In this document: positions 1 to 64,000 of the stretch, piece after piece
How the letters are laid out: each line of letters opens with the position of its first letter
Position numbering within the stretch: the stretch's first letter is position 1
Assembly: GCA_965223725.1 (NCBI GenBank)
Contig: CBDCXE010000006.1
Location: 310,001 to 374,000 of the forward strand
Direction of reading: 5' to 3'
DNA from: CBDCXE01 sp965223725 [NCBI: Nitrospinota bacterium]
Lineage (GTDB): Bacteria; Nitrospinota_A; UBA7883
DNA: 64,000 bases
Made by a program: the position numbers and the translations under genes
The notes under the pieces: generated by a model
Seen by the model: the letters and a program-made list of their open reading frames with translations, nothing else
The model's database searches: none
Told to the model about the DNA's origin: nothing

Positions 1-1387
1 TTCTATCCAGCCTGGGCCTCGTTATACCCAGCACATCACAAGCCTTGCCTTTGTGCCATTTTGTATGCGCCAGCGCCTTGGCCACCTGTTCCTTTTCAAC
101 ATCCGCTAATGTTCTTGGCTGGTACCTGTCCAGGGCTTGTGGCGACAGGCCCATACTGTCGGCGATTTCCTCATCAATATTCATATGTTCAGGATGCGTC
201 ATCGACCTTAACGTTTTTTCGGTCAATTGTTCACCACGACTCATTATAACAGTTTGAGTAATGAAATTTTCAAGTTGCCTCACATTTCCTTTCCACGGAT
301 GCTCGGCGAGGAAGTCAAGGGCGTCTTCCGATATATATTTTACAGACCTGCCCGTTTCTTTGTTTGCCTTGGCGATAAAATACAAGGCCAGATCTGGAAT
401 ATCTTCTTTCCTCTCTCTCAATGGCGGGATATGGATGCTGATGACATTGAGCCGAAAATATAGATCTTCACGAAACTGACCAAGCCGGATAGACTCCAGC
501 AGATCCTTGTTGGTGGCTGATATGATCCTGCACTCGCATTTTAGCTTCTCCTTACCACCGACCCGCTCGAACTCCCTCTCCTGGAGCACACGCAACAGTT
601 TGGCCTGGAGGTTAAAATCCATCTCGCCTATCTCATCCAGGAATATGGTCCCGGAGCCAGCCTGGGCGAATTTACCCTCTTTTTGTGTGACCGCGCCAGT
701 GAATGATCCTTTTTCGTGACCAAACAGCTCCGACTCCAGCAGTGTGCCGACGATGGCGGAGCAGTTCACCGGTATAAATGGCTCCGATTTGCTTTCGGAG
801 TTAAGATGAATAGAGTTCGCCACCAGTTCTTTACCTGTGCCGCTTTCGCCTGTGATATGGACCGTGGTTTTGCTCATGGAGACCATGCCGACGGTTTTGA
901 ACACTTCTTTCATCACATAGCTTTTACCAATGAACTGATTAGCCGCGTCCATATCGTCCGGCACAGAAACAAATGAAGATGTGTCGTGCGCCTTGTTTTT
1001 GAAAAAATCTGTGGCGTTACTAATGGCGCCGTTCATCTCTTCAATATCCAGCGGTTTATGGATATAGTCGCCCACACCGTTCTGTACAGCCTTGACCGTT
1101 GATTCCATGTTTGGGTAGGCGGTGATTATTATTGAATAGTAGTTATCTCCCTTATCCCTGATCTCTTGCAACAGCTCCACGCCGTTGGCGTCTGGCAACC
1201 GAACATCGAGCACCACAATGGCGGAGCTTAGCTGGTCCAGCCTGCTCATGCCGTCCACAGCCGTCATGGCTGTGTAAACTTCGAAACCTTGACGTTCGAA
1301 GTGGAGCTTTAACGTTTTACCGATAGATTTGTCATCATCTATAATGACGATAGGCTCCTTGGCGCCTCCGCTTTCGATACCTTCCAT
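1..1387 (-). CDS. Sigma-54-dependent response regulator, NtrC family (3' end cut by window edge)
   Basis: The first 462 codons are visible and the C-terminus lies beyond position 1. An N-terminal receiver domain (residues 10-125) has the acidic triad DDD near residue 17, the phospho-acceptor Asp61 in VVLDVRLPD, and Lys in IHKPLD. The AAA+ domain follows with Walker A GESGTGKE and the sigma-54 contact loop as GSFTGA in place of the usual GAFTGA. The visible C-terminal end is a FIS-type helix-turn-helix. The family opens sigma-54 promoters after phosphorylation. The kinase encoded at 1908-3824 is the likely partner, with a cytochrome c gene between them. The target promoters are not visible here. 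Confidence 0.93.
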   Translation of the reverse strand, partial: MEGIESGGAKEPIVIIDDDKSIGKTLKLHFERQGFEVYTAMTAVDGMSRLDQLSSAIVVLDVRLPDANGVELLQEIRDKGDNYYSIIITAYPNMESTVKAVQNGVGDYIHKPLDIEEMNGAISNATDFFKNKAHDTSSFVSVPDDMDAANQFIGKSYVMKEVFKTVGMVSMSKTTVHITGESGTGKELVANSIHLNSESKSEPFIPVNCSAIVGTLLESELFGHEKGSFTGAVTQKEGKFAQAGSGTIFLDEIGEMDFNLQAKLLRVLQEREFERVGGKEKLKCECRIISATNKDLLESIRLGQFREDLYFRLNVISIHIPPLRERKEDIPDLALYFIAKANKETGRSVKYISEDALDFLAEHPWKGNVRQLENFITQTVIMSRGEQLTEKTLRSMTHPEHMNIDEEIADSMGLSPQALDRYQPRTLADVEKEQVAKALAHTKWHKGKACDVLGITRPRLDR

Positions 1388-1493
1388 AATATTCCTTTTA
1401 TGAAATGTGGCTGCCGTCGCCGATATGGCAATAGACTCCAGACGGCGACCCCGACACCACAAAGCCGGCTATGCGCTGACAAACCAGGTAGCG

Positions 1494-1817
1494 TTACTTC
1501 TTGGCTTCCTGCACATAGTTGTAAATTTCCTCTATTTCCGCGTCTGTATACCCTTTAAGTTTTTTCATTTTCTTTTTGGCGTATTTTTCCTGCTTTGGCG
1601 GCCTGTTTTCCCGTTTGGAGCCTTTGTTCACCTGCTCGATCCACTGCTCCAGCGGCCATTCGCTGGTATCGAGATTTGGCCCTACTTTACCTTTGCCAGA
1701 CCCTGGCAGTCCGTGGCATGCTTTACATTTTTTGAATTTTGGTGGCATCTCACCAGCGAAGGCCGACCCTGCCATAAATCCAACTATTACCATTGCCACA
1801 AATACTTTTTTGAACAT
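1494..1817 (-). CDS. Small periplasmic c-type cytochrome
   Basis: This is a 107-residue protein with a signal peptide ending at AFA (residue 21), so it should be exported. One haem attachment motif CKACH lies at residues 31-35, with His35 as an axial ligand. Met84 in a lysine-rich stretch is the candidate second ligand. The fold looks like a class I cytochrome c ending in a helix of the type YTDAEIEEIYNYVQ. A strong AAGGAG site precedes the ATG. It sits between a sensor kinase and its probable response regulator, so it may carry electrons in a process that pair controls. The redox partner is unknown. Confidence 0.88.
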   Translation of the reverse strand: MFKKVFVAMVIVGFMAGSAFAGEMPPKFKKCKACHGLPGSGKGKVGPNLDTSEWPLEQWIEQVNKGSKRENRPPKQEKYAKKKMKKLKGYTDAEIEEIYNYVQEAKK

Positions 1818-1907
1818 TTTTGTTCTCTCCTTAGCTTAAATTGTTTCAAATTCTGTGTTTGCTTGCTCTTGCTTTACGCTATGCTCTCAAGCGCAGCGTA
1901 TTTCCCT

Positions 1908-3824
1908 TTAAATTGTTTTTGGCTCTAACGTTACCCTTTTGTCGAGTTTCAGTTTTACAGAAACCTCGGTTCCATCCTTTTCAGAGCTGGAGACGGTAAT
2001 CACGCCGCCATGCTTTTCAATTATACCTCTGCTAACAGCCAACCCCATGCCAAACTCTTTATGGCCCTTTTTGGTTGTGTAGAATGGGTCGAATATCTTT
2101 TCCATAACATCACCTGGTATCCCGGCGCCATCATCTCTGATGACACATTCGCCCCAACCACCGTTTTGGCCCACAGATATGTTTATTATACTTCCATTTC
2201 CCACCGCGTGAATAGCGTTGAGTAAAATGTTCATGAATACAATGTTTAACAAAACCGGCTGGCCCATGAGTGGGACAGGTTCTTCCGGCTTGTAGAATTT
2301 GATTACTATTCCGGAGCTGACGACCAGATAGTCGAGCATATTTAAAGTTTCTTCAACGATTTTGGTAAGATCGGTGGGTTGCGGCTCGAAACTGTCGGTC
2401 TGGGCGTAATATTCAAAATGCCGGATAACGCTATTAACATTTTCGAAATGCGCCTTCATCCCTTCAATACGCTTCTGGTAAACCTTTTCGGAATCGGACC
2501 GAAGGGGCATTTCATCAAGCCAACGGCCAAACTTGCCGTATGGCGCGCCCATCAAGCCCTGTAGGCTTAGCAAAAGCTGCTTGACAGATTCCGCCTTCTC
2601 TCGGTATACAACCTCCGATTGCATCTCCCTTTGCGCCTTGACAATCTGTCGCCAGGCATAGGCGCCAAGGGCCAAGGCTATTGCGGTCACTAAAACAGCG
2701 TAACCGATTACCGACCACTGGAAATCTTTTATGGATTCATATGTCTCTGAGGGCTCTTGCCGGGTGAACACATACCATTTCTGATTGCCGAAACTATTAC
2801 TTGCCACTGTTTCCCAGTCAAGGTTTACAGGGGAGAAACCGACAATGGAAAACTCGGACCCATGTCCATCATCATCGGCGATGATCCAGCCGGAGCCTCT
2901 TTTGGCTATTGTATACATCAGTTTCGGGCTGATATAGTGGCTTTTTATTGGTAAAATCGGGCAAACAATGATCTGACCGTTCGATGTTATCAGGTTGGCG
3001 TGGCCGGTTTTCCCTATGGTCACTTTGTTAATGGTTTCGAACAGGTTTGTCGCTTCGTATCGAGCGGCCAGTATGCCAATAATCTGACCACCTGCGCTCT
3101 TTACCGGCGCGTAGATCTCTATAAAATAAGTCTCCCCATCCATGCTTTTCATGATATCGGAAACTGATATTTTGCCAGTTTGAACCAGGTCATTTATCAG
3201 CTTCTGGCTTCCAGAAAACTGCGCCGTGGCGTCGCCGGGTGTCAAGCTTTCAAAGATTACTTTATTTCCATCGTTGTTTATTGCGCCTACAAAATAGTTG
3301 GTGTTGGTCTCTGGCGCTACTATTAATCTCAGGTTCTCCATTTGGCTGGTTCTGCTATCCTTCGGGTAGGTCAAAGTATTGATAACTGTTGGAAGAGTGG
3401 ATAGCCGGTTGATCATGGCCACCTTCTCTTCAATGATTTTTTCGACTTGAAAGGCGGTGTAGGTGGCGGCTTTCATGAAGCTTACGCCTTTTGATTCTAT
3501 AAGCTCTTTTTTGCTGGCGTTAAAAATGCCCGCCAAACCAAACAGAACTGGCAACAAACCGACTAGAAACAACAAAAAAATGATCAGTTGATTGAAATGA
3601 GCCCGGGTTGGCGCCAGACCACTGCTGGCGTAATGCATGCGGCGCGGCGAGGTCGAGCGTGTTGGGCCTTGGTCATTAACTCTTGTGGACTTGGTCGCAG
3701 TATCACTATTCAAATTCAATCCCCGCAGTTGGCAGATAAAATAGTACAAGAATAATGCCATCAGGTCGGGCTCGATCATGGCATTCTGATGCGACCTTCG
3801 CATTGGTGTAATTATATTATTCAA
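1908..3824 (-). CDS. Membrane sensor histidine kinase with extracytoplasmic Cache-like domain
   Basis: This 638-residue protein has a transmembrane helix near residues 80-102, a periplasmic sensing region of about 250 residues resembling dCache domains, and a second transmembrane helix near residue 370. The catalytic ATPase domain is clear: N-box NIVFMNILLNAIHAV, G1 DDGAGIP, an FDPFYTTK segment and GMGLAVSRGI. The dimerisation region lacks the usual H-E/D-x-x-P phosphoacceptor box. The nearest histidine is in VIRHFEYYAQ. The start is uncertain: a TTG at 3824 gives the longest form, and ATG codons at 3803 and 3779 are alternatives. It probably signals to the NtrC-type regulator at the window start. 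Confidence 0.85.
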   Translation of the reverse strand: MNNIITPMRRSHQNAMIEPDLMALFLYYFICQLRGLNLNSDTATKSTRVNDQGPTRSTSPRRMHYASSGLAPTRAHFNQLIIFLLFLVGLLPVLFGLAGIFNASKKELIESKGVSFMKAATYTAFQVEKIIEEKVAMINRLSTLPTVINTLTYPKDSRTSQMENLRLIVAPETNTNYFVGAINNDGNKVIFESLTPGDATAQFSGSQKLINDLVQTGKISVSDIMKSMDGETYFIEIYAPVKSAGGQIIGILAARYEATNLFETINKVTIGKTGHANLITSNGQIIVCPILPIKSHYISPKLMYTIAKRGSGWIIADDDGHGSEFSIVGFSPVNLDWETVASNSFGNQKWYVFTRQEPSETYESIKDFQWSVIGYAVLVTAIALALGAYAWRQIVKAQREMQSEVVYREKAESVKQLLLSLQGLMGAPYGKFGRWLDEMPLRSDSEKVYQKRIEGMKAHFENVNSVIRHFEYYAQTDSFEPQPTDLTKIVEETLNMLDYLVVSSGIVIKFYKPEEPVPLMGQPVLLNIVFMNILLNAIHAVGNGSIINISVGQNGGWGECVIRDDGAGIPGDVMEKIFDPFYTTKKGHKEFGMGLAVSRGIIEKHGGVITVSSSEKDGTEVSVKLKLDKRVTLEPKTI

Positions 3825-4450
3825 TCAATGCTTTTTTGCCCGATGAACCTAAATATTCTGTAACAGCGCTTTGGCACTCAATAGAATGCAATGATCATTA
3901 ATACAACGTTATATTATATTATTTTGTTAACTTATATATTTTCTATCCAAGCTTCTCTTAAATGTTAAACAACAATCGAGTCAGAAAACCATGGCGATCT
4001 GATGAACCTGTATCCCAGTATTTATAAAAATAAACCCCATATCAAAGGTTCTGTCATGAAAATATGGAAATGCATTTTAGAGACCTTCGAGAATATATCG
4101 CAGATCCACAAAATGAGTGTTAAATCGTATACGCCGGAAGATATACAGATTACAATTCGATGCAGCGGGTTTCTTTTGAGGCGCCAACGGCTGGCAAACG
4201 CTGATAACCATCGACAGCGGGACCAATGTTGATCAGTTCCTCACCAGGGAAGGTGGAGGATGGCAACTGATCGATGCAAAAGGGAAGCAACGTAAGCGGT
4301 TCCGGCCTGGCAAACCGATGGGCCTACTGTTTTGATCATTAATTTGACAAACACAGATATTGTGTGACGGGATCGATGTAGGTCTGATATAATATCGCTT
4401 TTTTTAATAAACATTTTCGGCAATTATAACGCCCTAAGGAGGATCGAATA
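3825..4450. other. Gene-poor region with a decayed reading frame
   Basis: No confident gene lies here. The first 130 bases are AT-rich and probably hold the promoter of the sensor kinase. From 4117 to 4335 a reading frame with protein-like composition runs to a TGA at 4333-4335 but is interrupted by a TGA at 4177. Its second half reads WQTLITIDSGTN, then WQLIDAKGK and RPGKP. This looks like the remnant of a small gene, and I could not place it in a family. The last 60 bases carry the sodB promoter. Confidence 0.35.
4388..4393 (+). promoter_or_regulatory. Probable -10 element of the sodB promoter
   Basis: A perfect TATAAT lies 58 bases before the sodB ATG. A perfect TTGACA at 4344-4349 is 38 bases upstream, too far to be its -35 partner. 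A weaker TGTGAC at 4363-4368 has 19-base spacing. Confidence 0.4.
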
Positions 4451-5026
4451 ATGGAGCATAAATTACCCGATTTACCGTATGACAAAAACGCGCTGGAGCC
4501 TCACATATCCGCAGAGACTCTCGACTTTCATCATGGTAAACATCACAACACCTATGTGACCAACCTGAACAACCTGATTAAAGGGACCGAGTTCGCAGAT
4601 ATGTCTCTGGAGGACATTGTCAAAAAATCGTCCGGCGGAATGTTCAATAACGCCGCGCAGGTATGGAACCACACATTTTACTGGAACTGCCTGAGCCCCA
4701 ACGGTGGAGGAGCGCCATCCGGCGCGCTGGCCGACGCGATCAACTCCACCTTCGGCTCGTTCGACAAGTTCAAAGAAGAGTTTACCAACAAAACCGTCAC
4801 CCTGTTCGGCTCTGGCTGGGCATGGCTGGTTAAAAATGGTGACGGGTCATTAGCCATCGTGCAGACCAGCAACGCCGGCAACCCGATGACCGATGGGGCC
4901 ACCCCGATCATGACATGCGATATATGGGAGCACGCCTATTACATCGACTATCGCAACGCCCGGCCAAAATACATGGAAGCGTTCTGGAACCTTGTAAACT
5001 GGGATTTCATCGCAGGCAACCTGTAA
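4451..5026 (+). CDS. sodB: Superoxide dismutase, Fe type
   Basis: This 191-residue protein dismutates superoxide to hydrogen peroxide and oxygen. The four metal ligands are His27, His74, Asp157 and His161, in the motifs HHGKHH, WNHTFYW and DIWEHAYY. Gln70 in NAAQVWNH is the placement typical of iron enzymes; manganese enzymes carry the glutamine in the C-terminal half. There is no signal peptide, so it is cytoplasmic. A strong AAGGAGGA ribosome binding site precedes the ATG, and an intrinsic terminator follows. The length and residue spacing match the SodB family closely. An oxygen defence role fits the rubrerythrin at the other end of the window. Confidence 0.96.
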
Positions 5027-5045
5027 ACCGAAAAATATTAAAGTC

Positions 5046-5081
5046 GCCAGGCGGGTTGGCTCTCACCGGCCTGGCTTTTTT
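5046..5081 (+). terminator. Intrinsic terminator after sodB
   Basis: GCCAGGC at 5046-5052 pairs with GCCTGGC at 5069-5075 and is followed by six T. It lies 20 bases after the sodB stop and before the convergent CDGSH gene. Confidence 0.8.
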
Positions 5082-5103
5082 GATCCCGTCACTACTCCCT
5101 GTA

Positions 5104-5364
5104 TCAGCTCCTTGCCTTATGGCTGCCGTCGCAATAGGGTGGATTAATGGTTTTCTTGCATCCGCACAGCGCGACCTTCTCGTCCTTTTCAATTTCGAAT
5201 AACAAAGCGGCCCGGTCGGAGTTTTCAAACTCTGTTCCTTTATGGGAGTTATCGCAGAACGGATCGTCTTTGGAGAGGCCACATCCACACCAGATATACT
5301 CGCCCGCTTCAAGTTTCATCACATAGGGGTCGTTTGTGGAGGGTTTTGGGTCTGGCATTTTCAT
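5104..5364 (-). CDS. CDGSH iron-sulfur domain protein with two clusters
   Basis: This 86-residue protein carries two CDGSH-type iron-sulfur motifs in tandem. The first uses Cys26, Cys28, Cys37 and His41 (CGCGLSKDDPFCDNSH). The second uses Cys67, Cys69, Cys78 and His82 (CGCKKTINPPYCDGSH). Each three-Cys one-His set binds a 2Fe-2S cluster as in mitoNEET-like proteins. Two tandem motifs are typical of the small bacterial members. It is probably a cytoplasmic redox or cluster-transfer protein. It converges with sodB, and nothing nearby tells its partner. Confidence 0.93.
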   Translation of the reverse strand: MKMPDPKPSTNDPYVMKLEAGEYIWCGCGLSKDDPFCDNSHKGTEFENSDRAALLFEIEKDEKVALCGCKKTINPPYCDGSHKARS

Positions 5365-5450
5365 ATCCTTTCAACGTTTAGTTTTCGAAACAGGTAACAG
5401 GAAACCTTTTGTTTATTATATATCGGCGGCAACGGCTGATTAGTTAAATA

Positions 5451-5540
<90 letters not shown>

Positions 5541-5686
5541 TCAAGAATCAGGGCGTGATTATAGCATAAAGCAACCGATGGAACAGGCTCGTTTTATCAC
5601 TTGCCTGCGCCTTGTGAAAATTTTCGGTTTTATGGTATCCTCGACAACTATAAGCATTCCTTAAATCACTTTTCAGGAGTAATGTT

Positions 5687-6199
5687 GTGAACGGTTTTCA
5701 ATTCAAGTCTGTCGCCATCGGTGTTCTTCTTGCCCTGCTCACATTATTGGTGGGCCAGCTCCACGGCCTGGCCTTCGGCGCGAAGGAGGACGCCATCAAA
5801 GCCTACTACAAAGAAACAGCGGAAACAGCGGTAAACGCCGCCACATACGATCCTAAAATTGCAGAAAAAAACGCGGCTGACGCGTGGAAGTATCTCAAGC
5901 GGGCGCATGAACACTATATGGGGCTAGGCGCCATGGCGCTGGCGTTGTGTGTTTTTATCGGGCTGGCCAAAACGTCCGGCGCGCTGAAAACCGCCGCCTC
6001 CACCGCCATCGGGTTCGGCGCGTTTGTATATCCGCTTTTCTGGACACTGGCCGCCTGCAAAACCGCAGAGGTTGGCAAACACGCCGCCAAAGAGTCTTTG
6101 GCGATAATGGCGCAGGCCGGCGCGTTGATCGGGCTGCTGGGCCTGCTGGGCGCCATACTGATAGCGGTGATCAGCCTCCGGCCATCAAGCGACGGTTAG
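5687..6199 (+). CDS. Small membrane protein of unknown function
   Basis: This 170-residue protein starts at a GTG with AGGAG seven bases upstream. It has a transmembrane segment at residues 8-30, a soluble helical loop of about 50 charged and alanine-rich residues, then three further hydrophobic segments (about 78-97, 103-122 and 138-163). I do not recognise the family. It overlaps the convergent pabC stop by 15 bases. A structural or stress-related inner-membrane role is possible, but nothing in the sequence specifies one. Confidence 0.7.
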   Translation: MNGFQFKSVAIGVLLALLTLLVGQLHGLAFGAKEDAIKAYYKETAETAVNAATYDPKIAEKNAADAWKYLKRAHEHYMGLGAMALALCVFIGLAKTSGALKTAASTAIGFGAFVYPLFWTLAACKTAEVGKHAAKESLAIMAQAGALIGLLGLLGAILIAVISLRPSSDG

Positions 6200-7027
6200 C
6201 TCCGAATATTTTTCGGCTAGCACCAAGGTTATGGCGCCCGGCCTGTCCGACTGGTATATCCCGGTTATATGGGTGACCGGCGCCACCTCCAGCAGCGAGT
6301 TGGTGACGAATATCTCCTCCGCGTCGATCAGCGCAGGCAGCTTGAATCGTCCTTCGACCACGCTCATACCGGTCTGATGGGCCAGCTCAATGATGATCCG
6401 CCGGGTAACACCTGGCAGAATGGCGCACTCTACCGATGGGGTGAACAGCTTGCCCTTACTCACCCAGAAAATGTTCATGGCGGCGCATGACGATATGTGA
6501 CTTTCAGTGGTCAGCGTCAAAGCTTCATCAGCGCCATGCTCCTTCGCCTCGTCCAGGATCATGACCGCCTCCAGCGAGCTTACGGCTTTCAAACTGCGCA
6601 AAGGCGAGCCTGGGTCTTTGCGGATGGAAACCGGATGCAAGGTTATGCCCTTTTCCCATTCAGCCATTGGCGCCGGCTCGTAATCCGCGCATGTCAATGT
6701 CCATTCCGGATGATCACACCCGGCGATGCCGTAGCCACGCGGCCCGACACCACGGGTGACTGTCAGCCGCGCCACCCCCCGCGACACTTCGTTTCGTTCC
6801 GCCAGTCGCAAGACCGCGCTTTTGATATCAATCTGTTTAAACGGTAAATCGACCCGTATTTTGTGAGCGCCCGCCAGCAGCCGCTCGTAATGATAATCGA
6901 GGGCGAACGGAACGCCATAATAGAGAGGAACGGTTTCGAACAGTCCATCGCCCAGGGTATAACCTCGATCGCTGAGAGAGACATGGCCCTCCGTGACCAG
7001 GTCGCCGTTTCTAATATATTGTGTCAT
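6185..7027 (-). CDS. pabC: Aminodeoxychorismate lyase-like class IV aminotransferase
   Basis: This 280-residue PLP-dependent class IV aminotransferase fold protein has the N-terminal DRGYTLGDGLFET motif and a candidate PLP lysine in RSLKAVSSLEAV. It also has the C-terminal segment VTNSLLEVAPVTHI. Class IV includes branched-chain aminotransferases and 4-amino-4-deoxychorismate lyase. The four-base ATGA overlap with the upstream pabB gene points to the lyase that releases p-aminobenzoate and pyruvate. p-Aminobenzoate feeds folate and is also the arene donor for the H4MPT precursor made by beta-RFAP synthase, whose gene is 7 kb away in the divergent island. Confidence 0.85.
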   Translation of the reverse strand: MTQYIRNGDLVTEGHVSLSDRGYTLGDGLFETVPLYYGVPFALDYHYERLLAGAHKIRVDLPFKQIDIKSAVLRLAERNEVSRGVARLTVTRGVGPRGYGIAGCDHPEWTLTCADYEPAPMAEWEKGITLHPVSIRKDPGSPLRSLKAVSSLEAVMILDEAKEHGADEALTLTTESHISSCAAMNIFWVSKGKLFTPSVECAILPGVTRRIIIELAHQTGMSVVEGRFKLPALIDAEEIFVTNSLLEVAPVTHITGIYQSDRPGAITLVLAEKYSELTVA

Positions 7028-8418
7028 GCTTCCAATGCCTCTATCAGCGCTTTCGCTTTGTCCAGGGTCTCGTCATACTCCTCGTTGGCGTCCGACAGCC
7101 ATGTGATGCCGCCGCCGGAATTGAAATAATACTTGTCGTTGGCCCGCACGATGGTTCTGATAACGATAGATGTGTCCATGGCGCCATCGAAGCCGATATA
7201 GCCGATCGACCCGCAATATATACCCCGGGGCGAAGGCTCCAGCTCATCGATTATCTCCATCGCCCTGATCTTCGGCGCCCCGGTGATCGAGCCGCCGGGG
7301 AACGCTGTTTTCAGCAGATCGACGGCGCCTTTGTCGGGCAGCAGCTCCCCTTCGATGGTGGAGACCAGGTGATAAACGGTGGGCAGTTTCTCCAGCGCGC
7401 ACAGATGCAGCACCCTCACGCTGTTCGACTGGCACACCCGCGACAGGTCGTTACGCAGCAGATCGACGATCATCACGTTTTCCGCGCGGTCCTTGTCGCT
7501 GGCCAACAGTTCATCGGCCATCCGTTTGTCTTCCTCCTCGTTGCTGCCCCGGGGCCGGGTCCCTTTTATGGGGCAAGTCTGGGCGATTCCGTCCTGAAAT
7601 TTTATAAACCGCTCCGGCGACGCGGACAATATCTGGGCCGTTCCACAGTTCAGGTACGCGGCGAACGGGGCAGGGTTGATCGAGCGCAGTTTCAGGTATA
7701 GGCTGGCCGGGTCACTTTCGATATTCGTGTTGAACTGTTGCGCGATGTTCGCCTGATAACAGTCGCCCTCCTCTATATAGCTGCGCACCTGCTCCACCGC
7801 TTTCATAAAATCGTGTTTCAAAAAATTGCTGATGATGGCTCCGCCACGACGGGCGGCTTTTACAAATAGTTTTTTGCCGCTGTAATATCGGAGGTTGTCG
7901 ATCACTTTGCCGAAATCGTCCAGCGCGTTCTCGATTTTTTCCTTCTTCTCCAGGTTTACTATCAAAAACGCCTTATGGGCGACATGATCGAAGGCCACCA
8001 CCCGATCATAGAACCCGAGCCACAGGTCACCTTCTGGCGCTTTATCGCTTTTTGTCAATTTGGTGGAAGGCTCGCAATGGATCAGCAGATCATACCCGAA
8101 AAACCCCGCCGCGCCGCCGTTGAACGGGGGCAGACCGTTATCACTGGCTGATTTGTTGTCGGAGAGGAAAGATTTCACCAGCTCGAACGGGTCGCCGGTG
8201 AATTGCTCTGTTACGCCGTTGTTTGTAAATGTATAATCATCCCCGGCGCCCCGGACCAGCGCGAACGGCTCCCACATGATATAGGACCATCGGCCGTTTC
8301 GTTCGTGGTCCATACCGCTGTCGAGCCATATGAAGCCGGCTTTGTCACCCATCGGCCCGAACAATTCTTCCGGTTCCAGCCAATCGATCTCACGAAGTCC
8401 GGTTTTACGATTTATCAT
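7024..8418 (-). CDS. pabB: Aminodeoxychorismate synthase component I
   Basis: This 464-residue chorismate-binding enzyme aminates chorismate to 4-amino-4-deoxychorismate. The C-terminal catalytic domain shows PIKGTRPRG, NVMIVDLLRNDLSRV, FPGGSITGAPKIRAME and the GSIGYIGFDG segment. The PIKGT motif distinguishes PabB from anthranilate synthase. No amidotransferase subunit (pabA) is visible in the window, so the ammonia source must be encoded elsewhere. It forms a two-gene operon with pabC and is divergent from the H4MPT island, with 82 bases between the start codons. This arrangement suggests that the island co-opted p-aminobenzoate supply. Confidence 0.94.
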   Translation of the reverse strand: MINRKTGLREIDWLEPEELFGPMGDKAGFIWLDSGMDHERNGRWSYIMWEPFALVRGAGDDYTFTNNGVTEQFTGDPFELVKSFLSDNKSASDNGLPPFNGGAAGFFGYDLLIHCEPSTKLTKSDKAPEGDLWLGFYDRVVAFDHVAHKAFLIVNLEKKEKIENALDDFGKVIDNLRYYSGKKLFVKAARRGGAIISNFLKHDFMKAVEQVRSYIEEGDCYQANIAQQFNTNIESDPASLYLKLRSINPAPFAAYLNCGTAQILSASPERFIKFQDGIAQTCPIKGTRPRGSNEEEDKRMADELLASDKDRAENVMIVDLLRNDLSRVCQSNSVRVLHLCALEKLPTVYHLVSTIEGELLPDKGAVDLLKTAFPGGSITGAPKIRAMEIIDELEPSPRGIYCGSIGYIGFDGAMDTSIVIRTIVRANDKYYFNSGGGITWLSDANEEYDETLDKAKALIEALEA

Positions 8419-8500
8419 AATATGCTTGATTGATTTTCAATCCACTTTCATACTATCTTTTCATATTATATGGAAACTGTTTAATTAAAGGTACAGGCTT

Positions 8501-9454
8501 GTGAAAAAGACATCATTAAATAAAAACGCTCAAGTAGCGTGCAAACTGCTGATCAGTCATCCAGACAAGTATAACGTAACCGTGGACCGGACAGGGCAGG
8601 GAACAACAATTATCGATTGTGGCATTAAAGTAAAGGGCGGCTATGACGCCGGCTTTATTTTCTCCTCTGTCTGCCTGGCGGGATTGGGTGTGGTGGAAAT
8701 ATCTGGCCCGGACGCCGGGGGTGGTGATTTCCCGATGATAAAGGTCACCACCGAACAACCGATAGAAGCCTGCATGGCGTCGCAATACGCCGGCTGGGCG
8801 ATCAAGAAGAAATCGTTTTTCGGGATGGGCTCCGGTCCGGCCCGGGCGTTATACGCTGGCGAAGAGTTGTTCAAGGAAATCGATCATAAAGAGAAGAGCG
8901 ACACCGCCGTGATATGTCTGGAGACCGGCGACTATCCTACAGAGGAAGTAATAAACTATATCGGCGAGAAAACCGGCGTGACCGCGGAGAACCTGATAAT
9001 CCTGCTGGCGCCCACCGCCTCTGATGTGGGCTCGGTGCAGATATCGGCCCGGATCGTGGAAACGGCGATCCATAAAATGCACGAGATCGGGTTCGAACTG
9101 GCCACAATTAAAAGCGGTGTTGGTGTGGCGCCGATCGCCCCGGTGGCTGATGACGACCTGACGGCCATCGGCAGGACCAACGACTGTATACTGTATGGCG
9201 GCGAGGTGACCATCGACGTGGACGCCGATGACGAATTTATCAAATCGAAGGTTGACCAGATACCCTCCTGCTCCTCCAAGGATTATGGCAAGACGTTTCT
9301 GGAGCTGTATAAGGAGTATGGCGATTTTTACAGCATCGACCCGATGCTCTTCTCGCCCGCCGTCATAACGGTGCGCAATGTCAGCTCCGGAAAAGAATAT
9401 AAAGCCGGTAAGATGGATGAGGGTTTGCTGAAAACATCGCTGCTGGGCGGTTGA
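8501..9454 (+). CDS. mch: Methenyltetrahydromethanopterin cyclohydrolase
   Basis: This 317-residue enzyme interconverts 5,10-methenyl-H4MPT and N5-formyl-H4MPT in the pterin-linked C1 pathway of methanogens and many methylotrophs. Family features include PDAGGGDFPMI, YAGWAIKKKSFFGMGSGPAR, LLAPTASDVGSVQISARIVE and GRTNDCILYGG. The start is a GTG. It heads a seven-gene operon in which every following gene overlaps or nearly abuts its neighbour. The formaldehyde-activating enzyme, MtdB and formyltransferase (fhc) genes are not in the window. The presence of mch with biosynthesis genes says the organism makes and uses H4MPT. Confidence 0.95.
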   Translation: MKKTSLNKNAQVACKLLISHPDKYNVTVDRTGQGTTIIDCGIKVKGGYDAGFIFSSVCLAGLGVVEISGPDAGGGDFPMIKVTTEQPIEACMASQYAGWAIKKKSFFGMGSGPARALYAGEELFKEIDHKEKSDTAVICLETGDYPTEEVINYIGEKTGVTAENLIILLAPTASDVGSVQISARIVETAIHKMHEIGFELATIKSGVGVAPIAPVADDDLTAIGRTNDCILYGGEVTIDVDADDEFIKSKVDQIPSCSSKDYGKTFLELYKEYGDFYSIDPMLFSPAVITVRNVSSGKEYKAGKMDEGLLKTSLLGG

Positions 9455-10320
9455 TGCGCGCTGGCATCCTGCGATCCCGGGAGGGGTGGCACATCGATCA
9501 GCTGGAGGCGGCCATGGCCAGCCGGGGGATCGAGAGCCGGAAATTTTCCATCACCGACCTGGCGCTCTCTGTGAACTCCAGCTCGATGGTTTCATCGGGC
9601 GGGTTCGATCTGGGCAGCCTCGATTTTATGATTGTGCGGATCATACCCGCAGGCTCGCTGGAGCAGATAATGTTCCGTATGAACACCCTGCGCTGTGTAG
9701 AGAATTTTGGCATTCATGTCGTCAACAGGTCAGAAGCGATAGAGAAGACCGTCGATAAATCGTATACATCCCATCTGCTGGTGGGCGCAGGTTTGCCCTC
9801 TCCGAACACTTTTGTATGCGAGCGGCTGGACGACGCGCTGAAAGCTTTCGACAACATGGGGGATGTGATCGTCAAGCCGCTGTACGGCTCCTGCGGCGTC
9901 GGGATGACCAGGGTCACCGATAAAGAGATCGCATATCGAATATTCAAATCGCTGGAGCAGAACGGCTTTGTGTTTTACCTGCAGGAGTTTGTGGAGAACG
10001 ATGGCTATGATATGCGGCTGTTCGTTGTTGGCGGCCAGGTGGTGGGCGCCATGAAAAGGATAGGGATCGACTGGAAAAATAATTGCATGCGCGGCGCGCG
10101 GCCAGAGCCGTATTCACCCACAAATCGGCAGACTGAACTGGCGGTTCATGCGGCTGATGTACTGGGGCTCGATTACGCGGGTGTCGATTTAGTTGCGGCG
10201 AAGGATGGGATCGACTATATAATAGAGGTCAATGGCATCCCGGGGTGGCGGAAGCTGCAGGAAACAACGGAATTTAATATTGCTGACAGGCTGGTCGAGT
10301 TTGCATTTGCAAAAATATGA
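9454..10320 (+). CDS. RimK-like ATP-grasp ligase of the H4MPT island
   Basis: This protein of about 288 residues has the ATP-grasp fold. Recognisable parts are the central VIVKPLYGSCGVGMTRV lysine-glycine segment, the YLQEFVENDGYDMRLFVVGG strand, and the C-terminal Mg-binding DLVAAKDG and IIEVNGIPGW. ATP-grasp enzymes join an acyl phosphate to an amine. RimK-type members add glutamate, as in methanopterin and F420 side-chain synthesis. Homologues recur in methylotroph H4MPT gene islands. The ATG overlaps the mch stop as TGATG. A role in adding a residue to the pterin or methylofuran cofactor is likely, but the substrate is not determined. Confidence 0.85.
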   Translation: MRAGILRSREGWHIDQLEAAMASRGIESRKFSITDLALSVNSSSMVSSGGFDLGSLDFMIVRIIPAGSLEQIMFRMNTLRCVENFGIHVVNRSEAIEKTVDKSYTSHLLVGAGLPSPNTFVCERLDDALKAFDNMGDVIVKPLYGSCGVGMTRVTDKEIAYRIFKSLEQNGFVFYLQEFVENDGYDMRLFVVGGQVVGAMKRIGIDWKNNCMRGARPEPYSPTNRQTELAVHAADVLGLDYAGVDLVAAKDGIDYIIEVNGIPGWRKLQETTEFNIADRLVEFAFAKI

Positions 10321-11189
10321 AAAAAGCTAAACAGATAGAAATCGCGAAAGCGGTGGAGATGTCGTGCCTGCTGGAGGCCAGCAGCGAAAAACCGGGCAAT
10401 GTGACCCCCACCCGGCAGTTTGAAGATTCCTCATATTCCGATTTTGTCCACGCCTCGGTTATTCTGGGCCAGGTGTTCCGCGACAGCTCCTATAAAAACG
10501 TGGGTGGGCTGATACTGGATGGGGTGAAGCAGTGCATGGAGCTGTGTGGGACCAATACCCACCTTGGCATTATCCTGCTCCTGTCGCCGCTGTCGTGCGC
10601 ATATTACAAGCATGGCGCGCTGGATGTGGACAAGGTCCGGTCGATTCTGACCGCGCTGACCAAACAGGATGCGGAGAAAACGTTCAAGGCGATAGAGATC
10701 GCCAACCCGGGCGGCCTGGGGAAAGATAAATTGTATGATGTGCACGACAAGCCGAAGGTTACCCTGCTGCGCGCGATGAAACAAGCGGCGGATCGCGACT
10801 GGCTGGCGCACGAATATTCCAGCAATTTCGATATTACGTTTTCCGTCAGTTTGCCGGAGCTGACCGCTAATCTGGAGTCGGGATTGACCGTTCGGGAAGC
10901 GATTGTCCAGACTTTCCTTAAAATTTTGTATTTATATCCGGACTCTCATATCGCCAGGAAAACATCGCCGGAAATAGCGCTCAAAATTTCGGAAAAAGCG
11001 GGCAAAGCGCTGACCAAGGGCGGATTGCTGAAACCGGCCGGCCGGCGCGCGGTCTACGATTTCGACCATTATTTGCGGACAGACGGCAACAAGCTGAACC
11101 CGGGTACAACCGCGGACCTGATCACCGCCGCCCTGTTCGTTTATTTCCTCCGCAACGGCTATAAAGCGCTGGATGAAACCGGCCGCTAG
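10317..11189 (+). CDS. CitG/MdcB-family (triphosphoribosyl-dephospho-CoA synthase-like) protein of the H4MPT island
   Basis: This 290-residue protein belongs to the ATP:dephospho-CoA triphosphoribosyl transferase family, as seen in EASSEKPGNVTPTRQFED and GTNTHLGIILLLSPL. Classical CitG makes the citrate lyase prosthetic group, but no citrate or malonate lyase genes are present here. A divergent CitG-like gene is a known recurrent member of bacterial H4MPT islands, so it probably acts on a phosphoribosyl intermediate of the cofactor. It overlaps the preceding gene by four bases. The reaction is inferred from context only. Confidence 0.88.
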   Translation: MKKAKQIEIAKAVEMSCLLEASSEKPGNVTPTRQFEDSSYSDFVHASVILGQVFRDSSYKNVGGLILDGVKQCMELCGTNTHLGIILLLSPLSCAYYKHGALDVDKVRSILTALTKQDAEKTFKAIEIANPGGLGKDKLYDVHDKPKVTLLRAMKQAADRDWLAHEYSSNFDITFSVSLPELTANLESGLTVREAIVQTFLKILYLYPDSHIARKTSPEIALKISEKAGKALTKGGLLKPAGRRAVYDFDHYLRTDGNKLNPGTTADLITAALFVYFLRNGYKALDETGR

Positions 11190-11196
11190 AAGATAG

Positions 11197-11718
11197 ATGA
11201 GCAGTAGCAAAATCGGGTGGGCCGTCACAGGAGCCGGCCACCTTGTAAATGAGACGTATGAAGCTATCAGCGCCTACGATAATGTGGAGCTGTTCATCTC
11301 CAGGGCGGCCGAGGAAGTGGCGAAGATTTACAAGATCGACCTGGATCAATTCCGATGCAAAATTCATAAAGACGACCTGGCCTCGGCGCCTGTATGCGGC
11401 AAGTTTGCCATGGGCCATTATCGCGGGCTGGTGGTGGCGCCGGCCACATCGAACACGGTGGCCAAATTCGTCACCGGCATTTCCGATACGCTGATCACCA
11501 ACATATTCGCCCAGTCGGGTAAAAGCAATGTGCCGATCATCGTGTTTCCCACCGATACCGGACCGGAGGTGGAGTCGATGGGCCCTTCGAAACCTGTGAT
11601 GGTATATCCGCGCAAGATCGATCTGGAAAACGTGGAGAAGCTGGAGACCTTTGAAATGGTACGGGTGGTCCGGTCGTTCGAAGAGCTGAAAACGGCGATG
11701 CGGGAACTGTTCGATTGA
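11197..11718 (+). CDS. afpA: Archaeoflavoprotein-like FMN protein (AfpA/DmrB type), likely dihydromethanopterin reductase
   Basis: This 173-residue flavoprotein has the N-terminal WAVTGAGHLVNETYE segment and VVAPATSNTVAKFVTGISD, which form the FMN pocket of the HFCD-related flavoproteins. Cys residues lie near 53 and 66. Archaeal relatives (AfpA, DmrB) accept electrons from ferredoxin, and DmrB has been shown to reduce dihydromethanopterin to H4MPT. The position inside the H4MPT operon supports that last reductive step. Reduction of another pterin intermediate is the main alternative. Confidence 0.85.
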   Translation: MSSSKIGWAVTGAGHLVNETYEAISAYDNVELFISRAAEEVAKIYKIDLDQFRCKIHKDDLASAPVCGKFAMGHYRGLVVAPATSNTVAKFVTGISDTLITNIFAQSGKSNVPIIVFPTDTGPEVESMGPSKPVMVYPRKIDLENVEKLETFEMVRVVRSFEELKTAMRELFD

Positions 11719-13058
11719 GCAAAAAGAAGATAAACTTTGTCACCGGCAAGCTGGCCGAGCCAGCTCTTGTTAGCCTGCTGAAAAAAAGCGGGCTGGGTCC
11801 ATATGACATTATTACCCTGCCAGCGCAGGTGGCGGCGCTGATGACCACCAAATGGATCGCCCGACGGTTGCCGGATAATGTGGATGGCGACATCATGATC
11901 CCTGGCGGTTGTAAAGGGGCCGTCGGTGAGATCGGTAAGGTTGTATCAGGCAAGGTTTCGAAAGGTCCGTTGGATTTGCATGATATTCCGCGCCACTTTG
12001 GTATGGAGGCGCAGGCGTTTGAGTATGCTCCGCCGCGGATGAAAATCATCGCGGAGATTGTGGACGCCCATGCCATGACCATACCGCAAATCGTCAGGAA
12101 AGCGAAACGGTATACTAAGGATGGCGCCGACTGGATCGATGTGGGCTGCTCCAACGATACCGAGTTCGGGCACTTGAAAGAAACGATTGAAGAGTTGGTC
12201 CGCCTGGGGTATAAAGTCAGCCTCGACTCGTTCAACCAAAAGGAGATGATAACCGCCAGCCGGGCGGGAGCGCGGATGTTTCTTTCCGTCAACTCTACCA
12301 ACATTGATGTGGCGCCAAAGTTGAACGGCGATGTGGTGGTGATCCCCGACTTTGGCAAGGGCAACGCCAGCTTGTATAAAAATATGCGGACGTTGGAGGA
12401 GATGGGCGTTGCGTATATCGCCGACCCTGTGCTGGACCCGATCGGGTTTGGCGCGGCGGAGTCGATAGCGAGATATGTACGGCTGCGGCAGAAGTTCCCG
12501 GATGCGCGGATCATGGCGGGTATCGGTAATATCATGGAGTTGACCTCGGCGGATAATGTTGGGCTGAACGCCATGCTGGCGGGGCTGTGCGCGGAGTTGA
12601 AAACCGATTTCGTGTTGACCACCGAGGTGATCGGCTGGAACGCCGACTCTGTGCGGCAGTTGGCCATCGCCCGGCAGATCATGGAGCGGGCCGTGACGGA
12701 GCATATCCTGCCGAAACATTATGATGACCGCCTGCTGGTCCTGCGGGACGCCAGCGCAAGGCCGTTCACCACCGCAGAGCTGAAAACCATGAGCAAAAGT
12801 ATCAAGGATCGAAATTATCGTGTCTTTGTGTCGGGCGGTGTTATACATATTTTCAATCGTGATATATACCTGAAGGAAACATCGGTTGATGAAATATTCG
12901 AGAAGCTGGAAGTGGACGATCCGTCCCATGCATATTACCTGGGCAAGGAGTTGATGAAAGCCAACATAGCGTTACAATTAGGTAAAAACTATGCCCAGGA
13001 TCAGCCACTGGGCTGGGGGTATATATCCGAGCGTATTAAGCCTGGCCGGAAAAGATAA
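11715..13058 (+). CDS. DUF6513 dihydropteroate synthase-related protein of the H4MPT island
   Basis: This 447-residue protein begins at a TTG that overlaps the stop of the previous gene. A central TIM-barrel-like part resembles dihydropteroate synthase, with DWIDVGCSNDTEF, KVSLDSFNQKEM and DVVVIPDFGKGNASL. The N-terminal extension has IMIPGGCKGAVGEIGKV. Dihydropteroate synthases couple a pterin to p-aminobenzoate. This family is thought to couple the pterin to 4-(ribofuranosyl)aminobenzene phosphate in H4MPT synthesis, which fits the adjacent beta-RFAP synthase gene. Direct biochemical proof is not something I can cite. Confidence 0.88.
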   Translation: MSKKKINFVTGKLAEPALVSLLKKSGLGPYDIITLPAQVAALMTTKWIARRLPDNVDGDIMIPGGCKGAVGEIGKVVSGKVSKGPLDLHDIPRHFGMEAQAFEYAPPRMKIIAEIVDAHAMTIPQIVRKAKRYTKDGADWIDVGCSNDTEFGHLKETIEELVRLGYKVSLDSFNQKEMITASRAGARMFLSVNSTNIDVAPKLNGDVVVIPDFGKGNASLYKNMRTLEEMGVAYIADPVLDPIGFGAAESIARYVRLRQKFPDARIMAGIGNIMELTSADNVGLNAMLAGLCAELKTDFVLTTEVIGWNADSVRQLAIARQIMERAVTEHILPKHYDDRLLVLRDASARPFTTAELKTMSKSIKDRNYRVFVSGGVIHIFNRDIYLKETSVDEIFEKLEVDDPSHAYYLGKELMKANIALQLGKNYAQDQPLGWGYISERIKPGRKR

Positions 13059-13615
13059 TGATTATAGAGACGATCGTTTCCACTATCTCTGAGAGTGGTG
13101 AAGTAAATTTTGCTCCTGTGGGTGTGCGTATTGTTGATGAGAAGAATATATCTATGGTTCTTTTCCACGGTTCAGTTACATACGCGAATCTGTCGAGAGC
13201 TCGCTCTGGAGTAATAAACCTTACCAACGACCCGCTCCTGTTTGTAAAAACTGCGTTGTACGACTATTCGCCAGAACATACCCTTTCGGAAACTGTCGCT
13301 GGCGCGAATATTAATGTCGCGGATGAGACTGTAGAATTTAAAATCACATCAGTTGACCAGTTTGAAAATAAATCGAAATTTAAAGGTATCATTCTGTCCA
13401 GGACAAATAGAAAACCGCCGCCAGTTGGATTTTGCCGGGCGCCGGGCGCAGTGATCGAAGCGCTTGTCGCAGTGACAAGGATCGGGATTTTGGATAAAGT
13501 GGAAATCGAAGGGACGCTGAGGCAATGCCGCATTATCATAGAGAAGACCGGCGGACCAAACGATATGGAAGCGATGGAGTTGGTAGAAAGATTTTATGAG
13601 CAGAAGCAACAATAG
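13058..13615 (+). CDS. DUF447-family flavin-binding-like protein of the H4MPT island
   Basis: This 185-residue protein opens with MIIETIVSTISESGEVNFAP and continues with a split-barrel FMN-binding-like core, as in the DUF447 family. Its ATG overlaps the previous stop (TAATG). The family is found mainly in methanogens and in bacteria with H4MPT islands, so it is assigned to H4MPT biosynthesis by association. It might be a flavin reductase or a structural partner of the archaeoflavoprotein two genes upstream. The exact reaction is unknown. Confidence 0.85.
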   Translation: MIIETIVSTISESGEVNFAPVGVRIVDEKNISMVLFHGSVTYANLSRARSGVINLTNDPLLFVKTALYDYSPEHTLSETVAGANINVADETVEFKITSVDQFENKSKFKGIILSRTNRKPPPVGFCRAPGAVIEALVAVTRIGILDKVEIEGTLRQCRIIIEKTGGPNDMEAMELVERFYEQKQQ

Positions 13616-14546
13616 CGTAATTGTATCCGCCAGCGGCAGATTGCATCTTGGGCTGGTAAAAACCAGCTCCAAACCTGAATATCTATCGGCGGGTCTATCG
13701 CTGGTGGAGCCAGTCTGCAAGGTCCGTGTAACGAAATGCGATGATGAGCCGGACACGGGCCATCATACAAAACGTGTAACTAATGCGTTGAATGCAGTAT
13801 GTGACGCCCTTAAAATCGAGAACCGGTTTTCTGTCAAGTTCATAGACAGATTGGCTGTCCATTCCGGGTTCGGATCCGGGTCCCGGCATGACTTGTGTGT
13901 AGCCAAAGGGGTCGCGCAGTTGGCCAGGAAGCGGGTGATGGCCATGCAGCTGGCCGAAATCCTTGGCAGAGGAACACGTTCCATGATGGGTATCGCCTTA
14001 TTTAGCAAGGGTGGGTTTGCAATTGAAGCAGGGGCCACAATCTCTCATTCTTATATACCACCAGAATGGAGGGTCATTCTGATCAACCCGAAAATCGAGA
14101 AAAGCGACAAAACATATATCCATGGGCAAACGGAGGATAGCATGATTTCAAATTCATTTGCTTTGTCTTTGCGGTCTGGCAGCAAGATCTCCGGCTCAGT
14201 GCGTAAAGAAATGTTGGGTTCCATATGCGAAAACGATTTTAAAAGATTCGAACTTGCTGTAAACTATTTACAGAATCAAGCGGTGAAACAGTTCGGTTCG
14301 TTTCAGGGAGGAAGCGCATCAACAAACTCTGGGCGGATGATCCTCGAGTTTATGAAGAAGAGAGGCTTAAAAGCCATTGGACAGTCCAGTTGGGGTCCAA
14401 CGGTTTTTGCTTTGGCCCCTTCTGAAGACGCCGCGGAATCGATCATAAAAGAGCTGTTCGGGCTGGCTTATGTGGAGTCTGCCCAGATAACTGGAATTGC
14501 AAGTAAGGGTTACCAGATCAGCAAATGCAAAGATAAGGGTCGATGA
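13596..14546 (+). CDS. mptG: Beta-ribofuranosylaminobenzene 5'-phosphate synthase (GHMP-kinase-like)
   Basis: This 316-residue enzyme condenses phosphoribosyl pyrophosphate with p-aminobenzoate, releasing CO2 and pyrophosphate, the first committed step to the arene part of H4MPT. Motifs are SGRLHLGL near the N-terminus, HSGFGSGSRHDLCVAKG in the phosphate loop, and GRGTRSMMGIALFSKGGF. The GHMP-kinase fold with these glycine-rich loops is typical of beta-RFAP synthases. The start overlaps the DUF447 gene by 20 bases, so the two are probably translationally coupled. It closes the island; the pabBC genes would provide its substrate. Confidence 0.92.
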   Translation: MSRSNNSVIVSASGRLHLGLVKTSSKPEYLSAGLSLVEPVCKVRVTKCDDEPDTGHHTKRVTNALNAVCDALKIENRFSVKFIDRLAVHSGFGSGSRHDLCVAKGVAQLARKRVMAMQLAEILGRGTRSMMGIALFSKGGFAIEAGATISHSYIPPEWRVILINPKIEKSDKTYIHGQTEDSMISNSFALSLRSGSKISGSVRKEMLGSICENDFKRFELAVNYLQNQAVKQFGSFQGGSASTNSGRMILEFMKKRGLKAIGQSSWGPTVFALAPSEDAAESIIKELFGLAYVESAQITGIASKGYQISKCKDKGR

Positions 14547-14720
14547 GCTAATTTTAGTTGGGTTGTAACATGCCTTTACATAATGTATGTTATTAAAATT
14601 CAAAGCAATAATCTTTGGTGACGCCCCCAGCCCAAGTATCCATCTGCATACTGTATCGCAGGCTTTTCCATACCGCTATGTGACCAGGTTGCTTTGACAC
14701 TGTTATAGGAAGAGATAAAA

Positions 14721-16520
14721 ATTAATATAATAGCCGGGAACGCACGTATTTTTACTGTTCTATTTGCGTTCTGTTTTCTACTTTTACTGATCGGCGCCAT
14801 AACTCCAAGGCACCCGGATGTGGTTATCCGGCCGAGTGACCAGATCGATATCCCGCACCAGCTGCCTGGTCCGCTGGACGCCTGGAACGAGTTTGAAAGT
14901 CATACGATTAAACTGGACGCTCCTTACCGATCAAGCACAACGTTCACATTGGACCTGTTGGAAAGTCACGAGATCAACGCGCCGATTATTCAAATCTCGG
15001 TCAACAATAAAAAAGCAGGCGATATCACGGTCGAAAGGGGAAACGGCAAACCGTATCACCTGTGGAAAAGTGAAGGCAAGCGATCCACCTATCATCTGGA
15101 GATACCATCATCGTATTTCGATAAATCGGAGAACAGTATTGAAGTCGAATCGGTTACCGGCTCCTGGATCGGGATCGACAAGATAACACTCACCCGGATA
15201 CCCTATAGCTGGGAGCTTTGGTTCCATATACCGGTTCCCTGGAATTTTTATCTCTTTTGGTTCTTTCTTTTATCGGCGCCATTGTTTATCGCATATGTCG
15301 CATCTGCGCGTAGTGAAAAGTTTGAGTTGAAACCTGTAATATTTAGTTACATTACGATAGGCATGATTGCCCTCTCATTTCTGGTGATGATAGCTGCGGT
15401 CGCTGTCTATATAGAAGTCAAAACACCATGGATCGTGGAGAACAGCGGCCGGCCGGCCCGCGCATTTTTCTCCAGCAGGTTTATAGAAGATTCCGAGCTG
15501 GGGTGGAAAGGAATATCCAACTACACTTCATATGTAAAGGAATCGCACAGCCATGAAGCTTCTGTTTTTTACGCGACCAACCGGCATGGGTTCAGATCCC
15601 TTGAGGGCGAGAAAGAGTTTCCTGACGCTGGTGAGGCGATGGTGCTGGGTGACTCGTTCGTGCATGGAATCTATCTGGCCCAGAATGAAACAATTCCATA
15701 TCACCTGTCGCAAAGCCTTGATGGCTATGTCTACAACTTTGGAATGGTTGGCTATTCGACAGATCAGCAATATACTCTTTTCAAAAAATGGATCGATAAA
15801 ATCAATGTCAACTGGGTGGTGCTGGTGTTCTATGCCAACGACCTCCTATACCTGGATAAACATCACGCTCAGAAATCGTATAAGCCTAAATATGAAATCA
15901 ATGACAACCAGGTCAACCTGGATAAGCTTGAGCATTCGCTGGAACTGGCGTCTGTTGATGATGTTTACCAATCGACAGACATGCCGGAAACCCACGACCT
16001 GTTCTGTTGTTTTAAAAAGCGGGAGCATAAAGTAATAAGCAGAATATTTACAAGGCTGAAATCGTATGTCAGGACCATGCCATATCCATCAGAACTGCTT
16101 TCGACCCTGATCCATGATATTCGGTATACAAAGATTGATGTGAACGTGCAGAACCTGGAAGTGCGGGATGAGTATTTTCATTCACCAGATATTTTCGAAG
16201 AGAAACTTAGCCTGGCGTTTCAGTTTTTTAAGGAGATCCATACCCAGGCGAAGGAGTATGGCGCCAATTTTCTATTGGTGTATATGCCAGATGTGCGTCA
16301 GATTGTGGATAGCGATCATAAGGACCGGAGCCTGCTGACCAAAAGCTTCAGCCGGATGTGTGGTGAGCATGGAATTAACTGCGTCAACCCCGCTGAAAAG
16401 ATTACAAAGCGACACAAATTCGAGGATATGTACTTTCTGGATGATGGTCATATGTCACCCGCCGGCGCCAGTCTGCTGTCGGAGCTTATAGCAGAAAGGA
16501 TGCGTGGCTTCAGTCAATAG
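14721..16520 (+). CDS. Membrane-anchored SGNH/GDSL-like hydrolase with a probable ATT start
   Basis: From the GTG at 14820 the protein is 566 residues, but the frame stays open upstream to a TAG with no ATG, GTG or TTG. An ATT at 14721 follows AGGAAGAG at good spacing and adds 33 residues that form a signal anchor (FTVLFAFCFLLLLIGAI). Then come a beta-rich domain, two transmembrane helices (about residues 175-230 of the long form), and an SGNH catalytic domain. That domain has the nucleophile block VLGDSFVHG, FYANDLLYL and the Asp-His block LDDGHMSPAG. SGNH proteins of this layout modify surface polysaccharides or lipids. The substrate is unknown. Confidence 0.75.
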   Translation: MNIIAGNARIFTVLFAFCFLLLLIGAITPRHPDVVIRPSDQIDIPHQLPGPLDAWNEFESHTIKLDAPYRSSTTFTLDLLESHEINAPIIQISVNNKKAGDITVERGNGKPYHLWKSEGKRSTYHLEIPSSYFDKSENSIEVESVTGSWIGIDKITLTRIPYSWELWFHIPVPWNFYLFWFFLLSAPLFIAYVASARSEKFELKPVIFSYITIGMIALSFLVMIAAVAVYIEVKTPWIVENSGRPARAFFSSRFIEDSELGWKGISNYTSYVKESHSHEASVFYATNRHGFRSLEGEKEFPDAGEAMVLGDSFVHGIYLAQNETIPYHLSQSLDGYVYNFGMVGYSTDQQYTLFKKWIDKINVNWVVLVFYANDLLYLDKHHAQKSYKPKYEINDNQVNLDKLEHSLELASVDDVYQSTDMPETHDLFCCFKKREHKVISRIFTRLKSYVRTMPYPSELLSTLIHDIRYTKIDVNVQNLEVRDEYFHSPDIFEEKLSLAFQFFKEIHTQAKEYGANFLLVYMPDVRQIVDSDHKDRSLLTKSFSRMCGEHGINCVNPAEKITKRHKFEDMYFLDDGHMSPAGASLLSELIAERMRGFSQ

Positions 16521-16611
16521 GTTCCAGGTATCAGCGCATAAATAGCTCCAGCCCGATTCCATGATAGAATGACCGTCAGGAACGGATCTTAATGATTAAT
16601 CGGAGCTAGCT

Positions 16612-16980
16612 ATGAACATCAGCATTGTAAAACCGAACAAATCATTCTCCCGGTACATTATTTGCCTCTCATTATTGGCGTTTATTGGCGCCCCACTGGC
16701 CAGTTGCACTCCAAAAGGAACAGCCACCCATGAGAAGGAACCGATAAAAGAAAGCCCGCAAACCGATGGCAAAGAGCCATTTTGCGGGATATCATTCAAC
16801 ACCGGATGTATATCCGATTCTGATTGCGCCATTGGTGGCTGCTCTGGCGAAATATGCATGGGCGTTGATGAAGCCAGGGATATACTATCCGCCTGTGAAT
16901 GGCGGGAATGTTACGACGCTCCCTCCTATGGGATGGAGTGCGGGTGCTTCAATGGAGGCTGTTCATGGGGAAACCAGTAA
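16612..16980 (+). CDS. Cysteine-rich lipoprotein (eight-cysteine-cluster type)
   Basis: This 122-residue protein has a lipoprotein signal peptide with a lipobox at APLASC, so Cys32 should be lipidated. The mature part has ten further cysteines in a compact domain, including SDCAIGGCSGEIC and ECGCFNGGCSW. This resembles the eight-cysteine-cluster domain found in outer-envelope proteins of delta-type bacteria. Disulfide bonds would need oxidative folding in the periplasm. It stands alone, and its function is unknown. Confidence 0.8.
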   Translation: MNISIVKPNKSFSRYIICLSLLAFIGAPLASCTPKGTATHEKEPIKESPQTDGKEPFCGISFNTGCISDSDCAIGGCSGEICMGVDEARDILSACEWRECYDAPSYGMECGCFNGGCSWGNQ

Positions 16981-17007
16981 ATTGTATTAGCGATCGTTGC
17001 AGGCAGC

Positions 17008-17424
17008 CTACTCGCCCATTACCTGCACAATAACTTCCCTGTTCCTGCCACGGTTATCAAAATCCACCAGCACGATCTGTTGCCAGGTACCCAGCCGCAA
17101 TGCGCCGTTGTTAAACGGTACTGTCAACGACGCGCCCAAAAGCGCCGCCCGCACATGACTGAACCCGTTGCCGTCACCCCACCTGGCGTCATGGTCATAA
17201 GAAATGTTTTGTGGGGCCAGCCGTTCTATGGCGCCCTTCAGGTCGGCCACCACCCCGCTTTCAAACTCGATGGTGGTTATCCCGGCGGTGGAGCCAGGCA
17301 CAAAAACCGTCGCTATTCCATCAGATATTTGTGATCCTGCCACAGCGGACGATACCGACCGTGTGATATCGATGATATCTGAAAACCCTTTGGCTTGCGT
17401 TTTAAAAGATGAACTGTAAATCAA
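17008..17424 (-). CDS. yjbQ: YjbQ/UPF0047 family protein
   Basis: This 138-residue protein belongs to the YjbQ family, with the conserved SDGIATVFVPGSTAGITTIE strand, the acidic/His segment NISYDHDARWGDGNGFSHV, and LGTWQQIVLVDFD near the end. Some members have thiamine-phosphate synthase side activity, but the physiological role is unclear. It is convergent with the lipoprotein gene and divergent from ubiX. No operon partner is evident. Confidence 0.93.
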   Translation of the reverse strand: MIYSSSFKTQAKGFSDIIDITRSVSSAVAGSQISDGIATVFVPGSTAGITTIEFESGVVADLKGAIERLAPQNISYDHDARWGDGNGFSHVRAALLGASLTVPFNNGALRLGTWQQIVLVDFDNRGRNREVIVQVMGE

Positions 17425-17583
17425 CCTGACGCTCCCGTTTTTGTGAATAATAGTGGCAGAATATCATATTTTCAACATACAGTCCGCCGCACAAAACGTC
17501 TGGTTATAATTTAATATCCTTGTGTGTGTGGGCAATGAGAACTAGAATTTTATAATAAGTAATAAACGTGAAATTGGATCGGT

Positions 17584-18153
17584 ATGTCGGTTAAAAGAAT
17601 AGTCATCGGAATCAGCGGCGCCTCGGGTGTGGTATACGGGATACGTCTGCTCCAGGCGCTTAACAATGTTTCTGACTCGATTGACTCGATCCTGATTCTG
17701 ACACCGTCGGCGGAAAAGAACATCTGTATTGAAACCGACTATACCGTCGATCATGTGAAAAACCTGGCCAGCCGTGTGGAAAATTATCATGACCTGGCGG
17801 CGCCCGTTTCCAGCGGCTCATTTAATACGATGGGGATGGTGGTCGTTCCATGTTCCATGCGCTCACTGTCGGATATTTCCAACTCCAACAGCAACAACCT
17901 GCTGACAAGGACCGCCGATGTGACGCTCAAGGAGGGGCGGAAGCTGGTGCTGGTCCCCCGGGAGACGCCGCTGCACAAAGGCCATTTGAAGCAGATGCTG
18001 AATGTCGCCGATAACGGAGCGACCATTCTGCCGCCGATGCCTGCGTTTTATCATCAACCGAAAAGTATAGAGGATATCGTAGATCATACCATCGGGAAGA
18101 TTCTGGACCAGTTCGCCATCGGGCATGCCTTGTATAAACGGTGGGGCGAATAA
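17584..18153 (+). CDS. ubiX: Flavin prenyltransferase UbiX
   Basis: This 189-residue enzyme attaches a dimethylallyl group to FMN, making the prenylated FMN cofactor of UbiD-type decarboxylases. Recognisable segments are the N-terminal GISGASGVVYGIRLL FMN loop, VVPCSMRSLSDISNSNSNNL, and LVPRETPLHKGHLKQM. There is no UbiD gene in the window, so the decarboxylase it serves lies elsewhere, possibly in quinone synthesis. The length and motif order match the family. Confidence 0.95.
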   Translation: MSVKRIVIGISGASGVVYGIRLLQALNNVSDSIDSILILTPSAEKNICIETDYTVDHVKNLASRVENYHDLAAPVSSGSFNTMGMVVVPCSMRSLSDISNSNSNNLLTRTADVTLKEGRKLVLVPRETPLHKGHLKQMLNVADNGATILPPMPAFYHQPKSIEDIVDHTIGKILDQFAIGHALYKRWGE

Positions 18154-18236
18154 TCCGACGCCGAACCATCCGCGCCCATTGCGCCCCCTTCGTCCTTTTC
18201 ACCCTACCACGGCCCCGTTTCGCCCCCTGGCCATAA

Positions 18237-18845
18237 CTAGAACTTGCGTAACAAACCTATAACAACACCCTGTATCGTCACCCGATCGGCCGGGACAGTG
18301 ATCGGCTCCATCGCCGCATTGGCAGGCTGCAACCGAACAGTATTGCCCTCCAGATAATATTTCTTTAACGTCGCGCTATCGTTATCCACCAGCGCAACGA
18401 CAGTCTCGCCGTTTTCCGCGCGGCTACGCTCGTCGACTATCACATAATCGCCGTCCTGGATATGTTCTTCCACCATAGAGTCGCCCTTGACCTTCAGAAC
18501 GAAGGTGCGGGCCCTTCCCAGCATATCGCCCGGGATAGAGATGCTCTCCTCCATCTGGTAAGCCTCCACCGGGACGCCAGCGGCGATGGTCCCCAGCAGT
18601 GGCGCCTCCATGGGCGTCGACTTACCTGGTGTATCAACCTCCGTTAGTTCAATGGCGCGGCTAAGGTTACGGTACCGCTTAAAAAGCCCCTTTGCTTCAA
18701 GGTTGGTCAGATGTTTATGGATCGTGGCAGGGGACGACAGACCAAAATGCTCCCCGATTTCCGCGATGCTGGGCGCGTAACCTTTATCGTTGATGAACGA
18801 CACAATAAAATCGTAAATCAGCTTTTGCCGTTTTGTAAGATGCAT
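18237..18845 (-). CDS. lexA: LexA repressor
   Basis: This 202-residue SOS repressor has an N-terminal winged helix-turn-helix (residues 1-65, with SIAEIGEHFGLSS) and a C-terminal autoprotease domain. The self-cleavage site is Ala89-Gly90 in TIAAGVPVEA. The catalytic dyad is Ser123 (KGDSMVEEHIQDGDYVIV) and Lys161 (SATLKKYY). RecA filaments trigger cleavage and derepress DNA-repair genes. I found no clear SOS box in its own upstream region, though a lineage-specific operator could be missed. Confidence 0.96.
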   Translation of the reverse strand: MHLTKRQKLIYDFIVSFINDKGYAPSIAEIGEHFGLSSPATIHKHLTNLEAKGLFKRYRNLSRAIELTEVDTPGKSTPMEAPLLGTIAAGVPVEAYQMEESISIPGDMLGRARTFVLKVKGDSMVEEHIQDGDYVIVDERSRAENGETVVALVDNDSATLKKYYLEGNTVRLQPANAAMEPITVPADRVTIQGVVIGLLRKF

Positions 18846-19191
18846 ATCGCTTCCATATCAGTTAAATTCATACTGTCTACTATAAACTGAAACCAATATA
18901 ACCGAAAATAAAACGAAATGCAACAGCTTTTTCGCTAAATGTTCTTGTTTTGCTTGAGCGGTTTGGCTTAAAGAATCACTGTAACAGCATTAGTCTTTCT
19001 AAATCAACTGTTTAATGGAAGTCACTTCATTACAGGCCATCGGTCAGTTCTGCCGCATTGCATGGTAATCTCTGCCAGAATGCTGGTTGGGTATATTGGC
19101 GGACTTTTATTTGCTGCTTTTTTGGTTGCAATCCAGACCAATGTGAGCAATGTCACATTAGTCCGGAAAGGATTCTAGTTGTTATTCAGCG
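18846..19191. other. Intergenic region between the lexA start and the repeat-protein 3' end
   Basis: These 346 bases hold the lexA promoter region and no gene. The one marked structure is the perfect palindrome at 19140-19159. A 62-codon open frame on the plus strand (19058-19246) has no ribosome binding site and no family resemblance, so I do not call it. Confidence 0.5.
19140..19159. promoter_or_regulatory. CRP/FNR-type palindrome
   Basis: AATGTGA-GCAATG-TCACATT is a perfect seven-base inverted repeat and matches the CRP consensus half-sites TGTGA and TCACA with six-base spacing. It lies 33 bases past the stop of the repeat protein and 295 bases before lexA. It could be a distant operator or simply a hairpin; no T run follows. 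Confidence 0.4.
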
Positions 19192-20541
19192 CTATTTTTC
19201 CAGCTTGGAAAAAACCAAACTGGTTTTTATTGCCATACCGGTCTGAGCTTCCAGCGCTAGTAACCGTAATTTTAATTCATCAACTTCCGCCAACCGCGCT
19301 TCCAGCTCTGCGATCTTCGCGTCTTTCTCTTTCACCACATCATACAGCCCCTGGATGGCGGCGAGGGCTACTCCATCCGCGTCGAGGGTGGAGATCCCCT
19401 TTTCGTCATGACCCAGGCTGTACGCCTTGTAAAAATCCTGCGCCATCGGGCCCATATGCCGCACCGGCGCGTCCACACCCTTGTACTGCCAGGTGGCTAT
19501 CTCCATCTGAGCCAGTTTATCCAATACCTTGCGGGCGTCCACCTTCACCACCTTCTCCTTCGATGCCCGATCACTCATGGCTACCCATGCCGTGGCGCCA
19601 GGGTTCAGACGCGCCCCGAGGTTGGCTGCCGCGTTGGTAAACAGAAGGTAGCCACCTCTGGCTCGGAACGTCACCTGGTTATGATTGGATGATTGAATAT
19701 CGGTGTTGGTGCTGTCGCCCCATACGAAAGCTCCTGTGTGGACGGCCTTGGCCCTTCTGCCCACGGCAAAGCTATAGCCTGCGGCCGCGTTGCCATGCCC
19801 ACCCGGGATGGTGGAAAAAATACCGTAGGCCTGGTTAAAAGCTCCGCCGCCCACCACGGCGTAATTATTGCCAGCAAAGTTTTTGTAGCCGCCACCCACG
19901 GTGGAATATTTCCCGCTGGCGATGTTACGTAGGCCTCCGTCCACAGTTGAAAAACTGCCACTGGCCATGTTAACGGCGCCTCCGCCCACGGTGGATTCAG
20001 AGCCGCTGGCGGTGTGACCCCATCCGCCACTCACGGTGGAAATGTAGCCGCTGGCTCTGTTACTGGTACCTCCGCCCACGGTGGCAAATCGGCCACTGGC
20101 ATTGATTTTTTTACCTCCGCCCACGGTGGAACCCAAGCCGCTGGCGGCGTTTTCCCAGCCTCCGCCCACAGTGGATCGCTGTCCGCTGGCGGTGTTACTA
20201 TCCCCTCCGCCCACGGTGGAACCCAAGCCGCTGGCGATGTTGCTATCTCCTCCGCCTACGGTGGCGTGGGTTCTGTCGGCATCGGTTCCGGCGTTGTCGC
20301 CCGCCTGGTTGTTCAATCCGCCGCCTATTGTGCCCCAGTTGTCGGTCACTTTGTTAAAGTTTATAAGGAAAGGACTACCACCCCCACTGATGGTGGCTCC
20401 TTCTATTGCGGTGATACTGTTATAGAGCGGGTTTTCTTCAACGTTCGGGACCTGCGCGCTGGCCAGGCCTGTCATTACAAGCATGGATATGGCCGCGACG
20501 GCGAATGAAGATAACCAGTGGTCAAACGATCTGTTTTTCAT
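19192..20541 (-). CDS. Exported YadA-head-like repeat protein with C-terminal S74 intramolecular chaperone
   Basis: This 449-residue protein has a signal peptide ending at ASA (residue 29). Residues 94-258 are eleven repeats of exactly 15 residues, typically STVGGGxxNxASGxx, like the left-handed beta-roll heads of trimeric adhesins. A linker leads to a peptidase S74 domain (residues 323-430) that starts SDRASKEK. Ser323 and Lys328 have the spacing I recall for the self-cleaving dyad of phage endosialidase chaperones. The domain ends in a coiled coil. It likely trimerises, folds and releases its chaperone by autocleavage. A surface or fibre role is inferred. Confidence 0.85.
   Translation of the reverse strand: MKNRSFDHWLSSFAVAAISMLVMTGLASAQVPNVEENPLYNSITAIEGATISGGGSPFLINFNKVTDNWGTIGGGLNNQAGDNAGTDADRTHATVGGGDSNIASGLGSTVGGGDSNTASGQRSTVGGGWENAASGLGSTVGGGKKINASGRFATVGGGTSNRASGYISTVSGGWGHTASGSESTVGGGAVNMASGSFSTVDGGLRNIASGKYSTVGGGYKNFAGNNYAVVGGGAFNQAYGIFSTIPGGHGNAAAGYSFAVGRRAKAVHTGAFVWGDSTNTDIQSSNHNQVTFRARGGYLLFTNAAANLGARLNPGATAWVAMSDRASKEKVVKVDARKVLDKLAQMEIATWQYKGVDAPVRHMGPMAQDFYKAYSLGHDEKGISTLDADGVALAAIQGLYDVVKEKDAKIAELEARLAEVDELKLRLLALEAQTGMAIKTSLVFSKLEK
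19768..20262 (-). repeat. Eleven in-frame 45-bp tandem repeats
   Basis: The repeats encode the 15-residue beta-roll units of the S74 chaperone protein. The glycine and asparagine codons are the most conserved positions. They are degenerate at DNA level, which argues for age and against recent expansion. Confidence 0.85.
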
Positions 20542-21097
20542 AACACGCTCCTTTTGTAAACATTGGGAAAAGTGGACATTGATATGAAACCAGCATGAAA
20601 TATGATACAGCTGCGCCCTTCCATGAGCTCACCCTATCCATAAAAGTTATAATATCAATAAATAAGCAAAAATTCTATCTGCTGATGTTATACCGATCCG
20701 GGTTGCCGAGTCAATAATATTGATGCCAGTTGTTTGCCCTGGGTTGTATAGCTGTTTAAGCAGTAAAATATGGTGAATGCGCCTTCGGATTGCGGACAAT
20801 AACCGTGCCAAAACGGGCGGAATTGGATTCCACAGATGCTTCTTTTGCCTCATATCCCTCAAATGCCTCATATGCTCCAAATGCTTCAAATCCCTCACCT
20901 GCTATTTGCATACACTGTTTTCTTTTATAATGTGGTTATTAATGCACAGCGGGTGCAGAAATGGATATACAGAGTTAAAGACAAGATGAGGATTGGATAC
21001 GTGAATTATTGGTTGATCAAATAAACAGGAGCTTTGCGCTATGTTTTTCCCACAGGTTTGACCGATGTCTATTATCTATCTATTATTAACATGAGAA
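20542..21097. other. Intergenic region upstream of hgcA
   Basis: About 560 bases separate the repeat-protein start from hgcA. It holds both promoters and a short 9-bp tandem repeat tract at 20840-20902. I saw no gene, no ArsR- or MerR-type regulator and no convincing metal operator. Confidence 0.5.
20840..20902. repeat. Degenerate 9-bp tandem repeat
   Basis: Seven consecutive 9-base units follow the pattern CTCAAATGC with one to four changes each, for example CTCATATCC, CTCAAATGC, CTCATATGC and TCCAAATGC. The tract ends about 200 bases before hgcA. Confidence 0.7.
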
Positions 21098-21103
21098 GTG
21101 AAT

Positions 21104-22087
21104 ATGAAACCTGAAGTCATACAAACCAGATCAACGCTTGGTTTTAGCGATTGGTGGACACATCTGAAGGCGCGGCTCGGCTTCAACCGCATGGGTCATT
21201 TGGTTGAACCTGGGTTATACTCGCTGGGCGCGCCGAACAAGGCGTCGCCTGTTTTTGTCACCGCAAACTATACGCTCAGTTTCGATGCCTTACGATCTGC
21301 CCTGGGTGGTATCGACTGCTATATCATGGTCCTGAACACTAAGGGCGTGAACGTATGGTGCGCTGCAGGCAAGGGAACGTTTGTGACAGGGGAGCTTGCG
21401 GATAAAATCGAATCGACACAACTGGACAAAGTAGTAGCGCATAAAACTGTCATCCTCCCTCAACTGGGCGCGTCCGGTGTCGCGGCGCACCTTGTTAAAA
21501 AGCAGACCGGTTTCAAGGTTGAATATGGCCCTGTGCTGGCCCTTGATTTGCCAAAGTACCTGGTTAGTCATCAGGCCACACCGGAAATGCGAAAAGTACA
21601 ATTCCCGTTACTCGACCGGATTGTCCTGATACCGATTGAGGTGAAGGCGGCCATTTTGCCGTTATCGGCTGTATGCGCTGTTATATTTTTCGCGGTTGGC
21701 GCCATACCGGCGATAGGCCTGTTCATATGCGCGCTTGCCGGCATTCTGCTATTTCCGATGTTGTTGCCAATTATTCCGGGGCGTGATTTCAGCGCAAAAG
21801 GCGCCTTGTTAGGGGCGTTAATCAGCGCGCCGTTTGTTTTAACATCCATAGCAGCTGCAGACACCCCTATATGGGAAAGGATAGTGATCGCAGTTTTTTT
21901 CCTGCTGGCGGTTCCATCGGCCACGGCGTTTTTTGCGCTCAACTTTACTGGCGCCACCACGTTCGCATCACCTAGCATGGCGCGCAGAGAGATATTCAGA
22001 TATGTTCCTGTAATGGTGTGGAGCTTTGGCATTGCAGTCATTCCGGGGGTCGCAAGAACATTGTTCTTACTTTTTGGAGGCGCATGA
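21104..22087 (+). CDS. hgcA: HgcA, corrinoid methyltransferase for mercury methylation
   Basis: This 327-residue protein (or 329 from the GTG at 21098) has a soluble corrinoid-binding domain and a C-terminal membrane domain of five predicted helices, the layout unique to HgcA. The cap-helix motif NVWCAAGKGTF places the strictly conserved Cys at residue 86. In studied HgcA it coordinates cobalt, and loss of this Cys abolishes methylation. HgcA donates a methyl group from its corrinoid to Hg(II). The tail-to-head junction with hgcB (TGA directly followed by ATG) confirms the pair. The ATG at 21104 has GAGAAG seven bases upstream and is preferred. The methyl donor may be methyl-H4MPT or methyl-folate. 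Confidence 0.95.
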   Translation: MKPEVIQTRSTLGFSDWWTHLKARLGFNRMGHLVEPGLYSLGAPNKASPVFVTANYTLSFDALRSALGGIDCYIMVLNTKGVNVWCAAGKGTFVTGELADKIESTQLDKVVAHKTVILPQLGASGVAAHLVKKQTGFKVEYGPVLALDLPKYLVSHQATPEMRKVQFPLLDRIVLIPIEVKAAILPLSAVCAVIFFAVGAIPAIGLFICALAGILLFPMLLPIIPGRDFSAKGALLGALISAPFVLTSIAAADTPIWERIVIAVFFLLAVPSATAFFALNFTGATTFASPSMARREIFRYVPVMVWSFGIAVIPGVARTLFLLFGGA

Positions 22088-22378
22088 ATGATAGCTACAT
22101 CGGAACTGAACAGTTTGCGATATGACCCTCAAAAATGTGTCAATTGTGAGCTTTGTATATTTGTTTGTCCACATGCGGTATTTACTCATGGCGAAAATGT
22201 TGTCGTCGACGTTAAAATGAATGATTGTATGGAGTGCGGCGCCTGCGCAGTAAACTGCCCCACCGAAGCTATAGAAGTCGATAGCGGTGTAGGATGCGCA
22301 TATGCTATGATGCGAAATTCGATAACAGGACAAAGCGACTCTATCTGTTCAGCCAATGTCAAGACTTCCTGCGGCTGA
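22088..22378 (+). CDS. hgcB: HgcB, ferredoxin partner of HgcA
   Basis: This 96-residue dicluster ferredoxin has two 4Fe-4S motifs, Cys17/20/23/27 (CVNCELCIFVCP) and Cys47/50/53/57 (CMECGACAVNCP). The second is followed by the HgcB signature VDSGVGCAYAMM with the extra conserved Cys70. In the family HgcB reduces the HgcA corrinoid and its tail cysteines bind mercury. Here the tail ends KTSCG, with Cys95 alone and Cys87 upstream, where I expect a vicinal pair. GGAGG lies eight bases before the ATG. Translation is probably coupled to hgcA. Confidence 0.94.
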   Translation: MIATSELNSLRYDPQKCVNCELCIFVCPHAVFTHGENVVVDVKMNDCMECGACAVNCPTEAIEVDSGVGCAYAMMRNSITGQSDSICSANVKTSCG

Positions 22379-22439
22379 TAAAACTGAATAACGTTTTCGT
22401 TTATCCGTCTAACCAGGGTAAACATGTTTGGAGATTATA

Positions 22440-22874
22440 ATGACCAGGTCTATAACTCGTATGCTCTCTTCGATAGCGATAGCCGCCCTCCTGTTCGGTA
22501 TGCCGGCGATGGCGATCGAGGAGCCTGTAGAAGCGGTCGAGGCGCCTGCGCCGCTGAAAGCGATCGCCCTCTATTATCACGCCAATTGGTGAGTGTTGTG
22601 CCAGAAGGTGGGTCCCATCTTCGAAAGTTTGAAAACAGCTTATGAAGGCAAACCTATACAGTTCCTCAAGCTCGACCTGACCAGCAGATACACCGTCGAT
22701 GGCGCGGTGAAGGATGGCCAGAGGATCGGTGTGAAAGATATATTCGATTATAACAGGAGCACCGGGGTCATCGTTCTTGTCAACCCGGACACGATGCAGG
22801 CTATCGACAGCTTTGGCTCGACCCATTCGGAGGACGATATCCGCTCCGCCATCGATAAAGCAATCGGGCTGTAA
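22440..22874 (+). CDS. Periplasmic thioredoxin-like selenoprotein with a UxxC motif
   Basis: The frame runs from an ATG with GGAG six bases upstream through an in-frame TGA (22590-22592) to a TAA, giving 144 residues. A signal peptide ends at AMA (residue 25). The active site reads HANW-U-VLCQKVGPIF, with the TGA exactly where thioredoxins have the first Cys of WCxxC and Cys54 as the second. Downstream sequence keeps a thioredoxin-fold pattern (FLKLDLTSRYT, STGVIVLVNP). A SECIS-like hairpin follows the TGA, so I read it as selenocysteine 51. It sits 61 bases after hgcB and 16 before recG. A redox or mercury-handling role is inferred. The alternative is a nonsense mutation. Confidence 0.85.
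22593..22622 (+). promoter_or_regulatory. Bacterial SECIS-like hairpin
   Basis: GAAGGTG at 22604-22610 pairs with CATCTTC at 22616-22622, one G-U pair included, leaving the loop GGTCC. The GGUC loop element begins 18 bases after the TGA, the same distance as in E. coli fdhF as I recall it, whose loop also carries GGUC. Confidence 0.75.
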
Positions 22875-22890
22875 CCATTTAGGATTCGCT

Positions 22891-25011
22891 GTGGCCAAAA
22901 CGCCGAACAACCTGTCGAGCCCGGTGCAGTTCATCAAAGGTGTGGGGCCGAAAAAGGCGGAGCTGTTTGCAAAGCTGGGCGTGCATACCGTCGAGGATCT
23001 TCTATACCATTTCCCCACCCGGTACGAGGACCGATCCACCATCAAAACCATATCGCAGATCGAGGTGGGCGAGACCGCGGTGGTGGAAGCGTCGGTGCAA
23101 AGCGTTGCCGCAATTCCACGGCGGAAAGGGCGGCGGGTGTTCGAAGTGATATTCCAGGACGACACCGGCATACTGCGCGCGTCGTGGTTCGCCTTTTCGG
23201 AAAAGGCGTTGCGGGCCAGGTTCGTGGTCGGCTCTGGCTGGGTTGTCTCCGGCAAGGTCAGCTTCAATAACTATCGGCGCAGCAAAACCATGATCCATCC
23301 CGACACGGAGCCGAAGGTCGATGACGCGGAAGGGCCCGACTCCATCCACTTCGGCCGCATAGCGCCGGTATACCCGTTGACCGAAGGGCTATCGCAGAAA
23401 TCGGTCCGGGCGGCTATTCATACAGCGCTGGACCAGGCGGGCCATATGGTGGATATCGTCCCGGAATATCTGAATCAACGGCTCGAACTGCCAGCGCTGG
23501 CGGAATCTGTGAAACAGACCCATTGGCCGCCGGAGGATGCCGACCTGGGCCGGTTCGCCAACTTTCAGGCGCCGGAACAGAAGAAACTGATCTTCAACGA
23601 ATTCTTCCTGCTCCAGACCGGCCTCGCGCTGAAACGGAACCAGAACCACAAACAGGAAATCGCGGGGACCGCCATGCAGATCGACAAAAGGTTGAGCGCC
23701 AAAATACGATCGTACCTACCGTTCGAGCTGACCGGGGCGCAGACAAAAGTGTTGAACGAAATCGCGAAAGATTTGCGCAGTGATTCGCCGATGAACCGCC
23801 TGTTGCAGGGCGATGTTGGCGCCGGAAAAACCGCCGTGGCGCTCTGTTGCGCGCTGATAGCCGTGGCCAACAAAAAGCAGGCGGCCATAATGGCGCCGAC
23901 GGAGATCCTGGCCGGCCAGCACTACAAGAACATCACGAACCTGCTCGGCGCCACAAAAATAAATATTGAACTGCTGACCGCCGGATCCGCTGGCAAGAAA
24001 GCTGTATATGAAAAAATCGAGCGGGGCGACACCCACATAGCCATCGGCACCCACGCGCTGATCCAGGAAAATGTAACCTTCCACGACCTGGGGCTGGTGG
24101 TGGTGGATGAGCAGCACCGGTTCGGCGTGCTGCAGCGGGCGGAGCTGATCAAAAAAGGTTTAAGCCCGCATACTTTGATAATGACCGCCACACCGATCCC
24201 GCGCACGCTGGCCATGACCTTGTATGGCGACCTGGACGTGTCGGTGATCGACGAACTGCCGCCGGGTCGTCCGCCGCTGGAGACGAAGATATATACTCCG
24301 CAAACCAGGGCCGCTGCCATCAACATAGTCCGCCAGCAGATCGCCAAAGGGAAGCAAGCATACATCGTCTATCCGCTGGTGGAGGAGAGCGAAAAACTGG
24401 AGCTGAAAGCGGCGGTAACCATGTTCGAGCAGTTTCGGCAAGACGAGTTCGAAGGTCTGCGCCTCGGTCTGACCCATGGCCGGATGAAAAGCGCGGAGAA
24501 AGAGCAAGTGATGGACCAGTTCATGCGGGGCGATATCGATATACTTGTGTCCACCACTGTGATTGAAGTCGGGATCGATCAGCCGAACGCCACGGTGATG
24601 ATGATCGAACATGCCGAACGGTTCGGGCTGAGCCAGCTCCATCAACTGCGCGGCCGGGTGGGTCGGGGCGTCGATAAATCGCATTGCCTGTTGATGGCCG
24701 AGTGCAAGCCTGGGTCGCCATCGTGGGAGCGGTTGAACGTGCTGGAGAAAAGCCGTGACGGATTCAAAATCGCCGAGGCTGACCTGACGATGCGGGGGGC
24801 CGGCGATTTTTTCGGCGCCCGGCAGTCTGGCATGCCGGAGTTCAAGGTGGGCAATATACTGCGCGATTACCAGATTCTTGCCGAGGCGCGCAACGCCGCA
24901 TTCGATCTTGTGCAGGGTGACCCAAAGCTGGAAAAGCCGGAGCATCGTAACCTCCATGCCGCCCTGACGGAGAAATGGAAAGAAAAATTCGAGCTCGGCG
25001 AAATCGGCTAG
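22891..25011 (+). CDS. recG: ATP-dependent DNA helicase RecG
   Basis: This 706-residue helicase remodels stalled forks and Holliday junctions. It has the N-terminal wedge domain (FIKGVGPKKAELFAKLGV, then an OB fold), Walker A LLQGDVGAGKTAVAL, DEQH box VVVDEQHRFGV, motif III MTATPIPRTLAM and motif VI QLRGRVGRGVDKS. The GTG at 22891 has AGGA seven bases upstream and begins at VAKTPNN, the expected family start. A longer frame to 22777 is only the overlap with the selenoprotein gene. It may be co-transcribed with hgcAB, and it overlaps the convergent gene by four bases. Confidence 0.96.
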   Translation: MAKTPNNLSSPVQFIKGVGPKKAELFAKLGVHTVEDLLYHFPTRYEDRSTIKTISQIEVGETAVVEASVQSVAAIPRRKGRRVFEVIFQDDTGILRASWFAFSEKALRARFVVGSGWVVSGKVSFNNYRRSKTMIHPDTEPKVDDAEGPDSIHFGRIAPVYPLTEGLSQKSVRAAIHTALDQAGHMVDIVPEYLNQRLELPALAESVKQTHWPPEDADLGRFANFQAPEQKKLIFNEFFLLQTGLALKRNQNHKQEIAGTAMQIDKRLSAKIRSYLPFELTGAQTKVLNEIAKDLRSDSPMNRLLQGDVGAGKTAVALCCALIAVANKKQAAIMAPTEILAGQHYKNITNLLGATKINIELLTAGSAGKKAVYEKIERGDTHIAIGTHALIQENVTFHDLGLVVVDEQHRFGVLQRAELIKKGLSPHTLIMTATPIPRTLAMTLYGDLDVSVIDELPPGRPPLETKIYTPQTRAAAINIVRQQIAKGKQAYIVYPLVEESEKLELKAAVTMFEQFRQDEFEGLRLGLTHGRMKSAEKEQVMDQFMRGDIDILVSTTVIEVGIDQPNATVMMIEHAERFGLSQLHQLRGRVGRGVDKSHCLLMAECKPGSPSWERLNVLEKSRDGFKIAEADLTMRGAGDFFGARQSGMPEFKVGNILRDYQILAEARNAAFDLVQGDPKLEKPEHRNLHAALTEKWKEKFELGEIG

Positions 25012-25994
25012 AGATCGTACAGCGCGGCGGCGCAGGCGGCCGGGTCGATCCTGTCCACCGGCGTACCATCGAGTTTGTCGGGCGTATTACGCTTGATCGC
25101 GTTTTTGTACAAACGCCCATGGCCGATCAGGATGACCGGCGCATCTTTCAGCTTTTGCTTTTCGATTATCTGATCGATCGCCGTGGCAATCATCCTGTTC
25201 TGGGCGGTTAATATCTGGCGCGCTATAGACCTGATCCCATCATCGTTCAACGTTTTCACATCGGACAACACGAGCCGCGCCAACCGCATTGATGCGCCCC
25301 GTTTCGTTTTCGCTCCTCCGTCCGGGGTGGGGGTTGTGTAATCCTTTGCCGTGATATTGCCCAGGTACAGATGCGCGTCGCCGACTATAGAAAAATATTC
25401 GGGGCAGGCAACAATCCGCTTGCCATTAATCCTGATCACAGGGCAAACGCAGGCGCTGTTGGCGCGCAGATAGCCGGTGTATAACAGCTCGCCATTTCGC
25501 ATACGCTGATAATCTGTCTTGCCGATAACCGCGCACTTGCCGTTTTTGACAGGCAAAAGATCTGTGGTGGTGGAGCCGATATCGACGATCAGGCAATCGG
25601 CCAGACGGGTGGCGACCCACCGGGCCGTGGCCGCCCAGTTGGCGGAGGCCACGCTTGCCGGGCGCCTTTGGGCAGTGGCGAAAGGGACCAGGTCGCCTTC
25701 CACATTTACGATACGCAGCTCCCGGCCCTGCGCCGCCCTGCGGACGGAATCAAGGATGAACCGCACACCCTCCGTCCGGTTCGCAAAAGTGTCCGACAGC
25801 TCGCCGGTCATGGTGAGGGCGATCCGGTCCGGTCTGGATTTTTCGATTATGCTGTCAAGCAATGCAGTCAGGTCGGCGTGGTTCCTGTAAATTTCGAATG
25901 GATAAATTTTCCGCCTGGCCAACGCCGTCGCGCCAGATTTCACAACAGCGCTTTTAACATGGGCGCCGCCTATGTCGAGACCAAGCGTTTTCAT
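25008..25994 (-). CDS. H4MPT-linked C1 pathway ASKHA protein (hydantoinase/oxoprolinase-like)
   Basis: This 328-residue protein starts with a phosphate-binding loop LGLDIGGAHVKSAVV and has CLIVDIGSTTTDLLPV, both hallmarks of the actin/Hsp70/sugar-kinase ATPase superfamily. Cysteines in SACVCPVI may bind metal. The family is one I know as a probable H4MPT-linked C1 transfer pathway protein (TIGR03123-like), always near pterin C1 genes. The stop overlaps the convergent recG stop. The start overlaps the preceding ligase gene by four bases. It may be a kinase or ATPase in methylofuran or H4MPT assembly; the reaction is unknown. Confidence 0.85.
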   Translation of the reverse strand: MKTLGLDIGGAHVKSAVVKSGATALARRKIYPFEIYRNHADLTALLDSIIEKSRPDRIALTMTGELSDTFANRTEGVRFILDSVRRAAQGRELRIVNVEGDLVPFATAQRRPASVASANWAATARWVATRLADCLIVDIGSTTTDLLPVKNGKCAVIGKTDYQRMRNGELLYTGYLRANSACVCPVIRINGKRIVACPEYFSIVGDAHLYLGNITAKDYTTPTPDGGAKTKRGASMRLARLVLSDVKTLNDDGIRSIARQILTAQNRMIATAIDQIIEKQKLKDAPVILIGHGRLYKNAIKRNTPDKLDGTPVDRIDPAACAAALYDL

Positions 25995-26938
25995 TCCGTC
26001 AGAACACCCGTTGTTGAAAATTTTGTTTTTCGTCGGTTGCTGATTTTTGGCAGTTTCCTGTCCAGCATGGCGTCGATCATGACCGATGCGGGGTTGATAT
26101 CAAGCGCTGGCGACAGGGCGCAATAGCTGGTGGTCAGCCTCGGGTTTATCTCTATGACCACCGGCCCGTCATCGGTGGAAATATAGTCGAGCCCCCAATA
26201 TCCGATCAAGCCAGGGATCGCCGATTTGATTTTAGCGACAAGGTTGACCAATAGTTCGTCAGGTTGCTCGTCACTGATTTCGCCGCCTGTATACTCGAAA
26301 CCGTCGCCATCGAAAACCTGTCTGTTGACAGAGAGGATAACCGATTTGGATTCGTTCGATATAACGCTCAGGCTCATCCGCTCCCCTTCGATGAACTCCT
26401 GCGCCAGGAATTTTTCAGCAAGGGTGGAAGGGGCATTGTAAAGCTCGCCCGCCTGATGCAGCGTAACAGACTCGCCCCCGACGCCATCCACCGGTTTGCT
26501 TATCCATCGGTTTTGAAACAGCGGTGCCGGATCAAGAAAGCATTGCGCATGTATTGTCTTTGGATGTGCGATCCCCGCCCCTTCCATCGCGCGGGCGAAC
26601 AGAAGCTTGTCGCCGGTCAGGCGTATGACGTCCGGTGTGGATCCGCATACTTTAATACCTCTGTGTAACGCGGCGGCGGTCAGCTTCTCCAGGACGCCTT
26701 CCGTTTCCGGGGCGATGATCAGCGCGTAATCACACTTTTCCAAAGATGCTGTAAATAGACTCCAATAATCTTTTTCAACATGATCGACGGTGAATGGCGC
26801 CAGGTCATCCAGTTGCGAAAAATCGTCCATGGCCGCGTGGAGCATGGCGGCGCCCTCATCCAGCGGCGCGTTGTCCGGGTCGCCATGCAGTATGCCGCCG
26901 GCGCTGAAGAACTCGTAAATAAATATGCGCTTGCTCAT
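25991..26938 (-). CDS. ATP-grasp ligase, MfnD-like (tyramine/tyrosine-glutamate ligase type)
   Basis: This 315-residue ATP-grasp protein opens with RIFIYEFFSAGG, the signature of the COG1821 group that includes methanogen MfnD, which joins tyramine to glutamate in methanofuran synthesis. Other segments are ISKPVDGVGGESVTLH, LAQEFIEGERMSLSVISN and VVIEINPRLTTSY with the Mg-binding Glu and Asn. Methylotrophs with formyltransferase use methylofuran, which also carries glutamate, so this gene probably acts there. It overlaps both neighbours by four bases in the same operon. Confidence 0.83.
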   Translation of the reverse strand: MSKRIFIYEFFSAGGILHGDPDNAPLDEGAAMLHAAMDDFSQLDDLAPFTVDHVEKDYWSLFTASLEKCDYALIIAPETEGVLEKLTAAALHRGIKVCGSTPDVIRLTGDKLLFARAMEGAGIAHPKTIHAQCFLDPAPLFQNRWISKPVDGVGGESVTLHQAGELYNAPSTLAEKFLAQEFIEGERMSLSVISNESKSVILSVNRQVFDGDGFEYTGGEISDEQPDELLVNLVAKIKSAIPGLIGYWGLDYISTDDGPVVIEINPRLTTSYCALSPALDINPASVMIDAMLDRKLPKISNRRKTKFSTTGVLTE

Positions 26939-27939
26939 TTTCCTGTCGGCTCAACACGATCCATGAAATAGCAGAGGCAATCTTGCGCTATCGCCACCGG
27001 GTCGATGGTCAGCATGGAGGGCATAACGGCGCGCTTCAGCGACAGCTGGCCATCGCACAGCGTAAAATATTGGTCACGGATGTCGGCGCCATCTTCGCCG
27101 GTGACTTTCAATGGTATTTCGCTGTCCATATTAACCGTGGCGATATGGGCGCCTTCCGGCAGCAGCTGGAAATTCAGATGATCCAGATCGTCCCGAAAGT
27201 TGATATCCTTGTCGGATGATCCGAACCCGAAGCTGGCGCCTTTCTCCGGCCGCACGATCGCCCGGGAATGATACAGCTCCAGATCACTCGTCCTGATGTT
27301 CGCTTCCGGGATTTCTGATAGATGTAGGCATGCGTCCAGAAATTCCATGGCGTGCCCTGTTCCGTTAACCGTGCCGGCCTGGCCCGCCTCCAGCGCGATG
27401 GAGGGGCAGAATCTGGCGAACACAGTTGTCAGCGTAGTATCTGGTTTGGTGAAATAGACAACGCGCCGGTCGAACATATCAGCCAGCCGGACGGTGCGGC
27501 TGTCGAGTGTGGTCACGGCGGCATAGTGCGGGTTCAGCCCGGTGTTGTTGTGTATATCGACAGAAGCGAACAGGTTCCGCTTCCTCATTTCCGCTATCAC
27601 CTGCTGTGCCATGGCGCCCTCTGCGCCGTCGGCCCCGTTCCATATCCGGTTATAGTCGGGCTGGCCCTGCAGGCGACGGGCGCCGACGCGGGCGGCCGAT
27701 ACATTGCCGATCAATATAGACATTCTTCTTGGCAATGGTTTGCCGCGATATTTTTCCATCAGCCCTTGTATGGCCAGCAGTCCTGTATCTTCGTTGCCAT
27801 GCAGAAGTATCGACACGAAAAGCGTTCTGTCGACCCTGCCGGGCAAGTGGATCAGGGTCGGGCCGGTCAACACGCCCTCCAACTCCGTCGCCTGTACGGT
27901 CAGCAAAGCATCCGGGAACTGGTCAAGTATGGTTAACAA
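26935..27939 (-). CDS. Succinylglutamate desuccinylase/aspartoacylase-family (M14-like) zinc hydrolase
   Basis: This 334-residue protein has the zinc site of the AstE/aspartoacylase family, HGNEDTG (His and Glu ligands), and SVDIHNNTG with the third ligand His. IALEAGQAGT supplies a likely general base Glu. These enzymes cleave an amide between an acyl group and an amino acid. In an operon with two glutamate-type ligases it may trim or deprotect a glutamyl intermediate of a cofactor side chain. It overlaps the next gene by four bases. Peptide turnover unrelated to the cofactor is the alternative. Confidence 0.83.
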   Translation of the reverse strand: MLTILDQFPDALLTVQATELEGVLTGPTLIHLPGRVDRTLFVSILLHGNEDTGLLAIQGLMEKYRGKPLPRRMSILIGNVSAARVGARRLQGQPDYNRIWNGADGAEGAMAQQVIAEMRKRNLFASVDIHNNTGLNPHYAAVTTLDSRTVRLADMFDRRVVYFTKPDTTLTTVFARFCPSIALEAGQAGTVNGTGHAMEFLDACLHLSEIPEANIRTSDLELYHSRAIVRPEKGASFGFGSSDKDINFRDDLDHLNFQLLPEGAHIATVNMDSEIPLKVTGEDGADIRDQYFTLCDGQLSLKRAVMPSMLTIDPVAIAQDCLCYFMDRVEPTGK

Positions 27940-29361
27940 CTATAGTCTCCATTCACCCACCGGCGCGCCTGTCGCCTGCCGCTCCATATAGGCGGAGCAG
28001 AGCTCTGTCATGGAACAATTATGTTTCGCCTGGTATTGCTTTTGCCATGTGGCGCCGGTCATGCTGCTTTGCGCTCTTTGCTTAATGATGCCGATATAAC
28101 GGTTTATATCGATACTGTTTAAGCCCAGTTTTACCAGGCCATCGCGGGCGGCGGGGATCAGCTCTTTCTGTAACAGCTCACGTACTGGTGCATGTTTGCC
28201 GTTTAGCCATACTATCCGGGCGTCGAGCCCATCGCGGGCGGCGTTGTAAAAATTTTCTTCAGCCTGGGCGAACGATAGCATTGACTCTGGCGCGGTTTCC
28301 GCCCTGCCCATGGTCTCTATCAACCCGAAAAAGAAAGCGGCGTTGGCCATCACATCAGCCACCGTCGGGCCGGCGGGGTTGACCCTGTGCTCTATCCGCA
28401 GGTGGTACGATCCGTCGTCCGACATGCCGACCAGCGGCCGGTTCCATCGCCATATGGTGCCGTTGTGCAGGCGCAGATGACAGAACTGGTCCGGCGCTCT
28501 GTCGAACACCATGGGGAGCAGCGGCTCGTAATACTTTGTGTTGTTGGCGAAGATATCGAACAGCGAATCGCCCGCGTAGCAGCGCCCCAGGGAAACCCGG
28601 CCGGCGGTTTCGTTCGACTGCAGGTTGGCCAGCGATTGTTCGAACACCGGGATGCGTGTCTCGTCCCATAACTGTTTGCCGAAGAGGAAGGGCGAGTTGG
28701 CCGAGAGGGCCAGGATCGGGGCGGAGAGGATGATCGACGAGTTGTAGAAGCGGACCGACTGATCAAAATCTACCTGTAGCTGGATCTGCAGCGCAGTGGT
28801 GGCCGCCTCCAGCATCACGCTTTCGTGCTCGATGGATAGGCGGTCGGCGCCGTTGATTTCGATGTCGATCGGTTTGCCTTTTCGCCGTTCCATCACCTGG
28901 TCGTTCAGGGCGCGGTAACGTTTCATTTTCGACATGTTGTCCGGGACCAGATCGTCGGCGCCGACGGTGGGCAGGATGCCGATCATCACCACGGCGGTGT
29001 CCAGATCGTTCGCCTGTCTGACGCAGTTGCGCCAGGTGCATTCCAGCTTTTCATGCATGACGCTCAGCGCGGCGCCGTCGAGTCTCTCCGGGTCGCTGTT
29101 CAACTCAATGTTGAAGTTGGCCAGTTCAGAACAGACCAGCGGATCGCCCAGCTCGGTCAGGAACCGTTCGTTGATCGACGCCGGTTTGTGCTGTTTGTCG
29201 ACAAGCCACGCCTCCAGCTCGAACCCGCCGACACCGTGCCGGTTCGAAAACGCATGTTCCGCGAACAACTCACCCAGCAGATCCGTCTCCGCCCGCAGAT
29301 TCTCCGCGAACGCACAGAAATCATCGTCGGTGAAATGATGCGAATCGATCTCCTGCCCCAA
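27940..29361 (-). CDS. Glutamate-cysteine ligase family (GCS2) amine ligase
   Basis: This 473-residue protein belongs to the GCS2 fold, with GVGGFELEAWLVD (Mg/ATP Glu residues), NFNIELNSDPERL, RLSIEHESVMLEAAT and SDDGSYHLRIEHRV. GCS2 enzymes form gamma-glutamyl amides by an acyl-phosphate mechanism, not only with cysteine. The TTG at 29361 has GGAG six bases upstream and no ATG lies in frame above it. It leads a tight four-gene operon. A gamma-glutamyl addition to methylofuran or H4MPT, or glutathione-type thiol synthesis, are both possible. Context favours the cofactor. Confidence 0.83.
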   Translation of the reverse strand: MGQEIDSHHFTDDDFCAFAENLRAETDLLGELFAEHAFSNRHGVGGFELEAWLVDKQHKPASINERFLTELGDPLVCSELANFNIELNSDPERLDGAALSVMHEKLECTWRNCVRQANDLDTAVVMIGILPTVGADDLVPDNMSKMKRYRALNDQVMERRKGKPIDIEINGADRLSIEHESVMLEAATTALQIQLQVDFDQSVRFYNSSIILSAPILALSANSPFLFGKQLWDETRIPVFEQSLANLQSNETAGRVSLGRCYAGDSLFDIFANNTKYYEPLLPMVFDRAPDQFCHLRLHNGTIWRWNRPLVGMSDDGSYHLRIEHRVNPAGPTVADVMANAAFFFGLIETMGRAETAPESMLSFAQAEENFYNAARDGLDARIVWLNGKHAPVRELLQKELIPAARDGLVKLGLNSIDINRYIGIIKQRAQSSMTGATWQKQYQAKHNCSMTELCSAYMERQATGAPVGEWRL

Positions 29362-29448
29362 ATCATGCTCCAGATAGTTGATAAAAGCTTATATTCTTAT
29401 GATAAACGATGGAGGGAAAGGAGGAGTGGGAAAAAGAGAGGACAAGCG

Positions 29449-31299
29449 TCAATTGGTATCTGTTGGAGATGCATCCTCTTGTGAAACCTCGTATCCTAAA
29501 ACTTTGGCTTTACCGAAATAGGCATTAGCTTTTTCGGCATCACCCTTGTGGCGGTATAAGGCACCAAGGTTATTATAAGCTATAGCAAGTGATGGGCTAT
29601 TTTCAATAATTATATGATAAGCTTTAATCGCTTTGTCAATTTGCCCACTTTTAGTAAAAGCCTCGGCCAGACTAAAAAAGGCATCCTCTCTGTAGCCGCC
29701 CCATCTACTAATACCTATTTCAAATAATTTAGCCGCACTATTGTACTTTTTTTGTTTAGAGTAAATTGTTGCCAGAGCAAAGTAGAAGTTTGCTTGAAAT
29801 GGTGTGGCTTTGATAGCAGATTTGTATAGTTCGATCGCTTTATCTTCATCCCCTTGCTTGAAATATATTGCGCCAAGATTTGCAAGCGCTAAACCACTAT
29901 TTGGGTTTAATTCTAACGCCTTTTGGTATTCATTTTTTGCTTCATTTATCTTTTCGTTTTTCTCGTATGCGGTTCCTAGGTTTATGTGTGCCCTAGGTTT
30001 ATTCGGCGATTTTGACGCTACATCCAACCAAAGAGATTCATGGCTTTCCCAAACGTAGTTTCTTTCTTTGGAAATAATTGAAACGCTTGCAATAGACAAT
30101 AAAAAGAATAGGGTTGCCAAATAGTAAATAAAAGATATTTTGAGCCAATTAAGTAGTTGAAATGCTAATGATGCAAATGTCAGGAGGAGCCCAACCAGGG
30201 GTAAATACATCCTGTGTTCAAATACTAGGTCTTCCAGTGGGTAGAAGGAGGACTCAACTGACATTGTTAAAAAGAAAAAAACGATGCCAAACGATGCTAT
30301 ACGGTTTTTACTAAACAGCCATAACCCAAAACCTAGAAGCGTTATCAGCGCTATGAAAGCAATATATGAATCTGCAAAAGAGAAAGAGATCGGAAAATTA
30401 TAATCGAGATTCTGGGCAAAGGGCCATACCAAAAGTTTCAGATAAACAGTGGTAATTACATTAAACTGCGTGAGTAAATAATGGTATGACGACAGAATGT
30501 TTGATTGCCGGTATGCAATGTCAAATAATGCGCCACTCTCACCAAAAATGATAAGTATTGGAATCACTAATATAACAGGAACAAATATTGATAGTCTGAC
30601 AACTTTATCTTTTAATCGAGCTATAGATTTACTTACAAAATAATATTCCGCCAAAACGATCGCCACAGGTAATGTGATAGCATTTTCCTTTGTAAACATT
30701 GCGGCAAAAGCAGTTAAAACTGACCCTATGAAATAGTAATCAGTGTTGCTAGAAGATATTTTTTTGGCTTCTATTGCTAACGAACTTTTCAAATATAAGG
30801 TCAGGGACAAGAAATAAAGCAATGCCACCATAGAAGTATTTCTTTGCCAAATATAAGTTACAGCTTGTGTTTGTAATGGGTGTGTGGCGAAAATTAGAGC
30901 CACCAATACCGGGATTACTACTATTCCATTATGTTTTGATGCGATCTCATCAGCAATGCGGGCAGATTCAGCTTGAACAATCGTGGTAACAAACCAGAAA
31001 ACAGTTAAAGCGCATAGAAAATGTACAATGAAATTAAAAATATGATATCCGAATACGTTTAGCTCTCCTAAGTGATAATTAATTGCAAGGCTTAAATAAA
31101 CCAGGAAACGAGTACCATTAATGGACCAGATGTTGCCAATATTTGAAAGATCCTTGATAAATTTGTTTTTAACAATTGAATATTCTCCATCAAAGTGGAA
31201 TGGATAGTAAAACGTATCTTCGTATATATAAAAAAGGATCAAAAAGGAAGTTATCGCAAAGAATAAGTAGGGGAGAATCCTATGATATTTTTGCATCAC
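29449..31299 (-). CDS. Polytopic membrane glycosyltransferase-like protein with C-terminal TPR domain
   Basis: This 616-residue protein has about ten transmembrane segments in its first 400 residues, with early acidic YYPFHFDGEYSIV and HPLQTQAVTYIWQRN resembling GT39/TMTC-type lipid-linked sugar transferases. The last 200 residues are five to six tetratricopeptide repeats such as AHINLGTAYEKNEKINEAKN. Codon use is AT-rich, unlike the GC-richer neighbours. It follows the pilin gene in the same direction, so a pilin O-glycosylation role is a reasonable inference. The sugar donor and acceptor are not known. Confidence 0.8.
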   Translation of the reverse strand: MMQKYHRILPYLFFAITSFLILFYIYEDTFYYPFHFDGEYSIVKNKFIKDLSNIGNIWSINGTRFLVYLSLAINYHLGELNVFGYHIFNFIVHFLCALTVFWFVTTIVQAESARIADEIASKHNGIVVIPVLVALIFATHPLQTQAVTYIWQRNTSMVALLYFLSLTLYLKSSLAIEAKKISSSNTDYYFIGSVLTAFAAMFTKENAITLPVAIVLAEYYFVSKSIARLKDKVVRLSIFVPVILVIPILIIFGESGALFDIAYRQSNILSSYHYLLTQFNVITTVYLKLLVWPFAQNLDYNFPISFSFADSYIAFIALITLLGFGLWLFSKNRIASFGIVFFFLTMSVESSFYPLEDLVFEHRMYLPLVGLLLTFASLAFQLLNWLKISFIYYLATLFFLLSIASVSIISKERNYVWESHESLWLDVASKSPNKPRAHINLGTAYEKNEKINEAKNEYQKALELNPNSGLALANLGAIYFKQGDEDKAIELYKSAIKATPFQANFYFALATIYSKQKKYNSAAKLFEIGISRWGGYREDAFFSLAEAFTKSGQIDKAIKAYHIIIENSPSLAIAYNNLGALYRHKGDAEKANAYFGKAKVLGYEVSQEDASPTDTN

Positions 31300-31329
31300 T
31301 TAAATGAGTAGTAAAAATCAGTTATTAAT

Positions 31330-31359
31330 AAAAAAAAGCATGGCGCCGAAACGCCATGC
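31330..31359 (-). terminator. Intrinsic terminator after the pilin gene
   Basis: GCATGGCG at 31338-31345 pairs with CGCCATGC at 31352-31359 around a six-base loop. On the minus strand it is followed by a run of eight T. It separates the pilin from the glycosyltransferase gene. Confidence 0.9.
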
Positions 31360-31394
31360 CCGCCAAATCCAAATTTAGTTAGCTTAAACTACTA

Positions 31395-31772
31395 TTACTT
31401 TTGCAATCCACCTTTAGTAGAATCCCACGTATATGTATTTGAACAACGAGCGCTATCTCCAACACCGACAAAAGATTGGGATGCATCACCGGCCAAAGTT
31501 ACTGTCACACCAGGAGTTGGTGAAAAACCGGTCGGGGTACCAGTGGTGGCAGTGCCAGTTACAATGTAAACATCATTTTCAGCAAAGTTGGCTTCCTGAG
31601 CAATTGCCATGTTTGCCAGGTCAGACTCAATCTGACCACAATATGCTCTCTCCCTATAAGCTGCAAATTGTGGGATGGCGATGGCGGCGAGGATGCCGAT
31701 AATCGCTACGACGATCAGCAGTTCGACCAATGTAAAACCGCCTTTTCTTGTCTTCTTTAATGAACGCATCAT
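31395..31772 (-). CDS. pilA: Type IV pilin, major-subunit type
   Basis: This 125-residue prepilin has a short basic leader ending KGG, then the mature N-terminus FTLVELLIVVAIIGILAAIA with Glu5, the prepilin peptidase signature. A C-terminal pair of cysteines (Cys in RAYCGQ and ARCSNTY) may form the D-region disulfide. Threonine- and serine-rich loops (GTATTGTPTGFSPTPG) would suit O-glycosylation. It has its own strong terminator, as expected for a highly expressed pilin. No assembly genes (pilBCMNOPQ) are in the window. Confidence 0.95.
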   Translation of the reverse strand: MMRSLKKTRKGGFTLVELLIVVAIIGILAAIAIPQFAAYRERAYCGQIESDLANMAIAQEANFAENDVYIVTGTATTGTPTGFSPTPGVTVTLAGDASQSFVGVGDSARCSNTYTWDSTKGGLQK

Positions 31773-32417
31773 TTGTTATTTCCTTCTCTTTTGTTAATAT
31801 TGCGTTTTTGTTATTGACCGAACCGTTCGACCATTAATTATAAATTGTTACCCCATTGTATTACAATGTTCGTACCAAACAGGCCTTTTGATACATACAA
31901 TTTTTGTTTACCCATTAATATCAATATATTACATTCCAACTGATACTACTTTCATGGGCGACCAGTATTGTGCATATTCACTCCAAAAACCTGTTCTACT
32001 GACAATTTTTGTCACTCCAGCCCGGTCTGACCTGCCTCTGAGCATATAACATACTATAAACAATGATATTAACACCTTATCCAGCATGAGTTCAAAAGCA
32101 ACGTATATTGTCACTCTGGCAATTTATTTTTCCATGGCATATAAGGCTTATCTTATCAAATAGATAGATGTTTGCACTTTCACTTCAGTCCACTCAAAAC
32201 CAAATATATTCCATTATACTGCTACTATGGTTGATTATCTTACCAACCTAAATCGGCAATATATTAGATAAGGCATAATCTATGCCGATCAATTCCTTTT
32301 CCACCTTTACTGGCTATTTGCCGGCACTATGTCATATACTTATGATTGCGTTTATGGTTTATCTTGAGCCGTTGTTATATAGATGTCGAAAAATTTTTAT
32401 ATAGATATGGAGGAATC
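31773..32417. other. AT-rich intergenic region between pilA and lemA
   Basis: About 645 bases, very AT-rich, hold the divergent promoters of pilA and lemA. I found no gene and no sigma-54 (-24/-12) element for pilA in the sequence I could read. The composition matches the adjacent glycosyltransferase gene, which suggests one transferred block. Confidence 0.5.
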
Positions 32418-33008
32418 ATGAGCTTTTTAGGTATTTTAGCTGTTGCCGCTATCGGACTCGCCGGTTATGCCATTTCTCAATATAACGGGCTGGTCAGGCT
32501 ACGAGCCCAGGTGAAAAACGCCTGGAGCCAGATCGATGTCCAGCTCAAAAGAAGATACGACCTGATCCCCAACCTGGTGGAAGTAGTAAAGGATTATATG
32601 GGATATGAGCAGGAGACATTGCAAAAAGTAATCGAGGCCCGGAACGCCGCCATGACCGCCACCAATATTTCTGACAAGGCAAAAAAGGAAGGAATGCTGA
32701 CCGAATCGTTGAAAAGCCTGTTCGCCCTGTCGGAAAGCTACCCGGAACTGAAGGCGAACCAGAACGTGATGTCGCTGCAGGAAGAGCTCACCTCCACGGA
32801 GAACAAGATCGCCTTCTCCCGCCAGTTTTATAACGACTCGGTGATGACCTACAACATCAAGACCGATGTGTTCCCTTCCAACATAGTCGCCGGGATGTTC
32901 AACTTTGATAAGGAAGAGTTTTTCACAGCGCCGGAGCAGGAGCGGGAGCCGGTGAAGGTGGACCTGCGCCCGGATGGAAATATAAATGTAGACCTTCGTA
33001 AAGACTAA
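32418..33008 (+). CDS. lemA: LemA family protein
   Basis: This 196-residue protein has one N-terminal transmembrane helix (residues 3-24) and the family hallmark QYNGLVRLRAQVKNAWSQID followed by RRYDLIPNLVEVVKDYM. A long helical bundle fills the middle, with YNDSVMTYNI near the C-terminal end. The ATG at 32418 with GGAGGA six bases upstream is the true start; a longer frame above it has no binding site. LemA proteins sit in the inner membrane facing the periplasm. The M48 protease gene 17 bases downstream is the usual neighbour. Confidence 0.95.
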   Translation: MSFLGILAVAAIGLAGYAISQYNGLVRLRAQVKNAWSQIDVQLKRRYDLIPNLVEVVKDYMGYEQETLQKVIEARNAAMTATNISDKAKKEGMLTESLKSLFALSESYPELKANQNVMSLQEELTSTENKIAFSRQFYNDSVMTYNIKTDVFPSNIVAGMFNFDKEEFFTAPEQEREPVKVDLRPDGNINVDLRKD

Positions 33009-33025
33009 ACGCAAGTCTGATCAAC

Positions 33026-34207
33026 ATGGAGAAGGTCACATGCCCAAACTGCGGCTATGAAAACCGACCGACCGCCGCATACTGCAACCTTTGCATAGAA
33101 ACATTGCCCCACACAGTCCCGGCGGCCAGCTTCGGCGCGGGCGGATTTAATTTTCCGTTTCCGGTACCGGTTCCCATACCGGAGGGCAAAGACGCCGGCA
33201 AGGCGGAACCCAAACCAGCACCGGAACCGGCCCCGCCAATACCGGAAAAGAAAATCGACAAACCGGACAAGCCATCAGTGACACCTCAGAAACGTGTATC
33301 ATTCTGGCGAGAGATCGCCAAGAACCGGCGCGACTCGTACATCCTGATCGCAGGGATGTTCATTATACTTATGTTGTTGGGTGGCTCCATCGGTGGAGCG
33401 TATGGTTCTGCAGGGACCGGGGCGCTGGTCGCCTTCGGTATAGCATGTTTCATGGGCATGTTCTCCTGGTTCTCCGGCAAAAGTTTTATACTGTCGATGA
33501 GCGGCGCCAGGAAGGTGGGCCATGACGACATGCCAGAGTTGTTCAACATAGTTGAAGAGATGAAGATCGCCGCTGGCGTGCCGATGCCGGAGGTGTACGT
33601 CATCGAATCGGACGCGCCGAACGCTTTCGCCACCGGGCGCGACCCGGACCATTCGGCCATAGCGGTCACCACCGGCCTGATGAAAAAGCTGAACCGGGAC
33701 GAGCTGCAAGGTGTGATCGCCCATGAGATGAGCCACGTCAGGAACTTCGATATCCGGTACGCAATGCTGGCCAGTATCATCGTGGGCAGTATCGCATTGA
33801 TAGGTGACGCCTTTCGGCGTGGGACGATGCATTCACGGGGCGGTATGCAGACCAGCGGCGGCAGAGGAGGGGGCAACCCGGTGATGCTGATAATCGCCAT
33901 AGTATTAGCCATCGTGGCGCCAATCAGCGCCTACATGTTGCAGATGGCCATATCGCGCAGGCGTGAGTTTCTGGCCGACGCTTCAGCGGTGCAGTTGACG
34001 CGCAACCCGGATGGGCTTGCTTCCGCATTGGCCAAGATAGCGACGGATCCGGAGCCGCTCACCTCCACCAACCGAGCCACACAACATCTGTATATCATCA
34101 ACCCGGTAAAGAGCTTTTCGATGAAATCCCGCTCGCTCTTTTCTACCCATCCGCCCACCGAGGCGAGAATAAACGCCTTAAAGAGGATGGGAGCGGATAT
34201 AATATAA
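33026..34207 (+). CDS. HtpX-like M48 zinc metalloprotease with N-terminal zinc ribbon
   Basis: This 393-residue protein begins with a four-Cys zinc ribbon, CPNCGYENRPTAAYCNLC, then a proline-rich linker. Two transmembrane helices precede the M48 catalytic site HEMSH (IAHEMSHVRNFD), and more hydrophobic segments lie around residues 285-305. The C-terminal FSTHPPTEARI motif is typical of M48 enzymes. HtpX-type proteases degrade misfolded membrane proteins. The zinc ribbon is an addition that may bind partners. It is translated right after lemA. Confidence 0.93.
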   Translation: MEKVTCPNCGYENRPTAAYCNLCIETLPHTVPAASFGAGGFNFPFPVPVPIPEGKDAGKAEPKPAPEPAPPIPEKKIDKPDKPSVTPQKRVSFWREIAKNRRDSYILIAGMFIILMLLGGSIGGAYGSAGTGALVAFGIACFMGMFSWFSGKSFILSMSGARKVGHDDMPELFNIVEEMKIAAGVPMPEVYVIESDAPNAFATGRDPDHSAIAVTTGLMKKLNRDELQGVIAHEMSHVRNFDIRYAMLASIIVGSIALIGDAFRRGTMHSRGGMQTSGGRGGGNPVMLIIAIVLAIVAPISAYMLQMAISRRREFLADASAVQLTRNPDGLASALAKIATDPEPLTSTNRATQHLYIINPVKSFSMKSRSLFSTHPPTEARINALKRMGADII

Positions 34208-34236
34208 CTTGCATCATAATTTTTCAGGACAGGGAC

Positions 34237-35475
34237 ATGTCAAACGCGTTGGACGACACTGTGGAGATGATTCTCCGTATAGGGGATAAGCTGGAACTGG
34301 AAAAACGATTCCCCGGTGAAAAACTTGCAGAGCGTATAGCAATTTCCAACAAGATAATCCGCTTCAAATCTATCATCTACAAGGATGATGGCGAGGTGGA
34401 TGTGTTCCAGTGTTACCGTGTCCAACATTCCGACACGCTGGGCCCTTATAAAGGCGGCACCAGGCTTCACCCCACGGTCGATATGGATGACGTTAAAGCG
34501 CTGGCCACATTGATGAGCCTGAAAACGTCACTGGTCGATATACCTTTCGGTGGCGCCAAAGGCGGCATAAGTGTTGACCCGCGCCAGCTATCCAAAACGG
34601 AAAGGGAGCGCCTGCTCCGGCAGTACACCCGCCATATCATGGACGAGATCGGACCAAACAAGGATATCCCTGCGCCGGATGTTAATAGTGGCGCCGATGA
34701 AATGGCATGGATATATGATGAATACCGAAAGCATAATGATGACGCCCGCGCGGTGGTCACCGGCAAGCCGATATCCCTGGGCGGGTCGTTGGGGCGCGGC
34801 GACGCCACGGGCGATGGTGTGGTGATAACCCTTCTAATGGCCATGCGTGATTTCGGCATCAAGGAGCCGAAAATATCTGTGGAGGGATTTGGTAATGTGG
34901 GCTGCCGGGTGGCCTCTGATTTACACAGAAAGGGGTACAAGGTCGTTGCGGTCAGCGATTCCTCCGGCTGCGTTGAAAATCAGGATGGCGTCGATATCGA
35001 AGCGCTGATGTCGCATAAGAAGGAGACCGGGAAAATCGCAGAATTTTCGGGAGCTAATAAAGCGCCGAGCGTCGTCGCCTGCGATGCGGACATATATGTG
35101 CCATGCGCGCTGAGCCACTCGGTTAACAAGGATAACGTGGACCAGCTGAATGTAAAAATGATCGTGGAAGGCGCCAACGCGCCAGTCTCTAAAGAAGCGG
35201 AAAAAGTCCTCGATGACCGTGGCGTTATCATCGTGCCTGATATCCTGGCCAACTCTGGCGGTGTTATCGTCTCATACTATGAATGGGTGCAAAACCGTGA
35301 AGGATTCTATTGGAAATTGCATACAGTCCAGCAAAGACTGATGGAAAAAATGTCCGACGCCTATTTTCGGGTGAAGCAGTATTCAGACAAGTATTCGGTC
35401 AGATTGCGTGATGCGGCGTATTGCATCGCCATGGAAAAAATCGCCTACGCCACCCATTTGCGTGGCACGCAATAG
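34237..35475 (+). CDS. gdhA: Glutamate dehydrogenase
   Basis: This 412-residue enzyme interconverts glutamate with 2-oxoglutarate and ammonia. It has YKGGTRLHPTVDMDDVKALA with the substrate-binding lysine, the catalytic PFGGAKGGISVDP, PAPDVNSGADEMAWI, and the Rossmann domain VEGFGNVGCRVASDL. GNVGCR and the following SDSSG point to nucleotide binding; NAD versus NADP preference cannot be read with certainty. It follows the protease gene by 30 bases but looks functionally separate. Confidence 0.95.
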   Translation: MSNALDDTVEMILRIGDKLELEKRFPGEKLAERIAISNKIIRFKSIIYKDDGEVDVFQCYRVQHSDTLGPYKGGTRLHPTVDMDDVKALATLMSLKTSLVDIPFGGAKGGISVDPRQLSKTERERLLRQYTRHIMDEIGPNKDIPAPDVNSGADEMAWIYDEYRKHNDDARAVVTGKPISLGGSLGRGDATGDGVVITLLMAMRDFGIKEPKISVEGFGNVGCRVASDLHRKGYKVVAVSDSSGCVENQDGVDIEALMSHKKETGKIAEFSGANKAPSVVACDADIYVPCALSHSVNKDNVDQLNVKMIVEGANAPVSKEAEKVLDDRGVIIVPDILANSGGVIVSYYEWVQNREGFYWKLHTVQQRLMEKMSDAYFRVKQYSDKYSVRLRDAAYCIAMEKIAYATHLRGTQ

Positions 35476-35479
35476 CCTT

Positions 35480-35581
35480 TTATTCCTGCTTGGATTTTAC
35501 TTTTTTCCTATAGCTCTTAAGCAGAACCGCAACGGCCACTATGATGCCGATAATACCAATGGCGATAGATAAGATTTCCAT
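35480..35581 (-). CDS. Single-helix small membrane protein
   Basis: This 33-residue frame starts MEILSIAIGIIGIIVAVAVL, one transmembrane helix, and ends with a basic tail SYRKKVKSKQE. A GGG-rich site lies about six bases before the ATG. It follows the YkgJ-like gene by 16 bases in the same direction, so it may share its transcript. The positive-inside rule puts the tail in the cytoplasm. The function is unknown and the call rests on composition and position. Confidence 0.5.
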   Translation of the reverse strand: MEILSIAIGIIGIIVAVAVLLKSYRKKVKSKQE

Positions 35582-35596
35582 TATTCGGTCCCTTTG

Positions 35597-36379
35597 TCAC
35601 TCTTTTTTCAACTTGAATTTATTCACGCACAGGATGGAATACTCAATCCAGTTCATTCCAAACCGTAACAGCTCTTGATCGTTTGTTTTGATTGCTTCGA
35701 CGGTTTTGTTTTCCACATCAAACTTGTCGAGAAAGCTTGTATTGAATATAAAATCTCGGAACTTGTCCAAATCGTAAAGCGACATAAAGATCATACCGGT
35801 CTTTTTTTCATCCAGCGTCTGGTCTTCCAGCCTGGGATGGAACGTCAAAAAAGCGATCAGTTCATTGTTAATATTATATTCAGTGACCCTTTGGTTTTCG
35901 AACCATTCTTCTATGCTCCACTCCTTCTCGCCTTCGCCACCCTTGCAATGGTCTTCCTGTATATAAAACGCCACACGCCCGGTGGGCAGGTTTTCGCCCC
36001 CGGAAGAAACCGCCTGACCAATGGGATAGCTCCTGCATGTGGTCGGACGATCTTCATAAACAGAGCAGCCTTCCTCTGTGTTAAACGGGCAGGCGCCATT
36101 CTCCTGCATTTTCATGGTCACCACCGGCAGCCCGAAATCCTCGCCGATAAAATGGTTTGTATATTTTTCCAGAAACTCCGTTGAGGTTATACCAACCTTG
36201 TTTTTCAAACGGAGGATATCGTATGGGGTAAGAAAAATATTCGTATTATGGCAGCACACGTTCCAGCAATCGACCCCCTTGTGGCAATCGAACCGAAACG
36301 TGTCGTCCGGCGCCAGCTTCGGTAGCTTTTCCAGCGTTTCGTGGGCCGCTTCCAGCGGGTTTTTTATATTATCTTCCAT
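35597..36379 (-). CDS. YkgJ-family cysteine-cluster protein
   Basis: This protein of about 260 residues carries the YkgJ zinc or iron-binding cysteine cluster: CHKGVDCWNVCCHNTNIFLT, then CPFNTEEGCSVYEDRPTTCRSYP. The motif resembles Fe-S or zinc sites and is widespread but functionally obscure. The ATG at 36379 has AAGGAG five bases upstream; a GTG at 36385 is the longer option. It is downstream of dusB by 28 bases and possibly in its operon. Confidence 0.9.
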   Translation of the reverse strand: MEDNIKNPLEAAHETLEKLPKLAPDDTFRFDCHKGVDCWNVCCHNTNIFLTPYDILRLKNKVGITSTEFLEKYTNHFIGEDFGLPVVTMKMQENGACPFNTEEGCSVYEDRPTTCRSYPIGQAVSSGGENLPTGRVAFYIQEDHCKGGEGEKEWSIEEWFENQRVTEYNINNELIAFLTFHPRLEDQTLDEKKTGMIFMSLYDLDKFRDFIFNTSFLDKFDVENKTVEAIKTNDQELLRFGMNWIEYSILCVNKFKLKKE

Positions 36380-36406
36380 ATTCACTCCTTTTTGGCCAGG
36401 AGGCCA

Positions 36407-37393
36407 TTATTGATCATAGCATGATTTGTAAAGCAGGAATTCATCAATGAGCATCCGCAATTCAGGAAGCTTCTCGCAATGATTGATCGTGTCGCGAAAC
36501 CTGGCGGCGCCTTTCATCCCTTTGGAATAATAGTGCAGCCATGTTCGCATTTTCCGAAGCGCCGTCAGCTCGCCATAAAACGTTACCATAAGACCAATAT
36601 GCTCAACTATCACTGTTCGAATTTCATCGGCGCCGATTTCGTAATGCTCTTCGGTCTTCTCCAGCCGGTCCAGCGATCGGAAAATCCATGGCGCCCCCAG
36701 GGCGGCCCGGCCGATCATGACAAGATCACACCCACTGCTATTCAGCCGGTCCATCGCCATCTGCGGTGATGTTATATCGCCATTACCGATGACCGGTATC
36801 TTCACTGAATTTGCTACTTCAGCGATAAGGTTCCAGTCGGACAAACCTTTATAACCTTGAGACGCTGTTCGGCCATGTAACGCAATGGCGGCAACACCAC
36901 AACCTTCCAGAATTTTCGCCACCGTTACTGCGTTAACGCTTCTTGCATCCCAACCGGCTCGGATTTTGGCGGTCACCGGTTTTTTTATGGCGGACACCAC
37001 CGCTTTCGCCGTCTGTTCAATCTTTTTCGTATCTTGCAGGATCGCCGCACCGCCACCGCCTTTGGTCACCTTTTTCACGGGGCAGCCGAAGTTGAGATCG
37101 ATAATATCGCACGGGGTCCGCTCGACGATGACCGCCGCTTCCCTCATCATACCTGGGTCGCCGCCGAATATCTGCGCCGCCACCGGCCTCGGTTCGTCGG
37201 CGTCCGGCAGCATCCGGAATGTTTTTTCAGAATCGCGGACGATCGCGTTGGCGCTCAACAGCTCGGACGTGACCATGCCGGCGCCATACTGCATGACGAT
37301 TTGCCGGAACGGTTTGTCGGTCATGCCGGCGATGGGCGCCATCACCGCCCTGGACTTAAGCGCTACGTTGCCGATCTGCATATTTTCATCCAC
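36407..37393 (-). CDS. dusB: tRNA-dihydrouridine synthase, DusB type
   Basis: This 328-residue FMN enzyme reduces specific uridines in tRNA. The TIM-barrel start MAPIAGMTDKPFR, the catalytic Cys in IDLNFGCPVKKVTKGGGGAA, and VIGNGDITSPQMAMD match the Dus family. The MIGRAALGAPWIF segment also fits. The C-terminal helical domain binds tRNA. DusB is preferred over DusA or DusC by length and by the GGGGAA segment. It appears to lead a short operon with the YkgJ-like protein. Confidence 0.94.
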   Translation of the reverse strand: MDENMQIGNVALKSRAVMAPIAGMTDKPFRQIVMQYGAGMVTSELLSANAIVRDSEKTFRMLPDADEPRPVAAQIFGGDPGMMREAAVIVERTPCDIIDLNFGCPVKKVTKGGGGAAILQDTKKIEQTAKAVVSAIKKPVTAKIRAGWDARSVNAVTVAKILEGCGVAAIALHGRTASQGYKGLSDWNLIAEVANSVKIPVIGNGDITSPQMAMDRLNSSGCDLVMIGRAALGAPWIFRSLDRLEKTEEHYEIGADEIRTVIVEHIGLMVTFYGELTALRKMRTWLHYYSKGMKGAARFRDTINHCEKLPELRMLIDEFLLYKSCYDQ

Positions 37394-37448
37394 TGGCCGA
37401 AAAGCACAGCCGCCTGTACCGACCGATGCTTCGGTCCACCCGGGTCAG

Positions 37449-39296
37449 TCACTGTTTGGCAAATTTGCCGAACGGGCTGGCGGCCATCGCCTTGTCGATC
37501 GCTTCTTCGGTTATATATTTAAAGCCATGCTCGCGGGCATATTTTTCCACCGACTTTTTCGCCATACCCCGCGCGAACGATGGGGCCTTATCCAGCCTGG
37601 CCCTCGCCTCCTCTGTCCATCCCATTTTCTCGCCCACATCGTCGGCGAAAAACGAGCCGAACTTCTCCATTATCGCCTGGTTCTTTCCGGGGCGCTGCTC
37701 CAGGAAACTTTTGATACGATCGATCACATCGGTTTTCTTCTCATCCTTGCTGAACTTTTTCTTCGCCTCATCCCAGGCGCCCATGTTCAGCTCGTCGAAC
37801 CCAAGACTTTGCATCCGCCGGGTCACCAGCATCATCGACTCGTCCCGGGTCTCGGTCAGAAACTCGCCATCGATCCTCTGTTTGCCCCTGTCCCTGGCTC
37901 TTCTCTGCATAAGTTTCAAAATGCCGGGCCGGACAAACTCCGGAGCGTCATCCACCCGCGCCAGGGCGTCATCATCCCACGGTATATCTTCCGTGGAGTC
38001 GTCATCCGCCTTTTTCGCCGTGTCCGGCTGGCCGAACATTGGTGGCGGCGACATACCAGATGGCGCCGATGCGCTCATCACCTCCGGTGTGATTTCATCA
38101 ATGCTGTTATCCATGGCGTATTTTTCCACGCCCAGCTTCACGATCGATCGCGCAAACATCGGTATTTTCTCCAGCCTCTCCTCCGCCGCTTGCGACCATG
38201 GGATATCGGAGGTATCGGTTACGCCGAACTTGGCCTGGGTGTCGATATTCTCGATGGCCGCCTCCTGGCTGACCGGTTCGTAGACGCACCACTGGTCCTC
38301 GCCCATATCGTCACCCAGCGTCGCCAGCGCCCGCGCCCGGCATCCGCCGCATATCAGCCGGTACCGGCACAACCCGCATTTGCCGTTATATTCCGGCGCC
38401 CGATATCGGGTCAGCCCTTCGGCGTTGTTCCAAATATCAGAAAAGCTGGCGCTGTTCAGATCGCCCGCGACATTCTCCATATATGGGCATGGGGTCACGT
38501 TGCCGGTCGGGTCTATCCGACAGTAATGCGTGCCGGCGCGGCATGCGGCGATATATGTTTTCAGCAGGTGATTCTCCGGGTTCTCTTCGTGCAAAATACG
38601 CTTGAAATGGGGCGCGCACTTTGGCCGCACCATCATGCCGGGGAAGGAATCCCGCTCATCGGCGGCCCACTTCAAGACCTTTTCATACTCCTCCGGCCGG
38701 ATATCGGACATCGTCTCGCCCCGGCCGGTGCACACCAGGAAGAAAAGGTTGAAAACCTTCGCGCCGAGCATATGCACCCATTCGGCGATTAATGGTATTT
38801 CTTGCAGGTTCTCGCTGGTGGGTGTGGTCTGCACCTGTATGCTCAGACCGGCGTCCCGGGCCGCTGTCAGCCCATCCATCGCCGCCCGGAGGGCCCCAGG
38901 TTTGCCACGGAAATTATCGTGCCGCAGTGGATTGAGCGAATCGACGCTTACACCAACACCAGAAAGCCCAGCCTCGCGAAGCTTGACAGCCACATCCGGC
39001 GTCAGCAAGACGCCGTTGGTCCCCAGCACCACCATCATCCCCAAACCGGACGCTTTTTGGATAATGTCGTACAGGTCTGGCCTGGCCAGCGGCTCTCCGC
39101 CTGTCAGGATCAGGACCGCGCCCGGGTTGACCTCGGCGATTTCAGATACGATTTCCAACGCTTTTTCGGTGGAGAGCTCATCGCCGGTCCCGGTTTCTCT
39201 GCCGTTCGCGTCTATATAACAGTGCTGGCAGTTGAGGTTGCATCGCGAGGTGATGTTCCACGACACGGCGTATGGAACAAATGCTGTATCCGGCAT
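37449..39296 (-). CDS. Radical SAM/SPASM protein with three C-terminal PCP_red domains
   Basis: This 615-residue protein has the radical SAM cluster motif CNLNCQHCY (CxxxCxxC), TGGEPLARPDL for SAM binding, and a SPASM region with CGLCRYRLICGGCRARA for auxiliary Fe-S clusters. This architecture resembles haem-d1/alternative haem enzymes such as NirJ and AhbD. After residue 370 come three copies of a helical PCP_red-like domain (IPWSQAAEERLEKIP, IPWDDDALARVDDAP, MGWTEEARARLDKAP). The next gene upstream carries the same domain. Three PCP_red copies on a radical SAM enzyme is unusual. A role in haem or peptide modification is inferred. Confidence 0.87.
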   Translation of the reverse strand: MPDTAFVPYAVSWNITSRCNLNCQHCYIDANGRETGTGDELSTEKALEIVSEIAEVNPGAVLILTGGEPLARPDLYDIIQKASGLGMMVVLGTNGVLLTPDVAVKLREAGLSGVGVSVDSLNPLRHDNFRGKPGALRAAMDGLTAARDAGLSIQVQTTPTSENLQEIPLIAEWVHMLGAKVFNLFFLVCTGRGETMSDIRPEEYEKVLKWAADERDSFPGMMVRPKCAPHFKRILHEENPENHLLKTYIAACRAGTHYCRIDPTGNVTPCPYMENVAGDLNSASFSDIWNNAEGLTRYRAPEYNGKCGLCRYRLICGGCRARALATLGDDMGEDQWCVYEPVSQEAAIENIDTQAKFGVTDTSDIPWSQAAEERLEKIPMFARSIVKLGVEKYAMDNSIDEITPEVMSASAPSGMSPPPMFGQPDTAKKADDDSTEDIPWDDDALARVDDAPEFVRPGILKLMQRRARDRGKQRIDGEFLTETRDESMMLVTRRMQSLGFDELNMGAWDEAKKKFSKDEKKTDVIDRIKSFLEQRPGKNQAIMEKFGSFFADDVGEKMGWTEEARARLDKAPSFARGMAKKSVEKYAREHGFKYITEEAIDKAMAASPFGKFAKQ

Positions 39297-40490
39297 TCAC
39301 ATCCCCATTTTTTTGCGGGCGTCCTTCATCATCTGGGCCGTGATTTTATCCGCGCCCACTTTGAGGGCGTTGGCCTGCATATGCCCTTTCACCAGGTTTC
39401 GCACAAACGACGGCACCCGCTCCAGCAGCTCCAGCGCTTCGCCGGTCCATTCGATATCATCCATCTCTTTTTGTCGTTCCGGTTCGACCTTCTCCCGTCG
39501 GCTGACCAACATGACGTTGCAAGGGGCGTTGCGCAGCAGGTTTTCCGAGTTGGAGCCGATATCCAGCTCATCCACGGAGCTATGCACACCCACCTTGCCC
39601 AGCAACAACAGGGCGATATCCTTTCCTTCCACCCATTTGATAATTTCGTCGTATGGTTTACCGGAGAGAACGTACGAATCGATATCCAATTCCTCCTTCG
39701 AGGCCATCTCCTTGGCCCGCTCCAGATGGTCCTTGTAAATTTTCTCCAGCCCGGAATCGATAATTTCCTCATGCAGTTTTTCCTGCTGTTCGAACTTGAA
39801 GACTTTGCCGTCTTCCTCGGAAAGCACCTTGGCGATACTATCGAACACTTTGTAATGAAAATCGGGATCGAACACGGTAAGCGCGGTCACAGTGCACCCC
39901 AGATGCTTTTTCATCATCAGGGCCGCCCGCATCGCCGCGAATGACTGCTCGCTTCCATCGATCCCCACAACCACATGGCCGCCTTTCAGCTCCAGCGGCT
40001 TTTTCATCACCAATGAGTCGACATTGATCCGCCGGGCCACCCGCTCGCACACGCTGCCCAGCTGCGTGGTTTTCACTTCACCCAGGCCCTTGGCGCCCAT
40101 GGCCACCAGGTCATATTTCGATTTCAGGACATCCTTGACGATCTCATCATAGTTTCTGCCCTCCATCATCTTACGGGCGTATTCGATACCTTCCTTTTCA
40201 CATTTTTCCTGGAACACATCGAGGTATGAGTCGGAGATGATTTTCAGCCCTTTTTCAATCAGGTCGGCGTGGATATCCCTCTGCTCCTGCAGTTTTTCCT
40301 CTTCCTGATACTCCTCCGGAAGGCCCGGCTCCATTTGGGTAAACCGGTCTTCATGCAGCTTTGAAGCGTACACATGAGCGCCAGTGAGCTTGGAGCTGGA
40401 TATTTTGGCGAAATCGATGGAACGGTCCAGCGCCCATAGCGAATAGTCGGAGTTGTCCAGCATTACAAGTATTTCTTCGAACAATTTCAT
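39297..40490 (-). CDS. Tandem universal stress protein with PCP_red domain
   Basis: This 397-residue cytoplasmic protein has two universal stress (UspA) domains: the N-terminal one starts EEILVMLDNSDYSLWALDRS and the second HVVVGIDGSEQSFAAM. A long charged helical insertion lies between the strands. The C-terminus is a PCP_red-like domain (DIEWTGEALELLERVPSFVRN). It abuts the radical SAM gene with no gap, so the two proteins probably work together through their shared domain. ATP binding by the Usp domains is likely given GxxGxG-like segments such as GAKGLG, but not proven. Confidence 0.88.
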   Translation of the reverse strand: MKLFEEILVMLDNSDYSLWALDRSIDFAKISSSKLTGAHVYASKLHEDRFTQMEPGLPEEYQEEEKLQEQRDIHADLIEKGLKIISDSYLDVFQEKCEKEGIEYARKMMEGRNYDEIVKDVLKSKYDLVAMGAKGLGEVKTTQLGSVCERVARRINVDSLVMKKPLELKGGHVVVGIDGSEQSFAAMRAALMMKKHLGCTVTALTVFDPDFHYKVFDSIAKVLSEEDGKVFKFEQQEKLHEEIIDSGLEKIYKDHLERAKEMASKEELDIDSYVLSGKPYDEIIKWVEGKDIALLLLGKVGVHSSVDELDIGSNSENLLRNAPCNVMLVSRREKVEPERQKEMDDIEWTGEALELLERVPSFVRNLVKGHMQANALKVGADKITAQMMKDARKKMGM

Positions 40491-40499
40491 GTATAGATC

Positions 40500-41186
40500 C
40501 TAATATTGCGCGACATATAGCAAATAGTAAACAATAGTGCTCGTGGCGAGCAGGCAGGCAAACATCGCAAGACACAACCTCCCCAGAGCCCTGTGGCGTT
40601 TCGCCGAATCTGGCAGAGTCCACTGGATTATTATAGCCAAGATTGCAGGAATAAAAAACCCGAAGGCGAGGAACATCATCCTGTGACCCCACCCAAAGCT
40701 GTGCACCGAAAAGACCCACCAGGAGAGCAACGCCAGCCAGATCAGGCCAATGGCCCACATGATTTTTGATGTTTTAACCGGTTCACTTCGCAGAAACATG
40801 GCCGTCCGCTGCTTCACGGCAGTGCGAAACCCGTTGATAACCATATATATAGCGAGGAAAATAGAGGTTGTGACGATCAGAAAATGCGCTATCATCACCG
40901 GGCGAAATATCTTCACATAGACCCATTGCGGCCCGTCAAAATGTATCTGGTCGGCAAAACTGGTGACGCCAAGTCGGCGAACCTCGTAATAATAGATAAA
41001 ATATAAAATCATCACCGCCATGGAGACCAGAATCATCCGATGATGCCGCAAACCATGGCCGCGCCGGGCAAACAAACCAGCGATCAGAAATAGCGCTGTG
41101 AACAGAACAGCGAAAAAGTAGCTGATATCGGAGCCCAGCGTCGATCTGGCCGATAAAAACCCGGGGTTGTTCAAAAATTCAATCAC
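40500..41186 (-). CDS. DUF420-like multi-helix membrane protein
   Basis: This 228-residue protein has six predicted transmembrane helices. Conserved-looking histidines are in GLRHHRMILVSM, IAHFLIVTTSI, HSFGWGHR and KRHRALGRLC, the pattern of DUF420 proteins that are related to haem-copper oxidase assembly factors. These histidines might bind haem or copper. It leads the operon with the universal stress and radical SAM genes, so the three may serve one redox or haem function. Confidence 0.8.
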   Translation of the reverse strand: MIEFLNNPGFLSARSTLGSDISYFFAVLFTALFLIAGLFARRGHGLRHHRMILVSMAVMILYFIYYYEVRRLGVTSFADQIHFDGPQWVYVKIFRPVMIAHFLIVTTSIFLAIYMVINGFRTAVKQRTAMFLRSEPVKTSKIMWAIGLIWLALLSWWVFSVHSFGWGHRMMFLAFGFFIPAILAIIIQWTLPDSAKRHRALGRLCLAMFACLLATSTIVYYLLYVAQY

Positions 41187-41389
41187 TATATTTCAATTTG
41201 TCTATTTTACGTATTGATCTCTGTCAATATCAGGTGGTTTTATATTTGAGATTACAGGATAGACCGAAAATATGTAAATTTATTCCGTTTTAGGTGCCAA
41301 TAAATAGCTTTGACACTTTTGGCGTAACAATAGAAAATGCTAGATGCGGTACAGATAGCAAACAAGTAAATAATAAACAGAGTGAAAAT

Positions 41390-42229
41390 ATGAGAGAAAT
41401 TGATGTTTCCGAAATCCGGGAAGCGGTGCGTCGTCTTTCTGTGGAGGCGAATACGAACCTTTCCGCTGATGTGGTCAACGCATTTGAAGATGGGCTCAAT
41501 AAAGAAGAATCACCCGCCGGCAAGGCTGTGTTCAAGGCATTGCTGACAAACGCAGAGATCGCACGGGAAGAAAAAGTGCCGATGTGTCAGGATACCGGAT
41601 TCACGGTCGTCTTCCTGGAGCTGGGTCAGGAAGTGGTGCTGACCGGCGGATCGCTGGAAGATGCGGTCAACGAAGGTGTGCGTGTTGGTTATGAGGAGGG
41701 TTATCTGCGCAAATCGATATGCGACCCGTTTACCAGGGTGAACACAAAGGACAACACCCCGGCGGTGGTGATCACAGATATCGTGGAAGGCGACGGCGTC
41801 AAAATGACCATCGCGCCGAAGGGTGGCGGGTCTGAAAATATGTCCCGTGTGACCATGCTGACCCCGTCGGGGGGCAAGGAAGCCATAAAGGAGTTTATTA
41901 TAAACAGATGTTTCGAGGCAGGATCAAACCCATGCCCCCCTGTGATCGTCGGCGCATGCATCGGCGGCACACCGGAGAAGGCGGCGATCCTGGCCAAAAA
42001 GGCTTTATTACGAGAGATAGGCACAAAAAATCCGGACCCGGAGCTGGCGGAGATGGAGGAAGAGCTATTGACGAAGATCAATAATATAGGTATGGGCCCC
42101 CAGGGCCTGGGCGGCCGGGTGTTCGCCCTGGCGGTGCATCTGGAGAAGCACCCATGCCACATCGCCACCCTGCCGTTGGCCGTCAATATATGTTGCCATG
42201 CCAGCCGCCACAAGGAGATAGAACTATGA
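41390..42229 (+). CDS. Class I fumarate hydratase, alpha subunit
   Basis: This 279-residue protein is the N-terminal half of the 4Fe-4S fumarase/tartrate dehydratase family. Iron-sulfur ligands are the Cys residues in KVPMCQDTG, SNPCPPVIVGACIGG and the nearby MGPQGLGGRV region. The ATG at 41390 follows AGAGTGA; the longer frame from 41294 has no evident binding site. Class I enzymes are oxygen-sensitive, which suits an organism with anaerobic chemistry. The beta subunit starts four bases before this stop. Confidence 0.93.
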   Translation: MREIDVSEIREAVRRLSVEANTNLSADVVNAFEDGLNKEESPAGKAVFKALLTNAEIAREEKVPMCQDTGFTVVFLELGQEVVLTGGSLEDAVNEGVRVGYEEGYLRKSICDPFTRVNTKDNTPAVVITDIVEGDGVKMTIAPKGGGSENMSRVTMLTPSGGKEAIKEFIINRCFEAGSNPCPPVIVGACIGGTPEKAAILAKKALLREIGTKNPDPELAEMEEELLTKINNIGMGPQGLGGRVFALAVHLEKHPCHIATLPLAVNICCHASRHKEIEL

Positions 42230-42786
42230 GCGACAATATAATCAAAATCACACCGCCGCTGACCGACGATGTTCTGTCTACCCTGAAGGCTGGCGATGAA
42301 GTGAGCATCACCGGCGTGCTGTATACCGCCCGGGACGCCGCTCATAAACGGCTGGTCACCCTGCTCGACGAGGGTAAGGAGCTGCCGTTCGATATCAACG
42401 GCGCGGTGATATATTACGTTGGCCCATCCCCGGCCAAGCCGGGCGCTGTGGTCGGCTCCGCCGGCCCGACCACCAGCTATCGGATGGACGCGTATGCAGA
42501 GCGGTTGATGGAAGTCGGCATGAAAGGGATGATCGGCAAGGGCAAACGCGCGCAGGATGTGGTGGACGCCATGGTGAAACATAAAGCGGTCTATTTTGCG
42601 GCTTTCGGTGGCGCGGCGGCGCTGATCGCCCGGTCGATAAAAAAGGTGGATATCATAGCGTATGAAGACCTGGGGCCAGAAGCGATCCGCCGGATGGAGG
42701 TGGAGGACTTTCGCGCCATCGTGATCAACGATGTGACCGGCGCAGACCTGTACCAGATGGGGCAGGAGCAGTATCATGTTGGCTGA
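42226..42786 (+). CDS. Class I fumarate hydratase, beta subunit
   Basis: This 186-residue protein is the C-terminal half of class I fumarase, with TGVLYTARDAAHKRL, VGPSPAKPGAVVGSAGPTTS and MIGKGKRAQDVVDAM. It completes the active site with the alpha subunit to hydrate fumarate to malate. The ATG overlaps the alpha stop by four bases and has AAGGAG eight bases upstream. A tartrate dehydratase activity cannot be excluded by sequence. Confidence 0.94.
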   Translation: MSDNIIKITPPLTDDVLSTLKAGDEVSITGVLYTARDAAHKRLVTLLDEGKELPFDINGAVIYYVGPSPAKPGAVVGSAGPTTSYRMDAYAERLMEVGMKGMIGKGKRAQDVVDAMVKHKAVYFAAFGGAAALIARSIKKVDIIAYEDLGPEAIRRMEVEDFRAIVINDVTGADLYQMGQEQYHVG

Positions 42787-43077
42787 GCTTTTGGCCTGAT
42801 AAATATGTGGGTTGGTTTTGGCTATTCCAAGCAGACTGTCATAACCATCTGCGATCTTTACGCATTATAAACCGGGGAAATGTGTGGCTTGAAATTGTTT
42901 CCTTTCAATATCATGGAAAAGCTGTTACTATTTCATACTTAAAACAGAGCGCCGGATTTGGCTGAAACTGATGTACTAACCTTCCTCAGATATTTCTTCC
43001 AGTATTTTGGCTCACAATACATGCGTGTATAAAACAGCAGACACGCAGAAACTTTTATTTAAAGGAACAAAACGGTT

Positions 43078-43341
43078 ATGAATATCTTTGTAGGAAACCT
43101 TGCATACTCAATTACAGAATCTGACCTACGAGCGTTGTTTGAAGAGTTCGGAGAGTTACAATCGGCTAAGCTGATCACAGATCGGGAATCTGGCCGGTCA
43201 CGCGGGTTTGGGTTCGTTGAAATGGAGAATGCCGACGCGGACGCCGCCATCAAAGCCTTGAACGGAAAAGATATCGACGGACGCAACATCAAAGTCAATC
43301 AGGCCGAAGAACGAAAATCACGCTCTTCGAGACGTTTCTGA
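43078..43341 (+). CDS. Small RNA-binding protein with one RRM
   Basis: This 87-residue protein is a single RNA recognition motif. RNP2 is NIFVGNLAY and RNP1 is SRGFGFVEM. A short basic tail ends SRSSRRF. Bacterial RRM proteins of this type bind single-stranded RNA and are often cold-induced. The DEAD-box helicase gene 80 bases downstream suggests a shared role in RNA remodelling at low temperature. The regulation is inferred from family behaviour. Confidence 0.93.
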   Translation: MNIFVGNLAYSITESDLRALFEEFGELQSAKLITDRESGRSRGFGFVEMENADADAAIKALNGKDIDGRNIKVNQAEERKSRSSRRF

Positions 43342-43360
43342 TAGACGCAAACTGATAATA

Positions 43361-43381
43361 CGGGCCGGTCATTCTGGCCCG
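43361..43381 (+). terminator. Attenuator-like hairpin between the RRM gene and the helicase
   Basis: CGGGCC at 43361-43366 pairs with GGCCCG at 43376-43381 around a nine-base loop, followed by CTTTAT. The T run is weak, so partial read-through to the helicase gene is likely. Confidence 0.5.
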
Positions 43382-43421
43382 CTTTATGGGGGATATCCCC
43401 AAACATGGAAAAAAGGATTAT

Positions 43422-44693
43422 ATGGACAATTTAACATTTGAGCAGTTGGGCCTGATAGAGCCGCTGCAACGCGCATTGCGCAAAGAGGGGTACGAAAGGC
43501 CGACGCCCATTCAGGCGCAGGCCATACCCCACCTTCTGGATGGGTGCGATCTGCTGGGCAGCGCGCAGACCGGCACCGGCAAAACCGCCGCATTCACACT
43601 GCCCATTCTCCAGCGCCTCGACGCCAACGAGCGTCCGGACAAAAGGAAGTCTCCCCGCGCGCTGATTCTGACACCCACAAGGGAGCTGGCCAACCAGATC
43701 GGCGTCAGCATAAAAACATACGGCAAGTACCTTAAGCTGCCCCATACGGTCGTGTATGGAGGTGTGAGCATAGTGCCACAGATAAAAACGCTTACCCGGC
43801 GCAACATCGATATCCTTGTGGCCACCCCGGGCAGACTGCTGGATCTGATGGGACAACGGCAATTACGGTTGGACCAGCTGGAGGCCTTTGTGCTGGATGA
43901 AGCGGACAGAATGCTCGACATGGGCTTTATCCACGATGTGAAAAGAATAATCGACGCGATTCCTGAAGAGCGGCAGTCGCTCTTTTTCTCGGCCACAATG
44001 CCTGGGGCTGTCATGAGCCTTGCCAACAGCTTGCTGACAGATCCTGTGCGGGTGAAGGTCGATCCAGTCTCGTCCACCGTCGATACGGTGGAGCAAAAAG
44101 TGTTCTTCGTATCGCGCAACAACAAGGAAGCTCTGTTACTTGATCTGCTTGAAGACAGCGCAATCAATCGCGCGCTTATTTTCACCCGGACCAAGCATAA
44201 GGCCAATAATATCGCCAGGAAACTGAACCGGCACAAGGTGCAGGCGGAGGCGATCCATGGCAACAAGTCGCAGAGCGCCAGGATGCAAGCGCTTCAGAAA
44301 TTCAGTGATGGTCATGCGCGGGTGCTGGTGGCCACTGATGTGGCGGCGCGCGGTATCGATATTAAAGATGTCTCACACGTTATCAACTTCGAGATGCCGA
44401 ACGAGCCGGAAAGCTATGTGCACAGGATCGGCAGGACCGCCCGCGCCGGCGCCTCTGGTATTGCCATATCGTTTTGCGATTTTGATGAGCGCGCTTACCT
44501 GGGAAATATTGAGCGGGTGACCAATCTATCATTACCTGTCGAAAAAGAGCATCCTTATCATTCTAAACATGCGGACCAATTGTCAAAACTTGGGCAGGAA
44601 AAGAGCAAGTCTGGGAGGGCTGGCAGATATAGGAAACGCAGCAGCTTCAGGTCACAACGCCGCAGACGCCGCGTAAGCGAAAGAAGCAATTAA
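43422..44693 (+). CDS. rhlE: DEAD-box RNA helicase, RhlE type
   Basis: This 423-residue helicase has the Q motif [10 protein letters not shown], motif [15 protein letters not shown], Ia [32 protein letters not shown], and [13 protein letters not shown] basic serine- and arginine-rich tail (about the last 40 residues) should contact RNA. The ATG at 43422 follows AAAGG and gives [11 protein letters not shown], the family start; the upstream frame is not supported. It probably unwinds structured RNA with the upstream RRM protein. The RhlE subgroup is my best guess. Confidence 0.94.
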
Positions 44694-44724
44694 TGCGGTC
44701 GATATATTTATAGATTCAGGATAG

Positions 44725-45405
44725 CTAATCAGTGGTAGAGCCGAGGTAATCCTCGGTGCGATGTCGGATCAACTCTCCATCCACCATGAACACTACATCC
44801 TCCGCGATGTTGGTGGCAAGGTCGGCGATGCGCTCCAGGTGGCGTGATGTGGAAAGCATATGAACAGAGCGCTTGACGGTGGTGGAATCTTCAATCATCA
44901 CTTTTTGAAGAACGTCGTACATCTGCCTGTTCAAGGCGTCCACCTCGTCATCCATTTGAAGCACATCTCTGGCCAGTTTTGTATCCCGCTCTGTCAGAGC
45001 TTTCAAAGAGCTTTGAACCATGGTCTCCACTTTTTCCGCCATCAGTTCAAAATCGAGCGATACGTTCAGCTTCTCTTTTCTGGTCAAATATTTTGCGCGT
45101 TCCGCGATATTGACCGCCAGATCACCCATCCGCTCCAGATCATCATTCACCTTCAATACGACAATAATAAACCGCAGGTCACCCGCCACAGGCTGGTGAA
45201 GCGCCAACGCTTTCAAGCACTCCTCTTCGATCATCACTTCTTTATCGTTGATCTTGTAGTCGCTTCCAATCACTTCTTCTATAAGCTCCGACCTTCTGTC
45301 GACCAGGGCATAGACTGCTTTGCTGATGGTCTCGCCCACCATCGCCCCCAGGGTAAGTATCTCTTTTTTCAAATAATCGATATCACGTTGTAAATGTTTA
45401 GACAT
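44725..45405 (-). CDS. phoU: Phosphate transport regulator PhoU
   Basis: This 226-residue protein has two copies of the PhoU three-helix unit with the metal-binding motif DDLERMGDLAVNIAE and the second-half ERIADLATNIAED. PhoU links the Pst transporter to the PhoR kinase and holds the Pho regulon off when phosphate is plentiful. It follows pstB by 10 bases and is last in the operon. Two complete half-domains and normal length suggest it works as usual. Confidence 0.96.
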   Translation of the reverse strand: MSKHLQRDIDYLKKEILTLGAMVGETISKAVYALVDRRSELIEEVIGSDYKINDKEVMIEEECLKALALHQPVAGDLRFIIVVLKVNDDLERMGDLAVNIAERAKYLTRKEKLNVSLDFELMAEKVETMVQSSLKALTERDTKLARDVLQMDDEVDALNRQMYDVLQKVMIEDSTTVKRSVHMLSTSRHLERIADLATNIAEDVVFMVDGELIRHRTEDYLGSTTD

Positions 45406-45414
45406 GCTATCTCC

Positions 45415-46212
45415 TTAACCGAACCGGCCGGTTACATAATCTTCGGTTCTTTTGTTTTTTGGACGGGTGAATATCTGGTCAGTCTCACCGAATTCCACAA
45501 GGTTCCCGTTTTCCAGGAAGGCTGTGTAATCAGAAATCCGGGCCGCCTGCTGCATATTATGCGTCACGATAACAATGGTATATCGTTTTTTCAGCTCGAA
45601 CATTAGGTCCTCTATCCTAGCCGTCGATACAGGATCAAGGGCCGAGCAAGGTTCATCCATCAATATTATCTCAGGCTCCATAGCCAGCGCCCGGGCGATA
45701 CATAACCTCTGCTGTTGACCGCCAGAGAGGTTGAGGGCGGAATCGTTCAATCGTCCATTTTTGATCTCATCCCACAGGGCGGCTTTTTTCAATGACTGCT
45801 CCACAGTATACTGCAGATTTTTTTTATGACCATTTATCGATGGCCCCCAGGCCACATTGTCGTATATGGATTTTGGAAAAGGATTCGGCTTCTGAAACAC
45901 CATACCGATCAAACGCCGCACTTCCACCGGGTCTATATTTTCACCATACAGGTCCTTGCCTTTATACAAGATTTTGCCGTTTAAACCGGCCACCGGAATA
46001 AAATCGTTCATTCTGTTAAAGGAACGCAACAAGGTGCTTTTGCCGCATCCCGACGGACCGATGATCGCCGTAATCCTGTTTTTGTAAACAGGGATCGAAA
46101 CATCGACAACCGCCTTGTTGTCACCGTAAGATATAGTAACGTTCCTCGCTTCCAGAACAATCTCGGTGTTATCAGACATACTTTGAGTTTCAGTAGTTTG
46201 AAAATTTTCCAT
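45415..46212 (-). CDS. pstB: Phosphate ABC transporter ATP-binding protein PstB
   Basis: This 265-residue ATPase drives phosphate import. Walker A is GPSGCGKST, the signature LSGGQQQR, Walker [13 protein letters not shown] and the H-loop VTHN. An N-terminal extension of about 15 residues precedes the usual start. It abuts pstA and precedes phoU. Nothing is missing from the catalytic motifs. Confidence 0.97.
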
Positions 46213-46213
46213 T

Positions 46214-47068
46214 TTACTTCTTCTCCGACCAGTAACGGATGATAACCGCTGAAGCGTTCATCGTAAGCAAAGCGATAAGCAGAACTATAATACCGCCAGC
46301 CGCCAGATCGTGAAACACCTGCTGCGGGCGGGAGGCCCAGTTGAATATCTGTATCGGCAGGGCGGTGAACGAATCCAATGGCCCCTCCGGAACGAAAGCC
46401 ACATATGTCAACGCGCCGATCATGACCAGCGGCGCAGTCTCCCCTATCGCCCGAGACATAGCCAGGATCACCCCGGTCAAAATCCCGGGCAAAGCGGCCG
46501 GGATAACATGCGAACGCACTGTCTGCCAACGGGTGGCGCCCAGGGCCAGCGCCGCATAGCGGGTGGAGTTTGGAACGGCCCGGATCGACTCGCGGGCGGC
46601 GACAATAATTATCGGAAGTATAAGAAGACTCATGGTAAGGCTCCCCGCCAGTACACTCCGCTCCAAATGGAACCAACGGACAAATACCGCCAAGCCAAGG
46701 ATGCCATAAACTATCGATGGAACGCCGGCCAGGTTGGCGATGTTAATTTCTATAAACCGGTTGAGCCTCCCTTTTGTGGCGAACTCTTCCAGATATAGCG
46801 CAGCGCCAACACCCACAGGGATTGATATCGCCGCAGTGATGCCGATCAACCAAATGGTCCCCCACAAGGCGGCTTTGATTCCTGCCTTTTCAGCAAATCT
46901 TGAGGGAAAGCTGTTCAGAAACTGCCAATCGACCCAGGAGTAGCCCTGTTTCAATATATGCGCCAATAAAACGGCAAGGATCAAAACAGACATCCATGTG
47001 AACAACGCGCACAAAAACCTGAATGTTTTAGCGGTAAAATGGCGTTTAGTCAGGTTGTTACTGCTCAA
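46214..47068 (-). CDS. pstA: Phosphate ABC transporter permease PstA
   Basis: This 284-residue membrane permease has six predicted helices and the EAA-type loop around [20 protein letters not shown], which contacts PstB. The family segment [16 protein letters not shown] is intact. It overlaps pstC by four bases. Transport of phosphate with PstC, PstB and PstS is the established family role. Confidence 0.96.
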
Positions 47069-48027
47069 TCATACACCTCCCGGAACCGTTCCAGCACCTT
47101 GTTGGCCGCTATATTGATCAACAGCGTAATAACGAATAGCGTCAGACCAACAGCAAATATGGTCTGATATTCCACCGTCCCCGCCGGGGTGTCGCCAAGG
47201 CTCACCTGGACGATATATGCGGTCATGGTCTGGATACTCTCCATCGGATTTATGGTCATCTTCGGTGTGGCGCCAGCGGCCAGGGTGACTGCCATCGTCT
47301 CACCTATCGCCCGGGATATCGCCAGAATATATGACGCCATAATGCCAGATAATGATGCGGGCACTACGATCCTGGAAGTAACCTCGAACGGTGTGGCGCC
47401 CAGCGCGTATCCACCCTGCCGAAGGGGCAGTGGCACGGCGCGCAACGCGTTATCGCATAGCGATACCACCATGGGCAACACCATAATGCCCACCACGATT
47501 GAGGCGCTGGCCGCATTGAAAACCTCTGTGCCGGGAAATACGTCCCGCAATATCGGAGTGATAAAAGTCAGCGCGAAGTATCCGTATACTATGGTTGGGA
47601 TACCCGCAAGTATCTCCAGAACAGGCTTGATAACGCTGCGCAACCTCTCTGACGCATATTCAGAAAGGTAGATACCGCTCATAAGCCCGATCGGCAAGGA
47701 GAAAAGCGCCGATCCGGCGACGATCAGCAGCGTGCCGTTTACCAGAGGCAGAACACCGAATGATCGGGGTTGAAAGAGCGGTGTCCATTCTGTACCACCC
47801 AAAAATTCCCAAATACCGACCTCCCGGAAAAACTGTGATGACTCTGCTACCAATATCGCGATGATCGAAACAGTGGTCACCACCGATATGCCGGCGCACA
47901 GGAAAAACAACCCTTTGATCAAAGTTTCGTGCCACCTGCCCCACCTCCTTTTGACAAGGGTTGGTGGCGCGGCGTCAGGAATATCAGCCACTGTGGTCAT
48001 ACTCCCAGATTGCGTTAAACTGTTCAT
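47065..48027 (-). CDS. pstC: Phosphate ABC transporter permease PstC
   Basis: This 320-residue inner-membrane permease pairs with PstA. It has six helices, the EAA loop [20 protein letters not shown], and [15 protein letters not shown]. The N-terminal cytoplasmic segment is about 35 residues. It starts six bases after pstS, so translation is probably coupled. The gene order pstS-C-A-B-phoU is the classic one. Confidence 0.96.
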
Positions 48028-48033
48028 CCTGTT

Positions 48034-48975
48034 TTAGTAAGCGGAGCCAACCGTTCGATTTTTAACTTTATCTAGGTTTGACGTATAGATATCATCTGGA
48101 AGTGGCACATAACCAACTTCTTTCGATAACATACCCCCGTTCTTAATGTAGAAATCTACGAACTTTGCAACCGGAGCCTTGTCGAGGCTGTCTTTGCGAA
48201 CATAGATGAAGATCGGCCGCGAAAGTGGCTTGTACGATCCATTATTGATGGTGGTTTCTGATGGCGCCACAGGGCCGTCACCGCCATCAACCGGCGCCAG
48301 CTTCAGCATCTCCTTGTTCTCCACATAATATGCATAGCCAAAATAGCCGAGCGAGTATAGATCGCCGGCGATACCTTGCACCAACACATTGTCATCTTCA
48401 CTGGCGGTGTAGTCAGGGCGCGACGCTTGAGATTTGCCATTTATAGCTTTTGTAAAATAGTCGAACGTTCCGGAATCCGTGCCGGGGCCGAACAGCTTGA
48501 TTTTCTCTTTTGGCCACCCTTCCCTCACGTCACTCCACAGTTTGACAGAGCTGCCCGGTTGCCAGATTTTCCTCAGCTCTTCAACGGTCAGATAGTCCAC
48601 CCAATCATTTTTCGGGTTAATCAGAACCGAAAGCCCATCATATGCTATCGGCAGTTCAATGAATTCGATCCCCTGCTCGGCAGCTTTATCCACTTCCTTT
48701 TGTTTGATCACCCTAGATGCGTCATTGATATCGGTTTCACCGGCCAGGAACTTTTTGAAACCGCCCCCCGTGCCGGAAACACCGATCGTCACACGCACCC
48801 GTGGAGCCTCCCGCTGGAACTCTTCGGCCACAGCTTCTGTAATAGGATATACAGTAGATGATCCATCAATCTTTACCGAGCCTTTGAGCGGCTCGGCACT
48901 GGCTCCCATAACTTTAATCGTAGTTGCCAGGAATGCAAATAGCATGGCAAGAACAAGAATTCGTTTCATAATCAT
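48034..48975 (-). CDS. pstS: Periplasmic phosphate-binding protein PstS
   Basis: This 313-residue protein has a signal peptide of about 26 residues and the phosphate-site segments [39 protein letters not shown] and [13 protein letters not shown]. It delivers phosphate to PstCA. Its start lies 40 bases from a Pho box, which supports induction at low phosphate. Confidence 0.96.
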
Positions 48976-49014
48976 TTTCCTTCTTCAAACTGTTAATTAA
49001 TTTTGCGCCTTTTT

Positions 49015-49053
49015 TGTAAAGACCATGTAAAGACCGTGTAAATTTGGTTTAAA
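49015..49053 (-). promoter_or_regulatory. Pho box: four 11-bp-phased repeats upstream of pstS
   Basis: Plus-strand TGTAAA occurs at 49015, 49026 and 49037, with a degenerate TTTAAA at 49048, exactly 11 bases apart. On the minus strand this reads TTTACA-N5 repeats toward pstS, the layout of PhoB/PhoP binding sites. It sits 40 bases before the pstS start. Confidence 0.8.
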
Positions 49054-49172
49054 CTTCCCCTGCTTCACAGGCCAGGATCAACGTTCAAATACAAAGACAG
49101 AAACTTGGGCGATATTAAGAGGGAATTAAGGAAAGATGAATTTCCCGGTTTAATCTGGGAGTCGAATTGCTA

Positions 49173-50948
49173 TCAGGATGATGCCAGTGGAAGAGTCATT
49201 CGAAAAATGCTACCGGTTCCAGGAGCGCTTTCAACTTCCACCTTGCCGCCATGGGATAACGCCACATGTTTGACGATGGATAGCCCAAGCCCGGTGCCAC
49301 CCAGCTCCCTCGACCTTGCTTTATCCACCCGGTAGAACCTTTCAAATATTCTCTGTTGATGCACAGGCTCGATACCAATGCCTGTATCTTCTACTTCCAC
49401 AATTGCGCTGGCGCCAGATGTTTTCAGCCTCACATGGACATAACCGCCACCGGGCGTGTGCTTCAAAGCATTATCCACGAGGTTTCCGATTGCCTGTGTC
49501 AGCTCTTCTTCATCACCGTTTATTTTGACGGGCGCCTCTGGCGTTTTTACTTTCAGCTCTATTTTGCGTGTTTCGCTTTCGGTTGTAAGGGAAAGGTACA
49601 CGTCATGAACCACGGCGCCCAGGTCCAGCAGCTGGGTATCGGTCGGCTTTTTGTCAGACTCTATGCTTGCTATGGTCAGAACATCGGTCACCAACATGGA
49701 TAGCCGTATCGACTGCTTTTTTATCTTTTCCAGGAAGCTGACCCTATCCTCCTTACTCATCTGCTTATCATCCACGATGGTCTCTATCATGGCTCTTATG
49801 GCGGCGATGGGTGTTTTCAGCTCATGGGATACATTGGCGACAAAGTCACGCCGGATCCGCTCCAGCGAATTGAGCTCTGTGATATCGTGCAGGACGACCA
49901 CGGCTCCCGACAACTCATCTTCTGTTATAAACGTTGGCGCCGATATAACCTCTATATGCCGGGCGCCCTCCTTTCGAATTACTACGATTTCCTGTTTGAC
50001 TTCACTTTTATCTTCCAACGTCGTGGCAAGGATTTCGCCCAGGCCCTGGAGGCTCACAGCTTCCCAAACCGGCAGTCCTATACTTTTTCCCATCATGGCG
50101 CCGGTGATCGAGCAGGCAGCTTTGTTTATTAACAGGATGCGTTCATCCTTGTCGACCGCTATAACTCCTTCCACCATGCCGGCCAGAATGGCCTCCAGCT
50201 TATTCTTTTCCCCGTTTACTGCCTCTATTCTTTCTTTAAGGTTGTCTGCCATACTGTTTAATGTTCTGGCAAGTTTACCTATTTCGTCATTTCTGTTCTC
50301 CGGAAGCTTCTCTTCATAATTTCCCATAGACATTGTTTCGGCCGCATGGGTCATTGATTCTATCGGTCTGGAAATATTGTTCGCCAGATAATACCCGAGG
50401 ATCAAGGCCACGATTATGGCGATCCCGGAGCCAAGCATTACAGTTTGCCTCAGCCTGGAGATCTTGCCATCAATCGTTTCCAGGGATATGGATGTTCTGA
50501 CATATCTGGTGGCAGATCCTTCGTGGGGGACTGGGATCGCGTAATACATCATTCTATCCCCGATGGTATCACTCAAACGTACAGAACTGCCTTCGCCATG
50601 GGATCGCGCCGATAAAATTTCTGGTCTGTTGGCATGGTTGTCCATGGATGATGGATCTTCCCTGGAATCTGCTATTACCACACCATCAAAATCTATCAAG
50701 GTAAACCGTGTGCCGATGCTGGAGCCGAGGTTTTTTGCATAATTCTGTATCCTGGCATGGTCAGCGCTCGCCGCTTGATCTGCGATGGAGCCGAACATCA
50801 ATGCCTGGGACTGCAATTCCTTTTTTATTTCTTCCAGAGAATCTTTTTCGATCCATTTGGTCACCAGAAGGCCCAAAGTCAGGGATGATATAAGTATGAC
50901 TATAGAAAAACCGATATATATTTTCCAGATGAAGCGGGATGTGCGCAT
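49173..50948 (-). CDS. phoR: Phosphate-regulon sensor kinase PhoR
   Basis: This 591-residue kinase has two transmembrane helices (about 9-30 and 170-190) flanking a periplasmic region of about 140 residues, then a HAMP linker, a PAS domain (AILAGMVEGVIAVDKDERIL), and HisKA with the phosphoacceptor in VANVSHELKTPIAAI. HATPase motifs follow: GNLVDNALKHT, VEDTGIGIE, and GGTGLGLSIVKHV. The periplasmic loop is larger than in E. coli PhoR and resembles the Bacillus-type layout. The start is four bases after phoB. It phosphorylates PhoB under phosphate limitation. Confidence 0.95.
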   Translation of the reverse strand: MRTSRFIWKIYIGFSIVILISSLTLGLLVTKWIEKDSLEEIKKELQSQALMFGSIADQAASADHARIQNYAKNLGSSIGTRFTLIDFDGVVIADSREDPSSMDNHANRPEILSARSHGEGSSVRLSDTIGDRMMYYAIPVPHEGSATRYVRTSISLETIDGKISRLRQTVMLGSGIAIIVALILGYYLANNISRPIESMTHAAETMSMGNYEEKLPENRNDEIGKLARTLNSMADNLKERIEAVNGEKNKLEAILAGMVEGVIAVDKDERILLINKAACSITGAMMGKSIGLPVWEAVSLQGLGEILATTLEDKSEVKQEIVVIRKEGARHIEVISAPTFITEDELSGAVVVLHDITELNSLERIRRDFVANVSHELKTPIAAIRAMIETIVDDKQMSKEDRVSFLEKIKKQSIRLSMLVTDVLTIASIESDKKPTDTQLLDLGAVVHDVYLSLTTESETRKIELKVKTPEAPVKINGDEEELTQAIGNLVDNALKHTPGGGYVHVRLKTSGASAIVEVEDTGIGIEPVHQQRIFERFYRVDKARSRELGGTGLGLSIVKHVALSHGGKVEVESAPGTGSIFRMTLPLASS

Positions 50949-50951
50949 TGG

Positions 50952-51650
50952 TTACGATTGCCGATCCATAAAGCGGTAACCGACACCACGAACTGTCTCT
51001 ATCATATACCCACAACCCTCCAGTTTTTTTCTGATCGCCCGGACATGGACATCAATATTGCGGTCAATGACATAATCTTTTTCACCGACGGTGACGTTCA
51101 GCAATTGATCACGGGTGAAAACCCTTCCACTATTGGAAGCCAGGTGATGCAACAGACGAAATTCTGTGGCGGTCAAATAAATCGATGCTCCACCAGATCG
51201 CACTTCATGTTTGTCCGGATCGATCTCCAGCTCACCTATAGCGATTTTACCTGCACTATTCGCTTCGCTTTTCAATGGACCTCGCCGAAGGACCGCCTTG
51301 ACCCTGCCCACAAGCTCCTTTGGGCTAAATGGTTTTGTCACATAGTCATCCGCGCCAATGCCAAGCCCAAGGATGATATCACTTTCATCGCCTTTGGCGG
51401 TTACCATAATTATTGATATATCCCGGGTATCACGGTCCTCTTTAATCTGACGACAAACCTCCAGCCCATCCAGGCCGGGCAGCATAAGGTCTAGCAAGGT
51501 CAGGTCCGGCTTTTCATCATTGACCAGCTTCAGCGCCCTCTCACCATCTGGCGCAGTAATCACCTGGTAACCTTCATTTTTAAGGTTATATTCCAAGGCC
51601 TCCCGTATATCCGGCTCATCTTCAACTATCAATATTTTTTCTTTGCTCAT
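50952..51650 (-). CDS. phoB: Response regulator PhoB
   Basis: This 232-residue OmpR/PhoB-type regulator has the receiver with DEPD, the phospho-acceptor Asp in LTLLDLMLPGLDG, MVTAKG and KPFSPKELVGRV. The winged-helix output domain follows with LTATEFRLLHHLASN and RAIRKKLEGCGYMIETVRGVGYRF. It should bind the box upstream of pstS. A weak pair CATAAA/GGTAAA 11 bases apart lies about 35-50 bases before its own start and may allow autoregulation. Confidence 0.96.
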   Translation of the reverse strand: MSKEKILIVEDEPDIREALEYNLKNEGYQVITAPDGERALKLVNDEKPDLTLLDLMLPGLDGLEVCRQIKEDRDTRDISIIMVTAKGDESDIILGLGIGADDYVTKPFSPKELVGRVKAVLRRGPLKSEANSAGKIAIGELEIDPDKHEVRSGGASIYLTATEFRLLHHLASNSGRVFTRDQLLNVTVGEKDYVIDRNIDVHVRAIRKKLEGCGYMIETVRGVGYRFMDRQS

Positions 51651-51748
51651 CTACCAATTCGCTTTTATTAGTTACGAGTATATAGAAATTCCATAAAGAT
51701 TTGGTAAAGAGCCTATACCTGTTGGAATTTACAGAAACTCCATGGAGG

Positions 51749-52336
51749 TCAAGCGTCAATTTCCAAGCCAAGGATGCGCTCAAGCACGATGCTGGCAATT
51801 TGGCTTTGATCCGAATTGCTTGGCTGTGCGATCCCGTATATGGCAAGTCCTTGATCAACAGTCAACAGCAGCTTGGCCAATATTTTTGGATCGGTCTCTG
51901 CTGGAAGGGCGCCATTAGCCTTCGCTGCTTCTAGATTTTTTAAATAGAGCCTTTCCGAGTATTTCGTAAACTTTTTCGCCGCCTTAAATGATTTATCAGA
52001 TACGACATATTTCTCTGCTAAAGTATTGATCATAAAACAGCCATGATAATCAGGGCTGTAATACATGGATGCGAAATAAGATCGTATATTGTCCAAACCC
52101 AGCGGCTTGCGTCCAAGATGGTCCTGGTAAACTTTGCGCGCAGACTCCAAGTAATACTCCAGCGCTTCTTCGAACAGCCCTTCCTTGCCGCCGAACTCCT
52201 TGTACAGACTAAACCGGTTCAGCCCAGTCACTTCCACAAGCTTGCTCAGATGCGCCCCTTCGAAACCCGCTTTCCAGAACAGCTCCATGGCCCTGCGGAG
52301 AACCTGCTCCCGGTCGTATGTTTTTCTCCTACCCAT
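51749..52336 (-). CDS. TetR-family repressor
   Basis: This 195-residue regulator has an N-terminal helix-turn-helix (AMELFWKAGFEGAHLSKLVEVTGLNRFSLYKEF) and a helical ligand domain. It is divergent from the ABM-like gene at 52462, with 125 bases between them, so it probably represses that gene and itself. The effector is unknown; a small aromatic or electrophilic ligand is common for the family. Confidence 0.92.
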   Translation of the reverse strand: MGRRKTYDREQVLRRAMELFWKAGFEGAHLSKLVEVTGLNRFSLYKEFGGKEGLFEEALEYYLESARKVYQDHLGRKPLGLDNIRSYFASMYYSPDYHGCFMINTLAEKYVVSDKSFKAAKKFTKYSERLYLKNLEAAKANGALPAETDPKILAKLLLTVDQGLAIYGIAQPSNSDQSQIASIVLERILGLEIDA

Positions 52337-52461
52337 GCAAACATAGTATCACTTATTCAATGGTTTGCAATTATTTATCACTATTCGTTCTGAAAAGTGT
52401 TGCAATGCAAGCGCGACGATGTTATAAACCACCTATCGTTCTGATATAAAGGAGAAAGAAT

Positions 52462-53073
52462 ATGACAACTTTGGAAATGGTAATTTATTCAGTCAAGCCG
52501 GATCATCTGGACAGTTATCCGGTCGCCCGCAATAAAATGAGAAACGTCCTGACCAGGTGGAATGGTTTTCGGTCGGGTGTCACGTTCCAGTCTATAGAGA
52601 AAGAAGCGACTTTATTCGATTACTATCTATGGGACAGCCAGGAGGATGCTGTCCAGGCGGCCAAACGGATTCAGTCAGATCCGGAGGCCCGTGATTTTCT
52701 TGATTGCATTGGCACTATCGCCGAATACCGGCGGCTCGAAATAGGCAGCGACCAACCAGACTTTACCAGCACAGACGATGGTGATGTATTTGAAGTCGCG
52801 CTTGGCATCGTGGACCCGGAAAAGCAAGAGCTGTTCACATCAGTGAAACCTGAGCTATTTGACCTGGTACGAAAGGAGAGTGGACTCAAACAGATCTCCT
52901 CCGCCGGCGCAGTGACAAATGATGGATTTGTTAATCTCGATATCTTGCGCTGGGAGACTATCGAAGCCGCAAACACCGCGGCGGAACGGATCCATAAAAC
53001 CGAGCAATGTTCAATATTCATCTCAACGTTCAAGGAGGATATTTATTTTGGCCACATGAGTAAATTCGCATAA
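52462..53073 (+). CDS. Tandem ABM-like ferredoxin-fold protein
   Basis: This 203-residue protein looks like two dimeric alpha-beta barrel (ABM) units: TTLEMVIYSVKPDHLDSYP with LFDYYLWDSQEDAVQAAKRI, then FEVALGIVDPEKQELF with LDILRWETIEAANTAAERI. ABM folds act as monooxygenases or stress proteins with small substrates. Tandem units would form an intramolecular barrel. A good ribosome binding site (AAAGGAG) precedes the ATG. Control by the divergent TetR protein is likely. Confidence 0.75.
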   Translation: MTTLEMVIYSVKPDHLDSYPVARNKMRNVLTRWNGFRSGVTFQSIEKEATLFDYYLWDSQEDAVQAAKRIQSDPEARDFLDCIGTIAEYRRLEIGSDQPDFTSTDDGDVFEVALGIVDPEKQELFTSVKPELFDLVRKESGLKQISSAGAVTNDGFVNLDILRWETIEAANTAAERIHKTEQCSIFISTFKEDIYFGHMSKFA

Positions 53074-53149
53074 AGGGGGGGGATCCATTACGAAATTCCT
53101 GCCGCCGGCTTGACTTCGGCCAGGCCGTTGGCGACAGGATGAAGCCGGC

Positions 53150-54622
53150 TTACCTCCCATTCGCCATGTAGACGGCTGATACCTGTTCTGGGGTGACTCG
53201 CTCCCTGATACGTTCGATTTTGCCAATTCTTTTATAGGCCAGATAATATTTGGTAATGTTCCCAACGTACTGGACCGTTTCCCGGCCGATGACCCGGGCG
53301 GCGGCAATCTCGACGTTGTTGTACCATCGGTCAGGGTTGAGCCCTATCTCAGCCGTTTTCTTCCGAAGTTGGCGGACCCTGGCCGGGCCTGCGTTATAGG
53401 CGGCGAATGTCAAAAACCATTTGTCATATTCAGATATCCCAGGGTCATCAAAATAACGTTGGCGGATAAAATGAAGATATTTGGCGCCGGCGTGAATATT
53501 ATTCTCCAGGTTTTCTATATTGGGTATACCTACTATCGGGTCGGCCGCTGTGGTCTTCAGCAGCTGCATCACGCCGATAGCGCCGGCGCTACTGCGCAAG
53601 CTTTGGTCCAGCCGGGACTCCTGATAGGCGAGCGCAGCCACCATCAGCCAGTCGAGATCATACTGATCAGAGTATTTTCTAAACAGTTTGATTAGCGGGT
53701 TCAGTTTGGCCAGTTCCTTTTCACTGACAGCGTTTTGGGCCCATTTATTTTCTTTAAGGTAACGGGTGAAGAACATGTTGCCCAGCAAGGTTCCCTTTCG
53801 TGTGGTGGCGACAAATGCGTCGATCTCTTTTTTTAACCCAGGATTATTTTTGCGAATCGCCCATGCTATGTCGCCATCCGTACGAACAGTAATATCGGTA
53901 TGAAGTTTTATTTTGTCAAACACCTTGCTCCACAACCGCGCCCTGTGATCATCAATGATGGTGGCTTCGATCAAACCAGCATTTATCATCTCCAAAATGT
54001 CAGCGTCCTCCAGATATCCATTGGCAGGCGTCAGCTTCATCTGGCTCTTCCCCTCTTCTGCGAAGCGCTGGTTCAGCTTCACCAGGCTGGCATAGTAACT
54101 GCTCGATTCCAGAACATATATTTCCCGGCCCGCCAGGTCGTCCACCGTCTTGATCGGAGCCGATGACGGTCCTGTAACAACAATCTCGCTGACGTTTTGT
54201 AAATAAGGTTTGGAAAAATTAACCTGAGTCAAACGTTCTGGCGTTATCGTCAGGCCTGCAGCGGCAATGTCGCCGCGGCCCTCCAGCAACGCAGGGATAA
54301 GATCATCTTTTGCCACTGGTATAATTAACAGTTTGATCTTGACTGTCTTTGACCCTTCCCGTTTGTTAAGGAACTTTTCAAATTGCTGGAGCAGTTCATA
54401 CTCGAAGCCACGCTCCCGCGCGCCATCCAGGAAATAATCGGTTTTACTGTAGGAGACCAGCGCACGCAGTACTTTGCGCTTTTGAATATCATCAATATCC
54501 CCTGTCCATCTTGGCAAAGTAGCAGACGCTTTATCACTAGCCGATATATTGGAAACAAAAGCAAAACCTAGAGCGAAAATAACGGCAAAATAGAATAGTA
54601 ACCTATGATATAAGCTGTACAT
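53150..54622 (-). CDS. mltF: Membrane-bound lytic murein transglycosylase F
   Basis: This 490-residue protein has an N-terminal signal anchor, a type-3 solute-binding-like domain (residues 45-290; RALVSYSKTDYFLDG, GDIAAAGLTITPERLTQVNFS) and a C-terminal SLT domain with catalytic Glu in ALAYQESRLDQSLRSSAGAIG. MltF cleaves peptidoglycan between MurNAc and GlcNAc, making anhydro ends. The order of domains is the family standard. It is convergent with the ABM-like gene. Confidence 0.95.
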   Translation of the reverse strand: MYSLYHRLLFYFAVIFALGFAFVSNISASDKASATLPRWTGDIDDIQKRKVLRALVSYSKTDYFLDGARERGFEYELLQQFEKFLNKREGSKTVKIKLLIIPVAKDDLIPALLEGRGDIAAAGLTITPERLTQVNFSKPYLQNVSEIVVTGPSSAPIKTVDDLAGREIYVLESSSYYASLVKLNQRFAEEGKSQMKLTPANGYLEDADILEMINAGLIEATIIDDHRARLWSKVFDKIKLHTDITVRTDGDIAWAIRKNNPGLKKEIDAFVATTRKGTLLGNMFFTRYLKENKWAQNAVSEKELAKLNPLIKLFRKYSDQYDLDWLMVAALAYQESRLDQSLRSSAGAIGVMQLLKTTAADPIVGIPNIENLENNIHAGAKYLHFIRQRYFDDPGISEYDKWFLTFAAYNAGPARVRQLRKKTAEIGLNPDRWYNNVEIAAARVIGRETVQYVGNITKYYLAYKRIGKIERIRERVTPEQVSAVYMANGR

Positions 54623-54735
54623 TTATAAACACCTATATTGATCAACTGCTTTATCGTAATTTCTTTCCATAACTTAAGCATTTTTAATTTCAAACCCTGT
54701 ATCTAGAGTACCTTTATATATATGGTAAAATAAAC

Positions 54736-55062
54736 ATGATTTATATGGATATTGCGATGCGTAAAACTACACTGTTTTTCAGCGCGATTGTGGTTTTGCT
54801 GGCCGTGTCGATGTTCTGCGCCAGTGGCATGAGCGCTGTTACGCAGATTTTTACCGACCATCGACAAAATGTTGTCGATTCATCCCATCCACTATTTTTT
54901 GATAGTGAGGTTGAAGACGAAACTGAAATATTGAAATCGGGCGATTATTCCACCAAAATCGTGCTGTATAAATCTTGCGACAAACTTAACCGGTATATTA
55001 CCCCGGTCCACAATTCATCCATCGGCGATCCTCTCTCCGTTTCTTTACGCTTCCGGGCCTAG
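54736..55062 (+). CDS. Small exported protein of unknown function
   Basis: This 108-residue frame has an N-terminal hydrophobic segment (TLFFSAIVVLLAVSMFCASG) that could be a signal peptide, followed by a charged region DSEVEDETEILKSGDYSTK. I see no domain. It lies just before the truncated trkH gene but does not match TrkH. It may be a short real protein or a chance frame; the call is weak. Confidence 0.4.
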   Translation: MIYMDIAMRKTTLFFSAIVVLLAVSMFCASGMSAVTQIFTDHRQNVVDSSHPLFFDSEVEDETEILKSGDYSTKIVLYKSCDKLNRYITPVHNSSIGDPLSVSLRFRA

Positions 55063-55118
55063 CCTCGCGTCTTGGCCCTTCGAAACGGCCAAACCTGGGA
55101 CAAACCAAATTTATATAA

Positions 55119-56285
55119 CAATTTGGACAGTTCATCATAATATGCATGACCGAGCTGGGTGCTATCGGTATCATCACGCTTTCCGCCATTTTTGCGTTGA
55201 TGGCAGGCAAGACCGTTTCAAGAACTCAATCAGCGCTGATCCATGATTCGTTTACTGCCTCAAACGAAATCGATATAAGAAAGCTGGTGAAGCTTTCCGT
55301 ATTGTTCCTTGCAGGGTTCGAGTTATTAGGCGCCACGCTTTTCTTTATTTACTGGGCGCCAGAGATGGGAATAAAAGAAGCTCTGTTCCAGTCAATATTC
55401 CATTCAATATCGGCCTTCTGCAATGCAGGTATATCCAGCTTTAGAAACAACCTGGCTGGGTTTGAAAGCAATATGTATCTCAACGCCACGTTTATATTTC
55501 TGTTTCTGTCTGGGGGCGCAGGATTTTTAACCATAGCTGAACTATATGAATGGTGTAAGCGTAAACTGGGCAGGGAGACGTCATGCAATAGTGAAAATAT
55601 GCAGTGGCGCTGGTCGCTACAGACCCGCATCGTTCTTATGGTCACTTCTATATCAATATTATTTGGCGGGGCGCTGATGTTCGTGCTGGAATATCATGGC
55701 AGTCATTTTAATAAACCGATAATAGAACTTATAGTCAGCTCGATTTTCCATGTCGCCTCTTCCCGCTCCGCTGGTTTTGCCACGATCGATATATCGGAGT
55801 TTAGCAATGCTACAATCTATTTGTTTATGATTCTTATGTTTGTTGGTGGCGCGCCTGTTTCCACCGCTGGCGGGATAAAGGTGACCACTTTCGCGATCCT
55901 GATTGGTATGGCCATATCAAGAATGCGTGGAAGCAAAAATACAATGTTTTTCCATAGAACGGTGAGTGAGCAGGTGGTATCGAAAGCGATCTCCATCGTG
56001 TTTATAGCGATCGCGGTTCTCACCACCTTGTTCTTTCTGCTGCTGATAACAGAGACCTGGTTTCACCCACAACTGTCCGTTCAACGGGATCAGTTCCTGC
56101 CACTGTTATTCGAAGCGATATCCGCATTTGGGACAGTCGGGCTTTCACTGGGCGCAACGCCAGACTTAAGCGAGCCAGGCAAGATTATTGTGGCTCTGTT
56201 GATGTTGGCGGGTCGCCTTGGGCCATTGACTGTCGCGCTGCTAATGGTTACCAGCAAAAGAGCCATTGTATACAGTTTTGCGTAG
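55119..56285 (+). pseudogene. 5'-truncated trkH/ktrB potassium transporter gene
   Basis: The frame from the TAA at 55116 reads QFGQFIIICMTELGAIGIITL, the middle of a TrkH/KtrB protein, and continues for about 388 residues. Three of the four selectivity-filter loops are present (FHSISAFCNAGISSF, FHVASSRSAGFATIDI, FEAISAFGTVGLSLG). The first loop and its helices are missing. No upstream frame supplies them. Three pore loops cannot form the normal pore, so I call it a decayed gene. An ATG at 55146 could still start a truncated protein. Confidence 0.75.
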
Positions 56286-56319
56286 GAGAACGTTATGGTA
56301 GGGTGAGCGGGCGGCTAGA

Positions 56320-57882
56320 TTAAAAGCGGACACCTATGGTGAAACGGTGATTAAACGATTCGTGGCCGGAAAGGCGTAGATGCTCCGCCGTTTTGCCCAG
56401 GTCACATGCATATTCAAACATTTTTTTCGAACAGGCCATCATCGCCACCCCCGCTCCCGCGGTGTTGCCTGCCATTACGATTTTATTTTCATCGACAGGC
56501 GTCAGCCCGACGGAGACAATATCGTGGCTATCGACCTTGTTTGCGAATACTCCGCATATATAAATATTTTCCAGCTGGTCGAGCGTGACGCCACACACTT
56601 CCATTATCGTATCCAGTCCGGCCCGGGTCGCCGCTTTCGCCAGCATAAACTGCTGGATATCATGCTCGCTTATATATACGTCATTTTCCAGAAGAAGTTT
56701 CTTTTCGCCGTCACTTTCCACAAGTGCGCCGGCTGGTATATTTTTCTTCTGGAACATGCCAAAGCCATCAAGGGCGCCAATCCTTAACAACTCCCCAATG
56801 ACGCTGAAGATGCCAGACCCGGTTATACCCTTCGCCCCTTCTTCGCCGATCACGCTACAACGTATTTCCGACTCGCGGATGACAACTTTGGCGATAGCGC
56901 CGTTTATTCCCCGCATGCCACACGATATTCCGCCCCCTTCGAAAGCAGGCCCTGCGGCCGTAGAGCACGCGGTGATACCCTTGTCGGTCACCAGGGCGAT
57001 TTCAGCGTTGGTGCCAAGATCCATGATCGCGTATGGTATTTTCGGTGGAGCCGAGCCAGCTTCTATGGCGACCAGCGCCGCCACAGTATCAGAGCCCACA
57101 TAACCGCCTATATTGGTCGGAATATGAAATGTGGCGCCCCCCAGAGGAGTGTCATTCTCGAACAGTTTTATATGGGCGGGCCCTTCAATATTTGATTTAT
57201 AAGGGTACTTGCCTAAAGAATCTGGATCGTGACCAAGCAGAAATAGTTCCATGGCGCTGTTCATCACCGCCACCACGTCACTGAACTTTATCCGCGTATG
57301 TTCAAGATTTTTTACGAGGGATGATATGTCGTCAAGGGTGGTTTGCTTCAATCTTTCCCGCGCCTCTTGCCCACCCTGGGATGCATAGGCAAGCCGGGTC
57401 ATCACATCGGCGCCAATGCTGGCCTGACCGTTGGCAAGAGAAAAGGAGGTGACAAGATCGCCAGAACTGCAGTTCATAACATGACCAACAATGTTGGTAG
57501 AACCAAGGTCTATGGCAAGCGCCAGGTCGTTATCAGACCATGGATCAAGTTCTATTACTTTGATGGATTCATCAAGTTTATGGTAGTCGTTTCCTTTTCC
57601 TTCAGTTTCTATCTCTATAACTTCACCACCGTTTGTGATAGTGGAACAACCAAGCCTGTAGCCTTCTTTAATTTCTTTTTCGGTCAATAATACAATCTCG
57701 CCTTCCGTTGGCTTCGGCGTGTTTTTCACTATTCTGATCTTGCAGCTGCCGCAGATTCCCAGCCCGCCACAGTCCTGCTTGAAACTTATATCCGACATAG
57801 CCAGGCTTCGCGCCAGCGCGCCGGCATCTAAATAAACAGTTTCCCCCGATGGCCAAAATATGACCTTAACAGCATCGCTCAT
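56320..57882 (-). CDS. RACo-like reductive activator of corrinoid protein
   Basis: This 520-residue protein has an N-terminal 2Fe-2S ferredoxin domain with Cys38, Cys44, Cys47 and Cys79, then an ASKHA ATPase domain (LALAIDLGSTNIVGHVM, YAIMDLGTNAEIALV, GITGSGIFSVIGELL). RACo uses ATP to reduce inactive Co(II) corrinoid to Co(I). It is the last gene of the operon and overlaps MtrH by four bases. It presumably reactivates the corrinoid protein at 60842-61480. The size is somewhat shorter than classical RACo. Confidence 0.92.
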   Translation of the reverse strand: MSDAVKVIFWPSGETVYLDAGALARSLAMSDISFKQDCGGLGICGSCKIRIVKNTPKPTEGEIVLLTEKEIKEGYRLGCSTITNGGEVIEIETEGKGNDYHKLDESIKVIELDPWSDNDLALAIDLGSTNIVGHVMNCSSGDLVTSFSLANGQASIGADVMTRLAYASQGGQEARERLKQTTLDDISSLVKNLEHTRIKFSDVVAVMNSAMELFLLGHDPDSLGKYPYKSNIEGPAHIKLFENDTPLGGATFHIPTNIGGYVGSDTVAALVAIEAGSAPPKIPYAIMDLGTNAEIALVTDKGITACSTAAGPAFEGGGISCGMRGINGAIAKVVIRESEIRCSVIGEEGAKGITGSGIFSVIGELLRIGALDGFGMFQKKNIPAGALVESDGEKKLLLENDVYISEHDIQQFMLAKAATRAGLDTIMEVCGVTLDQLENIYICGVFANKVDSHDIVSVGLTPVDENKIVMAGNTAGAGVAMMACSKKMFEYACDLGKTAEHLRLSGHESFNHRFTIGVRF

Positions 57883-58766
57883 ACAATTTTAAACAGTGGG
57901 TGCTCCACCCCGGGTAATGCGCCTTTTGTCATCAATCCCTGCGCCAGCACAGCGTCCACCATGGCGACAGCGGGGAAAACCGAAGCGGCGTCTTCCATGG
58001 GGCCATACAGCGCGAAGTCCCCGTCCCAGGCTGTGGAGAGAGCGTTTACCACAGCAGAAGCGACCGGCTTGAAACTTCTGCCGCCCATTTTGGTTTTCAG
58101 CCCATCCCATGTGCCCAGGGCGTTATGTACTCCAGATCCGCAACAATATCCATGCTCTCTCGCCTTTCCATATATCTCTTTTGCAGTGGCGATGGACGGG
58201 ATGTCTATCACACCTGGATCTACAAGAATGTTTTCTATTCCAGATGATTTCGCTTGCGCCACCGGGCCGTCATCACTGGTCATCATGGCAAACTTTTTTT
58301 CATCGGAAAAATCGAGGCTGTCCACCAGCAAAGCTACGGCAGTTTTCACACCACATTCCTTGATCACATCCAGCTCCTCCTGGATCGTATCCGTTGAAAT
58401 ACTATTGTATATGGCTCGGTTTATAATTCCTTTTTCTGCCATCCACCGGACACCAGCGATCTTCACGCTGGCGTCGGAGCCATCGATCATTATCAATCCA
58501 TCAAATATTCCAGTTACAAATTCCAGATATTTTTCCATCGCCGCTGTGGTGGAGGCCACAATGTCCACACATGCTGGCAGGCCGGTTGTCCGGCTCCACA
58601 TCATCTGTTCTTCGATCAGGGCTTTGGCCGATGGTTCATTAAACTGGCCGGTTGCCGGATCCTTAACTATTTTGTGCCCGTCAAAAAATATGGAACCGAT
58701 CATCAGCGTTGGGCATTCGCCCGGTAGCCCTCCCATTTTGATATTGCATATTTCTGTTATACGCAT
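57879..58766 (-). CDS. MtrH-like pterin methyltransferase
   Basis: This 295-residue protein belongs to the MtrH family, with GGLPGECPTLMIGSIFFDGHKIV, LPACVDIVASTTAAMEKYL and GLIMIDGSDASVKI. The C-terminal part has GSGVHNALGTWDGLKTKMGGR. MtrH and its bacterial relatives such as CmuB move methyl groups between a corrinoid and a pterin. In a bacterial operon with a corrinoid protein it is best read as methyltransferase II, passing methyl to H4MPT or tetrahydrofolate. The H4MPT island in the same window makes H4MPT a credible acceptor. Confidence 0.92.
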   Translation of the reverse strand: MRITEICNIKMGGLPGECPTLMIGSIFFDGHKIVKDPATGQFNEPSAKALIEEQMMWSRTTGLPACVDIVASTTAAMEKYLEFVTGIFDGLIMIDGSDASVKIAGVRWMAEKGIINRAIYNSISTDTIQEELDVIKECGVKTAVALLVDSLDFSDEKKFAMMTSDDGPVAQAKSSGIENILVDPGVIDIPSIATAKEIYGKAREHGYCCGSGVHNALGTWDGLKTKMGGRSFKPVASAVVNALSTAWDGDFALYGPMEDAASVFPAVAMVDAVLAQGLMTKGALPGVEHPLFKIV

Positions 58767-58776
58767 TCATTCCCTT

Positions 58777-59121
58777 TCATAGTCTGGTAAGTTTGCAATC
58801 AACGGTTCTATTCAAGTAACTCTCTCCATTCTCCAATGCGTTATTCAGTGTATCCAGATACAGATCGCCGAAAATAAACGCAACATGAACAACCACCGGC
58901 CCACCTTCGTAGTCGCCCACTTCCTTGAAATTGATATCTGCCGGTAATATTGTTGAAGAGGCGAAAACCTTGCCGCTGCTAAACTCGGCATAGCCTTTAA
59001 TATGCCCCAGGCTATCCTTTGGCATAAGCTTGATCGCCCCGCTGAAAAAAGCTTCCAAAAGCTCTTTAGGCTTTGTGGCTGCCTCCACTATCCAACTGCC
59101 AGAGGTTTCCATGAAGTTCAT
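58777..59121 (-). CDS. Uncharacterised small protein of the corrinoid operon
   Basis: This 114-residue protein lies between the CobW-like GTPase and MtrH with a four-base overlap to the first and a 10-base gap to the second, so it is surely part of the operon. It has a mixed alpha-beta pattern (EFSSGKVFASSTILP, GGPVVVHVAFIFGDLYLDTL) and no Cys, signal or metal motif. I do not recognise a family. It could be a subunit or chaperone for the methyltransferase complex. Confidence 0.75.
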   Translation of the reverse strand: MNFMETSGSWIVEAATKPKELLEAFFSGAIKLMPKDSLGHIKGYAEFSSGKVFASSTILPADINFKEVGDYEGGPVVVHVAFIFGDLYLDTLNNALENGESYLNRTVDCKLTRL

Positions 59122-59720
59122 TGAACAAGGCTCTCCAGAAGCTGTTGACCGATCCCATCCTTTGCCGCGGATGGATAGATTTCCACATTCTCCCTAATGG
59201 AACTTATTATCGCTTTTGCCTGATTTACATCCGCCATGCCCATGAGGTCAGCTTTGTTTAACAAAATGGTGTCCGCCACCAGAATCTGCCCGGCGATGAG
59301 CGGTCTAGCCGCTTTTATCAACAGGCCCAGCCGGACCCCATCCAGTATGAGCAACCTGGTTAAATCATTGGAAACATGTTTTTCGATGGAAGAGAACAAC
59401 CCTGGCGCCTGCGCCATACCGGAGGGCTCTATGAGAATATAGTCAAGCTCTCTGTTGGCTAGCAACGTGCCCAGCGTTTCGGTAAAATCGCCCGCCGCAG
59501 CGCAACAGATGCACCCGCCGAATATCTCCTTTACCGGCAGTCCTCCCACATCCAGCATCTCTCCATCCACAGGTATCTGGCCCGCCTCATTAACAACAAT
59601 GGCCGCTCTGCGCCCTTTTTCGACAGCCTTTTTGGCCAGCCACAACATAACGGTGGTTTTACCCGACCCCAGGAAACCGTACACGGCAACTATCCTGGGG
59701 TTCGGTTTATCTGCCGTCAT
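59118..59720 (-). CDS. CobW/HypB-like P-loop GTPase
   Basis: This 200-residue G3E GTPase has the P-loop YGFLGSGKTTVM, the metal-binding GGCICCAAAG motif of CobW-type proteins, and NKAD as the G4 motif. It ends at about 200 residues, lacking the CobW C-terminal domain. Such GTPases deliver metals or help insert corrinoid. Here it may load cobalamin or assist corrinoid protein activation. It overlaps both neighbours by four bases. Confidence 0.9.
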   Translation of the reverse strand: MTADKPNPRIVAVYGFLGSGKTTVMLWLAKKAVEKGRRAAIVVNEAGQIPVDGEMLDVGGLPVKEIFGGCICCAAAGDFTETLGTLLANRELDYILIEPSGMAQAPGLFSSIEKHVSNDLTRLLILDGVRLGLLIKAARPLIAGQILVADTILLNKADLMGMADVNQAKAIISSIRENVEIYPSAAKDGIGQQLLESLVQ

Positions 59721-60805
59721 GCAGTTGCAGGCTCCGGCCTGGCGTACGATTCCCGAAGGAATGAAACTGTCATATCATCGTTATAGACAGTATCCTTTGC
59801 GGCCTGGACCATGGCGTCGATGTTCTCTATTGGCGTTTTAGGGTTGAGGTCACAGCCCGCGCCCAGGATAAACAGTGAGCCATCGGCCGCCTGTTCAATA
59901 ACCTCCCGACTTTTCCAATAGACCTGCTCCGGTGTGCCGTAGAGCATGTAATCCACCGGATGGACATTGCCGGAAATGCAAATCTTGTCGCCCACCGTTT
60001 TCTTCGCTTCCTCCATGCTGATCGGATAGTCAATCTGAAGCGCCAGGGCGCCCACCGATGACATCTGCGGCCAGATCATCGATGTATCGGCGCAAACATG
60101 GTTCACACCCACCACACCCTTGGACCAGGAGAAATCGAAAATTTCTTTTAAGTATGGCGAGGCGAACTCTTCATACTGTTCCGGCGATATGATTGTATTC
60201 GCTGTGAACGGCTCCAACAGCACAATGGCGTGGGCGCCTGCGTCTATAAGCTCCGACCAGTAGGCCAATGACGTGTCGGTACAAATCCTGAGAAGTTTGT
60301 GGACCCACTCCTTGTCCAGCACCATCGCGATGAGCAGTTGCTCCGGGCCGTACAGCTGACTTGCCGTGGTCACCGGGCCTCCAGTTACAGGGACAACGAC
60401 CTTTGTATCGCCCACCGCATTTTTCAGAATGCGGATCTCTTCGGCGACAAATGGCATCCTGCCATCTTTCTTTGGGTCTGGAATTTTTAACTTCTCTATG
60501 TCACTTTTCTCTTTTATAAAATATTCAGTGACAACCGGAGTATGCTCATATACTTTCACAACAGACCCCAGGCACTCCGGCTCTACAAACAGATCGGTGC
60601 CGGCGACAACAGCGTCATCACCAATCCGTTCCGCCCCAATCAGTTTGCCTTTGGCCATTTTTTCCGGATCGCGGAGGCACTCTTCTGTGGAGTAGCCCGC
60701 TTCCCGGAGGCAGCGGTTGATGGCAAGGGTGGTCACTGGAACCCGATCTGGCTTTTCGCCTTTAATAGCGGACACTATTCTTTGCAACGAATTCATTTCT
60801 GTCAT
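59717..60805 (-). CDS. Uroporphyrinogen-decarboxylase-fold methyltransferase (MtaA/CmuA type)
   Basis: This protein of about 362 residues has the UroD fold of cobalamin-dependent methyltransferases: ALEYAAKR-like start NSLQRIVSAIKGEKPDRVPV, VVPVTGGPVTTASQLYG, and the probable zinc residues in GVNHVCADTSM and FILGAGCDLNPKTP. Family members demethylate methoxy, methylated or halogenated substrates or transfer methyl to thiols. It is the only candidate for the substrate-facing methyltransferase here. The ATG at 60805 follows AGGAGA and is preferred over an upstream start. Confidence 0.9.
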   Translation of the reverse strand: MTEMNSLQRIVSAIKGEKPDRVPVTTLAINRCLREAGYSTEECLRDPEKMAKGKLIGAERIGDDAVVAGTDLFVEPECLGSVVKVYEHTPVVTEYFIKEKSDIEKLKIPDPKKDGRMPFVAEEIRILKNAVGDTKVVVPVTGGPVTTASQLYGPEQLLIAMVLDKEWVHKLLRICTDTSLAYWSELIDAGAHAIVLLEPFTANTIISPEQYEEFASPYLKEIFDFSWSKGVVGVNHVCADTSMIWPQMSSVGALALQIDYPISMEEAKKTVGDKICISGNVHPVDYMLYGTPEQVYWKSREVIEQAADGSLFILGAGCDLNPKTPIENIDAMVQAAKDTVYNDDMTVSFLRESYARPEPATA

Positions 60806-60841
60806 TTTATTTTCTCCTATATGCAATAGACTTATATTCGA

Positions 60842-61480
60842 TCAGCTGATTCCAGCAAGTTCCTTGGCTCGCACCACCCCGGTGGGCGCGTCGAAACCAC
60901 CATAGCCGTTGGCGCCCACCTGCTTGGCCACAATATCGCTGGTCGCCGGGCCACCGATGAGAACCTTTGCCCTGCAATTTTGCTCCTTTGCCAAACGGCA
61001 TGTCTCCTCCACCGCAGGCAGGCAGATACTCATGATCAAGGAAATTCCAATAAGGTCTGCATCCACTTCGTTTGCTTTGTCGATAAATTTTTGTGGCGGC
61101 ACATTAACACCCAGGTCAAAAACCTTGAAGCCGCTGGCATTCATCATTGTGGCCACCAGGTTTTTGCCGATGTCGTGCAGGTCACCTTCGGCTGTCCCCA
61201 GCACTGCGACCGCCGAAAAATTTTCATCTCCAGAATCAACTTTCAGCAGCGCCTGACCAGCTTTCACCGCTTGAGCAGCCACAAGCACATGACTGATGAA
61301 CAATTCTTTTCTCAACCATTTGTCCCCAACTTCAATCAGGCCCGCAGCCAAACCATCTATTAATACGTCGTTGGAACTGGTACCTGCATTCAAAGCTTTG
61401 CTTGTGGCCTCCTCCGTCTTTTCAATAGAGAGCGATAAAATCGCTTCACGGATTTCCTCTAACTCTTTAGAATTGGACAT
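60842..61480 (-). CDS. Corrinoid methyl-carrier protein
   Basis: This 212-residue protein has an N-terminal four-helix B12-binding cap and a C-terminal Rossmann-like domain with GDLHDIGKN, whose His102 is the lower cobalt ligand. Further downstream, SLIMSICLPAVEE and VLIGGPATSD complete the fold. MtbC/MtaC-type proteins carry a methyl group on cobalt between two methyltransferases. It leads the six-gene operon and is the protein that RACo would reactivate. Its partners are the UroD-type and MtrH-like enzymes. Confidence 0.95.
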   Translation of the reverse strand: MSNSKELEEIREAILSLSIEKTEEATSKALNAGTSSNDVLIDGLAAGLIEVGDKWLRKELFISHVLVAAQAVKAGQALLKVDSGDENFSAVAVLGTAEGDLHDIGKNLVATMMNASGFKVFDLGVNVPPQKFIDKANEVDADLIGISLIMSICLPAVEETCRLAKEQNCRAKVLIGGPATSDIVAKQVGANGYGGFDAPTGVVRAKELAGIS

Positions 61481-61822
61481 AGCTCCTCCAAAATTAATTA
61501 TGATTTATGGGTTGAAAGGTAGAGCGCGGAATATAGATAATAGTGGGTATTCTAACATCAATTCCGCACAATGCTGTTAAAATAAGCAGATAAAGCAGTT
61601 TTCTTGTTAATATTAACGCGCACCACCCAGAATATATTGACAATAGATAATCAAAAATGATGATAATTGTCAACAAGCTAAATAATAAATATATATTAAT
61701 AAAGAAGCCGCTTTAAATTCTGTTTAAAAATGGATTAGTAAATGCTATAATAGATAGAATTTTAAGTAATAATGATGTGCTACAATCAATGATACTATTC
61801 ACATATATAGGATATAATTTCA
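61481..61822. other. Divergent control region of the corrinoid operon and its regulator
   Basis: These 342 AT-rich bases lie between the corrinoid-protein start and the MEDS regulator start. They contain an inverted repeat with half-sites TTGACAAT (61637-61644) and ATTGTCAA (61666-61673). Each half-site resembles a -35 element facing one gene. No coding frame is supported. Confidence 0.6.
61637..61673. promoter_or_regulatory. Inverted repeat operator or overlapping divergent promoters
   Basis: Perfect 8-base half-sites are separated by 21 bases. Their start positions lie 29 bases apart, near three helical turns. The position between divergent genes makes it the best operator candidate for the MEDS regulator. 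Confidence 0.45.
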
Positions 61823-62569
61823 ATGAGTTATATATCTGCAGATGAGGCAGCCAAAATATTGCAATCTCATCCGAATACAATTTATAAAATGTGCAGGAAC
61901 GGCAAGCTGCCTGCGATAAAGGTTGGCAAGGAATGGCGGATCGACAACACTCAACTGGCTGATTACAGCAAGGGTGAAAGCGCTCAAGTTGAAAAGCAAA
62001 ATTTTGATGAATTGGCGCTTATTTCCAGATCCAACGGCCATTTCCTCGGTATTTTTACCGAGAAAGGTTCTTTGGAGCAATTCGAGTCGACGTTTTTGTA
62101 CGACGCTTCTTTAATGGAGAACCGTCGGCTGTTCAAAGGATGCTGGTGGCAACACCCGGATGATACACGCGCCTATCTGGGCGATGGTGGCCTTGATGTT
62201 GAAGGGTTGGAATCTCAAGGTAAGCTGGTTATAAAAAACCTATCCGCCGAGTTTGAGAACACAGGCGCAATTGGCGCGGCTTCCGCATGGCTGAAGGCGA
62301 CTTCCGACGCGCTTCAAGCTGGCTATGACGGTCTGTCTGGTTGCGGATCACCCGATTTCGAATGTTGTGGCTCATACCCACAGTTGCTGGAATTCGAGAA
62401 ATCGCTCGACACTATGTTGAGAGGGCAGCCAGTATCTGGTGTTTGCTCCTACATACTTGATCCGGCAAAACCGAATGCTATTGCGAGGATGCTTGAGTTG
62501 ATAAGCCACCATGACCAGTTTCTAATCCATTCAAAAGATAGCTCTCTGCTTGCCAAACCTTGCAATTAA
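61823..62569 (+). CDS. DcmR-type regulator with excisionase HTH and MEDS sensory domain
   Basis: This 248-residue protein starts with an excisionase/MerR-type helix-turn-helix (SADEAAKILQSHPNTIYKMCRNGKLPAIKVG). The rest resembles the MEDS domain (methanogen/methylotroph DcmR sensory), including WWQHPDDTRAYLGDGG-like segments and a cysteine-rich part near GCGSPDFECCGSYP. DcmR represses dichloromethane genes in Methylobacterium. Divergence from the corrinoid operon and the sensor type together indicate that it controls the operon in response to a C1 compound. Ligand and sign of control are unknown. Confidence 0.83.
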   Translation: MSYISADEAAKILQSHPNTIYKMCRNGKLPAIKVGKEWRIDNTQLADYSKGESAQVEKQNFDELALISRSNGHFLGIFTEKGSLEQFESTFLYDASLMENRRLFKGCWWQHPDDTRAYLGDGGLDVEGLESQGKLVIKNLSAEFENTGAIGAASAWLKATSDALQAGYDGLSGCGSPDFECCGSYPQLLEFEKSLDTMLRGQPVSGVCSYILDPAKPNAIARMLELISHHDQFLIHSKDSSLLAKPCN

Positions 62570-62621
62570 TAGCGGCAGCAGGCTCAATTTATTAATGGAG
62601 CGCAACAGGCGCTGGCAGGCT

Positions 62622-63035
62622 TTACGCCCTGTATTCAGTTTCGTCAGTAACTATTTCAAACCGGGTGGCGAATTCGTCCGGTGTTATTGATACTGTCTTT
62701 ACGATCGACATATTTGTCGATAAAGCTATCTCTTTCATACTGGTCCAGTCGAAATTTACTTCACACGATAGGGGTGAGTCCTCCTTTGGCATCACTACCC
62801 AGATGGCGCCACCTCTCATTGTGCGCAACTGTAGCTTGGAAAAAAGTGAGCTCATATTATGTATACGCCGGGGCCAGGCCATGATGACCTCGTAACGCTG
62901 GTTCCCGATCCATCTTGTCACGTTAGCGGCGCTACCAATTGCAAAACGGATTACATCGTTCGCATGTCGTGTTGGATCCATCAAAACAACGTTGTCACCA
63001 TGATTGATCCCCAGCTTAATCATCAAGTCTGACAT
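62622..63035 (-). CDS. Uncharacterised protein, weakly DUF3052-like
   Basis: This 137-residue protein begins MSDLMIKLGINHGDNVVLMD, reminiscent of DUF3052-type proteins, followed by a beta-rich core (YEVIMAWPRRI, GGAIWVVMPKED). It has no signal peptide or metal motif. It is convergent with the MEDS regulator gene and has no clear partner. The family assignment is uncertain. Confidence 0.55.
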   Translation of the reverse strand: MSDLMIKLGINHGDNVVLMDPTRHANDVIRFAIGSAANVTRWIGNQRYEVIMAWPRRIHNMSSLFSKLQLRTMRGGAIWVVMPKEDSPLSCEVNFDWTSMKEIALSTNMSIVKTVSITPDEFATRFEIVTDETEYRA

Positions 63036-63214
63036 AGTATTCCGTTACGACATATTTCTATTTTCTTCATGATAGCAAAGAAAAATCCAGTAATCTACAT
63101 TACTTGCTGGAAACTTCCGGTTATCCTGAAACCGGTTTTTGTTAAAGTTTTTAATTAAAAATGAATAAACAACGGAAACTTTTAAAAAATAAGAATAGAT
63201 TATACGAACAGTTG

Positions 63215-63268
63215 TTGACATATAAATGCTTTTATGGATATACTACACTTTGTTTAGAATAAGTCTAA
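63215..63268 (+). promoter_or_regulatory. Rubrerythrin promoter with PerR-like operator
   Basis: TTGACA at 63215-63220 and TATACT at 63239-63244 are spaced by 18 bases. The palindrome TTAGAATAAGTCTAA at 63254-63268 lies over the expected transcription start. It matches the 7-1-7 PerR box pattern closely. Peroxide-responsive control of rubrerythrin is common. Confidence 0.75.
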
Positions 63269-63314
63269 AACAGTGGTTGGTAAATTATTTTTTCAATAAC
63301 ATTTAGGAGCAGAT

Positions 63315-63740
63315 TTGAAAATGGATCTCAAAGGAAGCAAGACTCACAATAATCTCAAGGCGGCATTTGCCGGTGAATCTCAGGCCAACAGGCGCTATCT
63401 CTTTTTTGCGAGTAAAGCGGATGTGGAAGGGTACAACGATGTTGCCGCTCTTTTTCGTTCCACCGCTGAAGGTGAAACAGGGCACGCCCACGGCCATCTG
63501 GAATACATGGTACCATGCGGCGATCCAGCCACTGGTCTTGCCATCGGTGATACTGGGGACAACCTGAAAGCTGCTGTAGCAGGTGAAACCCATGAGTATA
63601 CCGATATGTATCCAGGTATGGTCAAAGAAGCCCGCGATGAAGGTTTTGACGAAATCGCTGATTGGTTCGAGACACTAGCCAAGGCCGAAAGATCCCACGC
63701 CAACAGATTCCAGAAAGCTTTGGATTCTCTCGATTCCTGA
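63315..63740 (+). CDS. Rubrerythrin-like diiron protein without rubredoxin domain
   Basis: This 141-residue protein has the four-helix diiron core with ligands in FAGESQANRRYLFF, AEGETGHAHGHL, AGETHEYTDMYP and AKAERSHANRF. The usual C-terminal rubredoxin domain is absent, so it needs an outside electron donor. These proteins reduce hydrogen peroxide. A TTG at 63315, five bases after AGGAG, is the start given; an ATG at 63321 is the alternative. It is followed by an Fe-S protein gene of a kind often found next to rubrerythrin. Confidence 0.92.
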   Translation: MKMDLKGSKTHNNLKAAFAGESQANRRYLFFASKADVEGYNDVAALFRSTAEGETGHAHGHLEYMVPCGDPATGLAIGDTGDNLKAAVAGETHEYTDMYPGMVKEARDEGFDEIADWFETLAKAERSHANRFQKALDSLDS

Positions 63741-63821
63741 TTATTGATCTTAACATCGTTTGCGGGCCGTTGCCGGTCCGTAAGCGATACATTTATTACC
63801 CAATTTCCCAGAGAAAAGAAA

Positions 63822-64000
63822 ATGCCAGCAGAACCAACCGAAGGGCGTGAAGGAGGATTGGACGCACCCACAAGACACCCCATCGAATGGAAAGATCCTT
63901 CATATTATGATGAAACCAAACTATTTGATGACCTGTACAGGATCTTCGACCTATGCCATGGTTGCAGGCGTTGTTTCAATCTGTGTCAGGCTTTCCCGAT
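63822..64000 (+). CDS. Start of an Fe-S (GlpC/HdrD-like) protein, cut by window edge
   Basis: The first 59 codons are visible. After an acidic, proline-rich N-terminus comes LCHGCRRCFNLCQAFP, the first four-Cys 4Fe-4S motif of a GlpC-like oxidoreductase subunit. Proteins of this type commonly sit beside rubrerythrin and may give it electrons. The rest lies outside the window. Confidence 0.85.
   Translation, partial: MPAEPTEGREGGLDAPTRHPIEWKDPSYYDETKLFDDLYRIFDLCHGCRRCFNLCQAFP

What the first reader, a model, noticed from the sequence alone, without database searches (positions are those of the whole stretch)
22440..22874. A thioredoxin-like protein with selenocysteine in the active site (UxxC)
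An in-frame TGA at 22590 stands exactly where thioredoxins have the first Cys of WCxxC, giving HANW-U-VLC. The frame before and after it is conserved in character, with a signal peptide at the start and a thioredoxin fold at the end. This is a periplasmic selenoprotein candidate that ordinary gene callers would split into two fragments.
Basis: partly seen in the sequence, partly recalled or inferred. Interest (0 to 1): 0.88.

Follow-up and report, generated by a model that had tools for sequence, protein, structure and literature searches.

The report
Exported selenocysteine thioredoxin beside mercury-methylation genes
A small, probably exported thioredoxin-like protein carries the rare amino acid selenocysteine in its active site, and its gene sits directly behind hgcA and hgcB, the gene pair that makes toxic methylmercury, which suggests a possible unrecognised helper for handling mercury or for redox chemistry outside the cell membrane.

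Summary
Window 22440-22874 reads as one 144-residue thioredoxin-like protein with a signal-peptide-like start and TGA at 22590-22592 in place of the first Cys of WCxxC. Five relatives from other genomes, 30-37% identical, have TGA at the same codon: 6 of 6 with the window. In all six a SECIS-like hairpin can form 19-22 nt after the UGA (one mismatch in one; lowest-energy fold in 4 of 6) and GGT CCC ATC is identical. Nine homologues from another phylum have Cys there, and 0 of 9 have these codons together. tRNA-Sec and selB occur in 4 of the 5 relatives' genomes; the window's own genome is not held. Three relatives are not linked to hgcAB, so a mercury role is plausible, not shown. The thioredoxin cis-proline is missing; it may prevent metal binding (PMC2757866 passage). 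Selenocysteine: about 0.95. Mercury-handling role: about 0.35.

The parts
21098..22087 (+). hgcA, corrinoid protein of mercury methylation (NVWCAAGKG, with Cys); its TGA stop abuts the hgcB ATG
   Evidence: NF040863 386.9 bits vs cut-off 275; frame; junction
22088..22378 (+). hgcB, ferredoxin of mercury methylation (GVGC, with Cys); ends ...TSCG-TGA-TAA
   Evidence: NF040864 100.2 bits vs cut-off 99; tail
22440..22874 (+). gene of the selenocysteine thioredoxin-like protein, 144 aa, 61 nt behind hgcB, GGAG before the ATG
22440..22514 (+). predicted signal peptide (residues 1-25, ...MPAMA); cleavage point inferred
   Evidence: hydropathy of the N-terminus; no signal-peptide program was run
22590..22592 (+). 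in-frame TGA read as selenocysteine, residue 51 of WUxxC
22599..22601 (+). second (resolving) cysteine, residue 54; TGC in 6 of 6 UGA members
22604..22622 (+). SECIS-like hairpin GAAGGUGG-GUC-CCAUCUUC, loop GUC at 22612-22614, 19 nt after the UGA
   Evidence: constraints of the model from PMC13188914 section 5
22891..25011 (+). recG, next gene on the same strand, 16 nt on (start GTG 22891 inferred); not thought to belong to the function

Best explanation
The gene encodes an exported thioredoxin-fold selenoprotein. SelB and tRNA-Sec decode UGA 22590 as selenocysteine with the help of an in-frame hairpin just downstream, giving a Sec-x-x-Cys pair outside the cytoplasmic membrane. It lies behind hgcA and hgcB and is probably translated from the same message. 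The pair most likely reduces or exchanges a disulfide, or holds a soft metal, at the outer face of the membrane, where Hg(II) would come in and methylmercury go out. Shown by comparison: UGA in place of Cys, hairpin, fold, gene order. Inferred: decoding in this very organism, export, co-transcription, chemistry. The confidence below is for an exported Sec/Cys redox or metal-binding protein; the mercury-specific part alone I put at about 0.35.
For: TGA at the same codon in 6 of 6 UGA-type members. GGT CCC ATC identical in 6 of 6, present together in 0 of 9 Cys homologues and in 0 of 6 residue-matched Cys frames with the same Gly-Pro-Ile. The hairpin is the lowest-energy fold in 4 of 6 and meets the published loop, G, spacing and energy limits in those four. 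Cys at the Sec site in 9 of 9 homologues of another phylum. tRNA-Sec over the cut-off in 11 and selB in 10 of 24 genomes, both in 4 of 5 carriers; selA in 4 of 7 and selD over the cut-off in 5 of 7 genomes tested. Model with thioredoxin topology, mean pLDDT 85.6; Foldseek's best 50 PDB matches are mostly thioredoxins. Order hgcA-hgcB-this gene in the window, L028 and L091.
Against: The window's own genome is not held, so its sel genes are unknown. One carrier, G022, has neither tRNA-Sec nor selB over the cut-off. The hairpin is not the lowest-energy fold in 2 of 6 (L090, L095), and z-scores against shuffles are modest, -0.4 to -2.1; the 19-nt hairpin alone reaches -7.5 kcal/mol in 3 of 6. Covariation is slight: one pair changed on both sides, 56 of 500 shuffles as high. 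For mercury: 3 of 6 UGA members are not beside hgcAB, 5 of 7 genomes of the phylum with hgcA over the cut-off lack the gene, and no hgcAB was found in the about 3.3 kb held around 9 of 9 Cys homologues.
Confidence: 0.8

Rival explanations
1. It is a genuine exported selenoprotein but a general disulfide reductase outside the membrane; its place behind hgcAB is a lineage-specific accident of gene order with no role in mercury chemistry. (Compatible with the shown part of the best explanation; a rival only to the mercury step.)
For: 3 of 6 UGA members are not linked to hgcAB; no hgcAB in the about 3.3 kb held around 9 of 9 Cys homologues; five hgcA-bearing genomes of the phylum do without it.
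Against: It is directly behind hgcB, on the same strand, in each of the three loci where the gene and an hgcA over the cut-off share a genome or window (window, G001/L028, G003/L091). In G002, where it stands elsewhere, hgcA is only a truncated remnant, so linkage may have been ancestral in that family.
Confidence: 0.5
2. The TGA is a true stop: a dead gene or two small proteins.
For: A frame starts at GTG 22593 right after it; TGA is an ordinary stop in this organism (hgcA).
Against: 6 of 6 members keep TGA with conserved sequence on both sides and the same codons in the hairpin; the second half alone lacks half of the redox motif.
Confidence: 0.03
3. A sequencing or assembly error turned TGC or TGT into TGA.
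For: A single base would suffice, and the window is one record.
Against: The same change would be needed at the same codon in five other assemblies.
Confidence: 0.01
4. TGA is read as Trp, Cys or another standard residue by a changed code or a suppressor.
For: None found.
Against: hgcA beside it stops at TGA; the L091 member itself stops at TGA; sel genes and tRNA-Sec exist in relatives.
Confidence: 0.01

Closest known systems
Selenocysteine thioredoxin (PF00085, UxxC; Table 1 of PMC13188914, passage)
   Same: Thioredoxin fold, Sec first in the redox pair, Cys three residues on.
   Different: Signal-peptide-like start, seven to nine more residues before the third strand (by structure register or by alignment), no cis-proline, 26.9 bits against 96.8 for the thioredoxin equivalog TIGR01068. 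Whether published Sec thioredoxins share any of this was not tested.
Sec forms of HgcA and HgcB (Table 1 of PMC13188914, passages; mentioned in PMC11588087)
   Same: Selenoproteins of the mercury-methylation locus.
   Different: Here HgcA and HgcB have Cys (NVWC, GVGC) and the Sec is in a third protein. Three loci fetched here show the GVGU type of HgcB (L029, L033, L075).
SaoT, thioredoxin-like selenoprotein (NF040730, UxxC; Table 1 of PMC13188914)
   Same: Thioredoxin-like with UxxC.
   Different: No match to the window protein up to E = 1, and not among the 25 of 26 families shown for the six members.
NF053656, TUGYCR-motif thioredoxin-fold (seleno)protein
   Same: Thioredoxin fold with a U/C motif; two of six members match weakly.
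   Different: 16.4 and 18.2 bits against a cut-off of 100.
Exported thioredoxin-like reductases ResA, TlpA, DsbE, StoA
   Same: Thioredoxin-like domain with WCxxC-type motif; weak matches by some members.
   Different: Far below their cut-offs, e.g. StoA 31.1 of 210, ResA 24.9 of 170.

Membership tests
Bacterial selenoprotein gene | In-frame UGA conserved at a redox-active site in several independent sequences | tested here: met
   6 of 6 UGA-type members
Bacterial selenoprotein gene | Homologues with Cys at the Sec position | tested here: met
   9 of 9 homologues found in 9 of 396 genomes of another phylum
Bacterial selenoprotein gene | bSECIS model: 3-9 nt loop, 4-16 bp stem, G in the first two loop positions, 16-37 nt from UGA, MFE -7.5 or lower (PMC13188914 section 5) | tested here: met
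   Window: 3-nt loop GUC, 8 bp, 19 nt, -9.7 kcal/mol for the 41-nt stretch, -8.3 for the hairpin alone. Lowest-energy fold in 4 of 6 members; in L090 and L095 another fold is lower
Bacterial selenoprotein gene | selA, selB, selC, selD in the same genome | not testable with these tools
   Window's genome not held. In the five carriers: tRNA-Sec and selB over cut-off in 4, selA in 3, selD over cut-off in 3; G022 none of the four
Thioredoxin fold | beta-alpha-beta-alpha-beta-beta-alpha topology with the redox pair at the start of helix 1 | tested here: met
   AlphaFold2 model from six sequences, pLDDT 85.6; Foldseek to thioredoxins, best E 7.4e-6
[quoted passage not shown]
   Aligned place holds Gly (5) or Ala (1) in six UGA members, Gly (3) or Ser (6) in nine Cys homologues; L143 has a Pro three residues earlier (strand). 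Peroxiredoxins, also of this fold, have Arg there
Thioredoxin equivalog TIGR01068 | score over the curated cut-off of 96.8 bits | tested here: not met
   26.9 bits for the window protein, 38.5 at best among six
Exported protein | signal peptide | tested here: inconclusive
   Hydrophobic stretch after 1-3 basic residues in 6 of 6; no dedicated predictor at hand
hgcAB locus | HgcA and HgcB over curated cut-offs and adjacent | tested here: met
   (HgcB only just over: 100.2 vs 99)
hgcAB operon member | conserved adjacency or co-transcription with hgcAB | tested here: inconclusive
   Adjacent in 3 of 6 UGA members. Of 87 hgcA loci scanned as far as DNA is held (80, 7), family members in L028 and L102 only (weaker thioredoxin-like matches in L002, L069, L018). 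No transcript data

The most novel reading that the evidence does not exclude
A third protein of mercury methylation in one bacterial lineage: an exported selenoprotein whose Sec-x-x-Cys pair, freed from the cis-proline that may keep metals off thioredoxins, binds Hg(II) or methylmercury at the outer face of the membrane and passes it to or from HgcAB, or frees proteins from it.
Probability: 0.3. Interest if true: 0.85.

Novelty: new variant of a known kind. Interest (0 to 1): 0.62.

Why it matters
HgcA and HgcB are the proteins known to be needed for biological methylmercury formation; how Hg(II) reaches them and how methylmercury leaves is, to my knowledge, open. A selenoprotein encoded right behind them is a concrete candidate (selenium's strong affinity for mercury is established chemistry, recalled, from no call) that can be tested by gene removal and metal-binding assays. 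It also points to a selenoprotein family that the curated libraries searched do not separate from thioredoxin and that a standard gene caller would split at the TGA.

Tried and rejected
HgcB with a C-terminal selenocysteine: window HgcB ends SCG-TGA-TAA where L028 and L091 end SCC and G024 TCC. Not supported: HgcB tails vary in the 82 read by a simple motif (39 end in CC or CCx, 43 do not; some frames may be misjudged), another ends ACG-TGA (L023), and the stretch behind this TGA was judged by eye only, not folded.

A single-protein scan of genome contigs with the thioredoxin found no relative; part of HgcA was then the bait: 569 candidates encoded a relative, the best 80 were kept. Plasmid searches: no match. 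Viral contigs: two hits over 20 residues, not pursued beyond use as controls.

A rough codon-score scan for read-through TGAs in the window listed three; only 22590 looks convincing. Breadth: 0 of 395 genomes of the Desulfobacula phylum and 0 of 195 of the phylum of a Myxococcota MAG at E 1e-12; both answers warn that an empty result shows nothing without a positive control, and most genomes had only their best 10 or 20 candidates scored. In 50 other hgcA genomes, 8 gave matches at E 1e-6, best 1.3e-9, none with a stop; the seven read out look like ordinary or TlpA-like thioredoxins with cis-proline.

The first codon control was partly confounded: only 4 of the 9 Cys homologues have Gly-Pro there and none has Gly-Pro-Ile. 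I therefore added a residue-matched control: 6 Cys frames with Gly-Pro-Ile, two of them near-duplicates, 0 of 6 with GGT CCC ATC. One Cys homologue, L144, has a different strong hairpin (-19.3 kcal/mol). The tree of six UGA and nine Cys members leaves the UGA members unresolved, so the direction of Sec/Cys change is unknown. The product of codon frequencies, 4e-10, assumes independence and uses uncleaned long frames; illustrative only.

Papers: PMC13188914 (passages and section 5); PMC11588087, PMC7438021, PMC1088965, PMC2757866, PMC10349881 (passages); PMC6210436 (one reference entry); all others in search listings only. Haft and Gwadz 2023 is not held and is known here only as cited by others. 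That an hgcAB-linked selenothioredoxin is not in print rests on the listings in this library only.

Full report
Observation. The stretch 22440-22874 (+) reads as one 144-residue protein if the TGA at 22590-22592 is read through. Pfam Thioredoxin covers residues 41-84, on both sides of the TGA, above its cut-off. The first part looks like a signal peptide and a short linker; the TGA falls in YYHANW-U-VLC, the place of the first Cys of WCxxC.

Surroundings. The two genes before it are hgcA (21098-22087, NF040863, 386.9 bits, cut-off 275) and hgcB (22088-22378, NF040864, 100.2 bits, cut-off 99). hgcA stops at a TGA that abuts the hgcB start, so TGA is also an ordinary stop here; 61 nt separate hgcB from the thioredoxin gene, which has GGAG before its ATG; recG probably starts 16 nt after it on the same strand.

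Relatives with UGA. A scan with the protein found nothing. A scan with part of HgcA brought 80 hgcA loci. One, L028 (titled Nitrospirae bacterium isolate Dive96_bin4.192), has a relative, 42% identical over 105 residues, directly behind hgcB with TGA at the same codon. In the phylum of that genome, 24 genomes held, 5 carry the gene at E 1e-8 or better (G001 = L028's genome, G002, G003, G022, G023), each with one TGA inside; G023's match also takes in a TAA, which by coordinates is the protein's own terminal stop. The window's LexA is 77.4% identical to L028's over 199 residues, so the window probably comes from the same lineage (inference).

Relatives with Cys. In 396 genomes of the phylum of L038 (titled Acidobacteria bacterium), 9 have homologues at E 1e-12 or better, none with a stop inside. 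All nine have Cys at the Sec position.

SECIS. In the six UGA members GGT, CCC and ATC are the same in 6 of 6, although overall identity to the window is 30-37% and third-position GC runs from 0.54 to 0.82. They are part of an 8-bp hairpin with loop GUC, 19 nt after the UGA in five and 22 nt in one (positions). It is the lowest-energy fold of the 41-44 nt stretch in 4 of 6; in L090 and L095 another fold is lower, and L090 has one mismatch. Against it: z-scores are modest (-0.4 to -2.1), the 19-nt hairpin alone reaches -7.5 kcal/mol in 3 of 6, and covariation is slight (one pair changed on both sides, 56 of 500 shuffles as high). The stronger point is the contrast with Cys frames: 0 of 9 Cys homologues have the three codons together, but these also differ in residue, none having Gly-Pro-Ile; in six Cys thioredoxin frames that do have Gly-Pro-Ile, 0 of 6 use GGT CCC ATC. 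The published model asks for a loop of 3-9 nt, stem of 4-16 bp, G in the first two loop positions, 16-37 nt spacing and -7.5 kcal/mol or lower (PMC13188914 section 5); the window meets each.

Machinery. In the 24 genomes tRNA-Sec is over the cut-off in 11 and selB in 10; G001, G002, G003 and G023 have both, G022 neither. ARAGORN reads G001's tRNA-Sec with anticodon TCA. In seven genomes tested, selA is found in 4 (G001, G002, G020, G023) and selD over the cut-off in 5 (G001, G003, G020, G023, G024), four of them with one in-frame TGA of their own. Missing pieces may reflect incomplete assemblies; completeness was not told.

Fold. AlphaFold2 on the six-row alignment gives mean pLDDT 85.6, with 105 of 144 residues at 90 or more, and thioredoxin topology. 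Foldseek's best 50 PDB matches are mostly thioredoxins, best E 7.4e-6, TM 0.45-0.52 by query length. Ordinary thioredoxins have I-P-T just before the third strand; this family has seven to nine residues more there, and Gly or Ala at the aligned place in the UGA members, Gly or Ser in the Cys homologues. The profile-profile alignment confirms the relation (99.0% probability) but pairs the IP with I101-F102 instead, again no Pro. [quoted passage not shown] 2007 (PMC2757866, passages; the cited paper was not seen).

Is it tied to mercury? For: the gene follows hgcB directly in the window, L028/G001 and L091/G003, that is in each case found where it and an hgcA over the cut-off occur together; in G002, where it is elsewhere, hgcA survives only as a remnant of about 110 residues with NVWR for NVWC, near lexA (a misassembly is not excluded). 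Against: in G002, G022 and G023 no hgcA or hgcB was found on the 16, 14 and 8.8 kb held around the gene; five genomes of the phylum have hgcA over the cut-off without the gene (G010, G012, G016, G020, G024); 79 of the 80 loci do not show it in the DNA held, some of which ends near hgcA; the Cys homologues show no hgcAB in the about 3.3 kb held. The missing cis-proline is shared with the Cys homologues, so it is not a mercury signature. I hold the general exported reductase (0.5) above the mercury-specific role (about 0.35).

Comparison with what is known. Sec thioredoxins with UxxC and Sec forms of HgcA and HgcB are in print (PMC13188914 Table 1, passages; PMC11588087, passages). No NCBIfam cut-off is reached by any of the six members among the families shown, and the paper searches made listed no paper that I recognised as describing a selenothioredoxin linked to hgcAB. 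I rate it a new variant of a known kind: a thioredoxin-fold selenoprotein with a signal-peptide-like start, without cis-proline, in part of its range the third gene after hgcAB.

Noticed in passing
window 22364-22381: HgcB ends SCG-TGA-TAA where close relatives end in two cysteines; either one of the two Cys is lost or, less likely, the TGA adds a terminal Sec.
   Followed up: partly
L029, L033, L075 (hgcB behind hgcA): HgcB frames with TGA in place of the Cys of GVGC, the published GVGU type.
   Followed up: no
G001:C19:57095-58048, G003:C125:2262-3215, G020:C4:1005397-1006353, G023:C76:52496-53419: selD genes with one in-frame TGA each, probably Sec-type SelD.
   Followed up: no
L140 4037-4366 (G002:C423): Truncated hgcA remnant with NVWR instead of NVWC, near lexA, in a genome that keeps the selenothioredoxin elsewhere.
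   Followed up: partly
G001:C38:13555-13995 (L106): A second HgcA-like protein in the same genome, 169 bits, under the cut-off, with NVWCAAGGDEF.
   Followed up: no
window 18237-18845; L028 2482-3090; L097; L104: lexA lies beside or near hgcA in several genomes of this lineage; whether this matters for regulation is unknown.
   Followed up: no
window 19192-20541 (-): Protein with adhesin-head-like repeats and a C-terminal Peptidase_S74 chaperone domain, between lexA and hgcA.
   Followed up: no
window 25011-26938 (-): H4MPT-linked C1 protein (TIGR03123, over its cut-off) and an ATP-grasp protein weakly like MfnD.
   Followed up: no
L137 6478-8292, L138 2832-4688: Similar proteins that look like radical SAM enzymes (name recalled from the motif, not searched) on the contigs of the unlinked selenothioredoxins of G023 and G022.
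   Followed up: no
L145, L146, L149: Three Cys homologues have Met/Lys/Asp-rich stretches between signal-like start and domain, possibly metal-binding.
   Followed up: no
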